NCBI RefSeq assembly: GCF_900106015.1
Contig: NZ_LT629797.1
Coordinates: forward strand, 5,394,001 to 5,458,000
Length of the DNA: 64,000 bases
Reading direction: 5' to 3'
Origin: Pseudomonas sihuiensis
GTDB taxonomy: Bacteria; Pseudomonadota; Gammaproteobacteria; Pseudomonadales; Pseudomonadaceae
Every line of letters starts with the position of its first letter. Positions within the stretch are counted from its first letter, which is position 1. This document shows, piece by piece, positions 1-64,000 of the stretch. Position numbers and translations under genes: made by a program. The notes beneath the pieces were generated by a model. It worked only from the letters and a program-made list of their open reading frames with translations, was not told the origin of the DNA and searched no databases.

Positions 1-71
1 ACAGAATAAATATCCGCTCCCCATAATCGACGCAAAGCAACAATCACTGGTTTTATTGCGTTGGAGGCATC

Positions 72-1148
72 ATGCGGACGGTACCTTGTGTACTCATGCG
101 AGGCGGTACTTCGAAAGGGCCGGTCTTTCTGGCCAATCACCTGCCCACGGACCCGCAACAGCGCGACGAGGTATTGCTCAGCCTGATGGGATCGGGCCAT
201 GAGCTGGAAATCGATGGTATCGGCGGCGGCAGCCCGCAGACCAGCAAGGTGGCGATCGTCAGCCGCTCGCCGCATCCGGACGCCGATGTCGACTACCTGT
301 TCGTGCAGGTCATGGTCACCCAGCGCCGCGTCGACACCGCGCCCAACTGCGGCAACATGCTCTGTGCCATCGGTCCTTTCGCCATCGAGCACGGCCTGGT
401 CAATGCCGGTTCGCCGATGACCCGGGTGCGCATTCGCAACCTCAATACCAACACCTTCGTCGATTCCGACGTGATGACCCCCAATGGCCGCGTGCGCTAT
501 GACGGCGACACCGCCATCGACGGCGTACCTGGCACTGCCGCGCCGATCAAGCTGACCTTCCTCAATGCCGCTGGCGCCAAGACCGGCCGCCTGCTGCCCA
601 CCGGCCGCGTGCGTGACGAGTTCGACGGGGTCGTGGCCACCTGCATCGACATGGCCATGCCGATGGTGCTGCTGCATGCCGAGGCGCTGGGCAAGACCGG
701 CTACGAGTCACCGGCTGAACTGGATGCCGACAGCGCCTTTCTCCAGCGCCTGGAACGCATTCGCCTGCAGGCCGGCCTGGCCATGGGGCTTGGTGACGTG
801 TCGCAGATGGTCATTCCCAAGCCGGTGCTGCTGGCACCTGCACGCCATGGCGGCACGCTGAGCGTGCGCTATTTCATGCCGCATACCTGCCACCGCTCGG
901 TCGCTGCCACCGGTGCCATCGGCCTGGCCACGGCCTGCGCGCTACCCGGCAGCGTCGCCCATGACGTCGCGCCCATCGAAGGCGAGGCGCTGGTACGCCT
1001 GGAGCATCCGGGCGGGCAGATCGAGGTTTCCCTGCAGCCTGCCGCTGATGGCAACCCCGACAACCTGCGTGCCTCGCTGGTGCGCACGGCCCGTCGCCTG
1101 TTCTCGGGTGAGGTGTACATCCCCAGCCTGAGGCGCACCGGCAGCTGA
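72..1148 (+). CDS. galD: 4-oxalomesaconate tautomerase-like PrpF family isomerase
   Basis: PrpF/GalD family proteins move a double bond in small unsaturated tricarboxylates; GalD converts the keto and enol forms of 4-oxalomesaconate in gallate breakdown, while PrpF acts on methylaconitate. The 358-residue protein has the family N-terminus with MRGGTSKG at residues 9-16, the DGIGGGSP segment near 48-55, and the conserved cysteine 93 in the APNCGNM motif. The length is normal. It is the first gene of a same-strand run with an OprD porin, a tricarboxylate transporter and a 2-hydroxyacid dehydrogenase, which fits uptake and isomerisation of a tricarboxylate. The exact substrate is inferred; other gallate-pathway genes are not in the window. 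The start ATG is preceded by TTGGAGG. Confidence 0.75.
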   Translation: MRTVPCVLMRGGTSKGPVFLANHLPTDPQQRDEVLLSLMGSGHELEIDGIGGGSPQTSKVAIVSRSPHPDADVDYLFVQVMVTQRRVDTAPNCGNMLCAIGPFAIEHGLVNAGSPMTRVRIRNLNTNTFVDSDVMTPNGRVRYDGDTAIDGVPGTAAPIKLTFLNAAGAKTGRLLPTGRVRDEFDGVVATCIDMAMPMVLLHAEALGKTGYESPAELDADSAFLQRLERIRLQAGLAMGLGDVSQMVIPKPVLLAPARHGGTLSVRYFMPHTCHRSVAATGAIGLATACALPGSVAHDVAPIEGEALVRLEHPGGQIEVSLQPAADGNPDNLRASLVRTARRLFSGEVYIPSLRRTGS

Positions 1149-1187
1149 TTTCGCTTCACCACAACCACACCCGTAGGGCCAGTCACA

Positions 1188-2438
1188 ATGATAAGAACAA
1201 GATCCCTCAGTTGCTCCGTCGTCGGTATGACGGTCATGGCGCTGCCTGCTGTCGGTGCCAGCGCTGCCGGTTTCATCGAGGACAGCAAGGCCAGCCTGGA
1301 GCTGCGCAACTTCTACCTCAACCGCGACTTTCGCGAGAATGCCGGGCAGAACAAGCGCGAAGAATGGGCGCAAGGCTTCATCCTCAACCTGGAGTCCGGC
1401 TACACCCAGGGCACCGTCGGTTTTGGTGTCGATGCCATCGGCATGCTGGGTCTGAAACTCGACTCCTCGCCAGATCGCAGCGGCACCGACCTGCTAACGC
1501 GTGACAGCCGCAATCGCGCCGAGGACGATTACAGCAAGCTGGGCGTGACCGGCAAGGTGCGTTTCGCCGAGAGCCAACTGCGCGTGGGCACGTTGTTGCC
1601 GAAGATGCCCTACCTGCAATACAGCAACGCACGCCTGCTGCCGCAGGTGTTCGAGGGCTGGCAGCTGCAGAGCAAGGACCTCGAACGCGCCACCTTCACC
1701 CTGGGCGAGATCGACCGCGTGGTGCAGCGCAGCGTGTCCGGCTCCGAGAAACTGTCGCTGAACAACAAGAACGGCCGATTCGGTCGCAGCCCCGAAAGCG
1801 ACGAGCTGCGCTTCGCCGGCGTCGATTACGCGATCAACCCGCAGTTGCTCGCCAGTTATCACTACGCCGAACTGAGCGACGTCTATCGCCAGCATTTCCT
1901 CGGCCTGCAACACAGCCTGGCACTGGGGCCTGGCAAGCTGAAAAGCGACCTGCGTTATTTCAGCAACAGCGAAGCTGGGCGCGAGCTGGTTGGTGACATC
2001 GACAACCAGGTCATCAACGGCATGTTCACCTACAGCGTCGCCGGCCATGCACTGGGCCTGGCTTATCAAAAGATGCTTGGCGACGATGGCTTCACCTATG
2101 TCGACGGGGCCACGCCTTACCTGACCAACTTCCTGCAGATCAACGACTTTGCCGGCCCTGACCAGCGTTCCTGGCAATTGCGCTACGACTTCAACTTCGC
2201 CAGCGTCGGCGTACCGGGCCTGACCTTCATGACCCGCTACGTGCGCGGTGATCAGGTCGACCTGGCGGCAGGCGAAGGGCGTGAGTGGGAGCGCAACACC
2301 GATATCGCCTACGCCTTTGGCGATGGCCCGCTGAAGAATCTCAAGGTGACCTGGAGAAATGCCACCTACCGATCGAGCTTCGTCCGTGATCTGGACGAGA
2401 ATCGCCTGATCCTGAGTTATATCGTGCCGCTCTGGTAA
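1188..2438 (+). CDS. OprD family outer-membrane porin
   Basis: OprD porins form 18-strand monomeric channels that take up small carboxylates, amino acids or aromatics across the outer membrane. The 416-residue product begins with a signal peptide ending near AVGASA, then the typical family opening FIEDSKASLELRNFYLNR, and closes with strands typical of the family ending in aromatic-rich VPLW. It lies 39 bp after the galD-like gene and 41 bp before tctC, so it probably supplies outer-membrane passage for the same substrate carried by TctCBA. It is related to the other two OprD proteins in this window. The substrate is inferred from context only. Confidence 0.85.
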   Translation: MIRTRSLSCSVVGMTVMALPAVGASAAGFIEDSKASLELRNFYLNRDFRENAGQNKREEWAQGFILNLESGYTQGTVGFGVDAIGMLGLKLDSSPDRSGTDLLTRDSRNRAEDDYSKLGVTGKVRFAESQLRVGTLLPKMPYLQYSNARLLPQVFEGWQLQSKDLERATFTLGEIDRVVQRSVSGSEKLSLNNKNGRFGRSPESDELRFAGVDYAINPQLLASYHYAELSDVYRQHFLGLQHSLALGPGKLKSDLRYFSNSEAGRELVGDIDNQVINGMFTYSVAGHALGLAYQKMLGDDGFTYVDGATPYLTNFLQINDFAGPDQRSWQLRYDFNFASVGVPGLTFMTRYVRGDQVDLAAGEGREWERNTDIAYAFGDGPLKNLKVTWRNATYRSSFVRDLDENRLILSYIVPLW

Positions 2439-2479
2439 TGCATCGGCTTTACATACAAGACCAATAAGAGGAACCCATC

Positions 2480-3460
2480 ATGATCACCTGCTCTCTGCGC
2501 CGCATTCTGCCGCTGTCTTTCGCCGTACTGCTTGCCAGTGGCTCGGTACTGGCTGGCGAACCCTCCCGTCCGGAGTGCATCGCCCCAAGCAAACCAGGCG
2601 GCGGTTTCGACCTGACCTGCAAGCTGGCTCAGGCTGGTTTCAAGGATGAAGGCCTGCTCAAATCGCCGATGCGTGTTACCTACATGCCGGGCGGCATCGG
2701 CGCCGTGGCCTACAACTCCATTGCCGCCAACCGCCGTGCCGAACCCGGCACCCTGGTGGCCTTCTCCGGCGCCTCGCTGCTCAACCTGGCGCTGGGCAAA
2801 TACGGTCGTTTCGACGAGACCGCGGTGAAGTGGCTGGCCACCGTTGGTAACGATTACGGCACTTTGGCGGTACGTGAGGATTCTCCCTACAAGAACCTCG
2901 ATGATGTGGTGCAGGCGCTGAAGAAAGACCCGAAAAGCATCGTGGTTGGTGGCGGCGGCAGTGTCGGCGGCCAGGGCTGGGTGAAAATAGCCCTGCTGGC
3001 CCGCGCCGCGGGTGTCGATCCGCGCGATCTGCGTTACGCGGCGTTCGAGGGTGGTGCCGAGCACTACATGGCGCTGATGGGCGGCCACGTGGATCTGGTC
3101 ACCGGCAGCGCCAGCGAGATTCGCGCGCAGCAGGGCAACAAGATTCGTACCCTGGCGATCTTCAGCGAGGAGCGCCTGGGCGGTGACCTGGCTTCGATCC
3201 CCACCGCGCGTGAGCAGGGCTACGAGATCCATTGGCCGCTGATTCGCGGCTACTTCCTCGGCCCTGACGTGAAAGAGCAAGACGTGGCCTGGTGGCAGGA
3301 GCGTTTCGCCAAGCTCGCGGCTTCCAGCGACTTCCAGGCCTACCTGGCCGACCGCGATGTACTGCCTTACTACGTGACCGGGCCGGAGCTGGATGCGCTG
3401 GTCAAGAGTCAGGTCGCGGAGTACCGCAAGCTGGGTCGCGAGTTCGGCCTGGTCGAGTAA
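2480..3460 (+). CDS. tctC: Tripartite tricarboxylate transporter substrate-binding protein (TctC)
   Basis: TctC proteins are periplasmic binding proteins that capture citrate-like carboxylates and hand them to the TctA/TctB membrane complex. The 326-residue product has a cleavable signal peptide (hydrophobic core around residues 11-25, cleavage after a VLAG-type site), then the family start PECIAPSKPGGGFDLTCK and the repeated GG-rich substrate-loop segments (for example VGGGGSVGGQGW near 156-167). Length fits the family. It is followed by tctB and tctA in the usual order, so the transporter is complete. An AGAGGAA-type ribosome site precedes the start. Confidence 0.9.
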   Translation: MITCSLRRILPLSFAVLLASGSVLAGEPSRPECIAPSKPGGGFDLTCKLAQAGFKDEGLLKSPMRVTYMPGGIGAVAYNSIAANRRAEPGTLVAFSGASLLNLALGKYGRFDETAVKWLATVGNDYGTLAVREDSPYKNLDDVVQALKKDPKSIVVGGGGSVGGQGWVKIALLARAAGVDPRDLRYAAFEGGAEHYMALMGGHVDLVTGSASEIRAQQGNKIRTLAIFSEERLGGDLASIPTAREQGYEIHWPLIRGYFLGPDVKEQDVAWWQERFAKLAASSDFQAYLADRDVLPYYVTGPELDALVKSQVAEYRKLGREFGLVE

Positions 3461-3513
3461 CCAAGTTCCCCATGCGCCGTCACTGACGGCGCAGCGTTCT
3501 GGAGCGCATCCAC

Positions 3514-3966
3514 ATGCATGACCGTATCTTTGCGGGGGTGACCCTGCTGCTTTGCTGCATCCTGGGTTTTTTCGCCTGGGGTTATAGCGCCCCGTTTTCC
3601 TACGAGCCGGTCGGGCCCAAGGCCTTCCCGTTGCTGCTGTTGTTGCTGATCGCCTTCGGCTGCCTGCAACTGCTGCTCCAGCCGGCCGGTGACGTGCAGG
3701 GCGAAGAACCGCCCCTGAACCGCGAAGTGATGATCAAGGCTCTGGTCTTTCTGGGCCTGATGATTGGCTATGCGGTGCTGTTCGAATCGCTCGGTTTCAT
3801 CCCGGCCAGCGTGCTGTTCGGCATCGGCATGGCGCGTCTGTATGGCGGCAGTTGGTTACACAGCCTGATCAGTGGCGTGGTGTTGGCCATCGGCCTCTAC
3901 CTGCTGTTCGACAAAGCACTCGCCGTACCACTGCCGCTTGGCATCCTTTCGACCCTGGAGAGCTGA
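3514..3966 (+). CDS. tctB: Tripartite tricarboxylate transporter small membrane subunit (TctB)
   Basis: TctB is the small, poorly conserved four-helix membrane subunit of the TTT transporters. The 150-residue protein shows hydrophobic segments at about residues 5-25, 40-56, 72-95 and 110-145, matching the expected topology. It is located between tctC and tctA and ends 4 bp before the tctA start, indicating translational coupling. It was identified mainly from topology and synteny, which are diagnostic in this setting. Confidence 0.85.
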   Translation: MHDRIFAGVTLLLCCILGFFAWGYSAPFSYEPVGPKAFPLLLLLLIAFGCLQLLLQPAGDVQGEEPPLNREVMIKALVFLGLMIGYAVLFESLGFIPASVLFGIGMARLYGGSWLHSLISGVVLAIGLYLLFDKALAVPLPLGILSTLES

Positions 3967-3970
3967 ACCC

Positions 3971-5485
3971 ATGGATACTCTCGGTTATCTCAGCCATGGC
4001 TTCGGCGTGGCCCTGAGCCCCTACAACCTGCTTACTGCCCTGTGTGGCACCTTGATCGGCACCGTCGTTGGCCTGCTGCCAGGCCTTGGCCCCATCAACG
4101 GCGTGGCCCTGCTGATTCCCGTTGCCTTCGCGTTGGGGCTGCCGCCGGAAACCGCCTTGATCCTGCTCGCGGCGGTATACCTGGGCTGCGAATACGGCGG
4201 CCGTATTTCCTCGATTTTGCTCAACATCCCAGGCGAAGCCTCCGCGGTGATGACTACCCTCGACGGCTACCCGCTGGCCCGCCAGGGCCAGGCCGGTGTC
4301 GCACTGTCCCTGTCGGCCTGGAGCTCGTTCATCGGTGGCCTGATCGCTACCGTCGGTGTCGTGCTGTTCGCACCGTTGCTGGCCAAGTGGGCGGTGGCGT
4401 TCGGCCCCGCCGAATATTTCGTGTTGATGGTCTTCGCCATCACCTGCCTGGCCGGGATGGCCGGCAACAAACCCCTGAAAACCGCGGTTGCGGCGCTGAT
4501 CGGCCTGCTGCTTTCGTGCGTGGGCATCGACGCTAACAGCGGCGTCTATCGCTTCACCTTCGGCAGCCTGGGCCTGGCTGATGGCATCCAGTTCGTGGTG
4601 CTGGTGCTGGGGCTGTTCTCGGTCAGCGAGCTGTTGGTGCTGCTCGAGCGCACCCACCATGGACAGAAGGCGATCAAGGCCAGCGGGCGCATGCTCTTTA
4701 ACATGAAGGAAGGCGGCTTCGTGCTCGCCACCAACCTGCGCAGCGGCGTGGTCGGTTTCGTCCTCGGCGTGCTACCGGGCGCCGGGGCGACACTGGCCAG
4801 CGCGGTGTCGTACATGAGCGAAAAGCGCATGGCTGTGAAGGACAACAAGTTCGGCAACGGTGACCTGCGCGGCCTGGCCGCACCGGAAACCGCTAACAGC
4901 GCCGCTGCCTGCGGCTCCATGGTGCCGATGCTAACCCTCGGTGTACCAGGCTCGGGCACCACGGCGGTGATGCTCGGCGCCCTGACGCTGTACAACATCA
5001 CCCCGGGGCCGCTGCTGTTCCAGAATCAGCCGGACATCGTCTGGGGCCTGATCGCCTCGCTGTTCGTCGCCAACGTCATGCTGATTATCATGAACGTGCC
5101 GATGATCAAGGTCTTCACCAAGGTGCTGGCCGTGCCGTACTGGGCGCTGGTGCCGGCAGTGGCGATCATCACCGCCATCGGCGTGTATGCGGTGCATGCG
5201 ACCACCTTCGACCTGTACCTGATGATCGCCATCGGCCTGTTCGGCTACGTCATGCGCAAGCTGGACTTCCCGCTGTCGGCGACCCTGCTCGGCTTTATCC
5301 TTGGCGGGATGATGGAGCAGAACCTGCGTCGTGCGCTGTCCCTGTCCAGCGGTGATCTCGGTATCCTGTACGCCAGCCCGATCACCTGGGTGGTCTGGGC
5401 GCTGGTGGCAGTGATGATCGTGCTGCCGTTCTGGCGCGCCTGGCGTGCGCGCCGTCAGCAGAGCCCCGTTGCCAGCGAGGCCTGA
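3971..5485 (+). CDS. tctA: Tripartite tricarboxylate transporter large permease (TctA)
   Basis: TctA is the ten-to-twelve-helix permease that moves tricarboxylates with a cation gradient. The 504-residue product has the conserved family motif region TVVGLLPGLGPINGVALL near residues 29-46 and the second glycine-rich repeat VLGVLPGAGATLASAVSY, together with NSAAACGSMVPMLTLGVPGS, all typical TctA signatures. A longer reading frame extends upstream into tctB in another frame, but the ATG at 3971 gives the proper N-terminus MDTLGYLSHGF and fits the 4-bp spacing to tctB. It is followed 14 bp later by a dehydrogenase gene, likely in the same operon. Confidence 0.92.
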   Translation: MDTLGYLSHGFGVALSPYNLLTALCGTLIGTVVGLLPGLGPINGVALLIPVAFALGLPPETALILLAAVYLGCEYGGRISSILLNIPGEASAVMTTLDGYPLARQGQAGVALSLSAWSSFIGGLIATVGVVLFAPLLAKWAVAFGPAEYFVLMVFAITCLAGMAGNKPLKTAVAALIGLLLSCVGIDANSGVYRFTFGSLGLADGIQFVVLVLGLFSVSELLVLLERTHHGQKAIKASGRMLFNMKEGGFVLATNLRSGVVGFVLGVLPGAGATLASAVSYMSEKRMAVKDNKFGNGDLRGLAAPETANSAAACGSMVPMLTLGVPGSGTTAVMLGALTLYNITPGPLLFQNQPDIVWGLIASLFVANVMLIIMNVPMIKVFTKVLAVPYWALVPAVAIITAIGVYAVHATTFDLYLMIAIGLFGYVMRKLDFPLSATLLGFILGGMMEQNLRRALSLSSGDLGILYASPITWVVWALVAVMIVLPFWRAWRARRQQSPVASEA

Positions 5486-5499
5486 TTCGGAGACTTGGC

Positions 5500-6429
5500 A
5501 TGCGTATCGTGATACCGGATGACTATCAGCGCGTCGTTCAACAGCTCGATTGTTTCAGCCTGTTGGAGGGCTTCGATGTCTGCGTGTATCACGATGCCGT
5601 CAGCGACCCGGATGTACTGGCTGAGCGCTTCGCCGATGCCGACGCGCTGGTGCTGACCCGCGAGCGCACGCATATCGACGCCGCGCTGCTTGCACGCTTG
5701 CCCAAACTGAAACTGATCAGCCAGACCGGGCGAGCCGGCCCGCATCTGAATCTGGAGGCCTGCCGCGAGCGCGGCGTGATCGTCGCCGAGGGCACCGGCT
5801 CGCCCATCGCTGCGGCCGAGCTGACCTGGGCGCTGATCCTCAATGCCCGGCGTCAGCTGCGCGAGGCCATGAACGGTCTGTATGCCGGGCACTGGCAGGT
5901 CAACCTGGGCCAGCGTCTGTATGGTCAGACGCTGGGCATCTGGGGTTACGGCAAGATCGGCCAGCGTTTGGCGCGTTATGCGCGGGCCTTCGACATGCGC
6001 GTTCTGGTGTGGGGCAGCGAGGCTTCGCGCCAGGCCGCCATCGCCGATGGCTACGAGGCCGCATCGACGCGCGAAGCCTTCTTCGAGCAGGCCGACGTGC
6101 TCACCCTGCACCTGCGCCTGCTGCCTGCCACCCGGCATTGCGTGAGCGCCGCTGATCTGTCGCGGATGAAGCCTGACGCGCTGTTGGTCAATACCAGCCG
6201 CGCCGAACTGATCGCGCCGGGGGCGCTGCTTGACGCGCTGGACCGTGGCCGTCCTGGTCAGGCAGCGCTGGACGTCTTCGAGCAGGAGCCGATCCTGCAG
6301 GCCGATCATCCGCTGCTGACTCATCCGCGCATTCTCTGTACGCCGCATCTGGGCTATGTCGAAAAGCACAGCTACGAAGCCTACTTCGGCGAGGCCTTCG
6401 CCAATGTCAGGGAATTTGCGCAAGGATAA
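5500..6429 (+). CDS. D-2-hydroxyacid dehydrogenase family protein
   Basis: This 309-residue NAD(P)-dependent enzyme belongs to the D-isomer-specific 2-hydroxyacid dehydrogenases, which interconvert 2-keto and D-2-hydroxy acids. The Rossmann glycine motif GYGKIG is at residues 149-154, and the catalytic triad is visible as Arg234 (in NTSRAE), Glu263 (in EQEP) and His283 (in PHLGY). Length is normal. It is the last gene of the galD-oprD-tctCBA run, 14 bp after tctA, so it probably acts on the imported or isomerised acid. The substrate cannot be named from sequence. Confidence 0.88.
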   Translation: MRIVIPDDYQRVVQQLDCFSLLEGFDVCVYHDAVSDPDVLAERFADADALVLTRERTHIDAALLARLPKLKLISQTGRAGPHLNLEACRERGVIVAEGTGSPIAAAELTWALILNARRQLREAMNGLYAGHWQVNLGQRLYGQTLGIWGYGKIGQRLARYARAFDMRVLVWGSEASRQAAIADGYEAASTREAFFEQADVLTLHLRLLPATRHCVSAADLSRMKPDALLVNTSRAELIAPGALLDALDRGRPGQAALDVFEQEPILQADHPLLTHPRILCTPHLGYVEKHSYEAYFGEAFANVREFAQG

Positions 6430-6615
6430 TGTTCTGACCACTGGGGTAAGGAGCATCAGCGCAGCTGCCTGGCCCGCCTTGATGTTCTCTCGAGTACGAC
6501 GGACCAATTTCTACTGTGTCTGCAGTGTGCTTTTCGAGCGAAGCACCGATTGAGATGCAGGCCTCTGCCAGGTATTTCGGTAGGATCGTACCTGGGTTCA
6601 GAAATGGAGATAGGG

Positions 6616-7560
6616 ATGCATTCATCCGAGCGGCTGAAGGGGATCGATGTCTTTGTTGCCGTCGCTGATTTTGGCAGCTTCAGTGCTGCTGCCGAACGCC
6701 TCAATCTCACCGGCTCTGCCGTCAGCAAAAGCGTGGCACGGCTGGAGGAGCGTCTGGGCGCGCGGCTATTCAATCGCACCACCCGCTCGCTGGCGCTGAC
6801 CGATGCAGGAGTCCTGTTCTACAGGACGTGCACATCGGTTCTGTCCGAGCTCGAAGAGGTCGAACATGCGCTGGTCAGTCAGGAGCACGAGCTCCATGGC
6901 AAAGTCCGTATAGACCTGCCGGCCTCCTATGGTCGTCTCCATGTACTGCCATTGATCATGGATTTTGTACGCCTGCACCCCATGCTTCAGCCGCATATAT
7001 CGTTCACTGATCGGTTTATCGATCCTGCTTACGAGAGCATCGATATCGTCGTACGAATCGGTGGCCCGGATACCTGGCCGGCCAATCTGGGTCATGAGTA
7101 CTTTGGTGCGCAGCGCCTGATCTTCTGCGCCTCACCGGACTACGTGCAGCGCTATGGCTATCCTGAAAACCAACATGATCTGGATAACCACCAGTGCATC
7201 GGTTACCTGCAGAGTGATGGCTTGGTCAGCTCCTGGTTTTTCAGGGGGGCGCGGCCGGGAGAGATGGAGCGCCGAGCGGTACAAACGCGAATTGCCGTGG
7301 GGGACGGTGAGGGGGAGGTGGCGGCGGTGCTTGCAGGGCACGGTATCGGGCAGTTACCGACCTGGCTTACGCAGCGCCACATCGAACAGGGAACGCTCGT
7401 CGAAGTGTTGCCGGACCTGGCTACGGATGGCTTGCCCATGCATTTGATCTGGCTGAAAAATCGCGAAAACGCAGCCAAGGTCAAAGCTCTTCTGGATTAC
7501 CTGCGTCCCCGGCTTACACCGCATGGCATGCGAACCTCGGCAGATAAGGCGGAGCACTGA
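6616..7560 (+). CDS. LysR family transcriptional regulator
   Basis: The product has an N-terminal winged helix-turn-helix (about residues 5-63, including FGSFSAAAERLNLTGSAVSK) and a C-terminal periplasmic-binding-like effector domain. It resembles the subgroup of LysR proteins annotated near D-isomer or tartrate-type catabolic genes. The start at 6616 is chosen because GGAGATAGGG lies just upstream and the protein then begins directly at the usual LysR N-terminus; ATG at 6604 is the alternative. It lies downstream of the dehydrogenase on the same strand, about 190 bp away, and is convergent with the MFS gene. It may control the upstream operon, but LysR genes usually sit divergently, so the target is uncertain. 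Confidence 0.87.
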   Translation: MHSSERLKGIDVFVAVADFGSFSAAAERLNLTGSAVSKSVARLEERLGARLFNRTTRSLALTDAGVLFYRTCTSVLSELEEVEHALVSQEHELHGKVRIDLPASYGRLHVLPLIMDFVRLHPMLQPHISFTDRFIDPAYESIDIVVRIGGPDTWPANLGHEYFGAQRLIFCASPDYVQRYGYPENQHDLDNHQCIGYLQSDGLVSSWFFRGARPGEMERRAVQTRIAVGDGEGEVAAVLAGHGIGQLPTWLTQRHIEQGTLVEVLPDLATDGLPMHLIWLKNRENAAKVKALLDYLRPRLTPHGMRTSADKAEH

Positions 7561-7601
7561 TTACGCCGAACCATGCTCCGCATTGACCAGAACCGACGCC
7601 T

Positions 7602-8810
7602 TCAGGTCGCAGGTGCCCGCTCCTGCCGGGACGCCAACTTATGTACCAGCGGCACCAACATCAGAGCCATGACGGCGATAGCCGCAGCAGCATAGCCAAG
7701 ATACTCGATCCCCTGATTGGCTATGGTCATGCCGCCGACAATGGCGCCAATACCGATGCCTGCATTCGCTGCCGACACGTTGGTGGTGCCCGCCAGTGCC
7801 TTGGAATGGGAGACCGAACTCATGACACGGACCTGGCTGACCGGATAAAGAGCGGTATTGGCAATGCCCCACAGGCCCAGCGCAGCGCAGAAAATCAGAC
7901 CCATATGCGCGAATGGAACAACCGCAGTCATGCCAATCGCCAGCAGAAGCAAAAAGAGCACGCTGGCCTTGATCGGCGATCTATCGATCGCCTTGCCGCC
8001 AATCCAGTTGCCTATCAGGCCGACTGCGCCGAATGCCATCAGCCACCAGCCGATATTTTCCGGATGCACGCCCGCCACGCGCTCCAGGATGTCGGCGAGG
8101 TAGGTGTAGGCGGTGAACATGGCGCTGAACACGACGATGGAAAGCAGCACATTCGAAAGGAAATAGGGTTCCTTGAAAATCTTCGCTTGCTGCAGAAAGT
8201 CCACCTTGGCAGTGCGGGATACGGCAGGCATGAAGGCCAGGATTGCCAGCGCCATGATCAGCGATAAGCCGGCGAGCAACCAGAATGCGCCCCTCCAGCC
8301 AAGCGCATTCGACACCAGGGTGCCCAGCGGAATGCCCAGTAGCATCGCGGCAGAGATGCCCAGGTAAACATTCGCTATCGCCTGACCCGCTTTCTCGGGG
8401 CCGGCCAGTTGCCCCGCGGTTTCACTGGCGGTACCCCAGAAAACGGGCAGGGCCAATGCAGGCACCAGGCGCGCTACGGCAAGAAGCCAAAAGCTGTCCG
8501 ACACCGCCGCAAGAGCGTTTGATGCGGCGAAAATCAGCAGAATGGCCACGAACAGCTTCTTTCGATCAAGATGAGAAAGCATTGCTGTCAGCGGTGGCCC
8601 AAAAATCATCACCGTGAAGGCAAACAGAGTCACCAGTTGGCCTGCCATCGAGATGGAAATGTCCAAGTCTCGGGCAAGAGCAGGCAGAAGGCCGATGATC
8701 AGGAACTCAGTGGTGACGATGAGAAAGGCGGAAAATGCCAGGATGGCGACGCTAAGGCCGGCGCCTCGTTGCGAGCGGACAGATTGAGAGGCTGATTCAT
8801 AAACAGACAT
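7602..8810 (-). CDS. MFS transporter (DHA1-type drug or sugar exporter)
   Basis: This is a twelve-helix major facilitator superfamily protein of about 402 residues. Visible signatures include the A-like loop motif HLDRKKLF after helix 2 and the helix-rich N half TTEFLIIGLLPALARDLDISISMAGQ, characteristic of the AraJ/sugar-efflux and Bcr/CflA-like exporters. A longer frame starts at 8873, but the start at 8810 (MSVYESAS) has GGAG eight bases upstream and omits an unlikely basic leader. The upstream region is AT-rich and holds an inverted repeat. The substrate is unknown. The gene is convergent with the LysR gene. Confidence 0.85.
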   Translation of the reverse strand: MSVYESASQSVRSQRGAGLSVAILAFSAFLIVTTEFLIIGLLPALARDLDISISMAGQLVTLFAFTVMIFGPPLTAMLSHLDRKKLFVAILLIFAASNALAAVSDSFWLLAVARLVPALALPVFWGTASETAGQLAGPEKAGQAIANVYLGISAAMLLGIPLGTLVSNALGWRGAFWLLAGLSLIMALAILAFMPAVSRTAKVDFLQQAKIFKEPYFLSNVLLSIVVFSAMFTAYTYLADILERVAGVHPENIGWWLMAFGAVGLIGNWIGGKAIDRSPIKASVLFLLLLAIGMTAVVPFAHMGLIFCAALGLWGIANTALYPVSQVRVMSSVSHSKALAGTTNVSAANAGIGIGAIVGGMTIANQGIEYLGYAAAAIAVMALMLVPLVHKLASRQERAPAT

Positions 8811-8872
8811 GGGCGGAGCTCCGGTAAGAACGGCCGCGAGTCTATTGATTATTTTTGTTCTTATTTTTGGCA

Positions 8873-8897
8873 TTTATTCAATTTATTAATGAATAAA
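8873..8897. promoter_or_regulatory. Inverted repeat upstream of the MFS gene, candidate operator
   Basis: A perfect 8-bp inverted repeat TTTATTCA / TGAATAAA with a 9-bp AT-only spacer lies about 65 bp upstream of the MFS start. Size and position suit a dimeric repressor site. No regulator is identified. Confidence 0.45.
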
Positions 8898-8926
8898 ATT
8901 CGTTAATTGGTGGTGGCAACCTGAGC

Positions 8927-9154
8927 GCTGCCAGGACGACCATCCACCTGCCGAAAGGCCAGGCCGCCCATGCTATGTGACACACCTTCGCCAGCCACTT
9001 CATGCAGAAGGGCGGGAACATCCTCACGCTACAGAAATCCTGGGCCACTCCAGCTTGGCCATGACCATGCGTTATGCTCACCTTGCACCCGAGCATTTGG
9101 CTGAGGCTTTGAGGTTGAGCCCGCTTTCAGGGCTTGAGTTGGTTGGTGTTTGAT
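8927..9154 (+). pseudogene. Tyrosine recombinase (phage integrase) C-terminal remnant
   Basis: Reading this stretch with two corrections gives the C-terminal catalytic part of a site-specific tyrosine recombinase: the segment LPKGQAAHAM, then HTFASHFMQKGGNILTLQ, then LGHSSLAMTMRYAHLAPEHL and a natural stop. The codon for the catalytic arginine before HTFASHF is now TGA (position 8968-8970), and one base is missing after the LTLQK codons, shifting the frame. No N-terminal part is visible upstream. The gene is therefore a dead 3' fragment left by an excised or deleted mobile element. A similar 3' end recurs at 10433-10525. Confidence 0.8.
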
Positions 9155-9169
9155 TGTGTTGGTTCGTGT

Positions 9170-9198
9170 TGCCGGAAACGCATATTTGCGGGATAATA
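9170..9198 (+). promoter_or_regulatory. Sigma-70 promoter
   Basis: TTGCCG (9170-9175), a 17-bp spacer and GATAAT (9193-9198) form a near-consensus sigma-70 promoter. Transcription should begin around 9204, 50 bp before an intrinsic terminator and 100 bp before the NYN-domain gene. Confidence 0.6.
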
Positions 9199-9253
9199 CT
9201 TTCACGACTCAACCCTTGGCGGGCCGATTCAGTTCAGCCTTAGCCTCGGGTGA

Positions 9254-9286
9254 AGAAACCGGCCCATAAAGCCGGTTTTTTCGTTT
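9254..9286 (+). terminator. Intrinsic terminator
   Basis: The stem AAACCGGC / GCCGGTTT (9256-9263 with 9271-9278) closes a 7-nt loop and continues into a T-tract. With the promoter just upstream it would release an RNA of about 80 nt, or act as an attenuator for the following gene. Confidence 0.7.
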
Positions 9287-9302
9287 CTAGGGATAGGGCA
9301 TT

Positions 9303-9977
9303 GTGCGTACAGCTTTCTTCGTAGACGGCTACAACCTCTATTACGGCGTCCTGCATGGCTCCGACCACAAGTGGTTGGATCTGACTGCGCTGCTTGCCGA
9401 GATCTTACGGATCCAGGAACCGTCGGCCGAACTGGTCTCCGTCGATTACTTCACCTCTCCTGTCATCGCCAGGCTTGCGACTCGTGGCCAGGTCTCCAAC
9501 GATGCGCAGAATCGCTATATCCGCGCTTTGCAAGCGAGAGGTGTCTCGGTCACGCTCGGTACACACCGGCTGGCGAAGGGCTATGCGCCCAGGTACCTCG
9601 ATGGTCAGAAGCCTTCCAGGCAAGATCAGGTAGCGATTTGGCAGCTCGAAGAGAAAGAGACGGACGTTAACCTGGCTCTAGGCATGTATCGGGCAGCATG
9701 CCGGTCTGCGGATCTGCAGCTGGATCAGATCGTGCTGGTATCGGGCGACACTGACCTGGCGCCTGCTCTCGCTGCCATTCGCTCGGACTTCCCGCACATC
9801 CGCATTGGCGTGATTCTTCCGCACCGTCACGAACAGCGGGATCCGCCGGGATCACTGAAAGAGCATGCCCACTGGATCCGCCGGCACATTCCCGAGTCTG
9901 AACTTGCGGCTTTCCAGCTCCCGCTAAAGGTGCCACTTCCCAGGAAGCCAGCCATCGTCAAACCGGATTATTGGTAG
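9303..9977 (+). CDS. NYN domain-containing protein (PIN-like RNase fold)
   Basis: NYN domains are PIN-like metal-dependent nuclease folds that act on RNA. The 224-residue product opens with FFVDGYNLYYG, placing the first acidic metal ligand at Asp8 and the conserved Asn11. A second acidic cluster, EKETDVNLALGMYRAA, lies near residues 118-133 and VSGDTDLAPAL near 146-156, the expected order of acidic motifs in the family. The start is GTG at 9303 behind TAGGGATAGGG. It lies between two integrase remnants, so it is probably cargo of a mobile element; a role in RNA cleavage or defence is possible but not shown. Confidence 0.82.
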   Translation: MRTAFFVDGYNLYYGVLHGSDHKWLDLTALLAEILRIQEPSAELVSVDYFTSPVIARLATRGQVSNDAQNRYIRALQARGVSVTLGTHRLAKGYAPRYLDGQKPSRQDQVAIWQLEEKETDVNLALGMYRAACRSADLQLDQIVLVSGDTDLAPALAAIRSDFPHIRIGVILPHRHEQRDPPGSLKEHAHWIRRHIPESELAAFQLPLKVPLPRKPAIVKPDYW

Positions 9978-9989
9978 CCTGATCCTGCT

Positions 9990-10304
9990 GTGACACTTTC
10001 GGGATGGGTTGACCACTACACCCGCTACAAGGTTGCCGGAGCTGTAGCGTTTCTACCGGTGTCGGGAGAGGGTGAGAAGAAGCTAAGCGTATCGATCAAC
10101 CAGATCGATTGTGGTGGGCACTATGTCTCCGATTGCGCCGTTTCCATTCTGGTTGAAACCGGGGCAGGCCATCGGGAGGTTATTAATAGCCAGCGATTCA
10201 ACGGCTACCCACTGAGCTCAGCTCTTGATAAAGCGCTGGATGATGCAGCTGCCAGGATCAGAATAACCGCCGGGCTTCTGGACTACCTTGTTGGGCGTCC
10301 ATAA
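9990..10304 (+). CDS. Hypothetical protein
   Basis: This 104-residue reading frame starts with GTG 12 bp after the NYN gene and probably shares its transcript. The protein is soluble, with no signal peptide or membrane segment and no motif I recognise; the sequence is compatible with a compact alpha/beta protein (hydrophobic strand-like stretches AGAVAFLPVS and KLSVSINQI, then a C-terminal helix rich in Ala, Asp and Ile). Its first 14 bases are an exact copy of a sequence at 11405-11418, so the start region is part of a short repeat and the true start could differ. Confidence 0.5.
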   Translation: MTLSGWVDHYTRYKVAGAVAFLPVSGEGEKKLSVSINQIDCGGHYVSDCAVSILVETGAGHREVINSQRFNGYPLSSALDKALDDAAARIRITAGLLDYLVGRP

Positions 10305-10327
10305 GGTTTTTGGCGAGGGTTGCTAGT

Positions 10328-10362
10328 GGAATGACTCGGGCCTTATGGGCTTTAGTCATTCC
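10328..10362. repeat. Inverted repeat
   Basis: A perfect 9-bp inverted repeat GGAATGACT / AGTCATTCC with a 17-bp spacer lies 25 bp after the hypothetical gene. It may act as a terminator hairpin (TTTCG follows the stem) or mark an element boundary. Apart from this and the integrase fragment, the 10305-10753 interval shows nothing recognisable. Confidence 0.45.
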
Positions 10363-10432
10363 TTTCGCTGGCCTGCAAGGATGGTGGTTTCGTAATGATC
10401 CCTTGTCCGCTTGAGCAGGTTGCTGGAGATGA

Positions 10433-10525
10433 ATGTCGATGCGCTACTCGCACCTCGCCCCGGAACATCTGGCCGAGGCGGTGAGGTTGAGTCCGTTGGC
10501 AGGGCACATCCTTCGTTCTCACTAG
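10433..10525 (+). pseudogene. Second tyrosine recombinase 3'-end fragment
   Basis: Thirty codons read MSMRYSHLAPEHLAEAVRL and end in TAG. This matches the last residues of the same integrase family seen at 8927-9154 (MRYAHLAPEHLAEALRL), but the DNA differs at many third positions, so it is a distinct, diverged copy and not a recent duplication. No catalytic domain remains upstream. Two such 3' ends 1.3 kb apart suggest successive integration and loss of related elements. Confidence 0.7.
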
Positions 10526-10753
10526 ATTGCCATGCCCTTCATTTCTAGCTTGGGCTTCATGCTTTGTAGCTCTGGCTGTCAGCGAACGACCCAACGCTGT
10601 CGCTCGTCAACGGTAGGTATCAGCCCAAGGCAGCCCTTCATTCAGGACTACTTCTGGCTTTTTGCAGAGCCTACGAAGTGAGTTCGATTCAAGGCTGGTA
10701 TTTTATACAGTCCAGATAGCCTACTCCTCCACAATGTCCCGGTACCACTTCTG

Positions 10754-11029
10754 TTAATCGTCGCATAAAGATTGTGTTGCAGAATCCTCTGAAATTGACT
10801 GAGCCTTTCGTTCCCGACGCCGGCAAAGCCAGTTGCGGATGTCTCGAACAATCATGCATATCGCACCAATGACTGTCAGCAGAACGAACGCACCAACAAA
10901 CTGAGCGAGAAGTATGCCGCCGTTGTAGGCCACTGCTCGGTTGCCTTGTTCAAAGCTTGCGAGCACCGGGCCTTGCGCCGCCATAAGGCAGCTCAAAGAA
11001 AGTACGCGGCTGAACGTTAAGTATTCCAT
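10754..11029 (-). CDS. Small membrane protein, unknown function
   Basis: The 91-residue product has an N-terminal signal-like hydrophobic segment (residues about 5-22), a second transmembrane segment near 42-65 (FVGAFVLLTVIGAICMIV) and a basic C-terminal tail RNWLCRRRERK. The start at 11029 has GGAGG about 8 bases upstream; the longer frame start at 11053 overlaps the neighbouring gene. It follows another small membrane protein on the same strand with a 20-bp gap, so the two are likely cotranscribed. Small membrane proteins of this sort are common in filamentous-phage-derived elements, and an inovirus-type protein is encoded nearby, but homology is not established. Confidence 0.55.
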   Translation of the reverse strand: MEYLTFSRVLSLSCLMAAQGPVLASFEQGNRAVAYNGGILLAQFVGAFVLLTVIGAICMIVRDIRNWLCRRRERKAQSISEDSATQSLCDD

Positions 11030-11049
11030 GTTGTGCCTCCTTGCGATGG

Positions 11050-11331
11050 TCAAATCAGCCAGCGGTACTGCTTGCGCTTAGGGAATGCCATTCTGACCGC
11101 GACCGCGATCAGCACCAGACCAATGATGGCCGAAACACTGGCGAATCCAATGCTGAGCTGGATAGCTGATGCAAACTCTTCGGGATTGTGCTCCGCGTTG
11201 TACCAAGCCGAAGGTGAGCCGCGGTGCCCGGCGATATAGACGGAGCCGCTTGATATATCCAGAAAGACGGAAACGCCAACACCGATGCCTAGCAGCAGGA
11301 AGAAAAAGCCGAGAATCAGAACACTGAACAT
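11050..11331 (-). CDS. Small membrane protein, unknown function
   Basis: This 93-residue protein has a transmembrane segment at residues 2-24 and another at about 58-80, with a short polar loop between them (SGSVYIAGHRGSP) and the charged end RMAFPKRKQYRW. Its start is preceded by AGGAGGTGATT, a nearly perfect complement of the 16S rRNA 3' end, so it should be strongly translated. It is the first gene of a two-gene minus-strand unit. I do not recognise the family. Confidence 0.6.
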   Translation of the reverse strand: MFSVLILGFFFLLLGIGVGVSVFLDISSGSVYIAGHRGSPSAWYNAEHNPEEFASAIQLSIGFASVSAIIGLVLIAVAVRMAFPKRKQYRWLI

Positions 11332-11442
11332 AAATAATCACCTCCTGACATCGCGTTCTGCTCACTCACTGGTGATCGTTCAATCAGCAGCTCTTGATTG
11401 AAGGGTGACACTTTCGGGGCATTCGCTGCCCCTGAAAACACA

Positions 11443-11477
11443 AAACCCCTGAAATTCTCTAGGAAAATCAGGGGTTT
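11443..11477. terminator. Perfect inverted repeat, likely terminator
   Basis: Arms AAACCCCTGA / TCAGGGGTTT (10 bp, perfect) enclose a 15-nt spacer. It lies in the gene-free interval 11332-11723, which also contains the repeat GTGACACTTTCGGG at 11405. The stem ends in TTT on the plus strand, so it can act as a weak intrinsic terminator. Confidence 0.5.
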
Positions 11478-11654
11478 ATGCTTGCTTCAATTGGCCGGGG
11501 TAATCTGAAATGATTCTCTATCTTTATGATTTTAAAGAAAAAGTCTCGGTTAAAATTGTTCGTGGAATACATTTTGGAATACCAAGCTTAGCCCTTTGGG
11601 TTCCAGCAGCAGGCACTGAGGTCTTAGGTCGGGATGACAGTGCTTGCCCTCGAG

Positions 11655-11692
11655 ACAAAAGCCCCGCATCGCCTCATTCGACGCGGGGCTTC
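11655..11692 (-). terminator. Intrinsic terminator of the downstream minus-strand gene
   Basis: Read on the minus strand, GCCCCGC / GCGGGGC (11683-11689 with 11661-11667) forms a hairpin followed by TTTTG. It lies 32 bp past the stop of the gene ending at 11724. Confidence 0.65.
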
Positions 11693-11723
11693 ATTTGAGG
11701 TTAAGGGCTCAGTCCTCCGAAGG

Positions 11724-12689
11724 TTACTCTTTCCCGAACTCTTTCTCGTGGGCTTCAGAGATCAACCTATCCAGCGCTATGCACTCCGGTACTGCCCAGT
11801 GCTCTGCCAGCTTTTTAAGTCGCGGGTGATTCTCGAGCAAAATATCGAGGTTCTTAGCCTTCCTGCCCTTGTTGGCAGTTTTCAGCTTGGACTCTTTCCC
11901 CTTTAGGCTCTTGATGAAGTCTCGTTTCGAGACGCCCTCCTCAGCGAGTTGGTCAAAGATCTCCAGAAAATCTTGATGCTTGCTGGGAGCACGCACAACG
12001 TTAAAGCGGTCTGGGTATTTGTCACAAAGAGCAGCCCATGCCAGTTCCCGGCGCTCTTTGCCGTGCACCTTATCATCAAGCCACTTAAGGTGGTGATCCG
12101 TTTTAAGGTTCTGGTCCCACTGTGTTTTGAGCTCCTCCAAGTGCGCAATCTTTGCACTGAGATCAGCGTCCATAAAGTCGAATATCGCTTGGGTGAGTTG
12201 CGGGCCAGAAATATTAGGGAGTCGCTTTATCTGGTAGCGATCAAAAGGCGTGATCTTGTTCTTAATCCACCTGGACGTGCGCGGTCCAATGGCCCAGGTC
12301 AATTTTTCTGGATGAACTGCTCGGCGGTTAAACTCACGCAATATTTCTTCTGCAAGGGCACTCGCGATTTTATGGCTGGTGAGAACATCCAGCATGAAGC
12401 TCTCGATGTCGTCGAGAGTGCTTTCTTTTTTTCCGAAATTAAATTCTTCAAATTTTGCGTCTTCTTTAAATTGCAAGAAGAGCCAGGCGAAGTTGAAAAG
12501 GCGCATGTTGCTAGTGCGTGCCTTAAACAAATCTTCAAGATAGTTATCTTGGCGGTTGGCGGCGAGCTCGTATTCTTCGTTATCGAAGACTATTCCTTTT
12601 CCAGCCTGCTTCAGAGAATCTTCCTTATTCCTGGAAAGAATATCTGCAAGCTTTTTTGCTGCTTTATTTTCTGAGTTGTCATGGTTCAT
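11724..12689 (-). CDS. Hypothetical protein of a mobile region
   Basis: I do not recognise this 321-residue protein. It is soluble, rich in Lys, Glu, Asn and Phe, and visibly lower in GC than its neighbours, which points to acquisition. The middle (about residues 55-130) is helical with Phe-rich segments (RLFNFAWLFLQFKEDAKFEEF) and the C-terminal third is strongly basic around residues 264-282 (SLKGKESKLKTANKGRKAKN), suggesting nucleic-acid contact. It has its own upstream palindromes and a downstream terminator, so it is a single-gene unit. A cargo or defence role is possible but is speculation. Confidence 0.65.
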   Translation of the reverse strand: MNHDNSENKAAKKLADILSRNKEDSLKQAGKGIVFDNEEYELAANRQDNYLEDLFKARTSNMRLFNFAWLFLQFKEDAKFEEFNFGKKESTLDDIESFMLDVLTSHKIASALAEEILREFNRRAVHPEKLTWAIGPRTSRWIKNKITPFDRYQIKRLPNISGPQLTQAIFDFMDADLSAKIAHLEELKTQWDQNLKTDHHLKWLDDKVHGKERRELAWAALCDKYPDRFNVVRAPSKHQDFLEIFDQLAEEGVSKRDFIKSLKGKESKLKTANKGRKAKNLDILLENHPRLKKLAEHWAVPECIALDRLISEAHEKEFGKE

Positions 12690-12715
12690 AGGGTAAACCT
12701 CGTTAGCATCTACGT

Positions 12716-12740
12716 TAAACCTAGGACGAACCTAGGTAGC
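12716..12740. promoter_or_regulatory. Tandem CCTAGG palindromes, candidate operator
   Basis: Two copies of AACCTAGG lie 14 bp apart just upstream of the minus-strand gene that starts at 12689. CTAG-containing palindromes are rare in this genome type, so the pair is a reasonable repressor-site candidate for that gene. Confidence 0.35.
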
Positions 12741-12870
12741 TTCTAGGGGGTAGCCAGAAAAGCTTTTCAGCCTGAGACCCACGCGAAAACGCAGGAAAAA
12801 GGCCTAACGCAGCAGTCGATCAGGCTTTTGGAGGCTCATGCAGTGGCTGCGGAGCTCAAGCGCTATCGAT

Positions 12871-12985
12871 TTGCACATGCCTTCCCTTCGGCAAAGAGGG
12901 AAAGGCATGGAATGCCTGAGGTACGGGGATGGTGGTCTTGTTTTCTGCGAAAACTGCACCAGCGCTACGAAGCGTAGTTGCTGGT
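12871..12985. repeat. Two hairpin-forming inverted repeats upstream of alpA
   Basis: The first hairpin pairs CATGCCTTCCCT with AGGGAAAGGCATG (one bulged base). The second (12958-12985) pairs ACCAGC-CTACG with CGTAG-GCTGGT. Both sit in the 470-bp gene-free stretch 12690-13161. They could belong to a non-coding RNA or be recombinase/replication sites of the element. No convincing protein-coding frame is visible here. Confidence 0.45.
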
Positions 12986-13161
12986 GTGACGTTCCAGGCC
13001 CAACTCTGAGTGGCGGGTGCCGCACGCTGAGACTCAGATGTGCGGCGCGACAGAATATAAGCCAGCCGGCGACGGCTGTCTAGCTGGCTGCTCTGGGCTC
13101 GGGCGCCAGTACTTTTTTACAACGCTTGGTAATCCTCTGAACGTATTACAGGAGACCGTTC

Positions 13162-13350
13162 ATGAGGATCATCCGTCTGAAAGAAGTCACCCACCTAACT
13201 GGCCTTGCTAGGTCGACCGTCTATAAATATCTCGCAGAAGGGAAGTTCCCAAAATCTGTTTCGCTAGGCCATAGGTCAATCGGATTTCTCGAGAGCGAAA
13301 TTCAAGAGTGGATTATGGCCCGTATCAAAGAGCGAGATATGGCGGGCTAG
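13162..13350 (+). CDS. alpA: AlpA family phage transcriptional activator
   Basis: AlpA-type proteins are small winged helix or helix-turn-helix regulators of prophage and satellite integrase or excision genes. The 62-residue product has the full family form: RLKEVTHLTGLARSTVYKYL supplies the helix-turn-helix (residues 5-24), followed by FPKSVSLGHRSIGFLESEIQEW. The start has an AGGAGACC ribosome site. It is followed by a long perfect hairpin and then the Gp2-like gene, an arrangement typical of integrative satellites whose integrase has been lost here. Confidence 0.88.
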   Translation: MRIIRLKEVTHLTGLARSTVYKYLAEGKFPKSVSLGHRSIGFLESEIQEWIMARIKERDMAG

Positions 13351-13364
13351 TGTTTCGAGCTTGT

Positions 13365-13407
13365 GGCATAAAGGCTGCGACCTATAAATGGTCGCAGCCT
13401 TTATGCC
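13365..13407. terminator. Long perfect hairpin after alpA
   Basis: Arms GGCATAAAGGCTGCGACC / GGTCGCAGCCTTTATGCC are 18 bp long and perfect, with a 7-nt loop. The position 15 bp after alpA suggests a terminator, though no T-tract follows; a recombination or replication site is an alternative. The rest of 13408-13710 contains no gene I can support. Confidence 0.6.
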
Positions 13408-13710
13408 GATGAAGAAGGTTGCCTCAGGTAACTCCCTTGACTTTGGTTTTGAGAAATCTCTTGGCGCTCGGGGAGGTTTTTATTCTGGGCTCCCTGCTTC
13501 TCGGTGCGTTGCTGATCTGTTGTATGCTTGTTCCAGTTATATATCAATCAACTAGAACCAAATACGCTATTACAGGTAATCGTCGTAAATAACTACTGCA
13601 GCACGGAGAGATGCTGTTGCTGATCACACAGCAACAGCCCAGCAAGCGTTAAACGGTAAAAAAAGACAGACATGGCACCTGTTATGTAAACACAACACAG
13701 GTGACAAGCC

Positions 13711-14655
13711 ATGAGCCATCCACACGCATCAAAAACCCTCTCGCAATCCGATATCGCACTCCAGATCGAAGACCTAGTTGAAGCTTTGGAACACAGCGAT
13801 GGGCCCGTGCAGTCGCTTACTGCTAATGGCACGGTCAAACGTACCAAGCTCACTCGTTACTTCGAGAACATCGGTCAGATGCTTGAGTTGGTCAGCCACA
13901 GCGATGATTACCACTACGGACCTTACCTGCGACTGTTTCAACGGGCGTGTTACGACGTCGGCGTGGAACATAGTCCGTTGGCAGGGATCATTTCCTTTGA
14001 TGAAGCAACGTCACAGTACCGTGACTACAGCGATACGCTAAACCGCCTTGCTGACCGTATCCGTCAACTGACTCGTGAGCGCATTTACCGTCGTCGTAGG
14101 GATGACGCAAGGTATCAGGAACGCCAGCAGTCCCATGAAGTAGCTGAGTACGTTGACCAGGTATTGGATCGCTACGCCACTACTCTGGTGATCAGGGTCG
14201 ATTTGTACTATCGCTCTGCAGCTCAGGCCCGGCTGCGGGTTGAGCATGTATTTGCGGATCTGCAGCGGCTGATCCGGGCACGTGAACGCAATCCGATCTT
14301 CGAGCATGAGACAGGCTACATCTGCCGTGTCGAGCAAGGAGAGCGCCGTGGTTACCACATCCATGCTGCCTTCTTCTTCAATGGCGCCATGCTGCGGGGG
14401 GACATCTACAAGGCGCAGCAGATTGGTGCTCTGTGGGAGCAGATCACCCGTGGTAAAGGTAGCTACCACAACTGCAATCAGGACAAAGCCCAGTACGGTG
14501 ATGAATGCGGTATCGGGATGATCCACCGTCGTGACGAACAGGCTCGTGACAATGTCCATCATGCGATGAGCTATCTGGTCAAGCGGTTTCAGCGGCTGAG
14601 CTTGCGTCCGAAGGGAGCGAAGTGCCTGCGTAAGGGGCAACCTGTACTCCGGTAG
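13711..14655 (+). CDS. Inovirus-type Gp2 / YagK-YfjJ domain protein
   Basis: Proteins of this family occur in filamentous-phage-related and satellite elements and are thought to be replication-initiation relatives. The 314-residue product carries the family core at about residues 150-300, with a His-x-His motif at His216 and His218 (RGYHIHAAFFFNG) that resembles the HUH metal site of rolling-circle initiators, followed by LWEQITRGKGSYHNC and a conserved HHAMSYLVK segment near the C-terminus. It lies downstream of alpA on the same strand. With no capsid or assembly genes around, this looks like the replication module of a satellite or a decayed element. Confidence 0.82.
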   Translation: MSHPHASKTLSQSDIALQIEDLVEALEHSDGPVQSLTANGTVKRTKLTRYFENIGQMLELVSHSDDYHYGPYLRLFQRACYDVGVEHSPLAGIISFDEATSQYRDYSDTLNRLADRIRQLTRERIYRRRRDDARYQERQQSHEVAEYVDQVLDRYATTLVIRVDLYYRSAAQARLRVEHVFADLQRLIRARERNPIFEHETGYICRVEQGERRGYHIHAAFFFNGAMLRGDIYKAQQIGALWEQITRGKGSYHNCNQDKAQYGDECGIGMIHRRDEQARDNVHHAMSYLVKRFQRLSLRPKGAKCLRKGQPVLR

Positions 14656-14820
14656 CTTGGTATTGGTACGCTGCTAGCACTATTCCCTGGGAAGGTGTGC
14701 TCGGTGGTGTGGAGAGACGGTTGAGGCGGGCGTCAGCGTTTGACCGGAATAGGCTCCTCGAAGGGGCTGCTCCCTTGGTCTACTTAGCCGCTCGCCTGCT
14801 CGCCCTTCGAGTTCATCAAT

Positions 14821-15229
14821 TTAGCGCTGCTGACTCAGCGACCCGATAATCCGGCATTCCTCGATTACCCCACCATGGCAGCAGGACAGCAAGCGCTGCA
14901 GTTCGTTCTCCAGCCCCTGTAGGTCGCGGATGCGCAATCTCACCTGCTCCAACTGCTCGGCCACCTTGGCATCCACCGAGGCGCATGACGCTTGGCGGTG
15001 GTCGGAAAAAACCAGCAACTGACGGATGTCGTTAAGACTTGAAGCCCAAGGCGCGGCTGCGACGAATGAACAGCAGCCGATCACGTTCCTCCGCTGTGTA
15101 CTGGCGGTAGCCGGAATCGTTGCGCGAAACCATGGGCAGCAGGCCCAATTGCTCGTAGTAGCGAATGGTTACCGCCTTGGTATCGGTTAGGCGCGCCAGT
15201 TGGCCCACAGTGAAGTTCGTCGTACTCAT
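14821..15229 (-). pseudogene. cadR: CadR-type MerR regulator, frameshifted
   Basis: Reading with one base removed gives a complete MerR-family Cd/Pb/Zn sensor: helix-turn-helix FTVGQLARLTDTKAVTIRYY, then the dimerisation helix with the metal-binding cysteine in HRQASCASVD, and the CCHGG cysteines near the end. At 15037-15042 one extra base turns GF-SLND into GFKS followed by a stop, splitting the frame into an N-terminal 65-residue piece and an unstarted C-terminal piece. The regulator is therefore inactive unless the base is a sequencing error. It is divergent from a CDF exporter with a well-formed MerR operator in between. Confidence 0.8.
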
Positions 15230-15234
15230 GGCAC

Positions 15235-15266
15235 TTGACCTTATAGTAGCTATAACCCTCATTCTA
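15235..15266 (+). promoter_or_regulatory. MerR-type operator-promoter of the CDF exporter
   Basis: TTGACC (15235-15240) is followed by the perfect palindrome TTATAGTAGCTATAA (15241-15255) and a -10 candidate at 15260-15266. The spacer of 19-20 bp with a centred dyad is the hallmark of MerR-family activated promoters. It lies between the broken cadR and the exporter. Confidence 0.75.
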
Positions 15267-15297
15267 ACGACAAGATCGAGCGAACGAGGTACGGATC

Positions 15298-16098
15298 ATG
15301 GACAGCTGCTGCGAAAACAAGGCCGGCGAACTGGCCCAACTGCGCGCTAAACAGAGCCGATTGCTCTATATCGTCCTGGCCGTCAACGCCGTCATGTTCC
15401 TGGTGGAGTTCATCGCCGGTTGGATCGCCAACTCAACGGCGCTGCTCGGTGACTCGCTGGACATGTTCGGCGACGCGTCGGTGTATGCCCTTACGCTGTT
15501 CGTCCTGCACCGCAGTATTCGAGCCCGAGCCGGAGCCGCGCTGTTCAAAGGCGGGTTCATGCTGTTGTTCGGCGTGCTGGTGGTAGCCGATGCTCTGCGC
15601 AAACTGATACTGCAAGAAGTGCCGTCTGCCGATTTGATGGGTGTCATCGGCACACTCGCACTGATCGCCAATGGCTACTGCTTCGCGCTGCTCTACAGCC
15701 ATCGCTCCGATGACCTGAACATGCGTTCGACCTGGCTCTGCTCGCGTAACGACTTGCTGGCCAACAGCAGCGTGATTATCGCAGCAGGCATGGTCGCGCT
15801 GACAGGCAGCTTGTGGCCGGACATCCTCGTCGGCCTGGCCATCGCCGCATTGTTCCTGCACTCCGCCGGGCAGATCATCCGCGAGGCTTGGATAGAGTGG
15901 CGAGCCAGCGCGCCTGAGCCGCAGCAATGCCCACAGCCGTTGCTGGGTATCACCGAACCGACCGCTACGCCAGTCCAGTTTGAGCCGGCCAAGAGTTGCT
16001 GCGCGGGTGAGGCTCAGGCGCTGGCTTTAGCGCCAATGGATACCCTCTTCTGCCCCTGTTTGTGTAAAAGCAACGGTATCGACCTTGCTGTGATTTGA
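15298..16098 (+). CDS. Cation diffusion facilitator family metal exporter
   Basis: CDF proteins export divalent metals such as Zn, Cd or Co from the cytoplasm in exchange for protons. The 266-residue protein begins with the cysteine pair of MDSCCENK, has six hydrophobic segments between residues about 20 and 200, and carries the metal-site motif LLGDSLDMFGDAS in the second helix, typical of the CadR-linked CDF group in Pseudomonas. A cysteine-containing tail (KSCCAG near residue 240 and CPCLC near 257) may bind metal. It is divergent from cadR and should be metal-induced. Because cadR is frameshifted, current regulation is unclear. Confidence 0.85.
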   Translation: MDSCCENKAGELAQLRAKQSRLLYIVLAVNAVMFLVEFIAGWIANSTALLGDSLDMFGDASVYALTLFVLHRSIRARAGAALFKGGFMLLFGVLVVADALRKLILQEVPSADLMGVIGTLALIANGYCFALLYSHRSDDLNMRSTWLCSRNDLLANSSVIIAAGMVALTGSLWPDILVGLAIAALFLHSAGQIIREAWIEWRASAPEPQQCPQPLLGITEPTATPVQFEPAKSCCAGEAQALALAPMDTLFCPCLCKSNGIDLAVI

Positions 16099-16286
16099 TG
16101 ACTTCAAATCTGCTATTAGCAGGGAAGCGTTTATCCAAGGGCGAGGCGAGACCAGCCTACTTTGCTTGCCGAGCGTCAAGATGGCTGATTGGCGGACTTA
16201 AATCCGGTGTGGTCGCGACGTTTTCATCGACGAAGCCGAGCATACCAAACTGAGTTAATGAGAACTTGCGTGGGCTTTATGCAATA

Positions 16287-16303
16287 CCCCCTTGAAAAGG
16301 GGG
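16287..16303. terminator. Short hairpin between convergent genes
   Basis: CCCCCTT / AAGGGGG with a 3-nt loop lies just past the end of the DUF2790-like gene. It lacks a clear T-tract. The remaining 16099-16286 interval shows nothing further. Confidence 0.4.
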
Positions 16304-16310
16304 CTGGCTG

Positions 16311-16640
16311 TCAGCGTTGATTGCGACACTCGCCATAACTTCGATAGCGGATGCTGCGTAGTTCATCGTTCGAGTCCTCGAATACCATGATCATCGGTAC
16401 TGCGCCGCAGTACTCAATGTTCGGGCTCTGATAAATGACTTTGGCTACGTTCAGTTTCATGCTGTAGCTATAGTCTTGAACTTCAGGCACTGGCTTGCCG
16501 GTGCGCTCGGCATATTTCTGAGCGATCTCGACACTCTTCTGTTCGATCTGCCTGACCTTGTCCTCTGGAAAGGACTGTGCGTAAGTGCAGCCAGCAGCCA
16601 GCAGAAGAGTGATCGGAAGGAGGCGTTTGAGCAGTTTCAT
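16311..16640 (-). CDS. DUF2790-like small lipoprotein
   Basis: The 109-residue product has a signal peptide with a lipobox LAAGC ending at Cys18, so it should be a lipid-anchored envelope protein. The mature part (KPVPEVQDYSYSMKLNVAKVI followed by a CG-VP segment and a strand near the end) matches the pattern of DUF2790 proteins, a Pseudomonas-restricted group of small secreted proteins often found near metal and stress genes. The role is unknown. It stands alone between the CDF gene and the OprO/P porin. Confidence 0.65.
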   Translation of the reverse strand: MKLLKRLLPITLLLAAGCTYAQSFPEDKVRQIEQKSVEIAQKYAERTGKPVPEVQDYSYSMKLNVAKVIYQSPNIEYCGAVPMIMVFEDSNDELRSIRYRSYGECRNQR

Positions 16641-16764
16641 GAGTAGGCCCGTTGGCTAGTGTTTACAGGGCAAACATTAGCGATTCGTCCCTTACCCAGG
16701 CATTGCGCCAAAATTACAATCGCGAAAGGGGGCTGGCAGGTGAGGGCACCTGCCAGCGACTGAC

Positions 16765-18078
16765 TCAGAAAGCGTACTGCAAGCGCATGACGACGCCGTC
16801 GCCGCTATCATCACCGACCGAGTTACTAACTTTGTCGGTGCTGGCCTTGATGTAGTTGGCACTGATCTTTACCGCGTCGTTGGCGTACCAGTTGACGCCC
16901 AAGGTGTGAGCCTTGCCGCTTGCATCGCCGACTTGTCGCGTCGCGCTACTGCTGGTCACGTTGTCATCTTCTATGGTGATCGAGTCGAATCGGTAGAACA
17001 ACTCCCATGCGCCCAACTGTTTGTTGGCAGGTTTGATGGTGTCGAACTTGGCTCCATCGAGTTTATAGAGGCGCGGCTCACCTGTGAGCGTATAGGCCAT
17101 CTGCACATAGTAGCCCTTGGCGTCTATATCGCTGCTAGCCTGATCGGCCTTGAGTGTGCGGCTAAGGTATTCGCCCTGAATCGAAAAGGCATTCAGTGCC
17201 CATGCACCTTCTACGCCCCAAACGGCATCGTCTTCCCAGAGGTCGGCAGTGGCCGCGCTACCACCGAACAGCGCACGGTTGCCGTTGGCGCCGGCACTGT
17301 TGCCACCGTTGGTATCGACGCCGCGCATCCCCATACGCGAGCGAATGCGAGTATCCACTGCACTGCCACTGAGGTCGCGATAGGCGTACTGCAGGCCTAC
17401 ATGCAGAACGTTACCCGGTTGGTTCAACGGCGCAAAAACGCCGCGAGCGTTGTAGCGTTTGACGCTGTCGCCGTCGGTATCGTTATTGTTCTCGCTGAAA
17501 ACGCTGCCTGACAGGAACACGCTGTCAGCGAGTACGCTGCTGGCCTGTACGCCCATGCCCGAGTTGTCATTTGTCCATTCGGCCAGGTCGTATGAAAGGT
17601 TGCGTTCCAGGGCTGTCGTCCATTTGGAACTGGTAGCCTTTTCCAAGCCGAAGTCGGTGTAGAAACGCCCGAGCTTGATGTTCAGGGGGCTGAAACCAGT
17701 GTAGGTCACGCTGGCTTCATCGAAATAACCTGCGCTGTCGTTACCGGTGTTTCGTGACAGGTCATAGTTGACCTGGTACTTCCAGTCTTTGTAAGCAGTG
17801 CCACCCAATTCCAGATAGGCGCGACGGAAGTATGCCGCATCGGCAGCGTTGCCATTACGGGTGTAGTAGTCGTCGAACATCGCATAGTCGGCCTGTAGAC
17901 GCCCACCGATCTTGAAGCTGAATGCCTTGTCGGTCGTCGCGACCTCCAGGCCACCTTTGGTCTTGATAACGATGTCAGCACCATCGGTGGTGACCGTGCC
18001 GGCCATTACCGAGAAGGCCGGCAGGCTTAGCAGAATGCCGAGTGCTAGTGGGGAGAGTTGGGTGCTTTTGATCAACAT
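16765..18078 (-). CDS. OprO/OprP family phosphate-selective porin
   Basis: OprP and OprO are trimeric 16-strand outer-membrane porins for phosphate and polyphosphate; wider family members transport other anions. The 437-residue protein has a signal peptide ending near SVMAG, then the family start [20 protein letters not shown] and [17 protein letters not shown], and a final strand MRLQYAF ending in Phe as required for outer-membrane assembly. Central segments such as [15 protein letters not shown] are typical. Selectivity cannot be read directly. No phosphate regulon box was identified upstream. Confidence 0.87.
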
Positions 18079-18257
18079 GCATGGCTCCTTATCGCCGAGT
18101 GCTGGGTGTTGGCGACGCGATGCTTTGCAGTTCGGGTGACGGTTATTGGTCTGTTTTGTGACGTTTTGATTGCGGGGTGTAGGCTGGTTCTGCCAGCCCA
18201 GAGTTGGCGGGTGTTGGGGCTTTTCGGTAATCGTCCGTGGGTGGTTTCACTTCAATT

Positions 18258-18366
18258 ACCGTTTGGTGAAACCGCAGGCTGTGATGACCCCTACGCCGAA
18301 GGTAAGGGCGATCCAGCTAGACCAGCCGAAGTTTGAGTGCTCGGTGAGGGTCACGTTCCCGCATTA
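18258..18366 (-). pseudogene. C-terminal fragment of a membrane transporter, remnant
   Basis: On the minus strand 33 codons read NVTLTEHSNFGWSSWIALTF and continue GVGVITACGFTKR to a stop. The pattern is that of a last transmembrane helix with a basic tail. No start and no upstream continuation exist (a stop lies just before), so this looks like the end of a deleted transporter gene. The family is not identified. The rest of 18079-18496 has no supported gene. Confidence 0.35.
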
Positions 18367-18496
18367 CAGATAAGTAATTTTCCAGCAAGGCTGGTGATAG
18401 GTGGTGGTGAGTAGGCTTGCTTGCACGCAATCACTTCTCATCTGCCTTACATGATGCTTCTGGGTCACACATCGAATCGAATACCGGACGGCGCTT

Positions 18497-19414
18497 ATGG
18501 GGGCTGCCGTGGCTGAGGTCGAACGGCAGGTGGCCAGAAGCTTCCTGACGACTGCGCGCTGTGCCAGTTTTAAGCAGGCTGCTCGCAGTCTGAACCTGCC
18601 TCCCATGGTGCTACGCAGGCAGTTGCAGCGGCTCGAGAAAACTGTTGGAGAGGCGCTCTTCGTGTATCAGGAGCGCGCCCTTGCTCTAACGGTACGCGGT
18701 CGTTCTTTGCAGGCAGAGCTGGCTGCCCAGTATCAAGATTTGCGGCCAGAGGCCGCGTTGCTTGAAAAACCCAAGCTTCGTTTGGCGTTACCCGACAGGG
18801 TGCTCAACGATATTCTGGGACGGCATCTGGTGGCCTTTCTGCGTAGGGATGCTGGTGTGCACCTGGAACTGATCCGCCAGGAACGTGGCCCGTTAATGCA
18901 GAGTGAGGTCATGATCTGGTTGGCCGATCCGAATCAGACTCGACCCGACCCAGGTTTCGCCATGACGCGACCGCAGCGTCTGGCCTGCATCGACTTTCAG
19001 GCGTGCATAGCCAAGCGCTATGCGCGTGAGCGGCGCCTCCCCGCCAGCCTCGAAGATCTGAATGACTACATGCTGGTTCAGCAGGCCGATATCCCGACAT
19101 CGGCCCTGTTCTCACCGTGGAATGCTCTGGTGGACTCAAGGCGCAGCGCAGTGACGCGAGTGCATTCTCAGCAGTGGGCGATGGAACTGGTCAAGCATGC
19201 CGCCTGCGTTGGTCTGATGCCGAACTACATCACTCATCTCGATGCGAACCTGCAATCGCTACCCACCCTCTTCACGCAGCCCATGAGGCAATCGATCTGG
19301 CTGTCCTGCGCACCATTGTCCGCGCAGCGCGAGGACGTCGTTGGGCTGGTGGCGTTGATCCAGGCTGCGTTCGAGGAGCGGCGGCAGTGGTTTCTGCCTA
19401 ATGACGGTGAGTGA
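18497..19414 (+). CDS. LysR family transcriptional regulator
   Basis: The 305-residue protein has a LysR helix-turn-helix at residues about 8-65 (FLTTARCASFKQAARSLNLP followed by RRQLQRLEKTVGEALF) and a shorter, divergent effector domain. It precedes an OprD-type gene on the same strand by 73 bp, and the gene between them and the porin is absent, so it is a likely regulator of that porin. Because the porin carries a nonsense codon, the regulator may now have no functional local target. The upstream 300 bp hold only a transporter remnant. Confidence 0.82.
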   Translation: MGAAVAEVERQVARSFLTTARCASFKQAARSLNLPPMVLRRQLQRLEKTVGEALFVYQERALALTVRGRSLQAELAAQYQDLRPEAALLEKPKLRLALPDRVLNDILGRHLVAFLRRDAGVHLELIRQERGPLMQSEVMIWLADPNQTRPDPGFAMTRPQRLACIDFQACIAKRYARERRLPASLEDLNDYMLVQQADIPTSALFSPWNALVDSRRSAVTRVHSQQWAMELVKHAACVGLMPNYITHLDANLQSLPTLFTQPMRQSIWLSCAPLSAQREDVVGLVALIQAAFEERRQWFLPNDGE

Positions 19415-19487
19415 AGCTACATGTCGAACCAGGCGACATGGTTACAAAAACAACGATGCCTCACCCATAACAATTGGAGCATAAAGC

Positions 19488-20816
19488 ATGAAACGATCCA
19501 CCCTGGCACTGGCCATTACGGCGGTTGCACTCAGTCAGGCTGCTTCCGCCGATTTTCTCGGAGACAGCAAGGCGACGCTCGATATGCGCAACCTCTACTT
19601 CAATGAGGATGTGCGTGATCGCGACATTCCATCTACTCAGGAGTGGGGGCAGGGATTCATCCTCAACTATCAGTCTGGCTTCACCGAAGGGACGGTCGGC
19701 CTGGGGGTTGATGCCATTGGACTGCTGGGGGTGCGCCTCGATAGCGGTGGCCGGTCAGGCAAGGCAGGTATTGATCGTAACCCTGGCGCCCTGTTCCCGC
19801 TGGATAGCGATGGTTCTGCGGTCAGTGACTATAGCAAGGCCGGTGTAACGGCCAAGGCGCGTCTTTCCAAGACCGAGTTGCGCCTAGGCACTCTGCAGCC
19901 GAAGTTGCCGGTGGTGACTTTCAACGATGGTCGCCTGTTGCCGCAGTTGTTCTAGGGTGGTCAGATCGTCTCCAACGAGATCGAAGGGCTGACCTTGACA
20001 GCCGGTCAGTTGGAGCACGCAAAAGGTCGGAGCTCGACTGACTCACGTGGCTTGTCCATCGCCGGATCCAACAATGCAACCACTGGACAGTTCGTCAATA
20101 CGTTCTATTTCGCGGGTGGCGACTACAAGGTCACCAAGGATCTCACCGCTCAGTATTACTTCGGCAATCTGGAAGATTTCTACAAGCAACATTTCCTGGG
20201 ATTGATCCACAACTACGCACTGGGCGGTGGCAATCTCAAGACCGACCTGCGTTACTTCTACAGCACCTCCGATGGCAAGAACAGCAGTGAGAGCGGCCGG
20301 GCTGAGGGCTATCGCAGCAACGGTTACTGGACGGTCGGTGACAGCAAGCGTGGTGAGGTAGATAACCGTACCTGGAGTGCCTTGTTCACCTACAGCCATA
20401 GCGGTCATGAGCTGAGCGCGGGTTATCAGCAGGTGTCCGGCGATAGCGCCTTCCCGTACCTGAATGCTGGCGACGGGGCAACCAGTTACCTGATCACCGA
20501 TCGGCAGATCGGTCGTGGTGGTAAATTCCTCAGTGCTGGCGAGCGCACTTGGTTGGCCGGCTATGCCTATGATTTTGGCAAGCTGGGTATCTCGGGGCTA
20601 AAAGCCTCGGTGATGTATTTGTCGGGTGATAACGTCGACAGCGCACAGGGTGAGCGTAACGAATGGGAGCGTGACCTGCGCCTCGATTACGTTCTGCAGG
20701 AAGGATCACTGAAGGGACTTGGCTTCTCTCTGCGCAATGCCAGTCTGCGTGGCAATGTTGGGGCAGACGTCGATGAGAATCGGCTTTATGTGACGTACAG
20801 CTTGCCACTGCTTTAA
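19488..20816 (+). pseudogene. OprD family porin interrupted by one amber codon
   Basis: The 442-codon frame is intact apart from a TAG at 19953-19955 (codon 156). The paralogue at 1188 reads RLLPQVFEG where this gene reads RLLPQLF, stop, G, so a single change of GAG to TAG explains the break. Everything else is preserved: signal peptide ending near QAASA, opening DFLGDSKATLDMRNLYFN, and a final strand YVTYSLPLL. This suggests a very recent nonsense mutation or readthrough. The fragment after the stop has no good start of its own. The gene follows a LysR gene and precedes a bidirectional hairpin. Confidence 0.85.
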
Positions 20817-20826
20817 ACCATGGAAA

Positions 20827-20859
20827 GTTGCCTCTTCTGTTCTGTGCAGAAGGGGCAAC
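20827..20859. terminator. Bidirectional hairpin between oprD pseudogene and cadR-like gene
   Basis: GTTGCCTCTTCT pairs with AGAAGGGGCAAC (one G-T wobble) around a 9-nt loop, exactly between two convergent genes. It is the expected shared terminator. Confidence 0.6.
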
Positions 20860-20864
20860 ATGAT

Positions 20865-21305
20865 TCACTTCAATTCGTTTTTTTCAGCGGTTGATAAAGA
20901 CGAACCGCTACCGTGGCTGCTCAACTGGAGTACGATGCCACAGTATGCCATTTTTTCACTTCCTCCCTTGCAGCGCCCGAGCAATTCGCGCAACTGCGCA
21001 TGCAGTGCCTGCAAATTCTGAATGCGTGCCTCGACATGAGCGATGTGTTCTTCCACCAATGTACTAATGAGTGCGCAACTCGCATGCGGCCGATCATGCA
21101 TTGCCAATAAGCGACCTATTTCTTCCAATGTCATATCGAGTGCACGACAATTGCGGATGAATGTCAGGCGCTCGAAGTGCAGCTGACTATATAAACGATA
21201 GTTACTGTTATTGCGCGAGGGGCTGGGTAGTAACCCCTGGCGCTCGTAGTAGCGAATGGTTTCCACTGGGCAGCCTGTTCGCCTAGCGAGTTCACCAATT
21301 TTCAT
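20865..21305 (-). CDS. CadR/PbrR-type MerR family metal sensor
   Basis: MerR-family activators of this group bind Cd(II), Pb(II) or Zn(II) and untwist a 19-20 bp spacer promoter. The start at 21305 gives a 146-residue protein beginning MKIGELARRTGCPVETIRYY (helix-turn-helix), with metal-site cysteines at Cys77 (HASCAL), Cys112 (GRCKGG) and Cys122, the spacing of the CadR/PbrR group. No exporter gene lies beside it, and no matching operator is seen in its own 240-bp upstream region. A good operator of this type lies 4.9 kb away in front of czcR, which makes czcRS a candidate target. The longer frame start at 21332 is less likely. Confidence 0.85.
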   Translation of the reverse strand: MKIGELARRTGCPVETIRYYERQGLLPSPSRNNSNYRLYSQLHFERLTFIRNCRALDMTLEEIGRLLAMHDRPHASCALISTLVEEHIAHVEARIQNLQALHAQLRELLGRCKGGSEKMAYCGIVLQLSSHGSGSSLSTAEKNELK

Positions 21306-21545
21306 AATGATGCTTCCAGAGTACGTCAGCATGAGGTGCTGATACTGCCGTTAGAGCGGCTTGCCATCATCTAGATTGATGGCTTCGTGACAGTCTGGAA
21401 ATGAAGAGGTTCTTTGATTACGAAATTGTAATGCGGCGCTCATCTTCGAGTTATCTGGAGGTTGCAAGGATAGAAGGGCCAAATCCACAAGAAGAAATCG
21501 GCCTATGACAATCCCAATACTGCCGGTAAGCATCAGGAGCAATGC

Positions 21546-22889
21546 ATGAAAAAAAGTCCTCTAACCATGGCGATCATCTCCGCGTTGGCATTCGGTGCAA
21601 GCGCGATGGCTCAGGCATCCGAGCCTCAGGCATCCGAAGGCTTCATCGAAGGAAGCAGCCTGAATATTCTCAACCGAAACTTCTATTTCAACCGTGATTT
21701 CCGTAAGGGCGAAGCTAGAGTACTGCCCAACGGTGAGCGCAGCAGCTACACCGAGGCATGGGCGCACGGCATCATGGCTAACTTCGAGTCCGGTTTCACT
21801 CAGGGAACCGTTGGTTTCGGCATCGACGCTTATGCCGGACTGGGCTTGAAGCTTGATACCGGTGATGGACGATATGGCCCCGGTGGTAGTGTCAACATGT
21901 TCCCGGTGGACAGCGATGATCGTGCCGAGGACTCGTACTCGAAAGTGGGGGCCGCGGTAAAGGCGCGCTTCGCTGATACGGTCGTCAAGGCCGGTGACGT
22001 ATTCCCAACGACACCTGTCGTGCACTACGGGGACTCTCGTCTGCTGCCGCAGAGCTTCAAAGGTGTGACGGTCGTCAACGAAAGCATAGAGGGCCTGACC
22101 CTGCAAGGCGGTCGTCTACATGCCATGAGCCAACCGCAGGAGAGCACTTCACGCGGTGATTTCGCGACCTTCTATGCTGGGCAGGTGGACTCTCCCTGGG
22201 TCGGCTACTTTGGTGGTGACTACGAGCTCAACGACAACCTGGGCTTCAGCCTTTACAGCAGCCGTTTGAAGGATGCCTGGGATCAGTACTACGCTGGCAT
22301 GTGGTGGACTTACCCACTTTCCGAGGACCTGTCGTTGTTTGGTGGTCTGAATTACTACAACGCCACCGACGAAGGTAAGAAGCAGCTGGGTGATTTCAGT
22401 AACAACATCTATAGCGGTAGCATCGGTGTCAAGTACGGCGCTCACCGTGTAGCGCTCTCTCACCAGCGTAACAACGGCGATGACGACTTTGACTACCTGC
22501 GTCAGTCCGACTCGATCTTCCTCGACAACTCCCTTCAGTACAGCGACTTCAACTCGCCCAAGGAACGCTCCTGGATGGTGCGCTACGATCTGGACATGGC
22601 TGACTTTGGTGTGCCAGGGCTGAGCTTCATGGCGCGTTACGCGCGGGGGAGTGATGCGGACTACTCCAACGCTAACAGCACGTACATGCGCAGGGATGAT
22701 ACAACTGGTAACCCGCTGACCGATCAGAAGCGCTGGGAACGCGACTTTGAGGTCAAATACGTATTCCTCGAGGGTTCTCTGAAGGATCTGTCCGTGCGCG
22801 TGCGTCAGATGACCACTCGCGCTACTGCTTACGAAAGCGACCTCGATGAAGTGCGTGTGATCGTCGAGTATCCGCTTCAGGTGCTGTAA
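21546..22889 (+). CDS. OprD family outer-membrane porin
   Basis: This 447-residue porin has a signal peptide ending near SAMAQA, the family opening FIEGSSLNILNRNFYFNRDF, and the closing segment VRVIVEYPLQVL. Segments such as ESGFTQGTVGFGIDAYAGLG match the other two OprD proteins in the window, and the gene is intact, unlike its neighbour at 19488. It is monocistronic: 240 bp separate it from the divergent MerR gene, and a strong hairpin follows. In several pseudomonads czc-linked regulators repress OprD; a similar link here would be inference from proximity. Confidence 0.87.
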   Translation: MKKSPLTMAIISALAFGASAMAQASEPQASEGFIEGSSLNILNRNFYFNRDFRKGEARVLPNGERSSYTEAWAHGIMANFESGFTQGTVGFGIDAYAGLGLKLDTGDGRYGPGGSVNMFPVDSDDRAEDSYSKVGAAVKARFADTVVKAGDVFPTTPVVHYGDSRLLPQSFKGVTVVNESIEGLTLQGGRLHAMSQPQESTSRGDFATFYAGQVDSPWVGYFGGDYELNDNLGFSLYSSRLKDAWDQYYAGMWWTYPLSEDLSLFGGLNYYNATDEGKKQLGDFSNNIYSGSIGVKYGAHRVALSHQRNNGDDDFDYLRQSDSIFLDNSLQYSDFNSPKERSWMVRYDLDMADFGVPGLSFMARYARGSDADYSNANSTYMRRDDTTGNPLTDQKRWERDFEVKYVFLEGSLKDLSVRVRQMTTRATAYESDLDEVRVIVEYPLQVL

Positions 22890-22896
22890 CGACATT

Positions 22897-22919
22897 CAGG
22901 GGCGGCATCGCCGCCCCTG
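22897..22919 (+). terminator. Hairpin terminator of oprD
   Basis: CAGGGGCGGC / GCCGCCCCTG is a perfect 10-bp stem with a 3-nt loop, 8 bp after the porin stop codon. The T-tract is weak. Confidence 0.65.
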
Positions 22920-23030
22920 TCTGACAGGATTGTAATTTGAACCTCATGCTCATGTTAGGTGCCGATGCATAACATGGGACTGTCTTCAAAGCGTTCGTTT
23001 CCACGTTTGCTCAGTCAGTCCGAGGTGCAT

Positions 23031-23225
23031 ATGAAAGTTTTTTCCCAGTTTCTGCTTATCGTGTTTCTGGGGGCGGCCAGTATGGTTGCCTCTGCAGAGG
23101 ATGGTTCGGAGCGCTCGCTCAATGCCGTCAAGCAATTCCGTGAGAATCAGCAGCGCATTCATGGTGACAAAGCCGTTGAGCAGCAGAAGTCGTCCCCAAG
23201 TGCTCAGGGTGAGCAAGACGACTGA
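23031..23225 (+). CDS. PtrA-like small secreted protein
   Basis: The 64-residue product has a clear signal peptide (MKVFSQFLLIVFLGAASMVASA) and a short mature part, EDGSERSLNAVKQFRENQQR with IHGD following. The GSERS and QRIHGD elements resemble the N-terminal domain of PtrA-type co-regulatory proteins, which in Pseudomonas are strongly metal-induced and found beside copper or czc loci. The start at 23031 was chosen because it begins the signal peptide directly. It is followed by a strong terminator. The metal-related assignment is based on resemblance and location and is moderate. Confidence 0.6.
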   Translation: MKVFSQFLLIVFLGAASMVASAEDGSERSLNAVKQFRENQQRIHGDKAVEQQKSSPSAQGEQDD

Positions 23226-23313
23226 GCGCGTGAACTAGCGCAAGCCGTCCTGCTCGCTCTCTCCAGTCCATCTCTTGGTAGCTCCCGCTCCTTTGGTGAG
23301 AGATGGTTCCTTG

Positions 23314-23338
23314 GCGCCCCTTTGGGGGCGCTTTTTTT
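23314..23338 (+). terminator. Intrinsic terminator
   Basis: GCGCCCC / GGGGCGC with a 4-nt loop followed by seven T residues, downstream of the PtrA-like gene. Confidence 0.85.
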
Positions 23339-23550
23339 GTTCGTCAAAGAATTGGGTTGGAACTGCTTAGTCTTGTGGGCGCGATATCTCTCCACTTGAG
23401 TTTGCTCTATCCCAAGTTGAGTGGGCACTGATTGATAGTGGATAGTGTCTGCCGTAATAAGTGTCCATGATCCATACCAGGCGACGTTTTCCGAATAATT
23501 CAAAAGAGAGACGGTAGAGCAGTGCTTACTGGCACGACGCTTCGTCATAT

Positions 23551-23964
23551 GTTCGAGAGACGCTTGGTATCGCTGAAAGTCTGTTGGGCAAGTGGAAGTG
23601 CTAGAACGAACAGCAGTGTGAGTGGTGAAAGTGTGAAGCTGCGCCAGCGGCTGGCTCAGGTCAACAGTAATGCGATGCTCTAAAGACGCTCGCCATCTCC
23701 TCACAGCCCACGGAGTCAAGTTTAGCGCTGTCGAGGCATTGGTCGGTCTCTATCCCGTAGCACTGATGTGCCGGCTGCTGTGGGTATTAAGCAACGGTTT
23801 CTATGCCTGGCAGCAGCGGTCGCCCTCGGTGTGAAAGATGGCGAGTCGGCGTCTGAGCAAGGAGAACCACACCATCTACCATGAGATGAATGTCTGTAGG
23901 GGACGAAGTGGGCGGCTGAAACTGAGAAAATGTGTCGTCTGGTGAGGGGCTTGTATTCGACGTA
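23551..23964 (+). mobile_element. IS3-family transposase remnant (orfA and orfB pieces)
   Basis: Pieces of both IS3-type frames can be read in order with several stops and shifts. OrfA-like parts are LGIAESLLGKWK (23563 on) and LRQRLAQVNS near 23640. OrfB-like parts are GVKFSAVEALVGLYPVALMC, then a segment ending NGFYAW (stop at 23832), and later EKMCRLVRGLYS before 23964. The DDE catalytic core is missing. This is an old, deleted insertion between the PtrA-like gene and czcS. No terminal repeats are recognised. The 23339-23550 stretch has nothing else supported. Confidence 0.65.
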
Positions 23965-24004
23965 GATGGGGCAAAAAGGGGGCGCCATCCCTGGCGCAAT
24001 TCGA

Positions 24005-25438
24005 TTAAGCAGTCTTTTCCGTTGAGCTTTGGCGGGCCTGCTCGATCAAGGGCTTTGGTAAAGGGAAGTACAGCGTAAAAACTGTGGTCTGATCTGCGAT
24101 GCTGCTCACGCCCACGTGGCCATGGTGCAGGCTCATGATCGAATGCACGATGGCCAGGCCCAGCCCGGTGCCGCCATCAGCACGTGACCGTCCACGATCC
24201 ACGCGATAGAAACGCTCGAACAGTTTGGGTAGGTGCTCGGGAGGAATGCCTGCACCTGGGTTGCTCACTGCCAGGGTGGCGTTCGTCGCGTTAGTGACGA
24301 GGTCAATATCGATTTTCGAGCCTTCCGGGCTATGGCGGATGGCGTTGGATAGCAGGTTAGAGATAGCTCTCTGTACCATCAAGCGATCGCCATTAATTGT
24401 TGCGTACCCTGATACGTTGAGTTTGATGTCCTTTTCTTCGGCCGTGAGGCTGAAAAGCTCCACTACTTTCTCTGCCTCTTCGTGCAGTGCAATTGCCTCG
24501 AAGGGGATAAGTGCTGCCGGATGGCTGACGTGGGCGAGAAACAGCATGTCCGATACGATCCGTGTGACCCGGCCGAGCTCCTCAGTGCAGTTCTCCAGCA
24601 CCAGTTTGTATTCCTCTGGCGGGCGTTCCCGTGAGAGCGTCACCTGCGCTTTACCGATCAGATTGGTGATGGGGGAGCGTAATTCATGTGCCAGGTCGTC
24701 AGAGAATTGCGAAAGCTGTTGTACGCCACCGTCCAGGCGATGAAGCATGAAGTTGATGCTGTTAGCCAATTCGCGAAGCTCCTGCGGTAGGTTATCCAGT
24801 GGCAGGCGATGGCTCAGATCCTGGGTCGAGACGAGTTCTGCAACCTTGCGGAACTGATTCAGGGAGCTCAGGCCGCGATGAGCGATCCACCAGGCTCCGG
24901 CCGCGATCAGAGCCAGTACGAAGGGCAGGGCAATCAAGGTGGATTCGACATAGGCATGTAGCAGTGCTTGGTCAGCGGAGCGCTCCAGTGTAAGGACGGC
25001 GCGTATTCGTGATCCGTCCTTACGCAGAATAAGCTGCGAGGCGGTCAAGAGCTGCTTGTCCTGCGCATCTCGCCAATCTTCGAAGGCGATGGTCTCGCTG
25101 GCGTTTTCTATAAAGGAAGGTAGGGCCTCCTGTGTCTGGCCCACGCTCATGATTTCCTTGGGAGACGAGCTGTCGTCATAAAGAGCGAGCGAGAGGCTGT
25201 CGTGGCCTTTGATCAAATCTCTGATGTTGTGGGCCTGGTCACCGACTTCCGGGCGAGTGTTGATTTCTCTCATGCCATGGCGGATTTGCTGAAGCTTGTC
25301 CTCGAGGCTTTGCTCTGCAATGTAGTCGAGCTGCCGGCTTAACGAGAAATAAGCCAGCGCACTCAGCAGTGCAACCAGTATCAGGCCCAGTATTGCGACC
25401 GACAGGCTGAGTTGGCTTGAGAGTCTGGCAGGCCTCAT
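24005..25438 (-). CDS. czcS: Heavy-metal sensor histidine kinase CzcS
   Basis: This 477-residue membrane kinase senses periplasmic metal and phosphorylates CzcR. It has transmembrane helices at about residues 10-31 and 167-187 flanking a periplasmic sensor domain, a HAMP region, the H-box [16 protein letters not shown] with the phosphorylated His251, the N-box near [16 protein letters not shown], and the G-boxes [13 protein letters not shown]. Its start overlaps the end of czcR by 4 bp, indicating coupled translation. It belongs to the CusS/CzcS heavy-metal sensor family, and the adjacent czcCBA supports CzcS over CopS. An OmpR/EnvZ-type generic sensor is unlikely. Confidence 0.88.
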
Positions 25439-26109
25439 TGACGAGCCTCCAGTACATAGCCGACGCCGCGCAAGGTGTGGATCAGTTTGTTCTCGAAAGG
25501 GTCGTCGATCTTGGCGCGCAAGCGGCGGATGGAAACTTCGACGACGTTGGTATCACAGTCGAAGTTCATGTCCCAGACCAGCGAGATGATCTGGGTGCGC
25601 GAGAGTACTTCGCCGCTGCGTCGCATCAGCAGGTGCAGCAGAGCGAACTCCTTGGTGGTCAGATCGATTCGTTGGCCGTTGCGATAGGCGCGGTGGCGGG
25701 CTGGATCCAGCTCAAGGTCGTCGACCTTGAGCACGTCTGGCGCGCTGACCTGTTCACCTCTTCGTAGCAGCGAGCGAACTCTGGCCAGAAGCTCGGGGAA
25801 CTCGAATGGCTTCACCAGATAGTCGTCGGCACCGGAGTCGAAGCCTTTGAGCTTGTCGGCCAGGCGCCCGCGTGCCGTCAGCATCATCACAGGGGTGCGA
25901 CTATTACGGCGAATGCTGGCCAGTACGCCCCAGCCATCGATCTCTGGTAAGTCGACATCAAGGATGATCAATTCGTAGGACGCCTGGGCCGCCATGTGCA
26001 AGCCGTCGACACCATTGGTGGCAATATCGACGACATAGCCGCTCTCGGTAAGTCCCTGGTGGAGATATTCGGCAGTTTTAAGCTCGTCCTCAACAATCAG
26101 GATTCGCAT
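25435..26109 (-). CDS. czcR: Response regulator CzcR (OmpR family)
   Basis: CzcR activates the czcCBA efflux genes and in Pseudomonas also represses the oprD porin. The 224-residue protein has a receiver domain (phospho-acceptor Asp51 in [15 protein letters not shown], Lys in [18 protein letters not shown]) and a C-terminal winged helix DNA-binding domain ([40 protein letters not shown]). [13 protein letters not shown] and [12 protein letters not shown] are closer to CzcR than to CopR. It is divergent from czcC with 398 bp between the starts, and a MerR-type operator-promoter lies upstream pointing into it. Confidence 0.9.
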
Positions 26110-26197
26110 GTAGTAGTTGACCTTGGTGGGGGAGAGAAATTTTTATCGAGTCGCGATGATTGTTGGACTTGGGGGGCGATCGGCATTTGCGTGGCGG

Positions 26198-26228
26198 ATG
26201 ATGATCCCTGTAGTAACTACAGGGTCAA
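26198..26228 (-). promoter_or_regulatory. MerR-family (CadR-type) operator-promoter for czcR-czcS
   Basis: On the minus strand TTGACC (26223-26228) is followed by a perfect dyad CCCTGTAG / CTACAGGG with a 3-bp centre (26206-26224) and a -10-like CATCAT (26198-26203), giving a 19-bp spacer. This is the geometry and sequence type bound by CadR/PbrR sensors. It lies 89-119 bp upstream of the czcR start. The rest of the 26110-26507 divergent region is AT-rich, with ATTACGTAATTGTAAT at 26383 as a possible further regulator site. Confidence 0.8.
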
Positions 26229-26507
26229 GCGGGAGGCCCCTGATTTAGAGGGCTACAGCCCCGTCCGTGTACGCCGCTGGTTGCTTTTATGATGCTTTTT
26301 ATATGTCCAGTTGTAACTTTATGACTCGAATGATTGTTGCATTCGCGGCATGTTAATACAGCGTTATATGGCGTGGCTGGGCATTACGTAATTGTAATTT
26401 TGCAGTCACCTCGACGATAGGTGAGGCTCCCTAAATTCTGCACCGAATAAAGTTTTCGGAGGTTTCATGCATGTCTCCGAATTTATCCAGGTGTGGAGGA
26501 AAAGCCC

Positions 26508-27758
26508 TTGTCGAGGCGTTATTCGAGAATTGCTGAGGCACTTTGCCTCGCTGTTGCCTGCTCATTCATCGTGAGCCAGGCCGTGGCATCAACGCCGATC
26601 ACCCTGGGCGACGCATGGGGGCAAGTATTGCAGACCAACCCGTCGTTGATGGCGGGTGATCGCAATGTCGGCATCGCAGAAGGTGAGCGTCGCCAAGCCG
26701 GTGTGATTCCCAATCCGGAGTTGTCTTGGGAGGTTGAGGACACCCGCAGTGCTACGAGAACCACGACGGTACAGATCAGCCAGCCTATCGAGCTGGGCGG
26801 CAAGCGCGGCGCCCGTATAGAAATGGCCGAACGCGGTATCGACAGTGCTGCGATCGGTCAGGAACAACTGCGCAATGAGCTGCGTGCCGAGGTGGTAGGT
26901 GCTTTCCAAGGAGCCTTGTTGGCGAAGATGCGCCAAGAGTTGGCTGAGCAGTCACAGCGCCTGAGCGAGCGCGGCGTGGCGGTCGTCGATGCGCGCGTCA
27001 AGGCGGGCAAGGCCTCTGCCCTGGAGGCATCGCGTGCCCGGCTGCAGTACGAAGAGGTTCGCCTGGAGGCCGCACGGGCTCGCGATCAGCACATCAATGC
27101 CATGAATCAGTTGCTGGCCTTGATTGGGGCCTCATCGACCAATGGTGAGCCTAGCCTTAGTGGCGATGTTACCGATATGCCCGCAATACCCTCTGAAGTC
27201 GCACTTCTGAGCCGTCTGGACAAAGTTCCGCAGATGCGTCTTGCCAGGGTCGAGATCGACCGGCAGGAGGCCGGGATCGAGGTCGAGAAGAGTCGACGGA
27301 TTCCAGATCTGACGGTCAGCCTCGGCAGCCAATACAGCAGTGCGGATCGTGAGCGCGTCAACCTTGTTGGTTTGTCCATGCCTCTGCCTCTGTTCGATCG
27401 CAATCAGGGCAATGTTCTGGCTGCCTCGCGGCGGGCTGATCAGGCGCGTGACTTGCGAAATGCTGCCGAGTTACGCCTGCGCAGTGAGGTGCAGCAGGCC
27501 TATCAGCAGTGGCGAACGGCGCAGGGAGCGATTAGCGGCTTCGAAGGTGGCTTGCTCGCGTCCGCGGACACAGCGTTGGAAAACACGACGCGTGGATTCC
27601 AGATGGGCAAGTTCGGTTTTATCGATGTGCTCGATGCCCAGCGCACATTGATCGACGTTCGCTCCCGTTACCTGCAGGCACTCGGCGAAGCACTCGATGC
27701 CTGGGTTCGCCTGGAGCGCATCTACGGCGATCTGTCTGCCCAAGCGGATAGCTACTGA
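26508..27758 (+). CDS. czcC: Outer-membrane efflux factor CzcC (TolC-like)
   Basis: CzcC is the outer-membrane channel of the CzcCBA tripartite pump that drives Zn, Cd and Co out of the cell. The protein has an N-terminal signal sequence and two repeated outer-membrane-efflux-protein halves with long coiled-coil helices (for example LRNELRAEVVGAFQGALLAK and LRLRSEVQQAYQQWRTAQGA). The TTG at 26508 is preferred because GGAGGA ends 7 bases before it and the signal peptide MSRRYSRIAEALCL then starts directly; GTG at 26493 is the alternative. It is the first gene of czcCBA. Confidence 0.88.
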   Translation: MSRRYSRIAEALCLAVACSFIVSQAVASTPITLGDAWGQVLQTNPSLMAGDRNVGIAEGERRQAGVIPNPELSWEVEDTRSATRTTTVQISQPIELGGKRGARIEMAERGIDSAAIGQEQLRNELRAEVVGAFQGALLAKMRQELAEQSQRLSERGVAVVDARVKAGKASALEASRARLQYEEVRLEAARARDQHINAMNQLLALIGASSTNGEPSLSGDVTDMPAIPSEVALLSRLDKVPQMRLARVEIDRQEAGIEVEKSRRIPDLTVSLGSQYSSADRERVNLVGLSMPLPLFDRNQGNVLAASRRADQARDLRNAAELRLRSEVQQAYQQWRTAQGAISGFEGGLLASADTALENTTRGFQMGKFGFIDVLDAQRTLIDVRSRYLQALGEALDAWVRLERIYGDLSAQADSY

Positions 27759-27815
27759 TTTCCTGTCACGACGATCGGCGCGATGCCGGTTACTGATCAT
27801 CTTTTGGGGTTGTTC

Positions 27816-32250
<4,435 letters not shown>

Positions 32251-32425
32251 GAGCGAGTATATCGCGGCGCTGGTGCGGAATTATTACGAACCGGCGAAGT
32301 GGCAATGGCTCAATGGGTTGGTAACGGATGGCGCGTAAGGCCTAGTTACCCGGCCCATTTCTCAACAGAGTCTGTCGAAAGCAGCCATTTGAAGAGTGAT
32401 GGCTTCGATACTGTAATCGCAAAAA

Positions 32426-32460
32426 ATAAAGTGATCCCGCACCGGTTGGTGCGAGATCTA
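32426..32460 (-). terminator. Intrinsic terminator of the minus-strand secreted-protein gene
   Basis: Read on the minus strand, GATC-CGCACC / GGTGCG-GATC (32433-32458) forms a stem with a 4-nt loop followed by a T-rich tract (TTTATTTTTT). It lies 22 bp past the stop of the gene ending at 32480. Confidence 0.7.
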
Positions 32461-32479
32461 AGCTGATGCTAGCGTTCGC

Positions 32480-33109
32480 TTACTGAAGCGGCAGGCCGCA
32501 TTCTTCGCGAATCTGAAGCTCTAGATAGTAGTCTTCGTTCGGCACGCCGAATCTGCGTTCGAGCTCATCTAGCGCATCTTCATAGCAGGCTTCCTTTCCA
32601 TAGTTCTTCGGGCGTGGCTTCGAGCTACCGAACGGGGCTTGATTTTTCTTGGGGCCGACATCGTTGCGATAGGCCACGGTATTGCCTTGAGCGTCATAGT
32701 CCAGATACCAGCCATTTTCGATGAGGTAATTCCCCTGGCGTCCCTGTCCAAGCAGCGCACCGGGAGTGTATCCGTCGACCTCATTTTGAAGGGCGCATCC
32801 GTGTTCTCCACACTGCAGGGTTAAAGTCCCTGCGGTGTGTTTTACAAAGCGCTCCCCCGTTTCCCGGTTGATGAATGCCATCTGCTTTTGGCTGGGTGTG
32901 TTCTTGCCCGCCGGCCGACAGTCGTAGACGGTTCGGGTCGGCAATGAGCCATCGGCCCTTCTCAGACCCAGAGTAGGGATCTCCATCTTGGTGTCACAGG
33001 ACATAACGTTCATGGCGGGCGTGTAATCGAAGAATTCCGCTTGTTCTGCGAAGGCAGGGAGGCTGCTGATCAGCCCCAGAGCTACGAGCGACTTCCTGAA
33101 TATGGTCAT
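32480..33109 (-). CDS. Hypothetical secreted protein
   Basis: The 209-residue product has a signal peptide MTIFRKSLVALGLISSLPAFA and a mature domain with four or more cysteines (for example MSCDTKME, VYDCRPAG, LQCGEHGCAL, KEACYED and REECGLPL), probably forming disulfides in the periplasm. I recognise no catalytic motif or named family. It is monocistronic with its own terminator and starts before the next minus-strand gene without obvious coupling. Position at the edge of the island suggests accessory DNA. Confidence 0.65.
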   Translation of the reverse strand: MTIFRKSLVALGLISSLPAFAEQAEFFDYTPAMNVMSCDTKMEIPTLGLRRADGSLPTRTVYDCRPAGKNTPSQKQMAFINRETGERFVKHTAGTLTLQCGEHGCALQNEVDGYTPGALLGQGRQGNYLIENGWYLDYDAQGNTVAYRNDVGPKKNQAPFGSSKPRPKNYGKEACYEDALDELERRFGVPNEDYYLELQIREECGLPLQ

Positions 33110-33203
33110 GAGGACTCCTTTTCATTTATTTGGCCCATGCAGGTAGAAGCTGCATGGAGGCCATGTGGCGTAGGTGATTGCTGAAGAGTTAGGTCGGGGA
33201 GGG

Positions 33204-33545
33204 TTACTTCTTCTTTTTCTTGTAGCGAACGACGATCCGGTTGTAGGTCGGATACTTCTCGATCACGTAGTCAGGACTGAGTGTCAGCAGGTTGTGCATG
33301 GCAATGCCGGTGGCCGTGAGCAACCCCAATGCGCCTGTGATACCTCCTGCGAAGCTGCCTGCTGCCAGGCCAATTCGTCCGGCTGTGTAAACGCGGCAAG
33401 TCAGTCCAGTGACCTCAATCTTGCTTTCGACCAGGCGAACAGCTTCGAGCAACTTGCCGCCGAGGCCTACGACCTCGAAAGACTCCTTGCTGCTGATGAG
33501 TTGAGGAAGTTTGGCGGTGGCTAGGTCATGAAAAGTTAGCTTCAT
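33204..33545 (-). CDS. Hypothetical protein with glycine-rich hydrophobic segment
   Basis: This small protein (113 residues from the ATG at 33545) has a glycine/alanine hydrophobic stretch near residues 55-82 (AGRIGLAAGSFAGGITGALG), compatible with a paired membrane hairpin, and a very basic C-terminal end of five lysines. No known family is recognised. It is divergent from an XRE-family regulator at 33629, which may control it; the 80-bp shared region would contain both promoters. A toxin-like role is possible given a small membrane-active protein next to a repressor, but there is no direct evidence. Confidence 0.55.
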   Translation of the reverse strand: MKLTFHDLATAKLPQLISSKESFEVVGLGGKLLEAVRLVESKIEVTGLTCRVYTAGRIGLAAGSFAGGITGALGLLTATGIAMHNLLTLSPDYVIEKYPTYNRIVVRYKKKKK

Positions 33546-33628
33546 CATTTCAGTACTCCCTGTGTGATCAAAGAAATGGGTCGTAAATACCGTGGTCGTT
33601 TTGGCAGCATAACGAAACGATTCGCGTC

Positions 33629-33874
33629 ATGCCAAGAATCTCCGCGACTCAAGATCAAGACCAAAGCCTGATGCGTCTGGGAAAGGCTGTTCGTGCCCGC
33701 AGAGCGCAGCAGGCTCTCTCCCAGGAAGCACTTGCTGATGCGGCTGGGATTGACCGCTCCCATATGGGGAAAATTGAGCGTGGGGAACGCAATGTGACCT
33801 TTCTGAACATTGCGCGAATCGCTTCTGCGCTTGGATGTAAACCATCTGACTTACTGCTGGACGCTGATCTGTAG
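33629..33874 (+). CDS. XRE family helix-turn-helix regulator
   Basis: The 81-residue protein is a single Cro/CI-type helix-turn-helix domain: LMRLGKAVRARRAQQALSQE and ALADAAGIDRSHMGKIERGE cover the five-helix fold (residues about 14-68), followed by NVTFLNIARIASALGCKPSD. Single-domain proteins of this kind repress their own or divergent genes. It is divergent from the small hydrophobic protein gene and convergent with radC, and belongs to the accessory island. Confidence 0.85.
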   Translation: MPRISATQDQDQSLMRLGKAVRARRAQQALSQEALADAAGIDRSHMGKIERGERNVTFLNIARIASALGCKPSDLLLDADL

Positions 33875-33902
33875 CGTCTCGCCCAACGGCGCCTGCCATC
33901 TG

Positions 33903-34400
33903 TTAAAGCAAGCCCTGTTCAGCCAGCGACACGATGCCTTCTGACCCCACGATGAAGTGGTCCAGCGTGGTGGTGCCAACCATGACCAAGGCGTTTTTGA
34001 GTGTCTGCGTCAGGCGTATATCTGCCTGGCTGGGCGAGGGATCGCCCGAAGGGTGGTTGTGCACCAGGATCACGGCAGCGGCGTTGTGAGCGAGCACTGT
34101 CTTGACCACTTCGCGCGGATACACGCTGGCCGCATCGAGGGTGCCGCGAAACAACTCCTCGAAACTGATCACCCGGTGTTTGCTGTCGAGCAGCAGCACC
34201 GCGAAGATTTCGTGTGGTAGATCCTGCAGCAGCACCTGCAGGTGTTCTCTGACTTTGTGTGGATCAGTCAGCGCGCGTCCCTTACTAAGTCGCTGAGTGG
34301 CCAACTGCTGGGCCATGCGCAGGATGTCGGTTTCGCTGACAGGCGAGTCCACCAGGTAATTGCCGGCGACTTCACCGGCCCTGAGTTTGTGAAATTTCAT
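33903..34400 (-). CDS. radC: RadC family JAB-domain protein
   Basis: RadC-like proteins of mobile elements contain a JAB/JAMM metalloprotease-type fold of uncertain substrate. The 165-residue protein has the metal site His114, His116 and Asp127 in VHNHPSGDPSPSQAD and the upstream ELFRGTLDAASVYPREV segment. It lacks the N-terminal helix-hairpin-helix region of chromosomal RadC, as is usual for island-borne copies. It heads a minus-strand group with recombination-related genes and is a common companion of such modules in Pseudomonas genomic islands. Confidence 0.88.
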   Translation of the reverse strand: MKFHKLRAGEVAGNYLVDSPVSETDILRMAQQLATQRLSKGRALTDPHKVREHLQVLLQDLPHEIFAVLLLDSKHRVISFEELFRGTLDAASVYPREVVKTVLAHNAAAVILVHNHPSGDPSPSQADIRLTQTLKNALVMVGTTTLDHFIVGSEGIVSLAEQGLL

Positions 34401-34441
34401 GGTGTGTCTCCGGATGGCGAGCCGATTCGGCCCGCCTATGG

Positions 34442-35338
34442 TTAGGCTGACGGTTCGAGCTGTTGGGATTGGGCTTCGAGTTTCTCGGCGAGTGACTGGG
34501 TGTGAACGGTGCTGTCGGGCTTCGATGCGGCAGGCTGGCCGTCCGGAAAGAACTCTTCAGCAATGGCGCTGCTGTCCTCACCGTCGTCTTCGAAGATGCC
34601 GTTGCTCAGGCCGAGTCGCGCGGTGGCATCCAACGCTGCCTGATCAAAGCCAGCCGCCAGACGCGCCTCATCCAGCTCCCGTGCAGTGAGCAACGCTTGC
34701 TCCACGGTCATGCCGCTACGTAGCGTCAGATCGACGTAGAAGATCGGTGTGCCATAGCTCTGCCGCGTGGATTTGCCACGCAGACGCAGTTCCAGCGGCA
34801 GGCAGGCCAGGCGATCACCGGATATGGCCCGGAAGTATTGCAGCCGGGCTATCAGCGTGCGGATGCTATTGAAGCCCGTGGTGCGAAACACGAAGCTGCC
34901 CAGGGCGTCCTCATCGCCAATCACCACGTTCATCCGCCCGTAGGGCTTGCAGGCGTTGCCCTTGGCTAGAGGGCAGGCATCGGGTGACGGGCAGGGCAGC
35001 GATTGGACGCCATCCTTACCGATACGCTTGCAGGTTTCACCGTTGCCGACACACATCGGTCGACCGTTCTGCCGATCAAACAGGGTGTAATCAGCGCGGA
35101 AGTTCAGCTCAGGTTCGTTGAACAGCAAGCGCACCGGGATGCTGCGCAGCTTGTCGTCCTTGCCCTGACGTAACTCATCATTGAGTGGATGCAGCAACCA
35201 GCCGTCTTTGCCCTGCACCTGGGAGGTGATGGTGAATTGATCGTCTTTCTCCGGCAGGCGCTTGCCGTTCTTCTCGACGACCTTGCCGATCGAGATGCGC
35301 CCGAGTACGGGCGGGGTAATTGCCAGGCCTTTGAGCAT
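34442..35338 (-). CDS. Island-associated Cys-rich protein (Gp3/recombination directionality factor-like)
   Basis: The 298-residue protein is of the type usually annotated as hydrolase or metal-binding protein in Pseudomonas islands. The N-terminal part (MLKGLAITPPVLGRISIGK, then QFTITSQVQGKDGWLLHP) resembles phage Gp3-like recombination directionality factors. A cysteine cluster lies near residues 97-130 (CVGNGETCKR, LPCPSPDACPLAKGNAC), probably binding zinc or an iron-sulfur centre. The start at 35338 has AAGGAG upstream. It lies between radC and the YqaJ nuclease. The RDF identity is tentative; excision control by such a protein would suit an integrative island. Confidence 0.6.
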   Translation of the reverse strand: MLKGLAITPPVLGRISIGKVVEKNGKRLPEKDDQFTITSQVQGKDGWLLHPLNDELRQGKDDKLRSIPVRLLFNEPELNFRADYTLFDRQNGRPMCVGNGETCKRIGKDGVQSLPCPSPDACPLAKGNACKPYGRMNVVIGDEDALGSFVFRTTGFNSIRTLIARLQYFRAISGDRLACLPLELRLRGKSTRQSYGTPIFYVDLTLRSGMTVEQALLTARELDEARLAAGFDQAALDATARLGLSNGIFEDDGEDSSAIAEEFFPDGQPAASKPDSTVHTQSLAEKLEAQSQQLEPSA

Positions 35339-35426
35339 GATGGCGCTCCTTGTAAGCAAAAAAGGCCAGCCAGCAGCGCGAACTGCATGGACTGGCCAAG
35401 GGGAGGGATGGAGTAGAAGAGGGCGA

Positions 35427-36431
35427 TCAGCCGATCAGAAAGCGCCGACTACCTTCCTTGAGCTTCGGATAACGGGCCTGCAGGTAAGGCTTTTCCTGGA
35501 GCAGGCGCTCGACATCGAGCACGGTGCTGTCTTTGGCTTTGCGCCAGCTCACGTAGCCGCTGGAGAACTCAGCACGGGTCGATTCACCCATGGCTTGCTG
35601 CAGCATTTGCTTGAGCTCGGCCTCGCGCTTTTCTTTCTCGGAGATCGATTGACGCACAGCCTTCAGCTCCAGGAAGGCAGCCGCCAGACCGGCATTGCTG
35701 CTGAAGTCGACCACCTGGCCATTGTCCTGCGGATACAGGCAACGCAGCGCCAGCTCGGCCGATGCACTGCCATCGGCAGGTGGTGGTGTATCCGTTTCAA
35801 CGTACTGCCAGAAGCGGCGCTCCAGTTCGATCAGGCGAGCGATCATCTGCTCATCCCGCTCGATGCGATGGATCTCCAGCGTCTGACCACCGAGCAACAC
35901 CGCCACATCAGCCGCCTGCTTGCCGGTTACGGCGAGCTGGTGCATCACCTGCAACTGCACATATTCGGGGACGCCTTCTTTCCAGAGGCGTGCCCCGTTT
36001 ATGCCGGCTGTCTTGCATTCGAGGATCTGCACTTCGTCTGTACCAATCACCTCGCGATCAATGTTAGCCAGCATCCAGGGCAAATCCGGATTGGGATGCT
36101 GCAGTACGGCGTTGATGCGACGTACCTTGTGCTTCGTGCGCTTGCTGTAATGCCAGGCCACGATGGGCTCCAGCACGTTGCCCCAGTATGCCGGGCTTTC
36201 CTCGTCGTGCGGATCGGTTTTCGGCAGGTTGCTGTCGCGGCCGGTTTTCTCCAGCCACAACTCCAACTGGGATTTGTAGGGACTGAGACCGACCGCCGCC
36301 GCTGCATCCGAACTGCCGATGCCTTGTTTGCGGATCTGCAGCCAGTCCTCGCGCGGCAGCTCCTTGGTGCTGACCAGGCGCAGGGCAGGGCGTTTCTTGC
36401 TGGTGCTGCCATTCAATGACGTTGCTTTCAT
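35427..36431 (-). CDS. YqaJ-type viral recombinase / lambda-exonuclease-like nuclease
   Basis: YqaJ domain proteins are lambda-exonuclease-like PD-(D/E)XK nucleases that resect DNA ends for phage recombination. The family N-terminal motif GIGSSDAAAAVGLSPY is at residues 37-52, and the active site is visible as Glu88 (WGNVLEP), Asp125 (MLANIDRE) and Glu138-x-Lys140 (ILECKTAG). A coiled helical tail follows residue 230. The ATG at 36431 has GAGGTGA upstream. It is the exonuclease of a phage-style recombination module; no RecT/Bet-type annealing protein is seen directly beside it, so the partner may be the neighbouring unknown proteins. Confidence 0.85.
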   Translation of the reverse strand: MKATSLNGSTSKKRPALRLVSTKELPREDWLQIRKQGIGSSDAAAAVGLSPYKSQLELWLEKTGRDSNLPKTDPHDEESPAYWGNVLEPIVAWHYSKRTKHKVRRINAVLQHPNPDLPWMLANIDREVIGTDEVQILECKTAGINGARLWKEGVPEYVQLQVMHQLAVTGKQAADVAVLLGGQTLEIHRIERDEQMIARLIELERRFWQYVETDTPPPADGSASAELALRCLYPQDNGQVVDFSSNAGLAAAFLELKAVRQSISEKEKREAELKQMLQQAMGESTRAEFSSGYVSWRKAKDSTVLDVERLLQEKPYLQARYPKLKEGSRRFLIG

Positions 36432-36517
36432 GGTGTTCACCTCGCGGACACAAAACCGCCCGGTCAGCGCTGAACTGACCGGGCGTTATGGAGTGGATGA
36501 AGTAGAAAAGGGGAAGA

Positions 36518-37486
36518 TCAGGCGACCATTTGCAGGGCCGCATTCAGAGCGCGTTGCTTGACCTGTGCACCTTGGCCAAACCAGGCCGAGTCGAGTCGGT
36601 ACTCAGTGCTGCGAGCGCGACGCTCATGGTCAACGTACTCGGTCACCGCGTTGAGCAGACCCCAGGCAGTGCCGCGAGCCGACTCCAGATCCGAACCACG
36701 CCCGCGTCCTTCGTAGAGCTCCTGCACGCGGCGCAAAGCGCGTTCGTTGGGCAACTGCTCGGGCAGTTGGCCGGTCGGACTGACCTCGCACAGCACGTTC
36801 ATGAAGTAGCCCAGTGCCTCATGCCACTGCACCTTGCGCTCAGCCAGCGCGCGCATGCGGTACATGAAGTCGTCCCATTGCGAGACGGCGATGCCAAGTT
36901 GCTTCTTCACCGCCTTCGGATCGAAGCGGGTGTTGTGCGGCACCTTGATCGCACGGCTGGTGCCATCCAGGGCGACCGTCAGGGTGTTGTTGCACACCAC
37001 GCGAACGGTGGTCGGTGTCGCCGTGGTGGCCAGGGTGCCGTCACAGGAAGTCGCCAGCAGCAGGTAGCCGTTGACCTGATCGTTGCCCTTGATCGACGTG
37101 CCTTGTCCGGTACGCGCCAGCGCCCAGAACTTGCGACCTCCCTTGAGCACGCCCGCAGTTTCCAGCTCATAGCCGGACACTTCGGTCAGATCGCGATAGA
37201 ACTCCAGCACCTCGCGCGGTTGCACGGTGTGATAGCGGTTGGAGACTACCGATAACGGAGCCTTGGTATCGGAGCGGTAGAGCACCTTCTGTTCAGGAAA
37301 GGAATGGATCGTGCCCAGATGACCGACAGCATCCGATTTGAAATGTACCGGCGACTCCTGGATTTGCCAGTCCATACCAGCTTGACGTTGCCAGACCTCG
37401 ATAGGTTGCTTGCGAGGCAGGTTGTTGCCCAGGCCGTGCCAGGGAGTGGTGCCGACGTAAGCCATTTGTTCGACTTGATGAGCCAT
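36518..37486 (-). CDS. DUF932 domain-containing protein
   Basis: DUF932 proteins (plasmid and phage LGT type) are common in integrative elements and have no firmly assigned function. The 322-residue product begins MAHQVEQMAYVGTTPWHGLG, the diagnostic family start, followed by the segments VVSNRYHTVQPREVLEFYRD and CNNTLTVALDG. The start at 37486 follows AAAGGAAA. It is part of a minus-strand array with the YqaJ nuclease and a zinc-ribbon protein, a combination conserved in Pseudomonas islands and plasmids. Confidence 0.9.
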   Translation of the reverse strand: MAHQVEQMAYVGTTPWHGLGNNLPRKQPIEVWQRQAGMDWQIQESPVHFKSDAVGHLGTIHSFPEQKVLYRSDTKAPLSVVSNRYHTVQPREVLEFYRDLTEVSGYELETAGVLKGGRKFWALARTGQGTSIKGNDQVNGYLLLATSCDGTLATTATPTTVRVVCNNTLTVALDGTSRAIKVPHNTRFDPKAVKKQLGIAVSQWDDFMYRMRALAERKVQWHEALGYFMNVLCEVSPTGQLPEQLPNERALRRVQELYEGRGRGSDLESARGTAWGLLNAVTEYVDHERRARSTEYRLDSAWFGQGAQVKQRALNAALQMVA

Positions 37487-37578
37487 GATGAATTTCCTTT
37501 GAGCAATAGCCGGCATAAAGCGCTGCGCATGGCGCAGCACCGGCATTTAGGGATGAATGAAAGAGAAGGGCGGCCGGA

Positions 37579-37905
37579 TCAGACCGTTTGATTGAAGCGG
37601 TGACCGCAGCTCAGACAGTGGTTGTGGGCCAGCACATGACGGTCAAGTTTTTCACCAAGCTGAGCGCCCATCGCACAACCACCAGCAGCACCAACCAGTC
37701 CGTTGAGAATGGCCGATGACAGGGCATTGAGGTTGACGTTGGGAGGTTTGGCTAGGCCGCTGCTGGCAATGGCCGGACCAGTGAGCAGGATGGTACCGGC
37801 ACCACGCAGCGCACCGCCCAGCATGCCGATGAAGGCAGCAATCCGCATGGCGGAGAGGTGCGTGGAGACCTGAGGAGAGCCGCAGCTCGGGCAGTGCAAT
37901 GACAT
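37579..37905 (-). CDS. Zinc-ribbon protein with central glycine-rich hydrophobic region
   Basis: The 108-residue protein has a split zinc ribbon: CPSCG at residues 5-9 and CLSCGH near the C-terminus, separated by a hydrophobic Gly/Ala-rich stretch that could form a membrane hairpin (AAFIGMLGGALRGAGTILL and AILNGLVGAAGGCAMGAQLG). Such proteins are frequent passengers in plasmid and island backbone modules; function is unknown. It is the first gene of the minus-strand recombination module. ATG at 37920 is an alternative start. Confidence 0.6.
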   Translation of the reverse strand: MSLHCPSCGSPQVSTHLSAMRIAAFIGMLGGALRGAGTILLTGPAIASSGLAKPPNVNLNALSSAILNGLVGAAGGCAMGAQLGEKLDRHVLAHNHCLSCGHRFNQTV

Positions 37906-38073
37906 GGTTGAAGACTCCATGGTGGGGATGTCATTGCGGTGATGTGTGACTGAAAAAAAATGGATTCAACGCGGCAGGAAAGGTCATCGTTGATTGACAA
38001 TTGCTTTTACTTGCTCAGATTACGAAACTGTCGCTCCGCAGCCTCAGAGCTGCTGCTAAGAAGGATGCAAGAA

Positions 38074-38223
38074 ATGAGCGACCGTTTTGAAGACGATGAA
38101 GAGGAAAATACCCTCGATTTCGATCACGAAGCAGCTGAAAAAGCAGGCTATTCCGGTGTTCCTATTGAGGAGCTGGACGAAATAGCTCTTCGTGAAATAG
38201 AGCGGGTTAGCAAAGGCGAATAG
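38074..38223 (+). CDS. Small acidic protein upstream of the nuclease-helicase pair
   Basis: This 49-residue protein, MSDRFEDDEEENTLDFDHEA followed by EKAGYSGVPIEELDEIA, is extremely acidic. The start at 38074 is preceded by AAGGA at a good distance; a longer frame from 37960 has a much less plausible leader. It is followed by a 237-bp gap and the nuclease gene on the same strand. Small acidic proteins beside defence systems can be phage-protein or DNA mimics, but there is no homology to support that here. Confidence 0.45.
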   Translation: MSDRFEDDEEENTLDFDHEAAEKAGYSGVPIEELDEIALREIERVSKGE

Positions 38224-38459
38224 CCTGCCAGCTTGATCAAGCCTTGATGCTTATCTGGCGCCCGTTTCTACTTGGGTCATGGCATGCGGTTAGTTTGTCT
38301 TGGTAGCTGCATGCTGTGAGCCACGATTTGCGGCCCGCACAGCGCTAACACGATAATCCAGGTGTCAAGGATCGTCGCCCAAATGCAGATAGCGGACTCC
38401 CTCAGAACTCTCAGGCAGTGCCTGTTGCATCGTTTTTTAGACATGGATGAGAGCCGCGC

Positions 38460-39245
38460 ATGATTTGGCAAACCCTATATCAGTCGGCAGATGGCTGCGT
38501 CTCCTGGCAAGGTAACTGTGCGCAGGCTGGAGATTTGTTCAATGGCTTTCTGCAAGGTCCCGTGTCTGCACGCCTGAACGATAGTGAAGGCAGCATTGCA
38601 TTGAGCCAGCATCTTCGAGGTCTTAGCCTAACTGGTATGGGGCAGGATGCCTTGCAGGCTGTGCTCGACGCAGAGCTGCCAGAAACTCGCGATTGGGCTG
38701 CGGGTGAGGCACTGGCAGAGGTAGTGCTGCAGGAGCAGCATGACGTGGTGTTGCCCTGGAACAATGAGCGCGACAAGCGTAATCCTTTTGCATCTTTGCC
38801 AGGTGCTGACATTGTTGGCTTCCAGCGCGATGGTGAATCACATCGTCTGGCATTGGGTGAAGTCAAATGCTCATCCGAGGATAAATGGCCGCCTCAGGTT
38901 ATGACTGGGCGTAGTGGCATGATCCATCAGCTAGAGACGCTTGCTGGAAACCTCGGCACCTTGTGCCAGTTGCTCAAATGGTTACTGCCTAGAGTCAAGA
39001 ATACTGAATATCAGGCAGCCTTTGATTCCGCTTGCAGGCGATATTTCGAGTCTGGAAATCGTGATCTAGCGCTATTTGGCGTTTTAATACGCGATCAGGC
39101 AGCCAGCGAGATGGATTTGAAAAATCGCGGCAAGGCTCTTGTAAAGAGCGTGCATGCCCCGACACGTTGCCACCTACTTGCCTTGTATCTGCCTTGGCCG
39201 ATTGAACAACTGCCTGCTGTTATTACGCAGGGATGTGGAACATGA
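38460..39245 (+). CDS. PD-(D/E)XK nuclease-like protein, Hachiman HamA-like candidate
   Basis: The 261-residue protein has a nuclease-type active site: Asp117 in PGADIVGF and Glu134-x-Lys136 in LALGEVKCSS, separated by 16 residues, typical of PD-(D/E)XK folds. It overlaps the following helicase gene by 4 bp (ATGA), so the two are translated together and likely form a complex. In the Hachiman anti-phage system a small HamA nuclease with an E-x-K site is held by the HamB helicase, and the size and order here match. Sequence identity to HamA cannot be judged by eye, so this is a candidate assignment; a different two-gene nuclease-helicase defence system is possible. Confidence 0.6.
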   Translation: MIWQTLYQSADGCVSWQGNCAQAGDLFNGFLQGPVSARLNDSEGSIALSQHLRGLSLTGMGQDALQAVLDAELPETRDWAAGEALAEVVLQEQHDVVLPWNNERDKRNPFASLPGADIVGFQRDGESHRLALGEVKCSSEDKWPPQVMTGRSGMIHQLETLAGNLGTLCQLLKWLLPRVKNTEYQAAFDSACRRYFESGNRDLALFGVLIRDQAASEMDLKNRGKALVKSVHAPTRCHLLALYLPWPIEQLPAVITQGCGT

Positions 39246-42200
39246 ATCACTGGCTGCTGGAAGCGATTGCAGAACGGCGTGCACAAGCGCTGCGTGATGC
39301 TGACCGGGTGCAGTTCTACCGTGAAATGACGCCGCAAGAGCCTGATTTAGATGCTCAGACCATTCATGAGGTAGTGGCTGCGCTGGAACTGGCCGTGCTG
39401 GATATGGAACTGGACCGCTTTGGGGATGAGAAGGATCGCCAGGCGGTACTGCACAGTGCAGCAGCAGATGCTTTCCGACTTTTGCGGGTACTGCCCTTAC
39501 CTGAAACTCCGATGGCAGCGGCTACGCACATGCTGCGGGCATCCATATTGGCGGTGATTGGTGACCGGGGAGCAGATGCTGCGCGCTGGCTCCGTGCGCT
39601 TGATGATAAAAAAGCTTGGCCCGTGCTACCCCTGAACTCGTCAGATTGGGGGGAGCGCTGTCGTGCCACTCTTACCGATGTATGGTTGCGCCTGGTTCGC
39701 AAGCAAGGCTGGAACGACCGTGACACCGTACTTGAGCGGGTGGCTGCTCTGCGCACCAGCCAGCAGGAGTTTGAGCGAGAGTACCTGGGGTCTTTCGATC
39801 CGCTGCAAGCAAAGCGCTCGGCGCTAGAGCTTATCGCCATCTACCATTTGGCCAAAGCAGCTGACGTGCTAGCCCACTTCATCACCGATGGCGTGGTGGA
39901 GGATAGTTTTCAGATTCAGCCGATGCTGGACTCGCACTTTGACCGTGCCATTGCGGCCTGTGATACCGCTCAGTTGCTTGAGCTGGGGCCGCTAACGCGT
40001 CTGTTGGCAAGGGCAGCCGCTCAGATGGAGGCGAATTCGCTGTGGACGGTCACTCGTGCGGTGAACTCAAGGGTGACGAAATTTGTGCGCGAGTTGGTCA
40101 GTCGTGGCCGTGGTGATCGTGCCCTGTTCGATGTGCTGCCACCTCAGCGCCGCACGCTTGCTGAGCGGGGCTTGCTGGGATCTAGCCGCCGTGCCGTGGT
40201 GGTTAGTCTGCCGACTTCCAGTGGTAAGACGCTGATTGCCCAGTTTCGCATGCTGCAGGCGCTGAATCAGTTTGATGACCGCAAGGGGTGGGTTGCTTAT
40301 CTTGCACCCAGTCGGGCACTGGTGAATCAGGTTACGCGACAGCTACGGCGCGATTTCCAGCCGCTAGGCGTGGTAGTGGAGCGGGTCAGTCCAGCTATGG
40401 AGGTCAACGGCATCGAGGCGGGGGTGTTGGCCGAGCAACAGAGTGATGCTCAGTTTCGTGTTCTTGTAGCCACGCCCGAAAAGTTCGATTTGATGCTACG
40501 CCAGGGGTGGGAGGAAAAAATTGGTCGTCCGCTCACACTAGTTGTGGTGGATGAAGCTCACACGATTCAGGACAGTGAGCGCGGACTGCGGCTTGAGTTG
40601 CTGCTAGCAACTATTAACCGTGAGTGCCGCGAGGCGCAGTTCCTACTGTTGACGCCTTTCATCCAGAACGCCCGGGAAGTTGCGCGCTGGTTGGGTGGTC
40701 TGAACTCTGAAGACATAAGCCTTGGGGTGGACTGGCAGCCGAATGACAGGGCTATCGGTATTGTCAGCGCGGTAGATGCGGGTGCCAAGAAGGGGCGAAG
40801 TCGCGATTATCAGGTGAACTTCGAGACAGTTCACACTTCTCGACCCAGTATTATCCTGGATGACGTGTTCCCTCTGGGCAGAGAACAGAGCCTGGCTACC
40901 TCGCTGACGGAGGTCAAGGCTGTGGGTACGCTAGCTGCGATCGCTGCGCGCAAGCTGGCTGCCCGTGGGCCGGTTATTGCCATGCACAACACTCCGGATA
41001 ATGTCTGGAGATTGGCACATAAGCTGAAGTCTGGACGAAGCATAGAACTGTCGGCTGATTTGCGGTTTGTGCAGGACTATGTGGCGGCAGAGATGGGCGA
41101 GCAGTTCCCGTTGGTGGATTTGTTGTCCCATCGTGTGGGGGTGCACCATGGCGGGCTGCCGGAAGAAGTCCGGATGCTGATGGAGTGGCTGTTCGAGAAA
41201 GGTCATCTGGATGTCCTGGCAGCCACTACTACCCTTGCCCAGGGGGTGAACTTTCCTGTGAGCGGTGTGGTGATGGCGTCTACTCATTACCCGCAAGGAA
41301 AGAGCTCTGTTCCCATGCCGCCGGAGGACTTCTGGAATATTGCTGGTCGGGCGGGGCGTGTTTCTCAAGGGCAGTTGGGTGTGGTCGCGCTGGTGGCCAA
41401 AGACGCAGCTGACGTGGAAAAACGTCGTGACTTCATCAACCGCAACACCGGAGATCTGAACTCCGCACTGATTCAGTTGGCTCAAGCTGCAGCCGGTGAA
41501 CTGACTGACCTTGGATTGATTGTTTACCACCATCCCGAGTGGTCTAGCTTTCTGCAGTATCTAGCCCATACCTACCGCCAGATGGGGCAGCCGTCCAACT
41601 TTGCCGATCAGATCGAGCAGGTCTTGCGTGGCACCTTCGGCTTTGAACGGCTTCGCACGTCAAACAGTCAGCTTGCTCGCAGTTTGCTTACAGGTATCCG
41701 CAGTTACGTTTCTTACATGGCTAGCCCTGCACAACCGCTAGGGCTGGTAGACAGTACGGGCTTCTCGCTGCAGAGCATCAAAACGGTCATGACCCATCGC
41801 GGTAACATCGGGCCAGATTCATGGGATCGGGACAGGCTGTTCAAGGCTGGTGACGGCACTCTGCAGACCATGATGGGGGTGCTGCTCCGTGTGCCGGAGT
41901 TGCGCGATAACCTGAAGGCAGTTTTAGGTGGAAAAACGCCAGATGGCGACAAACTTGCGCTCATTTTGAAGGACTGGGTGAATGGTGAAGAGCTGGTCAC
42001 CATTGCCGAGCGGCACTTCAGCCAGGAAGGCACGGATACAGTTACTGCCTTGACCAAGTGCGGTCAGAACCTCTTCGGTAAGCTGGCTCATACCTCTTCT
42101 TGGGGGTTGAATGCACTGCTTGCTATTACAGGATCAGAGCTTGAAGACGGCGAGCGTAGCCTATTAGCCAATCTACCCTCGCAGGTGTATTACGGTGTAT

Positions 42201-42412
42201 CGACAGATGAAGCAGTTTCGCTGCGCCTTCTAGGTGTACCTCGCCGAGCCGCACCAGCTTTGGCTCGGGCGATGCAATTGAAACCAGGTGACTCCTTGCC
42301 TTTGATCCGGCAACGCCTTGAGGCCTTGCCGGAACAGGGGTGGAGTGCTGCACTGGGCGCTGATGGACAGGTTTATCGCAAAGCTTGGCTGATCATGGAC
42401 GGAGTGGAGTAG
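39242..42412 (+). CDS. Ski2-like DEAH helicase, Hachiman HamB-like candidate
   Basis: This 1056-residue superfamily 2 helicase has all core motifs: motif I SLPTSSGKTLIAQ near residue 321, motif Ia LAPSRALVNQ, motif II VVVDEAHT near 434-441, then VHHGGLPEEVRMLMEWL, motif V ATTTLAQGVNFPVSGVVMAS and motif VI NIAGRAGRVSQGQ near 698. A 300-residue N-terminal helical region and a 330-residue C-terminal region flank the core. The start at 39242 overlaps the nuclease gene by ATGA; 39233 is an alternative. The linked nuclease and the position beside an island integrase indicate an anti-phage defence pair. It ends in TAG 57 bp before the integrase gene (opposite strand). Confidence 0.75.
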   Translation: MNHWLLEAIAERRAQALRDADRVQFYREMTPQEPDLDAQTIHEVVAALELAVLDMELDRFGDEKDRQAVLHSAAADAFRLLRVLPLPETPMAAATHMLRASILAVIGDRGADAARWLRALDDKKAWPVLPLNSSDWGERCRATLTDVWLRLVRKQGWNDRDTVLERVAALRTSQQEFEREYLGSFDPLQAKRSALELIAIYHLAKAADVLAHFITDGVVEDSFQIQPMLDSHFDRAIAACDTAQLLELGPLTRLLARAAAQMEANSLWTVTRAVNSRVTKFVRELVSRGRGDRALFDVLPPQRRTLAERGLLGSSRRAVVVSLPTSSGKTLIAQFRMLQALNQFDDRKGWVAYLAPSRALVNQVTRQLRRDFQPLGVVVERVSPAMEVNGIEAGVLAEQQSDAQFRVLVATPEKFDLMLRQGWEEKIGRPLTLVVVDEAHTIQDSERGLRLELLLATINRECREAQFLLLTPFIQNAREVARWLGGLNSEDISLGVDWQPNDRAIGIVSAVDAGAKKGRSRDYQVNFETVHTSRPSIILDDVFPLGREQSLATSLTEVKAVGTLAAIAARKLAARGPVIAMHNTPDNVWRLAHKLKSGRSIELSADLRFVQDYVAAEMGEQFPLVDLLSHRVGVHHGGLPEEVRMLMEWLFEKGHLDVLAATTTLAQGVNFPVSGVVMASTHYPQGKSSVPMPPEDFWNIAGRAGRVSQGQLGVVALVAKDAADVEKRRDFINRNTGDLNSALIQLAQAAAGELTDLGLIVYHHPEWSSFLQYLAHTYRQMGQPSNFADQIEQVLRGTFGFERLRTSNSQLARSLLTGIRSYVSYMASPAQPLGLVDSTGFSLQSIKTVMTHRGNIGPDSWDRDRLFKAGDGTLQTMMGVLLRVPELRDNLKAVLGGKTPDGDKLALILKDWVNGEELVTIAERHFSQEGTDTVTALTKCGQNLFGKLAHTSSWGLNALLAITGSELEDGERSLLANLPSQVYYGVSTDEAVSLRLLGVPRRAAPALARAMQLKPGDSLPLIRQRLEALPEQGWSAALGADGQVYRKAWLIMDGVE

Positions 42413-42469
42413 GCGAGGGCTCGAAAACAACCATCGATCTTCGAAAATCAGCTGATAATTTCTGGCTGC

Positions 42470-43729
42470 TTAGCGGCGTATTGGAATGATTTTTCGATCA
42501 CCAAGTTGATTGATAGCTGCAGCCGAAAGATTGCCGGTAGCAGCCTTTTGAATATGCTCACTCCACCAAGCCATCATAGGGCGCCTGCGATCGATATAGT
42601 CCGCACGGTTGTAGGCACTGCGCACTTCGTCCTTATCCACATGCGCCAGCGCTACTTCGATCAGCTCAGGCTCCCAGCCGTGCTCGTTGAGCGTTGTACT
42701 GGCCATTGATCGCATTCCGTGGCTTACCAAGCGTCCCTCAAAGCCCATGCGTTTCAAGGCCATGTTGGCTGTTTGGCTATTGCAGTGAGTACGCGGATTG
42801 CGGTCAGCAGGGAACACGTATTCACGGTGCCCGCTGTAGGGTTTGATTGCTTCCAGAATGGCCAATGCTTGATCTGTAAGCGGCACCGTATGCGGGCGAC
42901 GTTTCTTCATGCGTTCAGCCGGGATCGTCCAGATCCTTTTCTCGAAGTCGATATCGGCCCAGCGGGTAGTGGCAGCCTCAACGGGGCGAGTCATCGTGTG
43001 CAGTTGCCACTCGATCAGGCATCGAGTGGTTCTTTTTATGCTGGCGTTCGCGATTGCAACCATGAGCTCTTTGAGCTCATCGGGATGTAAGGCCGGCATG
43101 TTCTTTTTCTTCGGCTTCTTGAACACGCTACCAATCCCGGTAAGTGGGTTGGCGGGTATCAGGCCTGAGTTGACCCCGTAGGTCATGATTTCGTTGAGTC
43201 GCTGCGTAAGGCGTTTGACGGTTTCCAGGCTGCCTTTAGTTTCGAGCGGCTTGAGAAGGCTGATGACTTTCGGAGCTGTTATGGATGCGATCGGCGTAAC
43301 GCCCAAGTCGGGGAAGACGTGCAACGTAAGCGAGCGCCAAATGTCTTCAGCGTAGGCGGGGGTTACTGCATCTTTCTTGAGTTCATACCAGGACGTCGCT
43401 ACGTTCTGCAGCGTGTGCTCGGTTGCGGCCTTTTTGGCCTGTCGATCTGCGTCGCGTCTCTCTTTGGGATCAATGCCCTGTGCTACGAGCTCACGCGCTT
43501 CAATGGTCAGTTTGCGGGCTTGAGCAAGGCTTACTTCCGGGAAGGTGCCAAGCCCCATATTCAGTCGCTTCTTGGTGATGGGGTGGATGTAGTTGAAATT
43601 CCACAATCTCGATCCATTGATTCTCACTCGCATCTGAAGGCCGTTGCCGTCAGTCAAGGTGTAGTCCTTTTCTTTGGGCTTTGCTGCTTTGACCTTCAGG
43701 TCTGAAAGGCGCGTTGTTGCGGCACCCAT
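42470..43729 (-). CDS. int: P4-type tyrosine integrase with DUF4102 arm-binding domain
   Basis: This 419-residue integrase recombines an island into the 3' end of a small RNA gene. It has an N-terminal DUF4102 arm-binding domain (LSDLKVKAAKPKEKDYTLTD, residues 6-90), a core-binding SAM-like domain (about 100-190) and the catalytic domain with HTMTRPVEAATTRWADID, VSHGMRSMASTTLNEHG and ALAHVDKDEVRSAYNRADYI. It lies 185 bp from the tmRNA 3' end and points away from it, the standard layout of tmRNA-targeting islands. Inverted and direct copies of TTGGAATACA just upstream are likely regulatory or arm sites. Confidence 0.93.
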   Translation of the reverse strand: MGAATTRLSDLKVKAAKPKEKDYTLTDGNGLQMRVRINGSRLWNFNYIHPITKKRLNMGLGTFPEVSLAQARKLTIEARELVAQGIDPKERRDADRQAKKAATEHTLQNVATSWYELKKDAVTPAYAEDIWRSLTLHVFPDLGVTPIASITAPKVISLLKPLETKGSLETVKRLTQRLNEIMTYGVNSGLIPANPLTGIGSVFKKPKKKNMPALHPDELKELMVAIANASIKRTTRCLIEWQLHTMTRPVEAATTRWADIDFEKRIWTIPAERMKKRRPHTVPLTDQALAILEAIKPYSGHREYVFPADRNPRTHCNSQTANMALKRMGFEGRLVSHGMRSMASTTLNEHGWEPELIEVALAHVDKDEVRSAYNRADYIDRRRPMMAWWSEHIQKAATGNLSAAAINQLGDRKIIPIRR

Positions 43730-43750
43730 GGTGTACTCCAGTGCGATTTG

Positions 43751-43800
43751 TGTATTCCAAAAAATACTGGCTTAGGGCTTGGAATACAATTTGGAATACA
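43751..43800. repeat. Triple TTGGAATACA repeats upstream of the integrase
   Basis: TGTATTCCAA at 43751-43760 and TTGGAATACA at 43779-43788 and 43791-43800 form one inverted and one direct pair in the 20-75 bp upstream of int. They may be operator sites controlling int or arm-type recombinase sites. They lie between int and the tmRNA attachment site. Confidence 0.6.
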
Positions 43801-43874
43801 CGAAGGCATGGATGCAGTCAGACGTCTTTGTACGTCTATGACGCTGAAGGTCCCGTATTTGCTGGGTTTCAGAC

Positions 43875-43902
43875 ACAAAAAAAGACGTCCGTGGACGTCT
43901 TT
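43875..43902 (-). terminator. Intrinsic terminator after ssrA
   Basis: On the minus strand AAAGACGTCC / GGACGTCTTT (10 bp, 2-nt loop) followed by TTTTTTT lies 12 bp past the tmRNA 3' end. It ends tmRNA transcription before the integrase region. Confidence 0.85.
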
Positions 43903-43913
43903 AGATGTTGTAA

Positions 43914-44305
43914 TGGTGGAGCCGGGGGGATTTGAACCCCCGTCCGCCAGTTCTCCACTGTCGGTACTACATGCTTAGCCGTGTCTATTGAGTTAACCCT
44001 CAGCCGCCCGACGGGCAGGGTGCATTGGGCGAGTTGTGTAAGTTTTAGCCACTTCGTCCACAACGTACTACGCGGCGATCCTGTTCTGCATGACAATCAC
44101 TTCAGGTTTACAGGCATCCCCTAGTGATCGCTGGAGCCGAAGCTACCAGAAGGACTAGTCGCGCCGCTTACGCAGCGAGAGCGTAGCCCTCGTAGTTTTC
44201 GTCATTGGCAACTATAGAAAGTTGCAACAGTTGATTTACGACTTCTGTTACCAAGTCGGCATGCACCTCGAGCTTCGCTACCGGCGTCGAATCCTAATCG
44301 GCCCC
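43914..44305 (-). ncRNA. ssrA: Transfer-messenger RNA (tmRNA)
   Basis: tmRNA with SmpB rescues stalled ribosomes and tags the incomplete protein for degradation. On the minus strand the RNA begins GGGGCCGATTAGGATTCGAC and ends with a T-arm (GGGGGTTCAAATCCCCC) and GGCTCCACCA, whose acceptor pairs with the 5' end. The tag frame (44168-44209, minus) encodes ANDENYEGYALAA followed by TAA; it resembles the usual AANDENYALAA tag with a three-residue insertion. The 3' end is the attachment site used by the neighbouring P4-type integrase. Length is 392 nt. Confidence 0.97.
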
Positions 44306-44433
44306 AAAACTTTTCGGTTACAGATAGGACGTCAAGTGTACGGCAAAGGTTCCTCAGCGTCGACTGCGGATTCCATCGCGGGAAGCTATGATGGCGCCTC
44401 GCATCTGCCTGCGTCCTCTGCAAAGGAGCTGTA

Positions 44434-47349
44434 ATGCCGAGTTCTAGCCGCTACCCTCTACGTCAGTGGATCTGGCGAGCGTTCGTGCAAAGCGCGCTGA
44501 TCCCGCTGATTCTGGTGGAGTCGGTGCTGATCGCGGTGTATCTGTTGAGCAATCAGGCGATTCGTGACGCGCAGATCGAGCATCTGCAGGAAACAGCCGT
44601 GAAAGATCTGGCCAGCGCCGCGTTGCGCGAAGCGCAGATCATCGACGGGCGGCTGCGCTCTATCGAGTCGCTGGTGCAGGTGTACCGCGATGGCGCTCTC
44701 AAAGCGCTGCTCGATACCCGTTTCCAGGCCGATGAGCTTGAGCGCCAACGCCATGCGGTCACTGACAGTGGCGTGTTCTATACCCGCAGCGATGACGGGC
44801 GCGCAGCATCCTTCTATGCCAACAGCACGCCACTTGCTCAGCAGGATCACGCCAAGGTCATGCGCCTGTCGCAACTCGATCCGCTGATGCGTTCGATCCA
44901 GCAGGCCAGCCCGCTGGTAGCGGCGCTGTATTTCAATACCTGGGACAGCTACAACCGCATCTATCCCTGGTTCGATACGCCCGCGCAGTATCCCCACGAC
45001 ATGGTGATACCCGATTACAACTTCTATTACCTCGCCGACGCCAAGCACAATCCCGAACGCAAGGTGATGTGGACCGAGGTTTACCTCGACCCGGCAGGCC
45101 TGGGATGGATGATGTCGGCCATCGCCCCGGTGTATCGCGAGGACTTTCTCGAAGGCGTGGTCGGTCTCGACGTGACCGTGGGCCAGATACTGGGCGAGAT
45201 TGCCGAACTCAACGTGCCTTGGCAGGGCTACGCGATGCTGGTCAGCCATGACCACAACATCATGGCGTTGCCGAAGGCAGGGGAGCTGGATTTCGGTCTG
45301 CGTGAGCTGACCCAGTACTCCTACGAAGAGGCCGTGCGCCGTGAAGTACTCAAGCCCGAGGACTTCAACCTGGCCAAGCGCGAGGGTATGGAGCCATTGC
45401 TTCAGGCGATGAACGAGGGCAATGGCAGCGTGCAGGAAGTGCTGCTCGGCGGCCGCAAGCAGCTGGTGGCCTGGAGCGAAATTCCGCAAACCGGCTGGCG
45501 CTTGCTGTTGGTGGTGGACGAGGAGCAGATCTTCCATGACACCAACCAGTTGGCCGAGCGTTACATGCAGATCGGCTATCTGCTAATTGCCGGCCTGGCG
45601 GCGTTCTATCTGCTGTTCTTCGCCCTGATGTGGCTGCGTTCGCGCAATCTCAGCAAGCAACTTGCCGAGCCCATCGATGGCATCGTCGACATGGCGACCA
45701 GCCTGGGGCAGGGCAAATATTTACCAGCCGTGCCGGACAGTCATATCGCCGAGGTCAGTCGCCTGGCTGACGCCGTGCAGCAGGCCGGCAAGCAACTTAA
45801 GGCCAGCGAGCATGAGCGGCAGGAGGCGCAAAGCATTCTGCAACTGGTGCTGGAGAGTACAACTGAAAGCCTCTGGCAGATCGATACCACAGATCTGACC
45901 ATCGATCTCAGCGAGCGCTTCGTCCGGCGTTTTGGCCTGGGTGCGAATCACCTGACGCTGAGCGAGTTCAACCAGCGCGTACACCCCGATGATCTGGAGC
46001 GTTTGCGTCACCTGCGCAAGCTATTCGCTGACAGTGGCGAAGAGTATTTCGACGCCGAATACCGCTATCTCGATTGCCGCGGCGATTACCTCTGGCTGCT
46101 CAGCCGTGGCAAGGTCCTGGCGCGCGACGCGAGCGGCTGGCCACTGCGTATTGCCGGTACGCACGTCGACATCACTCGGCTCAAACAAGTGCAGGAAGAA
46201 CTGCGTCACGCCAGCCTTGAAGCGCTCGCGGCCAGCCAGGCCAAGAGTCGCTTCCTGTCGAGCATGAGCCACGAACTACGCACGCCGCTCAACGCCATCC
46301 ATGGCTTCGCTCAGTTGATCGAGATGGAGGCGCAGGACAAGCAGGACGCCATGTTGGAGACCGATTACGCGCGTGAGATCGTCAGCGCCAGCCGCCATCT
46401 CACTTCATTGGTCGACGACATTCTCGATCTGTCGAGCATCGAGAGCCGGCGTCAGCAGTTGCAGTTCCAGGCAATCGAAATCGGCGCGCTACTCAGCGGT
46501 TGTGCCGAGCTGGTGCAGCCCGAAGTGCAGCAGAAACAGTTGCAATTGCAGGTGATGGAGGCAGCCAATCCGCCCTTGTTCGTACAGGGCGACCCGCGCC
46601 GGGTACGGCAGATTCTGCTCAACCTGCTGTCCAATGCGATCAAGTACAACAGCCCGCGCGGCATGATCCGCATGGGCTACGAGGTGCGTGCCGACTGTGT
46701 GCGGTTGTGGGTTGACGACACTGGACCGGGTCTTTCCAGCGAGCAGCAGGCGCAGCTGTTCCAGCCGTTTCAGCGTCTCGGCCGGGAAAGCTCGAATATT
46801 CCCGGTACCGGCATCGGGCTGGTGCTCTGCCGCGAGCTGGCCACGTTGATGGAAGGCGAAATCGGCGTGCGTAGCGAGCCTGGTGTCGGTAGTCGTTTCT
46901 GGCTCGACATCCCCAGTGCGGCCAGCCCTGATGTGTTCGGCGACGAGACTGCCGAGGTGCCGGCGCAGGCCGTGAAAAGTCTGGTGCAGGTGCTGTGCGT
47001 GGAGGATCATCCCGCCTGCATGAAGATCCTGCAGGCATCGTTGCGTGAGTTTGCCGAGGTCAGGGGCGTGAGTTCATGCCAGCGGGCATTGGCCGAATTG
47101 CAGGAAAGTGAGCCGGCACTGGTGTTGCTGGATATCGACCTGCCTGACGGCAATGGGCTGGATATTCTCGACGCCATGCGCGCTGAGCCGCGTTTGCGTG
47201 ATGTGCCGGTGATGGTGATCAGCGCGGTGGCCGATGCACGGTTGTTCGAGGATGCCAAAGCGCGCGGCGCTTCGGCCTGCCTGAGCAAACCGGTAGATCT
47301 GCAGGAGGTGCGTCAGGTCGCGCTGGGCTTGCTGTACAGCGGTTATTGA
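44434..47349 (+). CDS. Hybrid sensor histidine kinase
   Basis: The 971-residue protein has an N-terminal transmembrane helix (about residues 14-36), a large periplasmic Cache-type sensor domain, a second helix near 378-398, a HAMP-like linker, a PAS domain (about 475-590), a HisKA domain with [20 protein letters not shown] (phosphorylated His near residue 611), an ATPase domain ([27 protein letters not shown]) and a C-terminal receiver with phospho-acceptor Asp900 ([15 protein letters not shown]). It thus starts an internal phosphorelay. No response regulator or Hpt gene is adjacent, so the output partner is unknown. It lies directly next to ssrA on the core side. Confidence 0.9.
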
Positions 47350-47365
47350 GCAAGCCCAGCGTGAT

Positions 47366-47611
47366 TCATTCGCTGGCGGCCAGCAGGTCGAGGGCTTCGC
47401 CCAGCACCTTGACCGACTCGACATGATCACCGGCCTTGTGCAGGGCTTCACCTTCGGCGCGCAGCTCCTGCACCTTGGCCAGCACCTCTGGGTCGGCAGG
47501 CGGATCGCTTTGCAACAATGCATCGATCTTGGCCATATCCTGCGGGCAATGCATGGCCCACAGTGGCAGGCTGATCAGGGTTGCGGCGAGAAACATGAGC
47601 GTGCGACGCAT
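47366..47611 (-). CDS. Small secreted protein, unknown
   Basis: The 81-residue protein has a signal peptide MRRTLMFLAATLISLPLWA and a helical mature part with one cysteine (MHCPQDMAKIDALLQ) and helix-rich repeats ending LGEALDLLAASE. The pattern is like small periplasmic or TPR-related proteins of Pseudomonas, but no family is certain. It is convergent with the hybrid kinase (16-bp gap) and lies 73 bp upstream of... the end of rtcA on the same strand, outside the likely rtc transcript because of its distance and own signal peptide start. Confidence 0.55.
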   Translation of the reverse strand: MRRTLMFLAATLISLPLWAMHCPQDMAKIDALLQSDPPADPEVLAKVQELRAEGEALHKAGDHVESVKVLGEALDLLAASE

Positions 47612-47683
47612 GATGACTCTCCTGAAACGGGTTAGGGGAATCTCAGTATAGGAGAGCTCAGAGCCATCGGCGCCTGGCGGGTT

Positions 47684-48709
47684 TCAGCGACGCCGAAGCT
47701 CCACCTGCAGGGCGTGTTCATCGGTCTGAGTGCAGATGATGGCTACATTCAGGAAGTGCTGGATTACCTGCATGTTGCTGCTCAGATGCTCGCTCATGTG
47801 CGTTGTGCTGAAGCTGCCGCCGCCAGCCATGGCCAGTGGCAGCAGCAACTGATCGGCCAGGTGCTCGGCCACGGCGGCGCCGCTGTGCAGCCATTGCCGC
47901 GCTTGACCCACGGCCCGGTCAGCGACCTGCTCGGCGCGCACGCTGCTTTGGCCGACGCTGCTGAACACCTCGGTAAGGTGCTCGCAGGCGATTTCCAGCA
48001 GCAACACGTTGCCTGGGCCGATCTGCTTGTCCAGCCAGATGCCTTTCAGTGCCTGTTCCGGCCACTTCAGGCGCTTGCCGACACGCGCCAGTTCGCGCTC
48101 GGCCACATGGCCTGGCACGTCCGCCACTATGGCGGTTGCCAGCTGATGGTGAACGGCGCCGGGCGCCTTCAGGTGCAGCGGGCTTAGCACCGACGGTGCG
48201 ACCTGCAGGGCGATTGCGCCGCCACCAGCCGGTGCGAAGCCATGGCGCAGCAGTTCGATCTCCACCTGTGCGCCCATGCGCCGGAGCAGCGGCAGCCAGG
48301 CCCGCTCGAGAAACTCGAAGGGTGGCGCCAGCGGGTTGTGCGTACCGCCGCTGATGTGCACCCGGCTGGGCTGGTCGGCTTGCAGCAGGGCGGGTAGCAG
48401 TGTCTGCATCACCAGGCTGCAGCTACCAGCGGTGCCGATGGCGAAGTCATAGTCGCCGCCCTAGATCGCGCCGGGCGCAAAGCTCAGACTCTGCGAGCCG
48501 AGCTGCGCGCCTTCCACGCGGGCCGAGCTGATCTGCGCGGCCGCTGTTACAGCCGTGAGATGCTGACGTAGCAGGCCGGGGCGGCTGCGCTTGGCGCGGA
48601 TGTTGTGAATGCGAAACGGCTTGCCGGTGATCATCGACAGGCTCAGCGCGCTGCGCAGTATCTGGCCGCCGCCGATGGCGCCGTCCAGCTCGATAAGGTC
48701 CTTGTTCAT
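47684..48709 (-). pseudogene. rtcA: RNA 3'-terminal phosphate cyclase RtcA, interrupted by one amber codon
   Basis: RtcA converts RNA 3'-phosphates to 2',3'-cyclic phosphates using ATP. The 341-codon frame is complete and colinear with E. coli RtcA, including [57 protein letters not shown] and the catalytic-His segment EHLADQLLLPLA. The only fault is TAG at 48461-48463 (codon 83), where relatives read PG-V-R-GGDY and this gene reads PGAI, stop, GGDY. The stop would remove three quarters of the enzyme. It is the last gene of the rtc operon. A sequencing error, a very recent mutation or amber readthrough are all possible. Confidence 0.9.
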
Positions 48710-48781
48710 CTGTAATCCTTGGTGATCGTTGCCACACTATCCGCACGGTGGATATCGGATCGGCTGCGAACTGTACTCGGC

Positions 48782-49570
48782 TCAGGCGTAGCGTTTCACT
48801 GTCTCGCGCAGGTAGGCGTCGAGCAGGCTGCTGTCCGCGCGGGTACGCGGCAGGCTCGGCACCGGCTGCTGCAGTTGCGTTTCGATGAACGCATGCAGAG
48901 CGGCGCGGCGCGGGCCATAGGCGGACTCGTCGGCGCTGCGCTTGAGAACCAGCAACTCCTCCACCTCGGCCAGCAGCGCAGAGTCGTCCACCGTCTGCAG
49001 CAGGTCGGCGAAGGTCATCGGCGGCCGGCCGCGACCCTGGTCGATCCAGCGCACGGCGAGCAGCGGGCGCAGTACGTAGAAGTATTTTTTCAAGCGCACC
49101 GAGTCGCCCTGCAGGTAGCCGCGAAAGTTCTTCCTGGCCATCGACAGGTAGTGGTTGCGCGCTGCCGGCGGGCTGTAGAAGTGCTCGGCCAGCTCGCGCA
49201 GGCGCGCGGTTGCCTGATCTTCCTGGCGATACACCAGCGGCGAGTCGAGCCACTCCAGCAGCGTCGGGTTGGACTTGCGCAGCAGGCCGAGGGTCTTGCG
49301 CAGTTCCCAGCCGCTGACGTCCAGCTCGTCGTCCAGTGGGCGTTCGATCACGTCACGCGGCGCATCCACCTGGACGAACCAGTCCGGTTTTTCCACGTAT
49401 ACGAAGCGCGCGTCGTAATCGCTGTCCGGCGAGGCAAAGCCCCAGGCGCGGCTGCCCGATTCGCAGGCATAGAGCACTTTGACGTTGCGCTCGCGCTCTA
49501 GCCGTTCGAGTTCGACCAACACCCGGGCGCGCATGGCGTCGCTGAGCGGGTGGCGTTGTTGCATGTTCAT
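48782..49570 (-). CDS. RtcB-operon nucleotidyltransferase (YcgL/DNA polymerase beta superfamily)
   Basis: This 262-residue enzyme belongs to the predicted nucleotidyltransferases found in RNA-repair operons. The active-site motif GSRAWGFASPDSDYDARFVYV (residues about 40-60) has the Gly-Ser and paired Asp residues of the polymerase beta fold. A helical C-terminal part follows (KNFRGYLQGDSVRLKKYFYV, RPPMTFADLL). The start at 49570 follows AAGGATAGAGAA. It sits between an unknown gene and rtcA. A role in adding or sealing nucleotides on RNA ends is inferred from context. Confidence 0.85.
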   Translation of the reverse strand: MNMQQRHPLSDAMRARVLVELERLERERNVKVLYACESGSRAWGFASPDSDYDARFVYVEKPDWFVQVDAPRDVIERPLDDELDVSGWELRKTLGLLRKSNPTLLEWLDSPLVYRQEDQATARLRELAEHFYSPPAARNHYLSMARKNFRGYLQGDSVRLKKYFYVLRPLLAVRWIDQGRGRPPMTFADLLQTVDDSALLAEVEELLVLKRSADESAYGPRRAALHAFIETQLQQPVPSLPRTRADSSLLDAYLRETVKRYA

Positions 49571-49584
49571 TTCTCTATCCTTGT

Positions 49585-50163
49585 TCAGTCTGTCGCGCTG
49601 GCGGCCAGCGCCGACAATGTCCGGCGTCGCGGGTTGTATAGGGTGAGGCACCAAATGCCCCACAATTCCTTGCCGTCGTCAAAGTAGCTGCGCCAGGTGC
49701 TGCGCTGCGGCTCTGTATCTGCATTGCCGACCCAATCGAGCACCTGCATGCCTTCTTCTGGATACAGCCGCAGCATTTGCAGCCATTCGCGAAAGTCCGC
49801 CACGTGCAACGGAGTGCCGTAGGGCGGGTCGCGGAAATTGCGGCACAGCAGGCCGTCCTCACTGGCCAGCTCATGTAGCTCTATAAGGTTGAAAGCCGTC
49901 GGGCGTGCTTGCGCAAAATCGGGTGTCAGGTCAGGCCAGCGTTGTTTAGCAAAGCGCGAGTCCTGTGCAATCAGCTCAAGTCGGCCAAGGCGAGCGAGCT
50001 CCTCGATGAGCTCGAACAGTATCTACAGCACCTGCCGATGCTCCGCTTCGCCGGGTGTGGCGGTCGGATCGAGCGTGGACACCACGAAGTCGAACACGCA
50101 GCCCGCCTCTTCCAGGCGGGTGCGCAGTTCATCGAGTCGCTGGCTTTGCATCGGTTGCAGCAT
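49585..50163 (-). pseudogene. Hypothetical rtc-operon protein, interrupted by one amber codon
   Basis: From ATG 50163 (behind GAGGTGA) to TGA 49585 a single 192-codon frame is open except for TAG at 50023-50025 (codon 47). The N-terminal piece reads MLQPMQSQRLDELRTRLEEA and so on to HRQVL; after the stop the frame continues ILFELIEELARLGRLELIAQ and later DGLLCRNFRDPPYGTPLHVA, DFREWLQMLRLYPEEGMQVL and WGIWCLTLYNPRRRTLSALA. Codon use and composition are continuous across the stop, so this is one gene. I do not recognise the family. It lies between the HEAT gene and the nucleotidyltransferase, 14 bp before the latter. Confidence 0.75.
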
Positions 50164-50211
50164 GGCTTCACCTCATTCTGCTATTCGCATTGCCTCGAGC
50201 TGGCGGTTCTC

Positions 50212-51564
50212 TCACGCCAGGCGTGTCACGCAATCTGGCGGCAGGGCACCGTTGTCCTGCAGCTCGGCAACCTGGGCAAGCAACTTACGGCGCTCGGCTG
50301 GCGCTGTGGTCGGGTCGACCATCAGGTATTGCTGCTGGCACCAGTTGGCGATCCAGGCCAGCCAGTAGTCGCGCTGCTGCACTTCGCTATCCAGGCGACG
50401 CAGCAGGTAGGCCAGCTGTTGCCAGCGCGGCCGCAGCGCCATCAGTGCGGCGCGGCGGTGGTCCGGTAGATGCTGCCAATCACGATCCAGGCGCCTGTCG
50501 AGTTCCGCTTCCAGTGCATCCCAGGGTTGGCGGCCCAGACATTCGCAGGCTTTGGCGAAGACCTTGTCGGCTGGATCATCCTGCATCGCCAACTGCTCGC
50601 TCAGGTGCTCGTCGCTTAGGCTCACTAACGCCGCTAGGCGCACGCTGGCCATGGGCGAACGTAGCGCCGCAGCACGCCAGCACTCATCCAGGCTGACCTC
50701 CAGTTCGCTGGCCAGGCCTAGTACGCCCAGCCATTCGCGTTTGGACTTGGGCAGGGCTGCGTCCAGTCGCTTTGCGAGCACTTCGCCGGCATCGAGTTGC
50801 CAGCGTGGCGCCGCCCAGCGGGCCAGGTTGCGGACCGCCGGCGAGGCGTCCAGCAGAGCATCACGCAGCATCTCGCGTGGCTCGTCGAGCCGGCTCAGCA
50901 GCGCATGCATGGCCTTGACCCGCACGCTGGCACCGGGTGTAGCCAGTGCCAATTGCAGCAGCGGCACTGCCTGTTCCGCAGGCAGGCTCTGGCAGGCTGA
51001 AACCGCCATCTGGCGTACCGTCATCTCGCGGTGTGCCAGTGCCTTGCCGAGCAGGCTGACGGGCTCGTCGCTTGCCTCCAGCAGCAGGTCGAACAGAAAC
51101 CGAGCGCTTTTGCCGTGTTGAACGAGGAACGCTGCCTGCACTGCATCGCGTACTTCGGCACCCTGCAACACCGTGCGTGCTGCCGCCAGTGTCTCTCTGT
51201 GGTCGGCACGCTGGCGTTCTGCAAGCGCCATCAGCGGTTGCAGGGCATGTAGCAACGCTGGCGTATGCTCGGGTACGAGATAGCGCTGCACGCCCGCATT
51301 GGCCAACTGGCGTACCTGCGGCACCCAGTCGTTGACCCGTTCGAGCAGGGCGGCCAGGGCTTCTGGTGAAGGCAACTCGCTCAGTTTACGCACCGCCACC
51401 TCGCGCACGAAACCGTTGTGGTGACTGCTCAGCGTGAGCCAGTCGCCTTCGCCCTTGCAGTCGGCTAGGACCTCCAATGCCTCGTGGTGACGATAGCTTT
51501 CCCAATAGTTGTCGGGCGCTGGGCGACTATTTAGCCGCTGCAGCCAGTCTTTCAGGTGCTTCAT
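50212..51564 (-). CDS. HEAT-repeat protein of the RNA-repair operon
   Basis: The 450-residue protein is built of HEAT-like helical repeats with the pattern VREVAVRKLSELPSPEALAA, VRQMAVSACQSLPAEQAVPL, VRVKAMHALLSRLDEPREML and VRNLARWAAPRWQL across residues about 30-330, giving a curved alpha-solenoid for protein or RNA binding. It starts at 51564 behind AAAGGATAG, 5 bp after the rtcB stop, so it is cotranscribed. It has no catalytic motif. The link to RNA repair is through the operon only; a scaffold role for Ro60, RtcB or tRNA is a guess. An extended frame to 51702 is an overlap with rtcB and is rejected. Confidence 0.8.
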   Translation of the reverse strand: MKHLKDWLQRLNSRPAPDNYWESYRHHEALEVLADCKGEGDWLTLSSHHNGFVREVAVRKLSELPSPEALAALLERVNDWVPQVRQLANAGVQRYLVPEHTPALLHALQPLMALAERQRADHRETLAAARTVLQGAEVRDAVQAAFLVQHGKSARFLFDLLLEASDEPVSLLGKALAHREMTVRQMAVSACQSLPAEQAVPLLQLALATPGASVRVKAMHALLSRLDEPREMLRDALLDASPAVRNLARWAAPRWQLDAGEVLAKRLDAALPKSKREWLGVLGLASELEVSLDECWRAAALRSPMASVRLAALVSLSDEHLSEQLAMQDDPADKVFAKACECLGRQPWDALEAELDRRLDRDWQHLPDHRRAALMALRPRWQQLAYLLRRLDSEVQQRDYWLAWIANWCQQQYLMVDPTTAPAERRKLLAQVAELQDNGALPPDCVTRLA

Positions 51565-51569
51565 AGTCT

Positions 51570-52802
51570 CTATCCTTTCACGCACACCACCTGACGCAGG
51601 GTGTGCACCACTTCCACCAACTCGCGCTGGGCGTCCATTACCTGATCGATGTCCTTGTAGGCCATCGGTATTTCGTCGATCACGTCGGCGTCCTTGCGGC
51701 ATTCCACATGAGCCGTGGCGCGGATCTGATCTTCGATGGTGAAGACCTTCTTCGCCTTGGTTCGGCTCATGGTGCGCCCGGCGCCGTGGCTGCAGGAGCA
51801 GAACGCCTCCTCGTTACCCAGGCCGCGCACGATGTAGCTCTTGGCGCCCATGGAGCCGGGGATGATGCCCAGTTCGCCCTTCTTCGCTGACACCGCGCCT
51901 TTACGGGTTACCAGCACCTCTTCACCGAAGTGACGTTCCTTCTGCACGTAGTTGTGGTGGCAGTTCACTGCCTCCAGGGCCACCTCGAACGGTTTGACGA
52001 TCACGCCGCGTGCCGCCGCGATCACCGCATGCATCATCAGCGCGCGGTTCTGCTTGGCGAAGTCCTGCGCCCAGCCCACAGCTTCCACATAGTCATCGAA
52101 GTGCTGGCTGCCTTCCTCGAAGTAGGCCAGGTCACGATCCGGCAGGTTGGCGATGTGCTGGCGCATATCGGCCTGGGCCAGTTCGATGAACAGGTTGCCG
52201 ATGGCGTTACCCACACCGCGCGAACCGCTGTGCAGCATGAACCAGACGCGGCCTGCTTCATCCAGGCAGACTTCGATGAAATGGTTGCCGGTACCCAGGG
52301 TTCCCAGGTGCTTACGATTGTTGGTTTTCTCCAAACGCGGGTACTTGTCGGTGATCGCCTTGAAGCGCTCGCTCAGCGCCGACCAGGCGTGGTCGGCCAT
52401 CTCCGGCACGTTTTCCCAGGCTCCCCGATCACGACCGGCGCGCGTGTTGCTGCGCCCGTGCGGCACGGCTTTCTCGATGGCGGCGCGCAGCCCGGCCAGG
52501 TTATCCGGGAGGTCGTGCGCCATCAGCGAGGTGCGCGCGGCGATCATGCCGCAACCGATATCCACCCCGACCGCAGCCGGGATGATCGCGCCGACCGTGG
52601 GGATCACGCTGCCGATGGTCGAGCCCTTACCCAGGTGCACGTCCGGCATCACGGCCAGGTGCTTGAAGATGAAGGGCATCTTCGCGGTGTTCATCAACTG
52701 CTGCTTGGCGTCTTCCTCCACCGGAACGCCTTGCGTCCACAGTTTGATTGGCTTGCCGTTTGCGACTTCCAGCAGGTTGTAAGTTTTGCTCTGCATCATC
52801 AT
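51570..52802 (-). CDS. rtcB: RNA-splicing ligase RtcB
   Basis: RtcB joins RNA 2',3'-cyclic phosphate or 3'-phosphate ends to 5'-OH ends using GTP and Mn(II), repairing cleaved tRNA and rRNA. The 410-residue protein has all signatures: PDVHLGKGSTIGSVIPT, the metal motif VGVDIGCGM, GTGNHFIEVCLDEAGR, HSGSRGVGN, CHHNYVQKE, and the guanylated-His motif CSCSHGAGRTMSR, in the correct order. Three ATG codons overlap at the start (52802, 52799 and 52796). It follows the Y RNA array on the same strand, and the whole unit is expected to be under RtcR and sigma-54 control. Confidence 0.96.
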   Translation of the reverse strand: MMMQSKTYNLLEVANGKPIKLWTQGVPVEEDAKQQLMNTAKMPFIFKHLAVMPDVHLGKGSTIGSVIPTVGAIIPAAVGVDIGCGMIAARTSLMAHDLPDNLAGLRAAIEKAVPHGRSNTRAGRDRGAWENVPEMADHAWSALSERFKAITDKYPRLEKTNNRKHLGTLGTGNHFIEVCLDEAGRVWFMLHSGSRGVGNAIGNLFIELAQADMRQHIANLPDRDLAYFEEGSQHFDDYVEAVGWAQDFAKQNRALMMHAVIAAARGVIVKPFEVALEAVNCHHNYVQKERHFGEEVLVTRKGAVSAKKGELGIIPGSMGAKSYIVRGLGNEEAFCSCSHGAGRTMSRTKAKKVFTIEDQIRATAHVECRKDADVIDEIPMAYKDIDQVMDAQRELVEVVHTLRQVVCVKG

Positions 52803-52844
52803 TCACTCGTAATTCGGGCTGGCTGGGCCAGCGTGCTTGCAGTG

Positions 52845-52959
52845 CGGCGACAATCGTTGGTGAAACATGCGCGTCGCTCTATCCTGTTGAGCTACCCGTT
52901 GCCGGGGCGGGATTCGAACCCGCAACCTTCACGTCCTGTAGTTCCACCGGCATTCGCCG
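52845..52959 (-). ncRNA. Y RNA-like unit 5 (full tRNA-mimic)
   Basis: Minus strand, 115 nt. Outer stem CGGCGA / TCGCCG, conserved bulge CGAATGCC opposite TTGTCG, inner stem GGTGGAAC / GTTTCACC (one G-U). Inside are a T-arm (GCGGG TTCGAAT CCCGC), an acceptor-like hairpin CCCG-GCAA-CGGG with a GNRA loop, and a D-arm GCTC-AACAGGATA-GAGC. The order T-arm, acceptor, D-arm is circularly permuted relative to tRNA, as in bacterial Y RNAs of the YrlA type that bind Ro60. Confidence 0.85.
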
Positions 52960-52991
52960 GGTCAATAAAAATGGTGGATGCGGGCCTCCGT

Positions 52992-53097
52992 GCAGCGACG
53001 AGGTGATGGGCACATTTGCTCTACCGACTGAGCTACAGCCTTGCGGCTGACGGGGCTCGAACCCGCGACACAATGTAGTACCCAAGGCATTCGCTGC
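52992..53097 (-). ncRNA. Y RNA-like unit 4 (full tRNA-mimic)
   Basis: Minus strand, 106 nt. Outer stem GCAGCGA / TCGCTGC, inner stem TGGGTAC / GTGCCCA, then T-arm with loop TTCGAGC, acceptor-like CAGCC-GCAA-GGCTG and D-arm GCTC-AGTCGGTA-GAGC. The 5' motif GCGAATGCC and TACATTG keep the family consensus. Confidence 0.85.
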
Positions 53098-53107
53098 CTG
53101 AAAAAGA

Positions 53108-53235
53108 TGCGACGACAACGAGTGGTGAAACTCGCGCTCTCCCATTGAGCTACGGCCCCCCAGTGATGGAGCCGACGGGATTCGAACCCGCAACCTCGAT
53201 CTTAAAAGGATGTAGTTCCACCGGCATTCGTCGCA
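53108..53235 (-). ncRNA. Y RNA-like unit 3 (full tRNA-mimic)
   Basis: Minus strand, 128 nt. Outer stem TGCGACGA / TCGTCGCA (8 bp), bulged motif CGAATGCC opposite CTCGTTG, inner stem GGTGGAAC / GTTTCACC. T-arm GCGGG-TTCGAAT-CCCGT, acceptor-like stem CGGCTCC / GGGGCCG, D-arm GCTC-AATGGGA-GAGC. A T-run (TCTTTTT) follows the closing stem and could end or process the transcript. Confidence 0.85.
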
Positions 53236-53251
53236 AAACCGTGAATCAGGT

Positions 53252-53339
53252 GGCACGACAAGATAAGTGACTGTTCCGTGTTGCCACGGGCCGGTATCGA
53301 AACCGGCATAACCGATGTACAGCCACTGGCATTCGTGCC
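53252..53339 (-). ncRNA. Y RNA-like unit 2 (lacks D-arm)
   Basis: Minus strand, 88 nt. Outer stem GGCACGA / TCGTGCC, bulge CGAATGCC opposite TCTTGTCG, inner stem GTGGCTGT / ACAGTCAC. A T-arm (GCCGG-TTTCGATA-CCGGC) and acceptor-like CCGTG-GCAA-CACGG are present, but no D-arm follows: the acceptor hairpin joins straight to the inner stem. Confidence 0.82.
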
Positions 53340-53345
53340 TTCGCT

Positions 53346-53405
53346 CGTAGTCGACAAGTTCGTGATGAGACGTCTTGGATGTAGTCCCATCAGCATTCGA
53401 ATACG
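53346..53405 (-). ncRNA. Y RNA-like unit 1 (minimal Ro-binding stem-loop)
   Basis: Minus strand, 60 nt. Outer stem CGTATTCGA / TCGACTACG (one mismatch), bulge CGAATGC opposite ACTTGTCG, inner stem GATGGGAC / GTCTCATC, closed by the loop TACATCCAAGAC. No T-arm or D-arm is present. The sequence contains only the part conserved across all five units, that is, the presumed Ro60-binding site. Confidence 0.75.
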
Positions 53406-53423
53406 CTTGAATCGTTGATCTGT

Positions 53424-53449
53424 GCGCCCGGCCCCAGTCGGCCGGGCGC
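53424..53449 (-). terminator. Strong hairpin between rsr and the Y RNA array
   Basis: GCGCCCGGC / GCCGGGCGC (9 bp, perfect, 8-nt loop) lies 4 bp after the rsr stop. It has no T-tract, so it more likely protects or processes the rsr mRNA end than stops transcription, which must reach the Y RNAs and rtcB. Confidence 0.55.
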
Positions 53450-53453
53450 GTTC

Positions 53454-55004
53454 TCATATCTCCATCTGCTCGATGGCGTCGACCCAGTGGCCGGCGCCGA
53501 AGGTACCGCTGGCGAACTGCGCCACCACGTCGAACACCGCGTCGCTGAAGCCGCCGACATTCAGGATATCCGCACGATCCGGCGCCTGGGTGGTGCCATG
53601 GGGTTGCAGGTCGATGCAGATCAGCCGCGCTTGCGGGTTGAACTGCTTGATTCGCTCCCACTGCCGCAGCGTCTCGGTGGCGCCATGGCGGCGGGCGTCG
53701 ATCCAGGATTCGTTGTCGGAAACCAGAATCAGCGTATCCACTTTCGCCTTGGCATCGGCCAACTGCTTCAGCGGGGCGGAGCAACTGGTGCCGCCGCCGC
53801 AGATCGCCGCCAGCCTCGAAGCGTTGCTCATCACGCTGTCACGCGGGTTGAGCGTCATCTTCACCACTTTGTTCTCGAACGGCAGCAACTGGGCCTGCGG
53901 CTGCTTGCGCAGGATCGCTGCGGCCACCAGCGCCGCCACGTCGATGCAGCGCACCGCAGTGGTCGCGCCCTGGCGGTAGCCGGTCACCGGGCTCGCCATC
54001 GAGCCGGATACGTCCGGGCATACCACCACCTGACCGCTCAGCGCCGGTACATTGCTCAGCGACAGCTCCAGAGCATCCTGCAGCGCCTCGCGCACCGTCG
54101 TTGGCACGCCGTCGCCGGTCATGCGGTAGGCCGCCAGCAACTGGTACGGGTAGACCCGCGCCTTGCCGATTGCCTCGCCATCGGCCAGACGCCGCGCCGC
54201 CATTTCGGCACAGCCCTCGACCGCGAATGCGCCATGGCGCACCAGCGTATTGAGGTTCATGCGCAGCGCCTGCCAACCCATGCGTCCGGCCAGTTCGGCC
54301 CATTGCGCCGCGCTCAGCGTCTCGTTGCCGAGCAGTTGGAACGGCACGTCCGGCAACTCGCTGCTCGCGCCGCTGCGAAACGCCAGCAGGGCGTGGGTCA
54401 ACGGCGGCAGGGCAGCAGCATCGGCCGGCTTGCCGATCAACCAGGCGAAGAAGGCTTCACGCCAGGCCTCGCTCGGCTTGGGGTGAACCATCTTCACCAC
54501 GTCGGCCAGCGACGGCTGGTTGCCGACTGCGGCCTGCAGCAGTTGGCGTTCGCTGGCGGTGTTCAGCCAGTTCTGCACCAGACGCTTGGGCTGCGAACCG
54601 AGCGACTTGCGTCCGGTCACGCAGCTACGCAGGATCTGCACGAAGGTGCGCAGCATCTTGCCGTTATCCACTACCTGCTCGAACAAGGCCGGCACCAGGC
54701 TCGAGCGTTGTGCGGCCAGGGCTGCCAGCAGCAGGGCCGGCATGTCCTTCATGTGGCCCTTCTTGCGGGCATAGAGCGCGGCTTTGGCCACATAGCGGGC
54801 GTCCAGCTCGCCGACCAGCTTGAGCACTTCGTCCAACTGGGTTTGCGCATCGGCATAGACGGTCTGGTTCAGGCAACCGGTGACCGCCAGCTGGGCCAGC
54901 TTGTGCTTGGGCTTGTAGGCATAAGCCGGCGCCTGCTGTTTGTTCAGCGTGTCGCTGGCCGGCAGTTGGGCTTGGCGGGTGTTGAACAGGTTGAAGTTGG
55001 CCAT
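53454..55004 (-). CDS. rsr: Ro60 orthologue Rsr (TROVE and vWA domains)
   Basis: Rsr is the bacterial Ro60 ring protein that binds Y RNAs and misfolded or structured RNAs and works with nucleases in RNA quality control. The 516-residue protein has the TROVE HEAT-ring domain (residues about 20-315; ARYVAKAALYARKKGHMKDM and RLVQNWLNTASERQLL) and a von Willebrand A-like domain with MIDAS motif DVSGSM starting at Asp331 and VDTLILVSDNESW. It is the first gene after a sigma-54 promoter, and the downstream non-coding stretch encodes its predicted RNA partners. Confidence 0.93.
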   Translation of the reverse strand: MANFNLFNTRQAQLPASDTLNKQQAPAYAYKPKHKLAQLAVTGCLNQTVYADAQTQLDEVLKLVGELDARYVAKAALYARKKGHMKDMPALLLAALAAQRSSLVPALFEQVVDNGKMLRTFVQILRSCVTGRKSLGSQPKRLVQNWLNTASERQLLQAAVGNQPSLADVVKMVHPKPSEAWREAFFAWLIGKPADAAALPPLTHALLAFRSGASSELPDVPFQLLGNETLSAAQWAELAGRMGWQALRMNLNTLVRHGAFAVEGCAEMAARRLADGEAIGKARVYPYQLLAAYRMTGDGVPTTVREALQDALELSLSNVPALSGQVVVCPDVSGSMASPVTGYRQGATTAVRCIDVAALVAAAILRKQPQAQLLPFENKVVKMTLNPRDSVMSNASRLAAICGGGTSCSAPLKQLADAKAKVDTLILVSDNESWIDARRHGATETLRQWERIKQFNPQARLICIDLQPHGTTQAPDRADILNVGGFSDAVFDVVAQFASGTFGAGHWVDAIEQMEI

Positions 55005-55042
55005 CTTGGCGTCTCGCAGTGTTGTCCGTTGTTGCCAGGACT

Positions 55043-55061
55043 ATTGCAGCGGCTGTGCCAG
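55043..55061 (-). promoter_or_regulatory. Sigma-54 promoter of the rsr-Y RNA-rtcB operon
   Basis: On the minus strand CTGGCACAGCCGCTGCAAT has the conserved -24 GG and -12 GC separated by exactly 10 bases. The predicted start lies near 55033, 29 bp upstream of rsr. The sigma-54 activator RtcR is encoded divergently. Confidence 0.85.
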
Positions 55062-55234
55062 GTTTATCTTTCGAGTTCTTATTTTTATTTAAAGTATTGA
55101 TTTAAAAGTATTTTATTTTTGTTCGAGATGATTTTTGCTGGATCTTGAGGTGGTCGGCTTCAGCAGCATGATATCTATATAGATCGTAATTTATCTTTTT
55201 GGATAAGATGCTGGAGGGTCTACGAGGATTGAAC

Positions 55235-56839
55235 ATGATTCGCAAGCGTACCGTCGCCATCGGCTTTATCGGCACCACCCTGGATCGGGTCGGCAAGGGT
55301 GCCAATCGCTGGAACAAATGGCGGCCGAGTATCGGCCTGTGTCAGCAGCCGGATCTGCTGATCGACCGTCTGGAGCTGATCCACGGCTCCGACGCACGTG
55401 ATATCGGCCTTGCCGAGCGCATTCGCGCGGACATCGAGCAGATCTCCCCGGAAACCGAGGTGCGCCTGCAACAAATGCAGTTGCGCAACCCTTGGGATTT
55501 CGAGGAGGTCTATGGCGCGCTGCACGACTTCACCAATGCCTATGTCTTCGATACCGAACACGAGGACTATCTCGTGCATATCACTACCGGTACGCACGTC
55601 GCGCAGATCTGCTGGTTCCTGCTGACCGAGGCGCGCTATCTACCGGCAAGGCTGATACAAACTTCACCCACACGCAGGCGCGCCGAGGTCGATCCGGTCA
55701 CGGGCACCTACACGCTGATCGACCTGGATCTGTCGCGCTATGACCGCATCGCCTCGCGCTTTCAGAACACACGCCTGGAGGGGCTGGCCTTCCTCAAGTC
55801 GGGCATCGCCACGCGCAATGCCGCCTTCAACCGCTCCATCGAGCAGATCGAGCGAGTCGCCGTGCGCTCCTCGGCGCCCATGCTGCTGATCGGCCCGACC
55901 GGCGCGGGTAAGTCGTTTCTGGCGCGGCGGGTGTACGAGCTCAAGCGCAGCCGCCATCTGGTCGATGGTCGCTTCGTCGAGGTCAACTGCGCCACCTTGC
56001 GCGGCGATGGCGCGATGTCGGCGCTGTTCGGCCATATCAAGGGCGCTTTCACTGGCGCGCAGAACGCTCGTGATGGCCTGCTGCGCGCTGCCGATGGTGG
56101 CATGTTGTTCCTCGACGAGATTGGTGAGCTGGGCCTGGACGAGCAGGCCATGCTGCTCAAGGCTGTCGAGGAGAAACGCTTCTTTCCCATGGGCTCAGAC
56201 AAGGAGGTGAGCAGCGACTTCCTGCTGATCGCCGGCACCCACCGCGACTTGCGCGCGCGGGTGGCTGAAGGTCTGTTTCGCGAAGACCTTTACGCGCGGA
56301 TCAACCTTTGGACCTTCGATTTGCCAGGCCTTGCCGGGCGCCGCGAGGATATCGAGCCGAACATCGATTTCGAGCTGCAGCGCCATGCCCGCGAGCAGGG
56401 ACGGCTGGTGCGTTTCAATCTGGAGGCGCGGCGGCGCTATCTGGCCTTCGCCAGCTCCAGCGAGGCCGCTTGGCAGGGCAACTTCCGTGAGCTGTCGGCC
56501 TCGATCACGCGCATGGCGACCCTGGCCGACAGCGGGCGTATCGATGAAGAGCAGGTGCGTGAGGAGATCGAGCGCCTGCGCAGAGCCTGGGGCCAGGTGG
56601 AGCAGGACGATGGGCTGAAGGCCTGGCTGGGCGAGGCGGCGGACGAGCTGGATCTGTTCGACCGCCTGCAGTTACGGGCGGTGCTCGAGGTCTGTCGTCA
56701 GGCCGATAGTTTGTCCGATGCCGGGCGCCGGCTGTACCAGGTGTCGCGCCTGAGCAAGGCGCAGCCCAACGATGCCGACCGGCTGCGCAAGTACCTGGCG
56801 CGTTTCGGCCTGGAGTGGAAGGATCTGCTCGGTAACTGA
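55235..56839 (+). CDS. rtcR: RtcR, CARF-domain sigma-54 activator of the RNA-repair operon
   Basis: RtcR has an N-terminal CARF-like ligand domain, which in Salmonella binds 5' tRNA fragments ending in cyclic phosphate, a central AAA+ domain and a DNA-binding end. The 534-residue protein is colinear with E. coli RtcR: TVAIGFIGTTLDRVGKGANR, NPWDFEEVYGALHDF and EDYLVHITTGTHVAQICWFL in the CARF part, Walker A GPTGAGKS (220-227), the sigma-54 contact GAFTGA (270-275), and a C-terminal helix-turn-helix. The start at 55235 follows GAGGATTGAAC and matches the usual N-terminus; 55199 is rejected. It is divergent from rsr. Confidence 0.95.
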   Translation: MIRKRTVAIGFIGTTLDRVGKGANRWNKWRPSIGLCQQPDLLIDRLELIHGSDARDIGLAERIRADIEQISPETEVRLQQMQLRNPWDFEEVYGALHDFTNAYVFDTEHEDYLVHITTGTHVAQICWFLLTEARYLPARLIQTSPTRRRAEVDPVTGTYTLIDLDLSRYDRIASRFQNTRLEGLAFLKSGIATRNAAFNRSIEQIERVAVRSSAPMLLIGPTGAGKSFLARRVYELKRSRHLVDGRFVEVNCATLRGDGAMSALFGHIKGAFTGAQNARDGLLRAADGGMLFLDEIGELGLDEQAMLLKAVEEKRFFPMGSDKEVSSDFLLIAGTHRDLRARVAEGLFREDLYARINLWTFDLPGLAGRREDIEPNIDFELQRHAREQGRLVRFNLEARRRYLAFASSSEAAWQGNFRELSASITRMATLADSGRIDEEQVREEIERLRRAWGQVEQDDGLKAWLGEAADELDLFDRLQLRAVLEVCRQADSLSDAGRRLYQVSRLSKAQPNDADRLRKYLARFGLEWKDLLGN

Positions 56840-56897
56840 TGGCTGTGCTTTGCTCCGGTATGCTGTGCGCCTGATTCACTCCATGCAAGGAATGCCC

Positions 56898-57479
56898 ATG
56901 CGCCACCCTATGACCGTCGAGCAGTTGCAGCAGGCCTGCACAGCTGGGCATCGTTTCGACTATCTGTATTTCTGGGGGCACAGCCGTGCGGCGGGGACGC
57001 CGGTTGGCAAGAGTTGTCTGAGTCAGTGGTATCCCTCGGCCTTTACCCTCGGAGGCATCCGCTACGCAACGGCCGAGCACTACATGATGGCTGGCAAGGC
57101 ACGTCTGTTCGATGATGCCGATGCGCTGCAGCGCATCCTGGCAGCGCGCATACCGAATGAGGTCAAGGCGATAGGCCGTGAAATCCGTGGTTTCGACGAG
57201 GCGCTTTGGCGTGAAAACCGTCAAGCCATCGTCTTCGAGGGCAATCTCGGCAAGTTCTCCCAAGACCCGGAGCTGGCACGTTACCTGATGGGAACCGCAC
57301 CTCGTTTGCTGGTGGAGGCCAGCCCGGTCGATCCCGTCTGGGGTATCGGCCTGGCAGAGGGGGATGCCAATGCTCATTCGCCCGCGACCTGGCGTGGCCT
57401 TAACCTGCTGGGCTTCGCCCTGATGCAGGTGCGTGAATGCTTGTTGAACGAGCCCGGACGCTTGCACAGCGAGGCTTGA
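56898..57479 (+). CDS. NADAR family N-glycosidase-like protein (YbiA-like)
   Basis: NADAR/YbiA proteins hydrolyse N-glycosidic bonds in riboflavin precursors or ADP-ribosylated guanine and related adducts. The 193-residue product has the diagnostic segments YLYFWGH, LSQWYPSAFTLGGIRYATAE then HYMMAGKARLF, and DPVWGIGLAEGD near the end. The start at 56898 follows AAGGAATGCCC. It lies 59 bp after rtcR on the same strand, but its own ribosome site and gap leave cotranscription open. NADAR proteins act in nucleotide and ADP-ribose metabolism, which fits loosely with RNA repair. Confidence 0.88.
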   Translation: MRHPMTVEQLQQACTAGHRFDYLYFWGHSRAAGTPVGKSCLSQWYPSAFTLGGIRYATAEHYMMAGKARLFDDADALQRILAARIPNEVKAIGREIRGFDEALWRENRQAIVFEGNLGKFSQDPELARYLMGTAPRLLVEASPVDPVWGIGLAEGDANAHSPATWRGLNLLGFALMQVRECLLNEPGRLHSEA

Positions 57480-57547
57480 GCGAGCTGCCTGCCATCAGCG
57501 TCGAGCCTCCTTTTGGGCTGGCGAGTGGTCGCTGAGCACGGGCTCGA

Positions 57548-59401
57548 TCAGTAGTGATACCAGCGCAGCTCCAGCCTCACTTCGTTAACCGGGCTGGCCA
57601 GTTGGCTGAACTCGCGCTGGGCGCTCAGGCGCAGGCCGAGGTTGCGTGACATTTCCCACTGTTGGTTGAGCGACAGGCGCCGGCGCACTTCGCCGTTGTG
57701 GAAGTAGTCGCCGGCCGCCTCCAAGGTCAGGTTACCCAACGGGTTGCGCCACAGCAGCCCGCTGTTGAAGCCCAGCGCCGGGGCGATCACGGCAGCGAAA
57801 TCCTCGTTGTATTCCAGGCGCGCGGTGCCGAGAACGAAGCCGAGCAGGTCATCGTGCAACTGCCAGGTGGCACCGGCGCCGCCGCTGATATGGCCTACCA
57901 GCCGGGTGTCGCCATCTTCGCCGAGCACCCGCTCCAGGCCTCCGCCAACCTGCCAGGACAGCGGCTGCAGCAGGGCATTGCGCGGTGTCAGCGAGCGGAT
58001 GTTGGCCAGGTCCAGGCGTTGCAGTTGCCAGTGGTTGTTCTCGTACTGGCGCAGTTTGAGCTGGAAGATCTCGATCTGTGCGCCGAGCGGGAAGCCGTCT
58101 AGGTTGTCGTTGAGGTCGTGGTAGGCCATGCGCAAGCCGTACTCGGCAAAGGCGCGATCGTCGCGGCTGCCGCCAGCCAGTTGCCAGGTGCGCGACTCAT
58201 GGCCTTCCTCAGGTAGCGGCGGACGCTCGACCTGCAAAGGCGGTGGCGGGTTGCGATTGATCGCACCGAGCAACTGGAAGCTGCGCTGGGCGTTGCTGCT
58301 GCGTTCTTCATCGTTGGCGTGGTAGCGCACCAGGCGGAAGGCGGCGTCCTGGATCAGCGCGCGGCGTTCGGTGGGCAGGGCGAGAAAGTCGCTGTCGTCA
58401 AGCTGCGTTGGATCCTGGCTCAGGCGCAGGACCCACGCCTGCTCGTCGCTATCGAGCGGTTCGGCGCGCGCCAACAGTTCGCGCTCGCGCGAGGGGCGAT
58501 AGTCGATGCGTTCGATCAGCCCGGCATCCTTGACCGCACGCACGGTATCGGTGGGGATGGCGGTGAGCGGGAAGTGCTCGGTCAGCTCGATGCCGGGGCG
58601 GGCGATTTCCAGTAGCTCCAGCAGGCGGTAGGAGCAGTTCTCGTCGAAGAAGAAGTAGTCGAAGCGGATCTGCTTGAGCTCCCAGACGTGTTCGACCATG
58701 TGCGCGGTTTCTTCTGCCGTCAGATTCAGCCGGTATTCCCACAGGTCGCGGTTTTCCAGGCGGTTGTACTCGCTGAGTTTCTCGCGATACGGCACCAGGG
58801 CGAACAGGCCGGGGTAGCCGCCCATCAGGCCACGCCAGGCATAGAGAATGCTGTTGTCGTCGCCTTCGATGAAGGCGCCGAAGTTCAGTGCGTAGCTCAG
58901 CAGCGCGGTGTTGTGGCTGTCGATATCCGGTTGATCGATGCGCAGCAGGGTATGGCCGAACATCGACGAGGGGCTGTTCAGGTAGGCCGCTGGGAACACC
59001 AGCACCGTGCTGTGCGGATTGACGTCGGCGATCCAGTTTCGGTATTCGGCGCAGTCGGGGCTGGGCAGGTCATCGAGTTGCAATTGCGCCTTGAGCCAGC
59101 GGGTACGCGCCGGGTAGACGCATTGCGGGTGACGGTCGCCCAGTTCAGCGGGTTGGTACAGGGCCTTCAGGGTCGCCTGCAGTTCGGCTGCTGGGTTGCT
59201 GTCGCCATCTTCTGCGAGAAAGAAATCGTCGTCGTCGACATAGCTGCGCCAGCCGCCGAGCTTGCCGGTCTCGTAGTGGCCGAGGGCGATCCAGTAGGGG
59301 GCGTTGGCCAGTTGTTCGAGCGTGGCGGCATGCAGGGGAAGACTGAGGCTCAGGGCAAGGACGGCGAATATCCGTTTCAAGATCGCTGTTCTTCTGGTCA
59401 T
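57548..59401 (-). CDS. DUF4105 (Lnb N-terminal) periplasmic protein
   Basis: The 617-residue exported protein has a signal peptide (ending near LPLHA, residues about 1-26), the DUF4105 domain with PSSMFGHTLLRIDQPD, LSYALNFGAFIEGDDNSILYA and FDENCSYRLLELLEIARPG, and a large C-terminal beta-rich domain of the outer-membrane type ending LRWYHY. DUF4105 resembles NlpC/P60-like hydrolases (His in FGHT and Cys in ENCS). Function is not established. The start at 59401 (MTRRTAILKRIF) is chosen because it begins a typical signal peptide; 59455 is an over-extension. Confidence 0.85.
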   Translation of the reverse strand: MTRRTAILKRIFAVLALSLSLPLHAATLEQLANAPYWIALGHYETGKLGGWRSYVDDDDFFLAEDGDSNPAAELQATLKALYQPAELGDRHPQCVYPARTRWLKAQLQLDDLPSPDCAEYRNWIADVNPHSTVLVFPAAYLNSPSSMFGHTLLRIDQPDIDSHNTALLSYALNFGAFIEGDDNSILYAWRGLMGGYPGLFALVPYREKLSEYNRLENRDLWEYRLNLTAEETAHMVEHVWELKQIRFDYFFFDENCSYRLLELLEIARPGIELTEHFPLTAIPTDTVRAVKDAGLIERIDYRPSRERELLARAEPLDSDEQAWVLRLSQDPTQLDDSDFLALPTERRALIQDAAFRLVRYHANDEERSSNAQRSFQLLGAINRNPPPPLQVERPPLPEEGHESRTWQLAGGSRDDRAFAEYGLRMAYHDLNDNLDGFPLGAQIEIFQLKLRQYENNHWQLQRLDLANIRSLTPRNALLQPLSWQVGGGLERVLGEDGDTRLVGHISGGAGATWQLHDDLLGFVLGTARLEYNEDFAAVIAPALGFNSGLLWRNPLGNLTLEAAGDYFHNGEVRRRLSLNQQWEMSRNLGLRLSAQREFSQLASPVNEVRLELRWYHY

Positions 59402-59543
59402 GGCGATGGCCGAGCTTTGGCCAGGCTGTCGATTGGTGTCAAGGCAGTCGAACAAGACATTTCGCGCAAGTGCTGACCGGCGTCAGTCACGAGCTTCGTG
59501 CTGCGCATCACACTGAGCGCTCTTCAACGCAAGGAGACTGCTC

Positions 59544-59888
59544 ATGGCTCACCGTGATGTACTGGACGCTCTGCTGCATGACTACACCACCCGCGCCGAG
59601 GCGATTCGCCGCGATCTGGGGCGCAGCCACTCGGCGGATTTCGCCGAACAGGCGCAGCAGCGGCAGAACGACGAAGTGCTCGAAGCCCTGCTGGCCGAGG
59701 CCGAACATGGTGTATTGCTGGTGCGCCAGGCGCAGCGGCGCCTGGCCGAAGGGCGTTATGGCGAGTGTCTGTGTTGTGGCGAGCCGGTCGAAGCGGCACG
59801 CCTGGCCGCCCTGCCGGTTGCCGAATACTGCTTGCGCTGCGCCGAGGATCTTGGCGATTACAGCAGCCAGGCGGCCAGGCTGAAGTAG
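59544..59888 (+). CDS. TraR/DksA family zinc-finger protein
   Basis: These proteins bind RNA polymerase through its secondary channel. The 114-residue protein has an N-terminal coiled coil (residues about 5-70) and a C4 zinc finger with Cys75, Cys78, Cys96 and Cys99 (CLCCGE ... YCLRCAE). The coiled-coil tip acidic residues typical of full DksA are not obvious, so this may be a DksA-like variant with altered activity. Its last 31 bp overlap the convergent MgtE/CBS gene end. RBS AAGGAGA precedes the start. Confidence 0.85.
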   Translation: MAHRDVLDALLHDYTTRAEAIRRDLGRSHSADFAEQAQQRQNDEVLEALLAEAEHGVLLVRQAQRRLAEGRYGECLCCGEPVEAARLAALPVAEYCLRCAEDLGDYSSQAARLK

Positions 59889-60838
59889 AACAAGAGTGTG
59901 CACAGGTCGGTGACTGCCAGGGTCACCGGCCCTGCGGCGATTTTGGGGTCAAGTCTCAGTGCGTGCAGCAGCGTCGGTACGCTGAGGCCGAGCAGGCAGG
60001 CAGCGCCGAGCGACAGCAGAATGCTGGCGCCGATGATCAGGCCGGTCCAGGCTTCGCCGCGCCAGAGCCAGACGATCAATGCCACCAGGCTGCCGCAGGT
60101 GGCGCCGAGCATCAGCGCGGTCGGCAGTTCATGGCGCAGGCTGCGCAGGTACCAGGCGAGATCGGGCCGCACGCTGCGCAGGGCCTGGATGGTCACTGAC
60201 ATCGATTGCATGCTCACGCTTTCGCCCAGGCCCAGCACCAGGGTGAGAAAGAACGCCAGGACGATGCTCTTGGCCAGTGTGAGCTCGTACAGGCTGGCCA
60301 GCAGGGCGCAGAGGGTGCCGCTGGCTATGGTCGCCAGCAGCCAAGGTACGCGCAGGCGAAAGGCCCAGAATGGCGAGGCGTTGCCAACCTGGGCGACGTG
60401 AAAACCCAGGGTTTCGAACAGCGCATCGGCTTGGTTGCGCTGACGCAGGTCGTGGCTTTCCTCATTGAGCAGGGCGATATCCACCAGGCCGCACAGGCGC
60501 TGCTGCTCGTCCACCACTGGCAGCGCCAGGAAACGGTGACGGATCAGCATCTGGCAGGCATCGAGGATGGTTGCGCGATTGGGCAGCGCGATGATGGCCG
60601 TATCCATCAGTTCGACCAGCTTGGTGTCCAGCGCAGCGGTGAGCAGACGACGGCTGGGTAGCACTCCGATCAGACGCTGCTCATCGTCAACCACATAGAA
60701 ATAGATGATGCGCTCGCCCAGGCCTTGGACCCGTATGTTCTCCAGCGCCTCGCGCACGCTGAGCTGATGATTGAGTGCGGCATAGTCATGGCGAGCGACA
60801 TGCAGGACGGGTAGATGCAGGTGATCGGCTCTGGGCAT
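59858..60838 (-). CDS. CBS-domain MgtE-type magnesium transporter
   Basis: The 326-residue protein has an N-terminal pair of CBS domains (residues about 20-140, with VREALENI and a second LDACQMLIRHRFLALPVVDE) that sense magnesium or nucleotides, and a C-terminal MgtE-type membrane domain with five helices from about residue 165, including FFLTLVLGLGESVSMQSMSV and GASILLSLGAACLLG. It is shorter than full MgtE (missing the N-terminal superhelical domain). The gene is convergent with and overlaps the DksA-like gene by 31 bp. Confidence 0.8.
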   Translation of the reverse strand: MPRADHLHLPVLHVARHDYAALNHQLSVREALENIRVQGLGERIIYFYVVDDEQRLIGVLPSRRLLTAALDTKLVELMDTAIIALPNRATILDACQMLIRHRFLALPVVDEQQRLCGLVDIALLNEESHDLRQRNQADALFETLGFHVAQVGNASPFWAFRLRVPWLLATIASGTLCALLASLYELTLAKSIVLAFFLTLVLGLGESVSMQSMSVTIQALRSVRPDLAWYLRSLRHELPTALMLGATCGSLVALIVWLWRGEAWTGLIIGASILLSLGAACLLGLSVPTLLHALRLDPKIAAGPVTLAVTDLCTLLFYFSLAAWLL

Positions 60839-60989
60839 GGCGGCTTTCGCGTGAAGGACGGTGGTGGGCAGCTTATTACGCGCTCGGATTTTTCATCCTG
60901 AGCTGAATCAAGCCTTGATCCCTTTCGCGCCACAGGCCCAGAATCACCCCATGTTTTGCGGAAACTTCCGCCCGCTATAAGGATCGCCA

Positions 60990-63479
60990 ATGTCCAAGCG
61001 TAGCCTCGATGCTTTGCGCCTTGCCCCCGACTCACTGACCCGCCCCTTCGCCCCCGAGCAGTTCAACTTCAGCAGTACCGATGATCTCGAACCCTTCCGC
61101 GGCGTACTGGGCCAGGCCCGCGCGGTCGAGGCCCTGCAGTTCGGCGTGGCCATGCCGCGCCCTGGCTACAACGTGTTCGTCATGGGCGAGCCGGGTACTG
61201 GACGCTTCTCCTTCGTGCAGCGCTACCTCAAGGCCGAAGCCAAGCGCATGGAGACGCCGGCCGACCGGGTTTACGTCAATCATTTTGACGAGCCGCGCGA
61301 GCCGCGCGCGCTGGAGCTGCCAGCCGGCACCGCGAGTGCTTTCATCGCCGATATCAACCAGTTGATCGACAATCTGCTGGCCACCTTCCCGGCAGTGTTC
61401 GAAACACCGACCTACCAGCAGAAGAAGAGCGCCATCGATCGCAGTTTCAACAAGCGCTACGACCAGGCGTTGGATGTGATCGAGAAACTGTCGCTGGAGA
61501 AGGGCGTGGCCCTGTACCGCGACAGCACCAATATCGCCTTTACCCCGATGGCCGAGGGCAAGGCACTGGATGAAGCCGAGTTCGCTCAGTTGCCGGAAGC
61601 CGAGCGCGAGCGTTTCCATGCGGATATCGCTGCGCTGGAAGAGCGCCTGAATGAGGAGTTGGCCAGCCTGCCGCAGTGGAAGCGCGAGTCGAGCAACCTG
61701 CTGCGTCAACTCAATGAAGAGACCATCACCGTCGCGTTGCAGCCGTTGCTGGCGCCATTGTCGGAGAAGTACGCGGAAAACGCCGGCGTCTGCGCCTATC
61801 TGCAGGCCATGCAGATCAACCTGCTGAAAACCGCCGTCGAGCAACTGGTGGATGTCGACAAGGCCGACCCGCAGCTGCGCAAGCTGCTGGAGGAAATGTA
61901 CTGCCCGAGCCTGGTGGTTGGTCACCACGCCAACGGCGGTGCACCGGTGGTGTTCGAGTCGCACCCGACTTACGACAACCTGTTCGGCCGCATCGAGTAC
62001 AGCTCCGATCAGGGCGCGCTGTACACCAGCTACCGTCAGCTGCGCCCCGGCGCGTTGCACCGCGCCAACGGTGGCTACCTGGTGGTCGAGGCGGAAAAAC
62101 TGCTCAGTGAGCCCTTCGTCTGGGAGGCGCTAAAGCGCGCCCTGCATTCACGCCAGTTGAAGATGGAGTCGCCGCTGGGCGACCTCGGCCGCATCGCGAC
62201 CGTCACCCTCAACCCGCAGGTCATTCCGCTGCAGCTGAAAGTCATCATCATCGGCTCGCGTCAGCTCTATTACGCGCTGCAGGACGCCGATCCGGACTTC
62301 CAGGAGATGTTCCGCGTACTGGTCGATTTCGACGAGGACATCCCGCTCGCCGAAGAAAGTCTTGAGCAATTCGCGCAACTGATGAAAACGCGTACCTCGG
62401 AAGAGGGCATGGCGCCCTTGACCGGCGCTGCGGTGGCGCGCCTGGCTACTCACAGCGCGCGCCTGGCAGAGCACCAGGGGCGCCTGTCAGCGCGTATTGG
62501 TGACCTGTTCCAGCTGGTCAGCGAGGCCGACTTCATTCGCCAGCTTGCCGGGGAAAGCATCACCGACGTCGGCCATATCGAGCGCGCGCTCAAGGCCAAG
62601 GCCACCCGCACCGGACGTGTATCGGCGCGGATCATCGACGACATGCTGGCCGGCATCATTCTCATCGACACCTGCGGCGCCGCCGTCGGCAAGTGCAACG
62701 GCCTGACCGTGCTGGAGGTGGGTGACTCGGCCTTCGGTGTGCCGGCGCGGATTTCCGCCACCGTCTATCCGGGCGGCAGCGGCATCGTCGACATCGAGCG
62801 TGAAGTCAGCCTTGGTCAGCCAATTCACTCCAAGGGCGTGATGATCCTCACCGGGTTCCTCGGCAGCCGCTACGCCCAGGAATTTCCGCTGGAGATTTCC
62901 GCCAGTATCGCCCTGGAACAGTCCTACGGTTACGTCGACGGCGATAGCGCCTCGCTCGGCGAGGTGTGCACGCTGATCTCGGCGTTGTCGCGCACCCCGC
63001 TCAAGCAGTGCTTCGCCATCACCGGCTCGATCAACCAGTTCGGCGAGGTGCAGGCGGTCGGCGGCGTCAACGAGAAGATCGAAGGCTTCTTCCGCCTGTG
63101 CGAGGCGCGTGGCCTAACTGGCGAGCAGGGGGTGATCATCCCGCACTCCAACGTCGCCAACTTGATGCTCGATGAGCGTGTGCTGCAGGCGGTGCGTGCC
63201 GGCCAGTTCAACGTCTATGCCGTGCGCCATGTCGACGAGGCATTGAGCTTGCTGGTCGGCGAGGCGGCCGGGCACCCGGACGAAAAGGGTCGCTTCCCCA
63301 AAGGCAGCGTCAACGCCCGTGTGGTCGAGCGTTTGCGCGATATCGCCGAGATCGGGCTGGAAGAAGCGCTCAAGCCGGCCGACGCGGACAAGGCGAAAGC
63401 CGAAGCCGAGGCGGCAGCGGCGAAACCGGCCAAGGCGCCACGGCGCAAGAAAGGCGAGGGCGAAGGCGCAGCGAGCTGA
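60990..63479 (+). CDS. LonB-like ATP-dependent protease (peptidase S16 family)
   Basis: This 829-residue AAA+ protease is of the LonB-like class found in Pseudomonas beside classical Lon. The N-terminal nucleotide region (VFVMGEPGTGRFSFVQRY, residues about 63-80) has a Walker A-like GEPGTGR, and the C-terminal proteolytic domain shows the Ser-Lys dyad Ser653 (DGDSASLGE) and Lys696 (GGVNEKIEG), 43 residues apart exactly as in Lon. A lysine-rich Ala tail ends the protein. It is the last complete large gene of the window and is monocistronic. Confidence 0.9.
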   Translation: MSKRSLDALRLAPDSLTRPFAPEQFNFSSTDDLEPFRGVLGQARAVEALQFGVAMPRPGYNVFVMGEPGTGRFSFVQRYLKAEAKRMETPADRVYVNHFDEPREPRALELPAGTASAFIADINQLIDNLLATFPAVFETPTYQQKKSAIDRSFNKRYDQALDVIEKLSLEKGVALYRDSTNIAFTPMAEGKALDEAEFAQLPEAERERFHADIAALEERLNEELASLPQWKRESSNLLRQLNEETITVALQPLLAPLSEKYAENAGVCAYLQAMQINLLKTAVEQLVDVDKADPQLRKLLEEMYCPSLVVGHHANGGAPVVFESHPTYDNLFGRIEYSSDQGALYTSYRQLRPGALHRANGGYLVVEAEKLLSEPFVWEALKRALHSRQLKMESPLGDLGRIATVTLNPQVIPLQLKVIIIGSRQLYYALQDADPDFQEMFRVLVDFDEDIPLAEESLEQFAQLMKTRTSEEGMAPLTGAAVARLATHSARLAEHQGRLSARIGDLFQLVSEADFIRQLAGESITDVGHIERALKAKATRTGRVSARIIDDMLAGIILIDTCGAAVGKCNGLTVLEVGDSAFGVPARISATVYPGGSGIVDIEREVSLGQPIHSKGVMILTGFLGSRYAQEFPLEISASIALEQSYGYVDGDSASLGEVCTLISALSRTPLKQCFAITGSINQFGEVQAVGGVNEKIEGFFRLCEARGLTGEQGVIIPHSNVANLMLDERVLQAVRAGQFNVYAVRHVDEALSLLVGEAAGHPDEKGRFPKGSVNARVVERLRDIAEIGLEEALKPADADKAKAEAEAAAAKPAKAPRRKKGEGEGAAS

Positions 63480-63553
63480 TCATATCTTGCACGATTGTCC
63501 CGGATTGCCCGGGACAGGCGCGCAGGCGTTCTTGCTCACGCCTCATACACAGA

Positions 63554-63578
63554 GTTATCCACAGATTGCATGGATAAC
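63554..63578. promoter_or_regulatory. DnaA-box-like site and inverted repeat
   Basis: TTATCCACA (63555-63563) matches the DnaA box consensus, and it is part of the inverted repeat GTTATCC / GGATAAC (63554-63560 with 63572-63578). It lies between the Lon-like gene and the last small gene. It may be a DnaA titration or regulatory site or chance. Confidence 0.5.
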
Positions 63579-63644
63579 TTTGGCCTTCACAGTGCGATCG
63601 TTCGGGGTGTAGGCTGGAGCCTGGATTCCGCGAGGGTCGCCGCC

Positions 63645-63998
63645 ATGCCGCGCAGCCTCTGTCTCACCCGCCAATGCCTGGGCCTGGTCACCCGAATCGA
63701 GTGCGTGATCAAGCCACTGGCAGGAGACAACGGACGTTGGACACTGCTTTGCGCTGCCGGTATGTCGGGAGCACAGCCTTCGGCTATTAAGGCGCAGGGC
63801 CCGTTCTATGGGCCCTCTGTCGCTGAAGGGGTGCTTACGGCGATTGCCGAGAGCCTAGTCCTGCAAGGCTACGTAGAATGCTACGAACCGCCGATCTGGT
63901 GTCTGCACTTGCAGGCCGAGTTGCGTCGTGTCAACGGCGAACGCCACAGCCATGGCGGTGTATTTCAGCCGCAGCCCGAGACTGACGGGCAGAGCTGA
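63645..63998 (+). CDS. Hypothetical protein at the window end
   Basis: The 117-residue protein starts at ATG 63645 (MPRSLCLTRQCLGLVTRIEC) with only a weak ribosome site; a longer frame from 63495 is open but begins in a region with a DnaA box, so the shorter start is preferred. Segments include GRWTLLCAAGMSG and GPFYGPSVAEGVLTAIAESL, an alpha/beta pattern without a known motif. The stop TGA lies at 63996-63998. It follows the Lon-like protease on the same strand. Confidence 0.65.
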   Translation: MPRSLCLTRQCLGLVTRIECVIKPLAGDNGRWTLLCAAGMSGAQPSAIKAQGPFYGPSVAEGVLTAIAESLVLQGYVECYEPPIWCLHLQAELRRVNGERHSHGGVFQPQPETDGQS

Positions 63999-64000
63999 AA

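What the first reader, a model, noticed from the sequence alone, without database searches (positions are those of the whole stretch)
52845..53405. Tandem array of five Y RNA-like genes between rsr and rtcB
Seen in sequence: five repeats on the minus strand share CGAATGC, TGG and TACA elements, and each sits inside a self-complementary stem whose outer pairs differ in sequence but conserve pairing (for example GGCACGA/TCGTGCC, TGCGACGA/TCGTCGCA, GCAGCGA/TCGCTGC, CGGCGA/TCGCCG). This covariation is strong evidence for selected RNA structure. Established knowledge: bacterial Y RNAs lie next to the Ro60 orthologue and mimic tRNA. Inference: this is an expanded Y RNA family feeding Rsr and perhaps the RNA-repair enzymes. 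Annotation pipelines would leave this as blank DNA or broken tRNAs.
Basis: partly seen in the sequence, partly recalled or inferred. Interest (0 to 1): 0.95.

Follow-up and report, generated by a model that had tools for sequence, protein, structure and literature searches.

The report
Five-gene Y RNA array in Pseudomonas
Between the genes for a Ro60-like protein and an RNA ligase, this Pseudomonas genome carries five different small-RNA genes, with stems kept by matched mutations across species in the three gene types tested; they are predicted to be Y RNAs that would bind the Ro60-like protein, three with a tRNA-like head and two with a reduced head or none.

Summary
Minus strand 53406-52841, between rsr and rtcB of an RtcR-type RNA-repair operon, holds five Y RNA-like units. 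Rfam YrlA passes its gathering score for two (88.1, 69.3 bits), falls just short for a third (64.9), and gives 27 bits for U2 and nothing for U1. U1 and U2 are nevertheless real structure classes: across Pseudomonas, compensatory changes exceed every one of 500 shuffles. U1 is a bare stem (~60 nt). U2 has a T-arm-like and an acceptor-like hairpin but no D-arm. U3-U5 are full YrlA tRNA mimics. Across 80 rsr loci a heuristic count gives 312 units, 1-11 per locus. Three Pseudomonas genomes keep rsr and the two short units but have no YrlA match. Ten relatives and a Rhizobium plasmid carry a second mimic topology: a cloverleaf opened at the D-loop instead of the anticodon. The kind is known (bacterial Y RNAs; Salmonella rsr-yrlBA-rtcBA). 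New as far as I could check: two uncatalogued short classes, the graded array and the second topology. Expression, binding to Rsr and function are inferred.

The parts
53346..53406 (-). U1: bare Y stem, no tRNA-like module
   Evidence: covariation in A1; R1 match 75 bits, but L004 in the training set has the same score and place; no YrlA match, YrlB 15.4 bits
53252..53339 (-). U2: Y stem with T-arm-like hairpin (loop of 6 in the predicted fold) and acceptor-like hairpin closed by GCAA, no D-arm
   Evidence: covariation in A2; R2 match 104.2 bits (L004 in training set); YrlA 27 bits; fold z -4.6
53106..53234 (-). U3: full YrlA-type unit (T-arm, acceptor-like stem, D-arm)
   Evidence: YrlA 64.9 bits, just below the gathering score of 69
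52989..53097 (-). U4: full YrlA-type unit; D-arm region identical to own tRNA-Asn over 23 nt
   Evidence: YrlA 69.3 bits
52841..52960 (-). U5: full YrlA-type unit
   Evidence: YrlA 88.1 bits; covariation in A7
53454..55004 (-). rsr, Ro60 orthologue (divergent)
   Evidence: vWA_Ro60 76.9 bits, TROVE 29.6 bits; NCBIfam Rsr 91 bits, below its cut-off of 900; D. radiodurans Rsr 2nvo E 3.7e-24
51570..52802 (-). rtcB, RNA ligase
   Evidence: PF01139 441 bits
50212..51702 (-). HEAT-repeat ORF (true start probably after rtcB)
   Evidence: PF13646 36.1 bits
48782..49663 (-). RlaP, RNA-repair pathway polymerase-beta family
   Evidence: PF10127 318.7 bits
47684..48709 (-). rtcA, RNA cyclase, with an in-frame stop
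   Evidence: PF01137 123.1 bits on the downstream piece; three-frame translation
55199..56839 (+). rtcR, sigma-54 activator
   Evidence: NF038308 849.6 bits, cut-off 650
55045..55060 (-). sigma-54-like promoter element TGGCACAGCCGCTGCA before rsr
   Evidence: weak alone (0.38 expected in the window, 33 of 100 shuffles have one)

Best explanation
The stretch between rsr and rtcB encodes five Y RNA-like small RNAs of graded complexity, one bare stem, one with a partial tRNA-like head and three full YrlA-type tRNA mimics, which are predicted to be transcribed with rsr and rtcB from an RtcR/sigma-54 promoter and to bind Rsr. Inferred mechanism: the shared stem (GA-AUGC ... UUG-UC) would be the Rsr handle in all five, and the head would choose the partner. 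Full heads would tether Rsr to PNPase or to tRNA-handling proteins, as reported for the Deinococcus and Salmonella RNAs. The bare stem, and perhaps U2, would occupy Rsr without a tether, as gates. RtcR, which in Salmonella binds tRNA fragments, would switch on this set of Rsr particles together with the ligase. Shown here: the units, covariation of three unit types, conserved place and order. Not shown: transcription, processing, binding, function.
For: YrlA matches for U3-U5; covariation in U1, U2 and U5 types, 0 of 500 shuffles for cells changed on both sides; operon rsr, array, rtcB, RlaP, rtcA with divergent rtcR; downstream rtcB in 77 of 80 rsr loci; the R1 matches at E <= 2e-4 (146) lie downstream of rsr and before rtcB where rtcB is held (window match by eye); U1-type first unit in 41 of 42 Pseudomonas loci; sigma-54-like element. 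Roles of stem and head in related RNAs from passages of PMC8394870, PMC4726728 and PMC7790460.
Against: No expression or binding data. The Rsr is divergent (91 bits against a cut-off of 900 in NCBIfam). Folding of U4 and U5 alone is not better than shuffles (z -1.3, -0.6). The sigma-54 element is short and could be chance. The U1 class is not universal: on the Rhizobium plasmid R1 finds no strong match, and 15 of 80 loci have a longer first unit.
Confidence: 0.75

Rival explanations
1. The array is mainly a set of uncleavable tRNA decoys: full units would compete with tRNAs for the anticodon nuclease whose damage induces the operon, and Rsr only stabilises them.
For: Full units lack an anticodon loop; the D-loop-opened units in relatives have a 3-5 nt loop in its place; PMC7790460 proposes competitive inhibition of the nuclease by YrlA and did not detect YrlA fragments; intact tRNA genes lie in two arrays.
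Against: U1 has no tRNA-like part, and three Pseudomonas genomes keep only the short units.
Confidence: 0.25
2. U1 and U2 are not Y RNAs but processing or termination hairpins of the rsr-rtcB transcript.
For: They lie directly after rsr; T-runs are commoner beside units than at random places in the gap (60 of 312 after and 52 of 312 before, against 15 of 312).
Against: They share the stem and bulge letters of the YrlA units; the terminator scan finds none; T-runs are about as common before units as after.
Confidence: 0.07
3. U1 and U2 are decaying remnants of full YrlA genes.
For: Unit number varies 1-11; in L013 and L028 the 5' part of a third unit remains without its head (read by eye).
Against: Compensatory changes in U1 and U2 across species; the short units outlast the full ones in three Pseudomonas genomes.
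Confidence: 0.05

Closest known systems
YrlA (Rfam RF02553), bacterial Y RNA with tRNA-like domain
   Same: U4 and U5 pass the family's score, U3 nearly: same stem, T-arm, acceptor-like stem, D-arm
   Different: U1 and U2 lack the D-arm, U1 every tRNA-like part; three paralogues stand in one array
YrlB (Rfam RF02565), the second Y RNA of Salmonella
   Same: Short Y-like RNA in the same kind of operon (rsr-yrlBA-rtcBA)
   Different: U1 and U2 score 15.4 and 15.8 bits against a gathering score of 97; YrlB itself passes in 0 of 394 genomes drawn from the order of Budvicia
Ro60/Y RNA/PNPase particle (RYPER) of Deinococcus radiodurans
   Same: Ro60 orthologue with Y RNAs; the model for tether and gate (passages)
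   Different: PNPase partnership not tested here; the Rsr is divergent
Salmonella rsr-yrlBA-rtcBA RNA-repair operon
   Same: rtcR, rsr, Y RNAs, rtcB, rtcA (passages)
   Different: Five Y units instead of two; RlaP and a HEAT-repeat ORF are added

Membership tests
YrlA (RF02553) | Score at or above the gathering score of 69 bits | tested here: inconclusive
   Met by U5 (88.1) and U4 (69.3); U3 64.9, U2 27, U1 no match
YrlA (RF02553) | tRNA-like domain with T-arm, acceptor-like stem and D-arm | tested here: inconclusive
   Met by U3-U5 (alignments); not met by U1 and U2
YrlB (RF02565) | Score at or above the gathering score of 97 bits | tested here: not met
   15.4 and 15.8 bits
Bacterial Y RNA (general) | Gene next to a Ro60 orthologue | tested here: met
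   rsr directly upstream
Bacterial Y RNA (general) | Base-paired ends forming a bulged stem | tested here: met
   Covariation for U1, U2 and U5 types; U3 and U4 by YrlA alignment
Bacterial Y RNA (general) | Binds the Ro60 orthologue in cells | not testable with these tools
   Needs an Rsr pull-down
tRNA gene | Cloverleaf with anticodon in tRNA order | tested here: not met
   ARAGORN finds none in the array; the Rfam tRNA hit 53042-53159 joins parts of U3 and U4

The most novel reading that the evidence does not exclude
The bare Ro60-binding stem, not the tRNA mimic, is the core of this RNA family in Pseudomonas, and tRNA-like heads are exchangeable cassettes plugged onto it. They come as nothing, T-arm, T-arm plus acceptor, a cloverleaf opened at the anticodon, or (in relatives) a cloverleaf opened at the D-loop with a blank anticodon arm. 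One operon would thus make a panel of Rsr particles, each aimed at a different tRNA-handling protein, when tRNAs are being cut.
Probability: 0.3. Interest if true: 0.75.

Novelty: new variant of a known kind. Interest (0 to 1): 0.55.

Why it matters
Bacterial Y RNAs are described mainly through their tRNA-like domain. Here the first two RNAs of the Pseudomonas arrays are short ones that Rfam does not catch, and some genomes keep only those beside a full-length rsr. That is a natural test of what a Y RNA does without its tRNA mimic: gate or tether. Models built from the short units find candidates in other genera that default thresholds miss. Arrays of up to 11 units and the D-loop-opened cloverleaf widen the range of tRNA mimicry, as far as I could check.

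Tried and rejected
YrlB as the name for U1/U2: rejected on score. tRNA capture: U4 shares 23 nt with tRNA-Asn and 21 with tRNA-Thr, U5 16 and U3 14 with tRNA-Arg (39 distinct tRNAs); D- and T-arms are alike among tRNAs and no null was run, so no claim. Intrinsic terminators: the scan finds none; T-runs are about as frequent before units (52 of 312) as after (60 of 312). One alignment of full units of all slots (A6) mixes registers and was not used for counts; A8 (U4 type) was aligned but not counted. Phage records: no DNA match. Genus-wide frequency of the U1 class: not answered by the server. Primary Y RNA papers (Chen 2014, Sim and Wolin 2018, Wolin 2013, Wang 2018) are not held; what I say of them is recalled.

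Full report
Place. The window's rsr product is 100% identical in the best segment to that of Pseudomonas chengduensis DSM 26382 (L004). On the minus strand follow rsr 55004-53454, the array, rtcB 52802-51570, a HEAT-repeat ORF, RlaP and rtcA; rtcR is divergent. A sigma-54-like element, TGGCACAGCCGCTGCA, lies at 55060-55045 before rsr; it is weak evidence alone (0.38 expected in the window, 33 of 100 shuffles have one). The simple scan finds no sigma-70-like promoter and no terminator in 52700-53500.

The five units. At gathering scores Rfam finds YrlA at 52841-52960 (88.1 bits) and 52989-53097 (69.3), and a tRNA hit at 53042-53159 that spans two units. At a loose threshold come a third YrlA at 53106-53234 (64.9) and a weak one at 53249-53339 (27); 53346-53405 gets only YrlB at 15.4 bits. 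ARAGORN finds no tRNA in the array. The genome's 3 YrlA matches at E <= 0.001 are U3-U5.

The two short units. I fetched 80 rsr loci: 126 stretches matched a pattern, 95 encode a relative, the best 80 were kept. rtcB was found downstream in 77 of 80 (not in L044, L046, L047); the gap is 237 to 2975 bases. Of 42 Pseudomonas loci 41 gave U1 (31 distinct) and 40 gave U2 by pattern (35 distinct). L007 has a longer first unit with a T-arm; the U2 of L022 and L070 lacks the hairpins and was left out of A2. U1: 94.6% of cells paired, 8 of 16 pairs and 69 cells changed on both sides; 0 of 500 shuffles reach the cell count, and slid controls reach at most 20. U2: 98.7% paired, 5 of 24 pairs and 37 cells; 0 of 500, slid controls at most 3. 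U5-type units (20 sequences): 9 of 34 pairs and 45 cells; 0 of 500, slid controls at most 9; the changes are in the stem at the place of a tRNA anticodon stem and in the acceptor-like stem. Weaker measures: pairs with a double change are reached by 30, 16 and 14 of 500 shuffles; further pair types by 29, 500 and 22 of 500. Single-sequence folding is mixed: z -2.3, -4.6, -2.9, -1.3, -0.6 for U1 to U5.

Specificity. Models R1 (from A1) and R2 (from A2) were searched over the window and 80 loci, 1,085,736 bases. Sequences in the alignments match by construction, and L004, which is in both, has the window's scores. The 146 R1 matches at E <= 2e-4 lie between rsr and rtcB, or, for L044, L046 and L047, within 1.5 kb after rsr (the window's own match was left out by the script and checked by eye). 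Of the 161 at E <= 1, one lies elsewhere by inspection (L083, E 0.14). Of the R2 matches, the script left out minus-strand ones and three partial ones under 47 nt; one of the rest lies outside (L080, E 0.37). The union of a stem finder, R1 and R2 gives 312 units in 80 loci, 1-11 per locus, median spacer 17 nt; the first unit is 75 nt or shorter in 65 of 80. These are heuristic counts: L050 has one unit in my count where YrlA has two matches in the genome. The script's labels of head types miss some T-arms, so I quote no totals by type.

Short units without a full mimic. In Pseudomonas sp. Irchel s3h14, P. pharyngis and P. sputi (L011, L013, L028) the genome has no YrlA match at E <= 0.001 (strict filters, ordinary filters) and the locus none at E <= 0.5, while the rsr match covers residues 1-516, 1-514 and 1-514. 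In three Janthinobacterium and two Duganella genomes no match passes the cut-off. By score alone 42 of the 80 genomes have no match over the cut-off (22 of 42 and 16 of 38 have one), but most of those have weaker matches, some of them tandem tRNAs, so I claim the absence only for the three Pseudomonas genomes. The recalled statement of Chen 2014 (not held) that each species has at least one tRNA-like Y RNA would need an exception.

Cassette exchange. Acceptor-like hairpins of the kinds CCCG-GCAA-CGGG and CAGCC-(GCAA or GTCA)-GGCTG occur in either of two slots; L004 and L010 have them in opposite slots.

A second topology. A pattern scan of the 80 loci and the plasmid locus L134 gave 14 rows. 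I dropped L004 and L005 (the match spans two units) and one L075 row (a tRNA-Gln gene), leaving 11: L045, L049, L052, L058, L071, L073, L075, L079, L080, L082, L134. Their order is GAGC, a hairpin in place of the anticodon arm with a loop of 3-5 nt, a linker, T-arm, an acceptor-like hairpin, GCTC (GCTT in L075): a cloverleaf opened at the D-loop. Whole-unit minimum-energy folds show the D-stem around three hairpins in 6 of 11 (L045, L052, L073, L075, L079, L082, my reading); folds of the core alone in 7 of the 10 printed. There are ten distinct anticodon-arm hairpins and eleven distinct acceptor-like hairpins, but the script chose the best hairpin in each, so this is weaker than a column test; in two sequences the T-arm has a mismatch or wobble. 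Rfam YrlA gives 29.3-34.9 bits to the five I scanned. None is in the window.

Spread. 50 plasmid records match the array in DNA, 41 of them Rhizobium; the ten listed cover U3 and most of U4 at 73-75% identity with no feature annotated. In the one opened, rtcR, an RNA-binding protein and an RtcB-family gene flank a gap of 795 bases without a listed gene, with YrlA at 94.9, 61.7 and 24.7 bits. R1 finds nothing strong there: its best match (E 0.0068) lies outside the gap, and the one inside has E 0.025. No phage record matched.

Literature. The searches listed no paper whose title, abstract start or passages that I saw describe Y RNA arrays in Pseudomonas, the short classes or the D-loop topology; the key primary papers are not held, so absence from print is not shown. 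[quoted passage not shown] YrlA has a basal stem for Rsr and a tRNA-like domain said to bind PNPase (PMC8394870); Y RNAs regulate access to Rsr and tether PNPase in Deinococcus (PMC4726728). PMC4987338 and PMC12282133 were also seen in passages.

Verdict. A confirmed Y RNA array of a known kind in a known kind of operon, with two uncatalogued short classes; its function is inferred.

Noticed in passing
L045, L049, L052, L058, L071, L073, L075, L079, L080, L082, L134 (coordinates): Y RNA units whose tRNA-like head is a cloverleaf opened at the D-loop, with a short-looped hairpin in place of the anticodon arm.
   Followed up: partly
L080:7973-8048 and L075:8153-8228: Ordinary tRNA genes (tRNA-Asn GTT, tRNA-Gln TTG) lie between rsr and the RtcB-like gene, among Y RNA units, in two Rhodobacteraceae.
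   Followed up: partly
window 48461-48463, minus strand: rtcA has an in-frame stop at about residue 83; the near-identical P. chengduensis copy (L004) reads through there. It could be a sequencing error.
   Followed up: partly
L079:7548-10523: The Andreprevotia lacus array has 11 units by my count in a gap of 2975 bases.
   Followed up: partly
L022 and L070: The U1-U2 pair is duplicated as a block and U2 has lost both hairpins.
   Followed up: no
L039, L048 and L079, near rtcB: By eye, a short ORF with cysteine pairs (zinc-ribbon-like; label recalled, no search) near rtcB.
   Followed up: no
Rhizobium plasmid NZ_CP020951.1 (L134): The same rtcR, rsr-like, array, rtcB arrangement on a 560-kb plasmid, with no gene listed in the gap.
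   Followed up: partly
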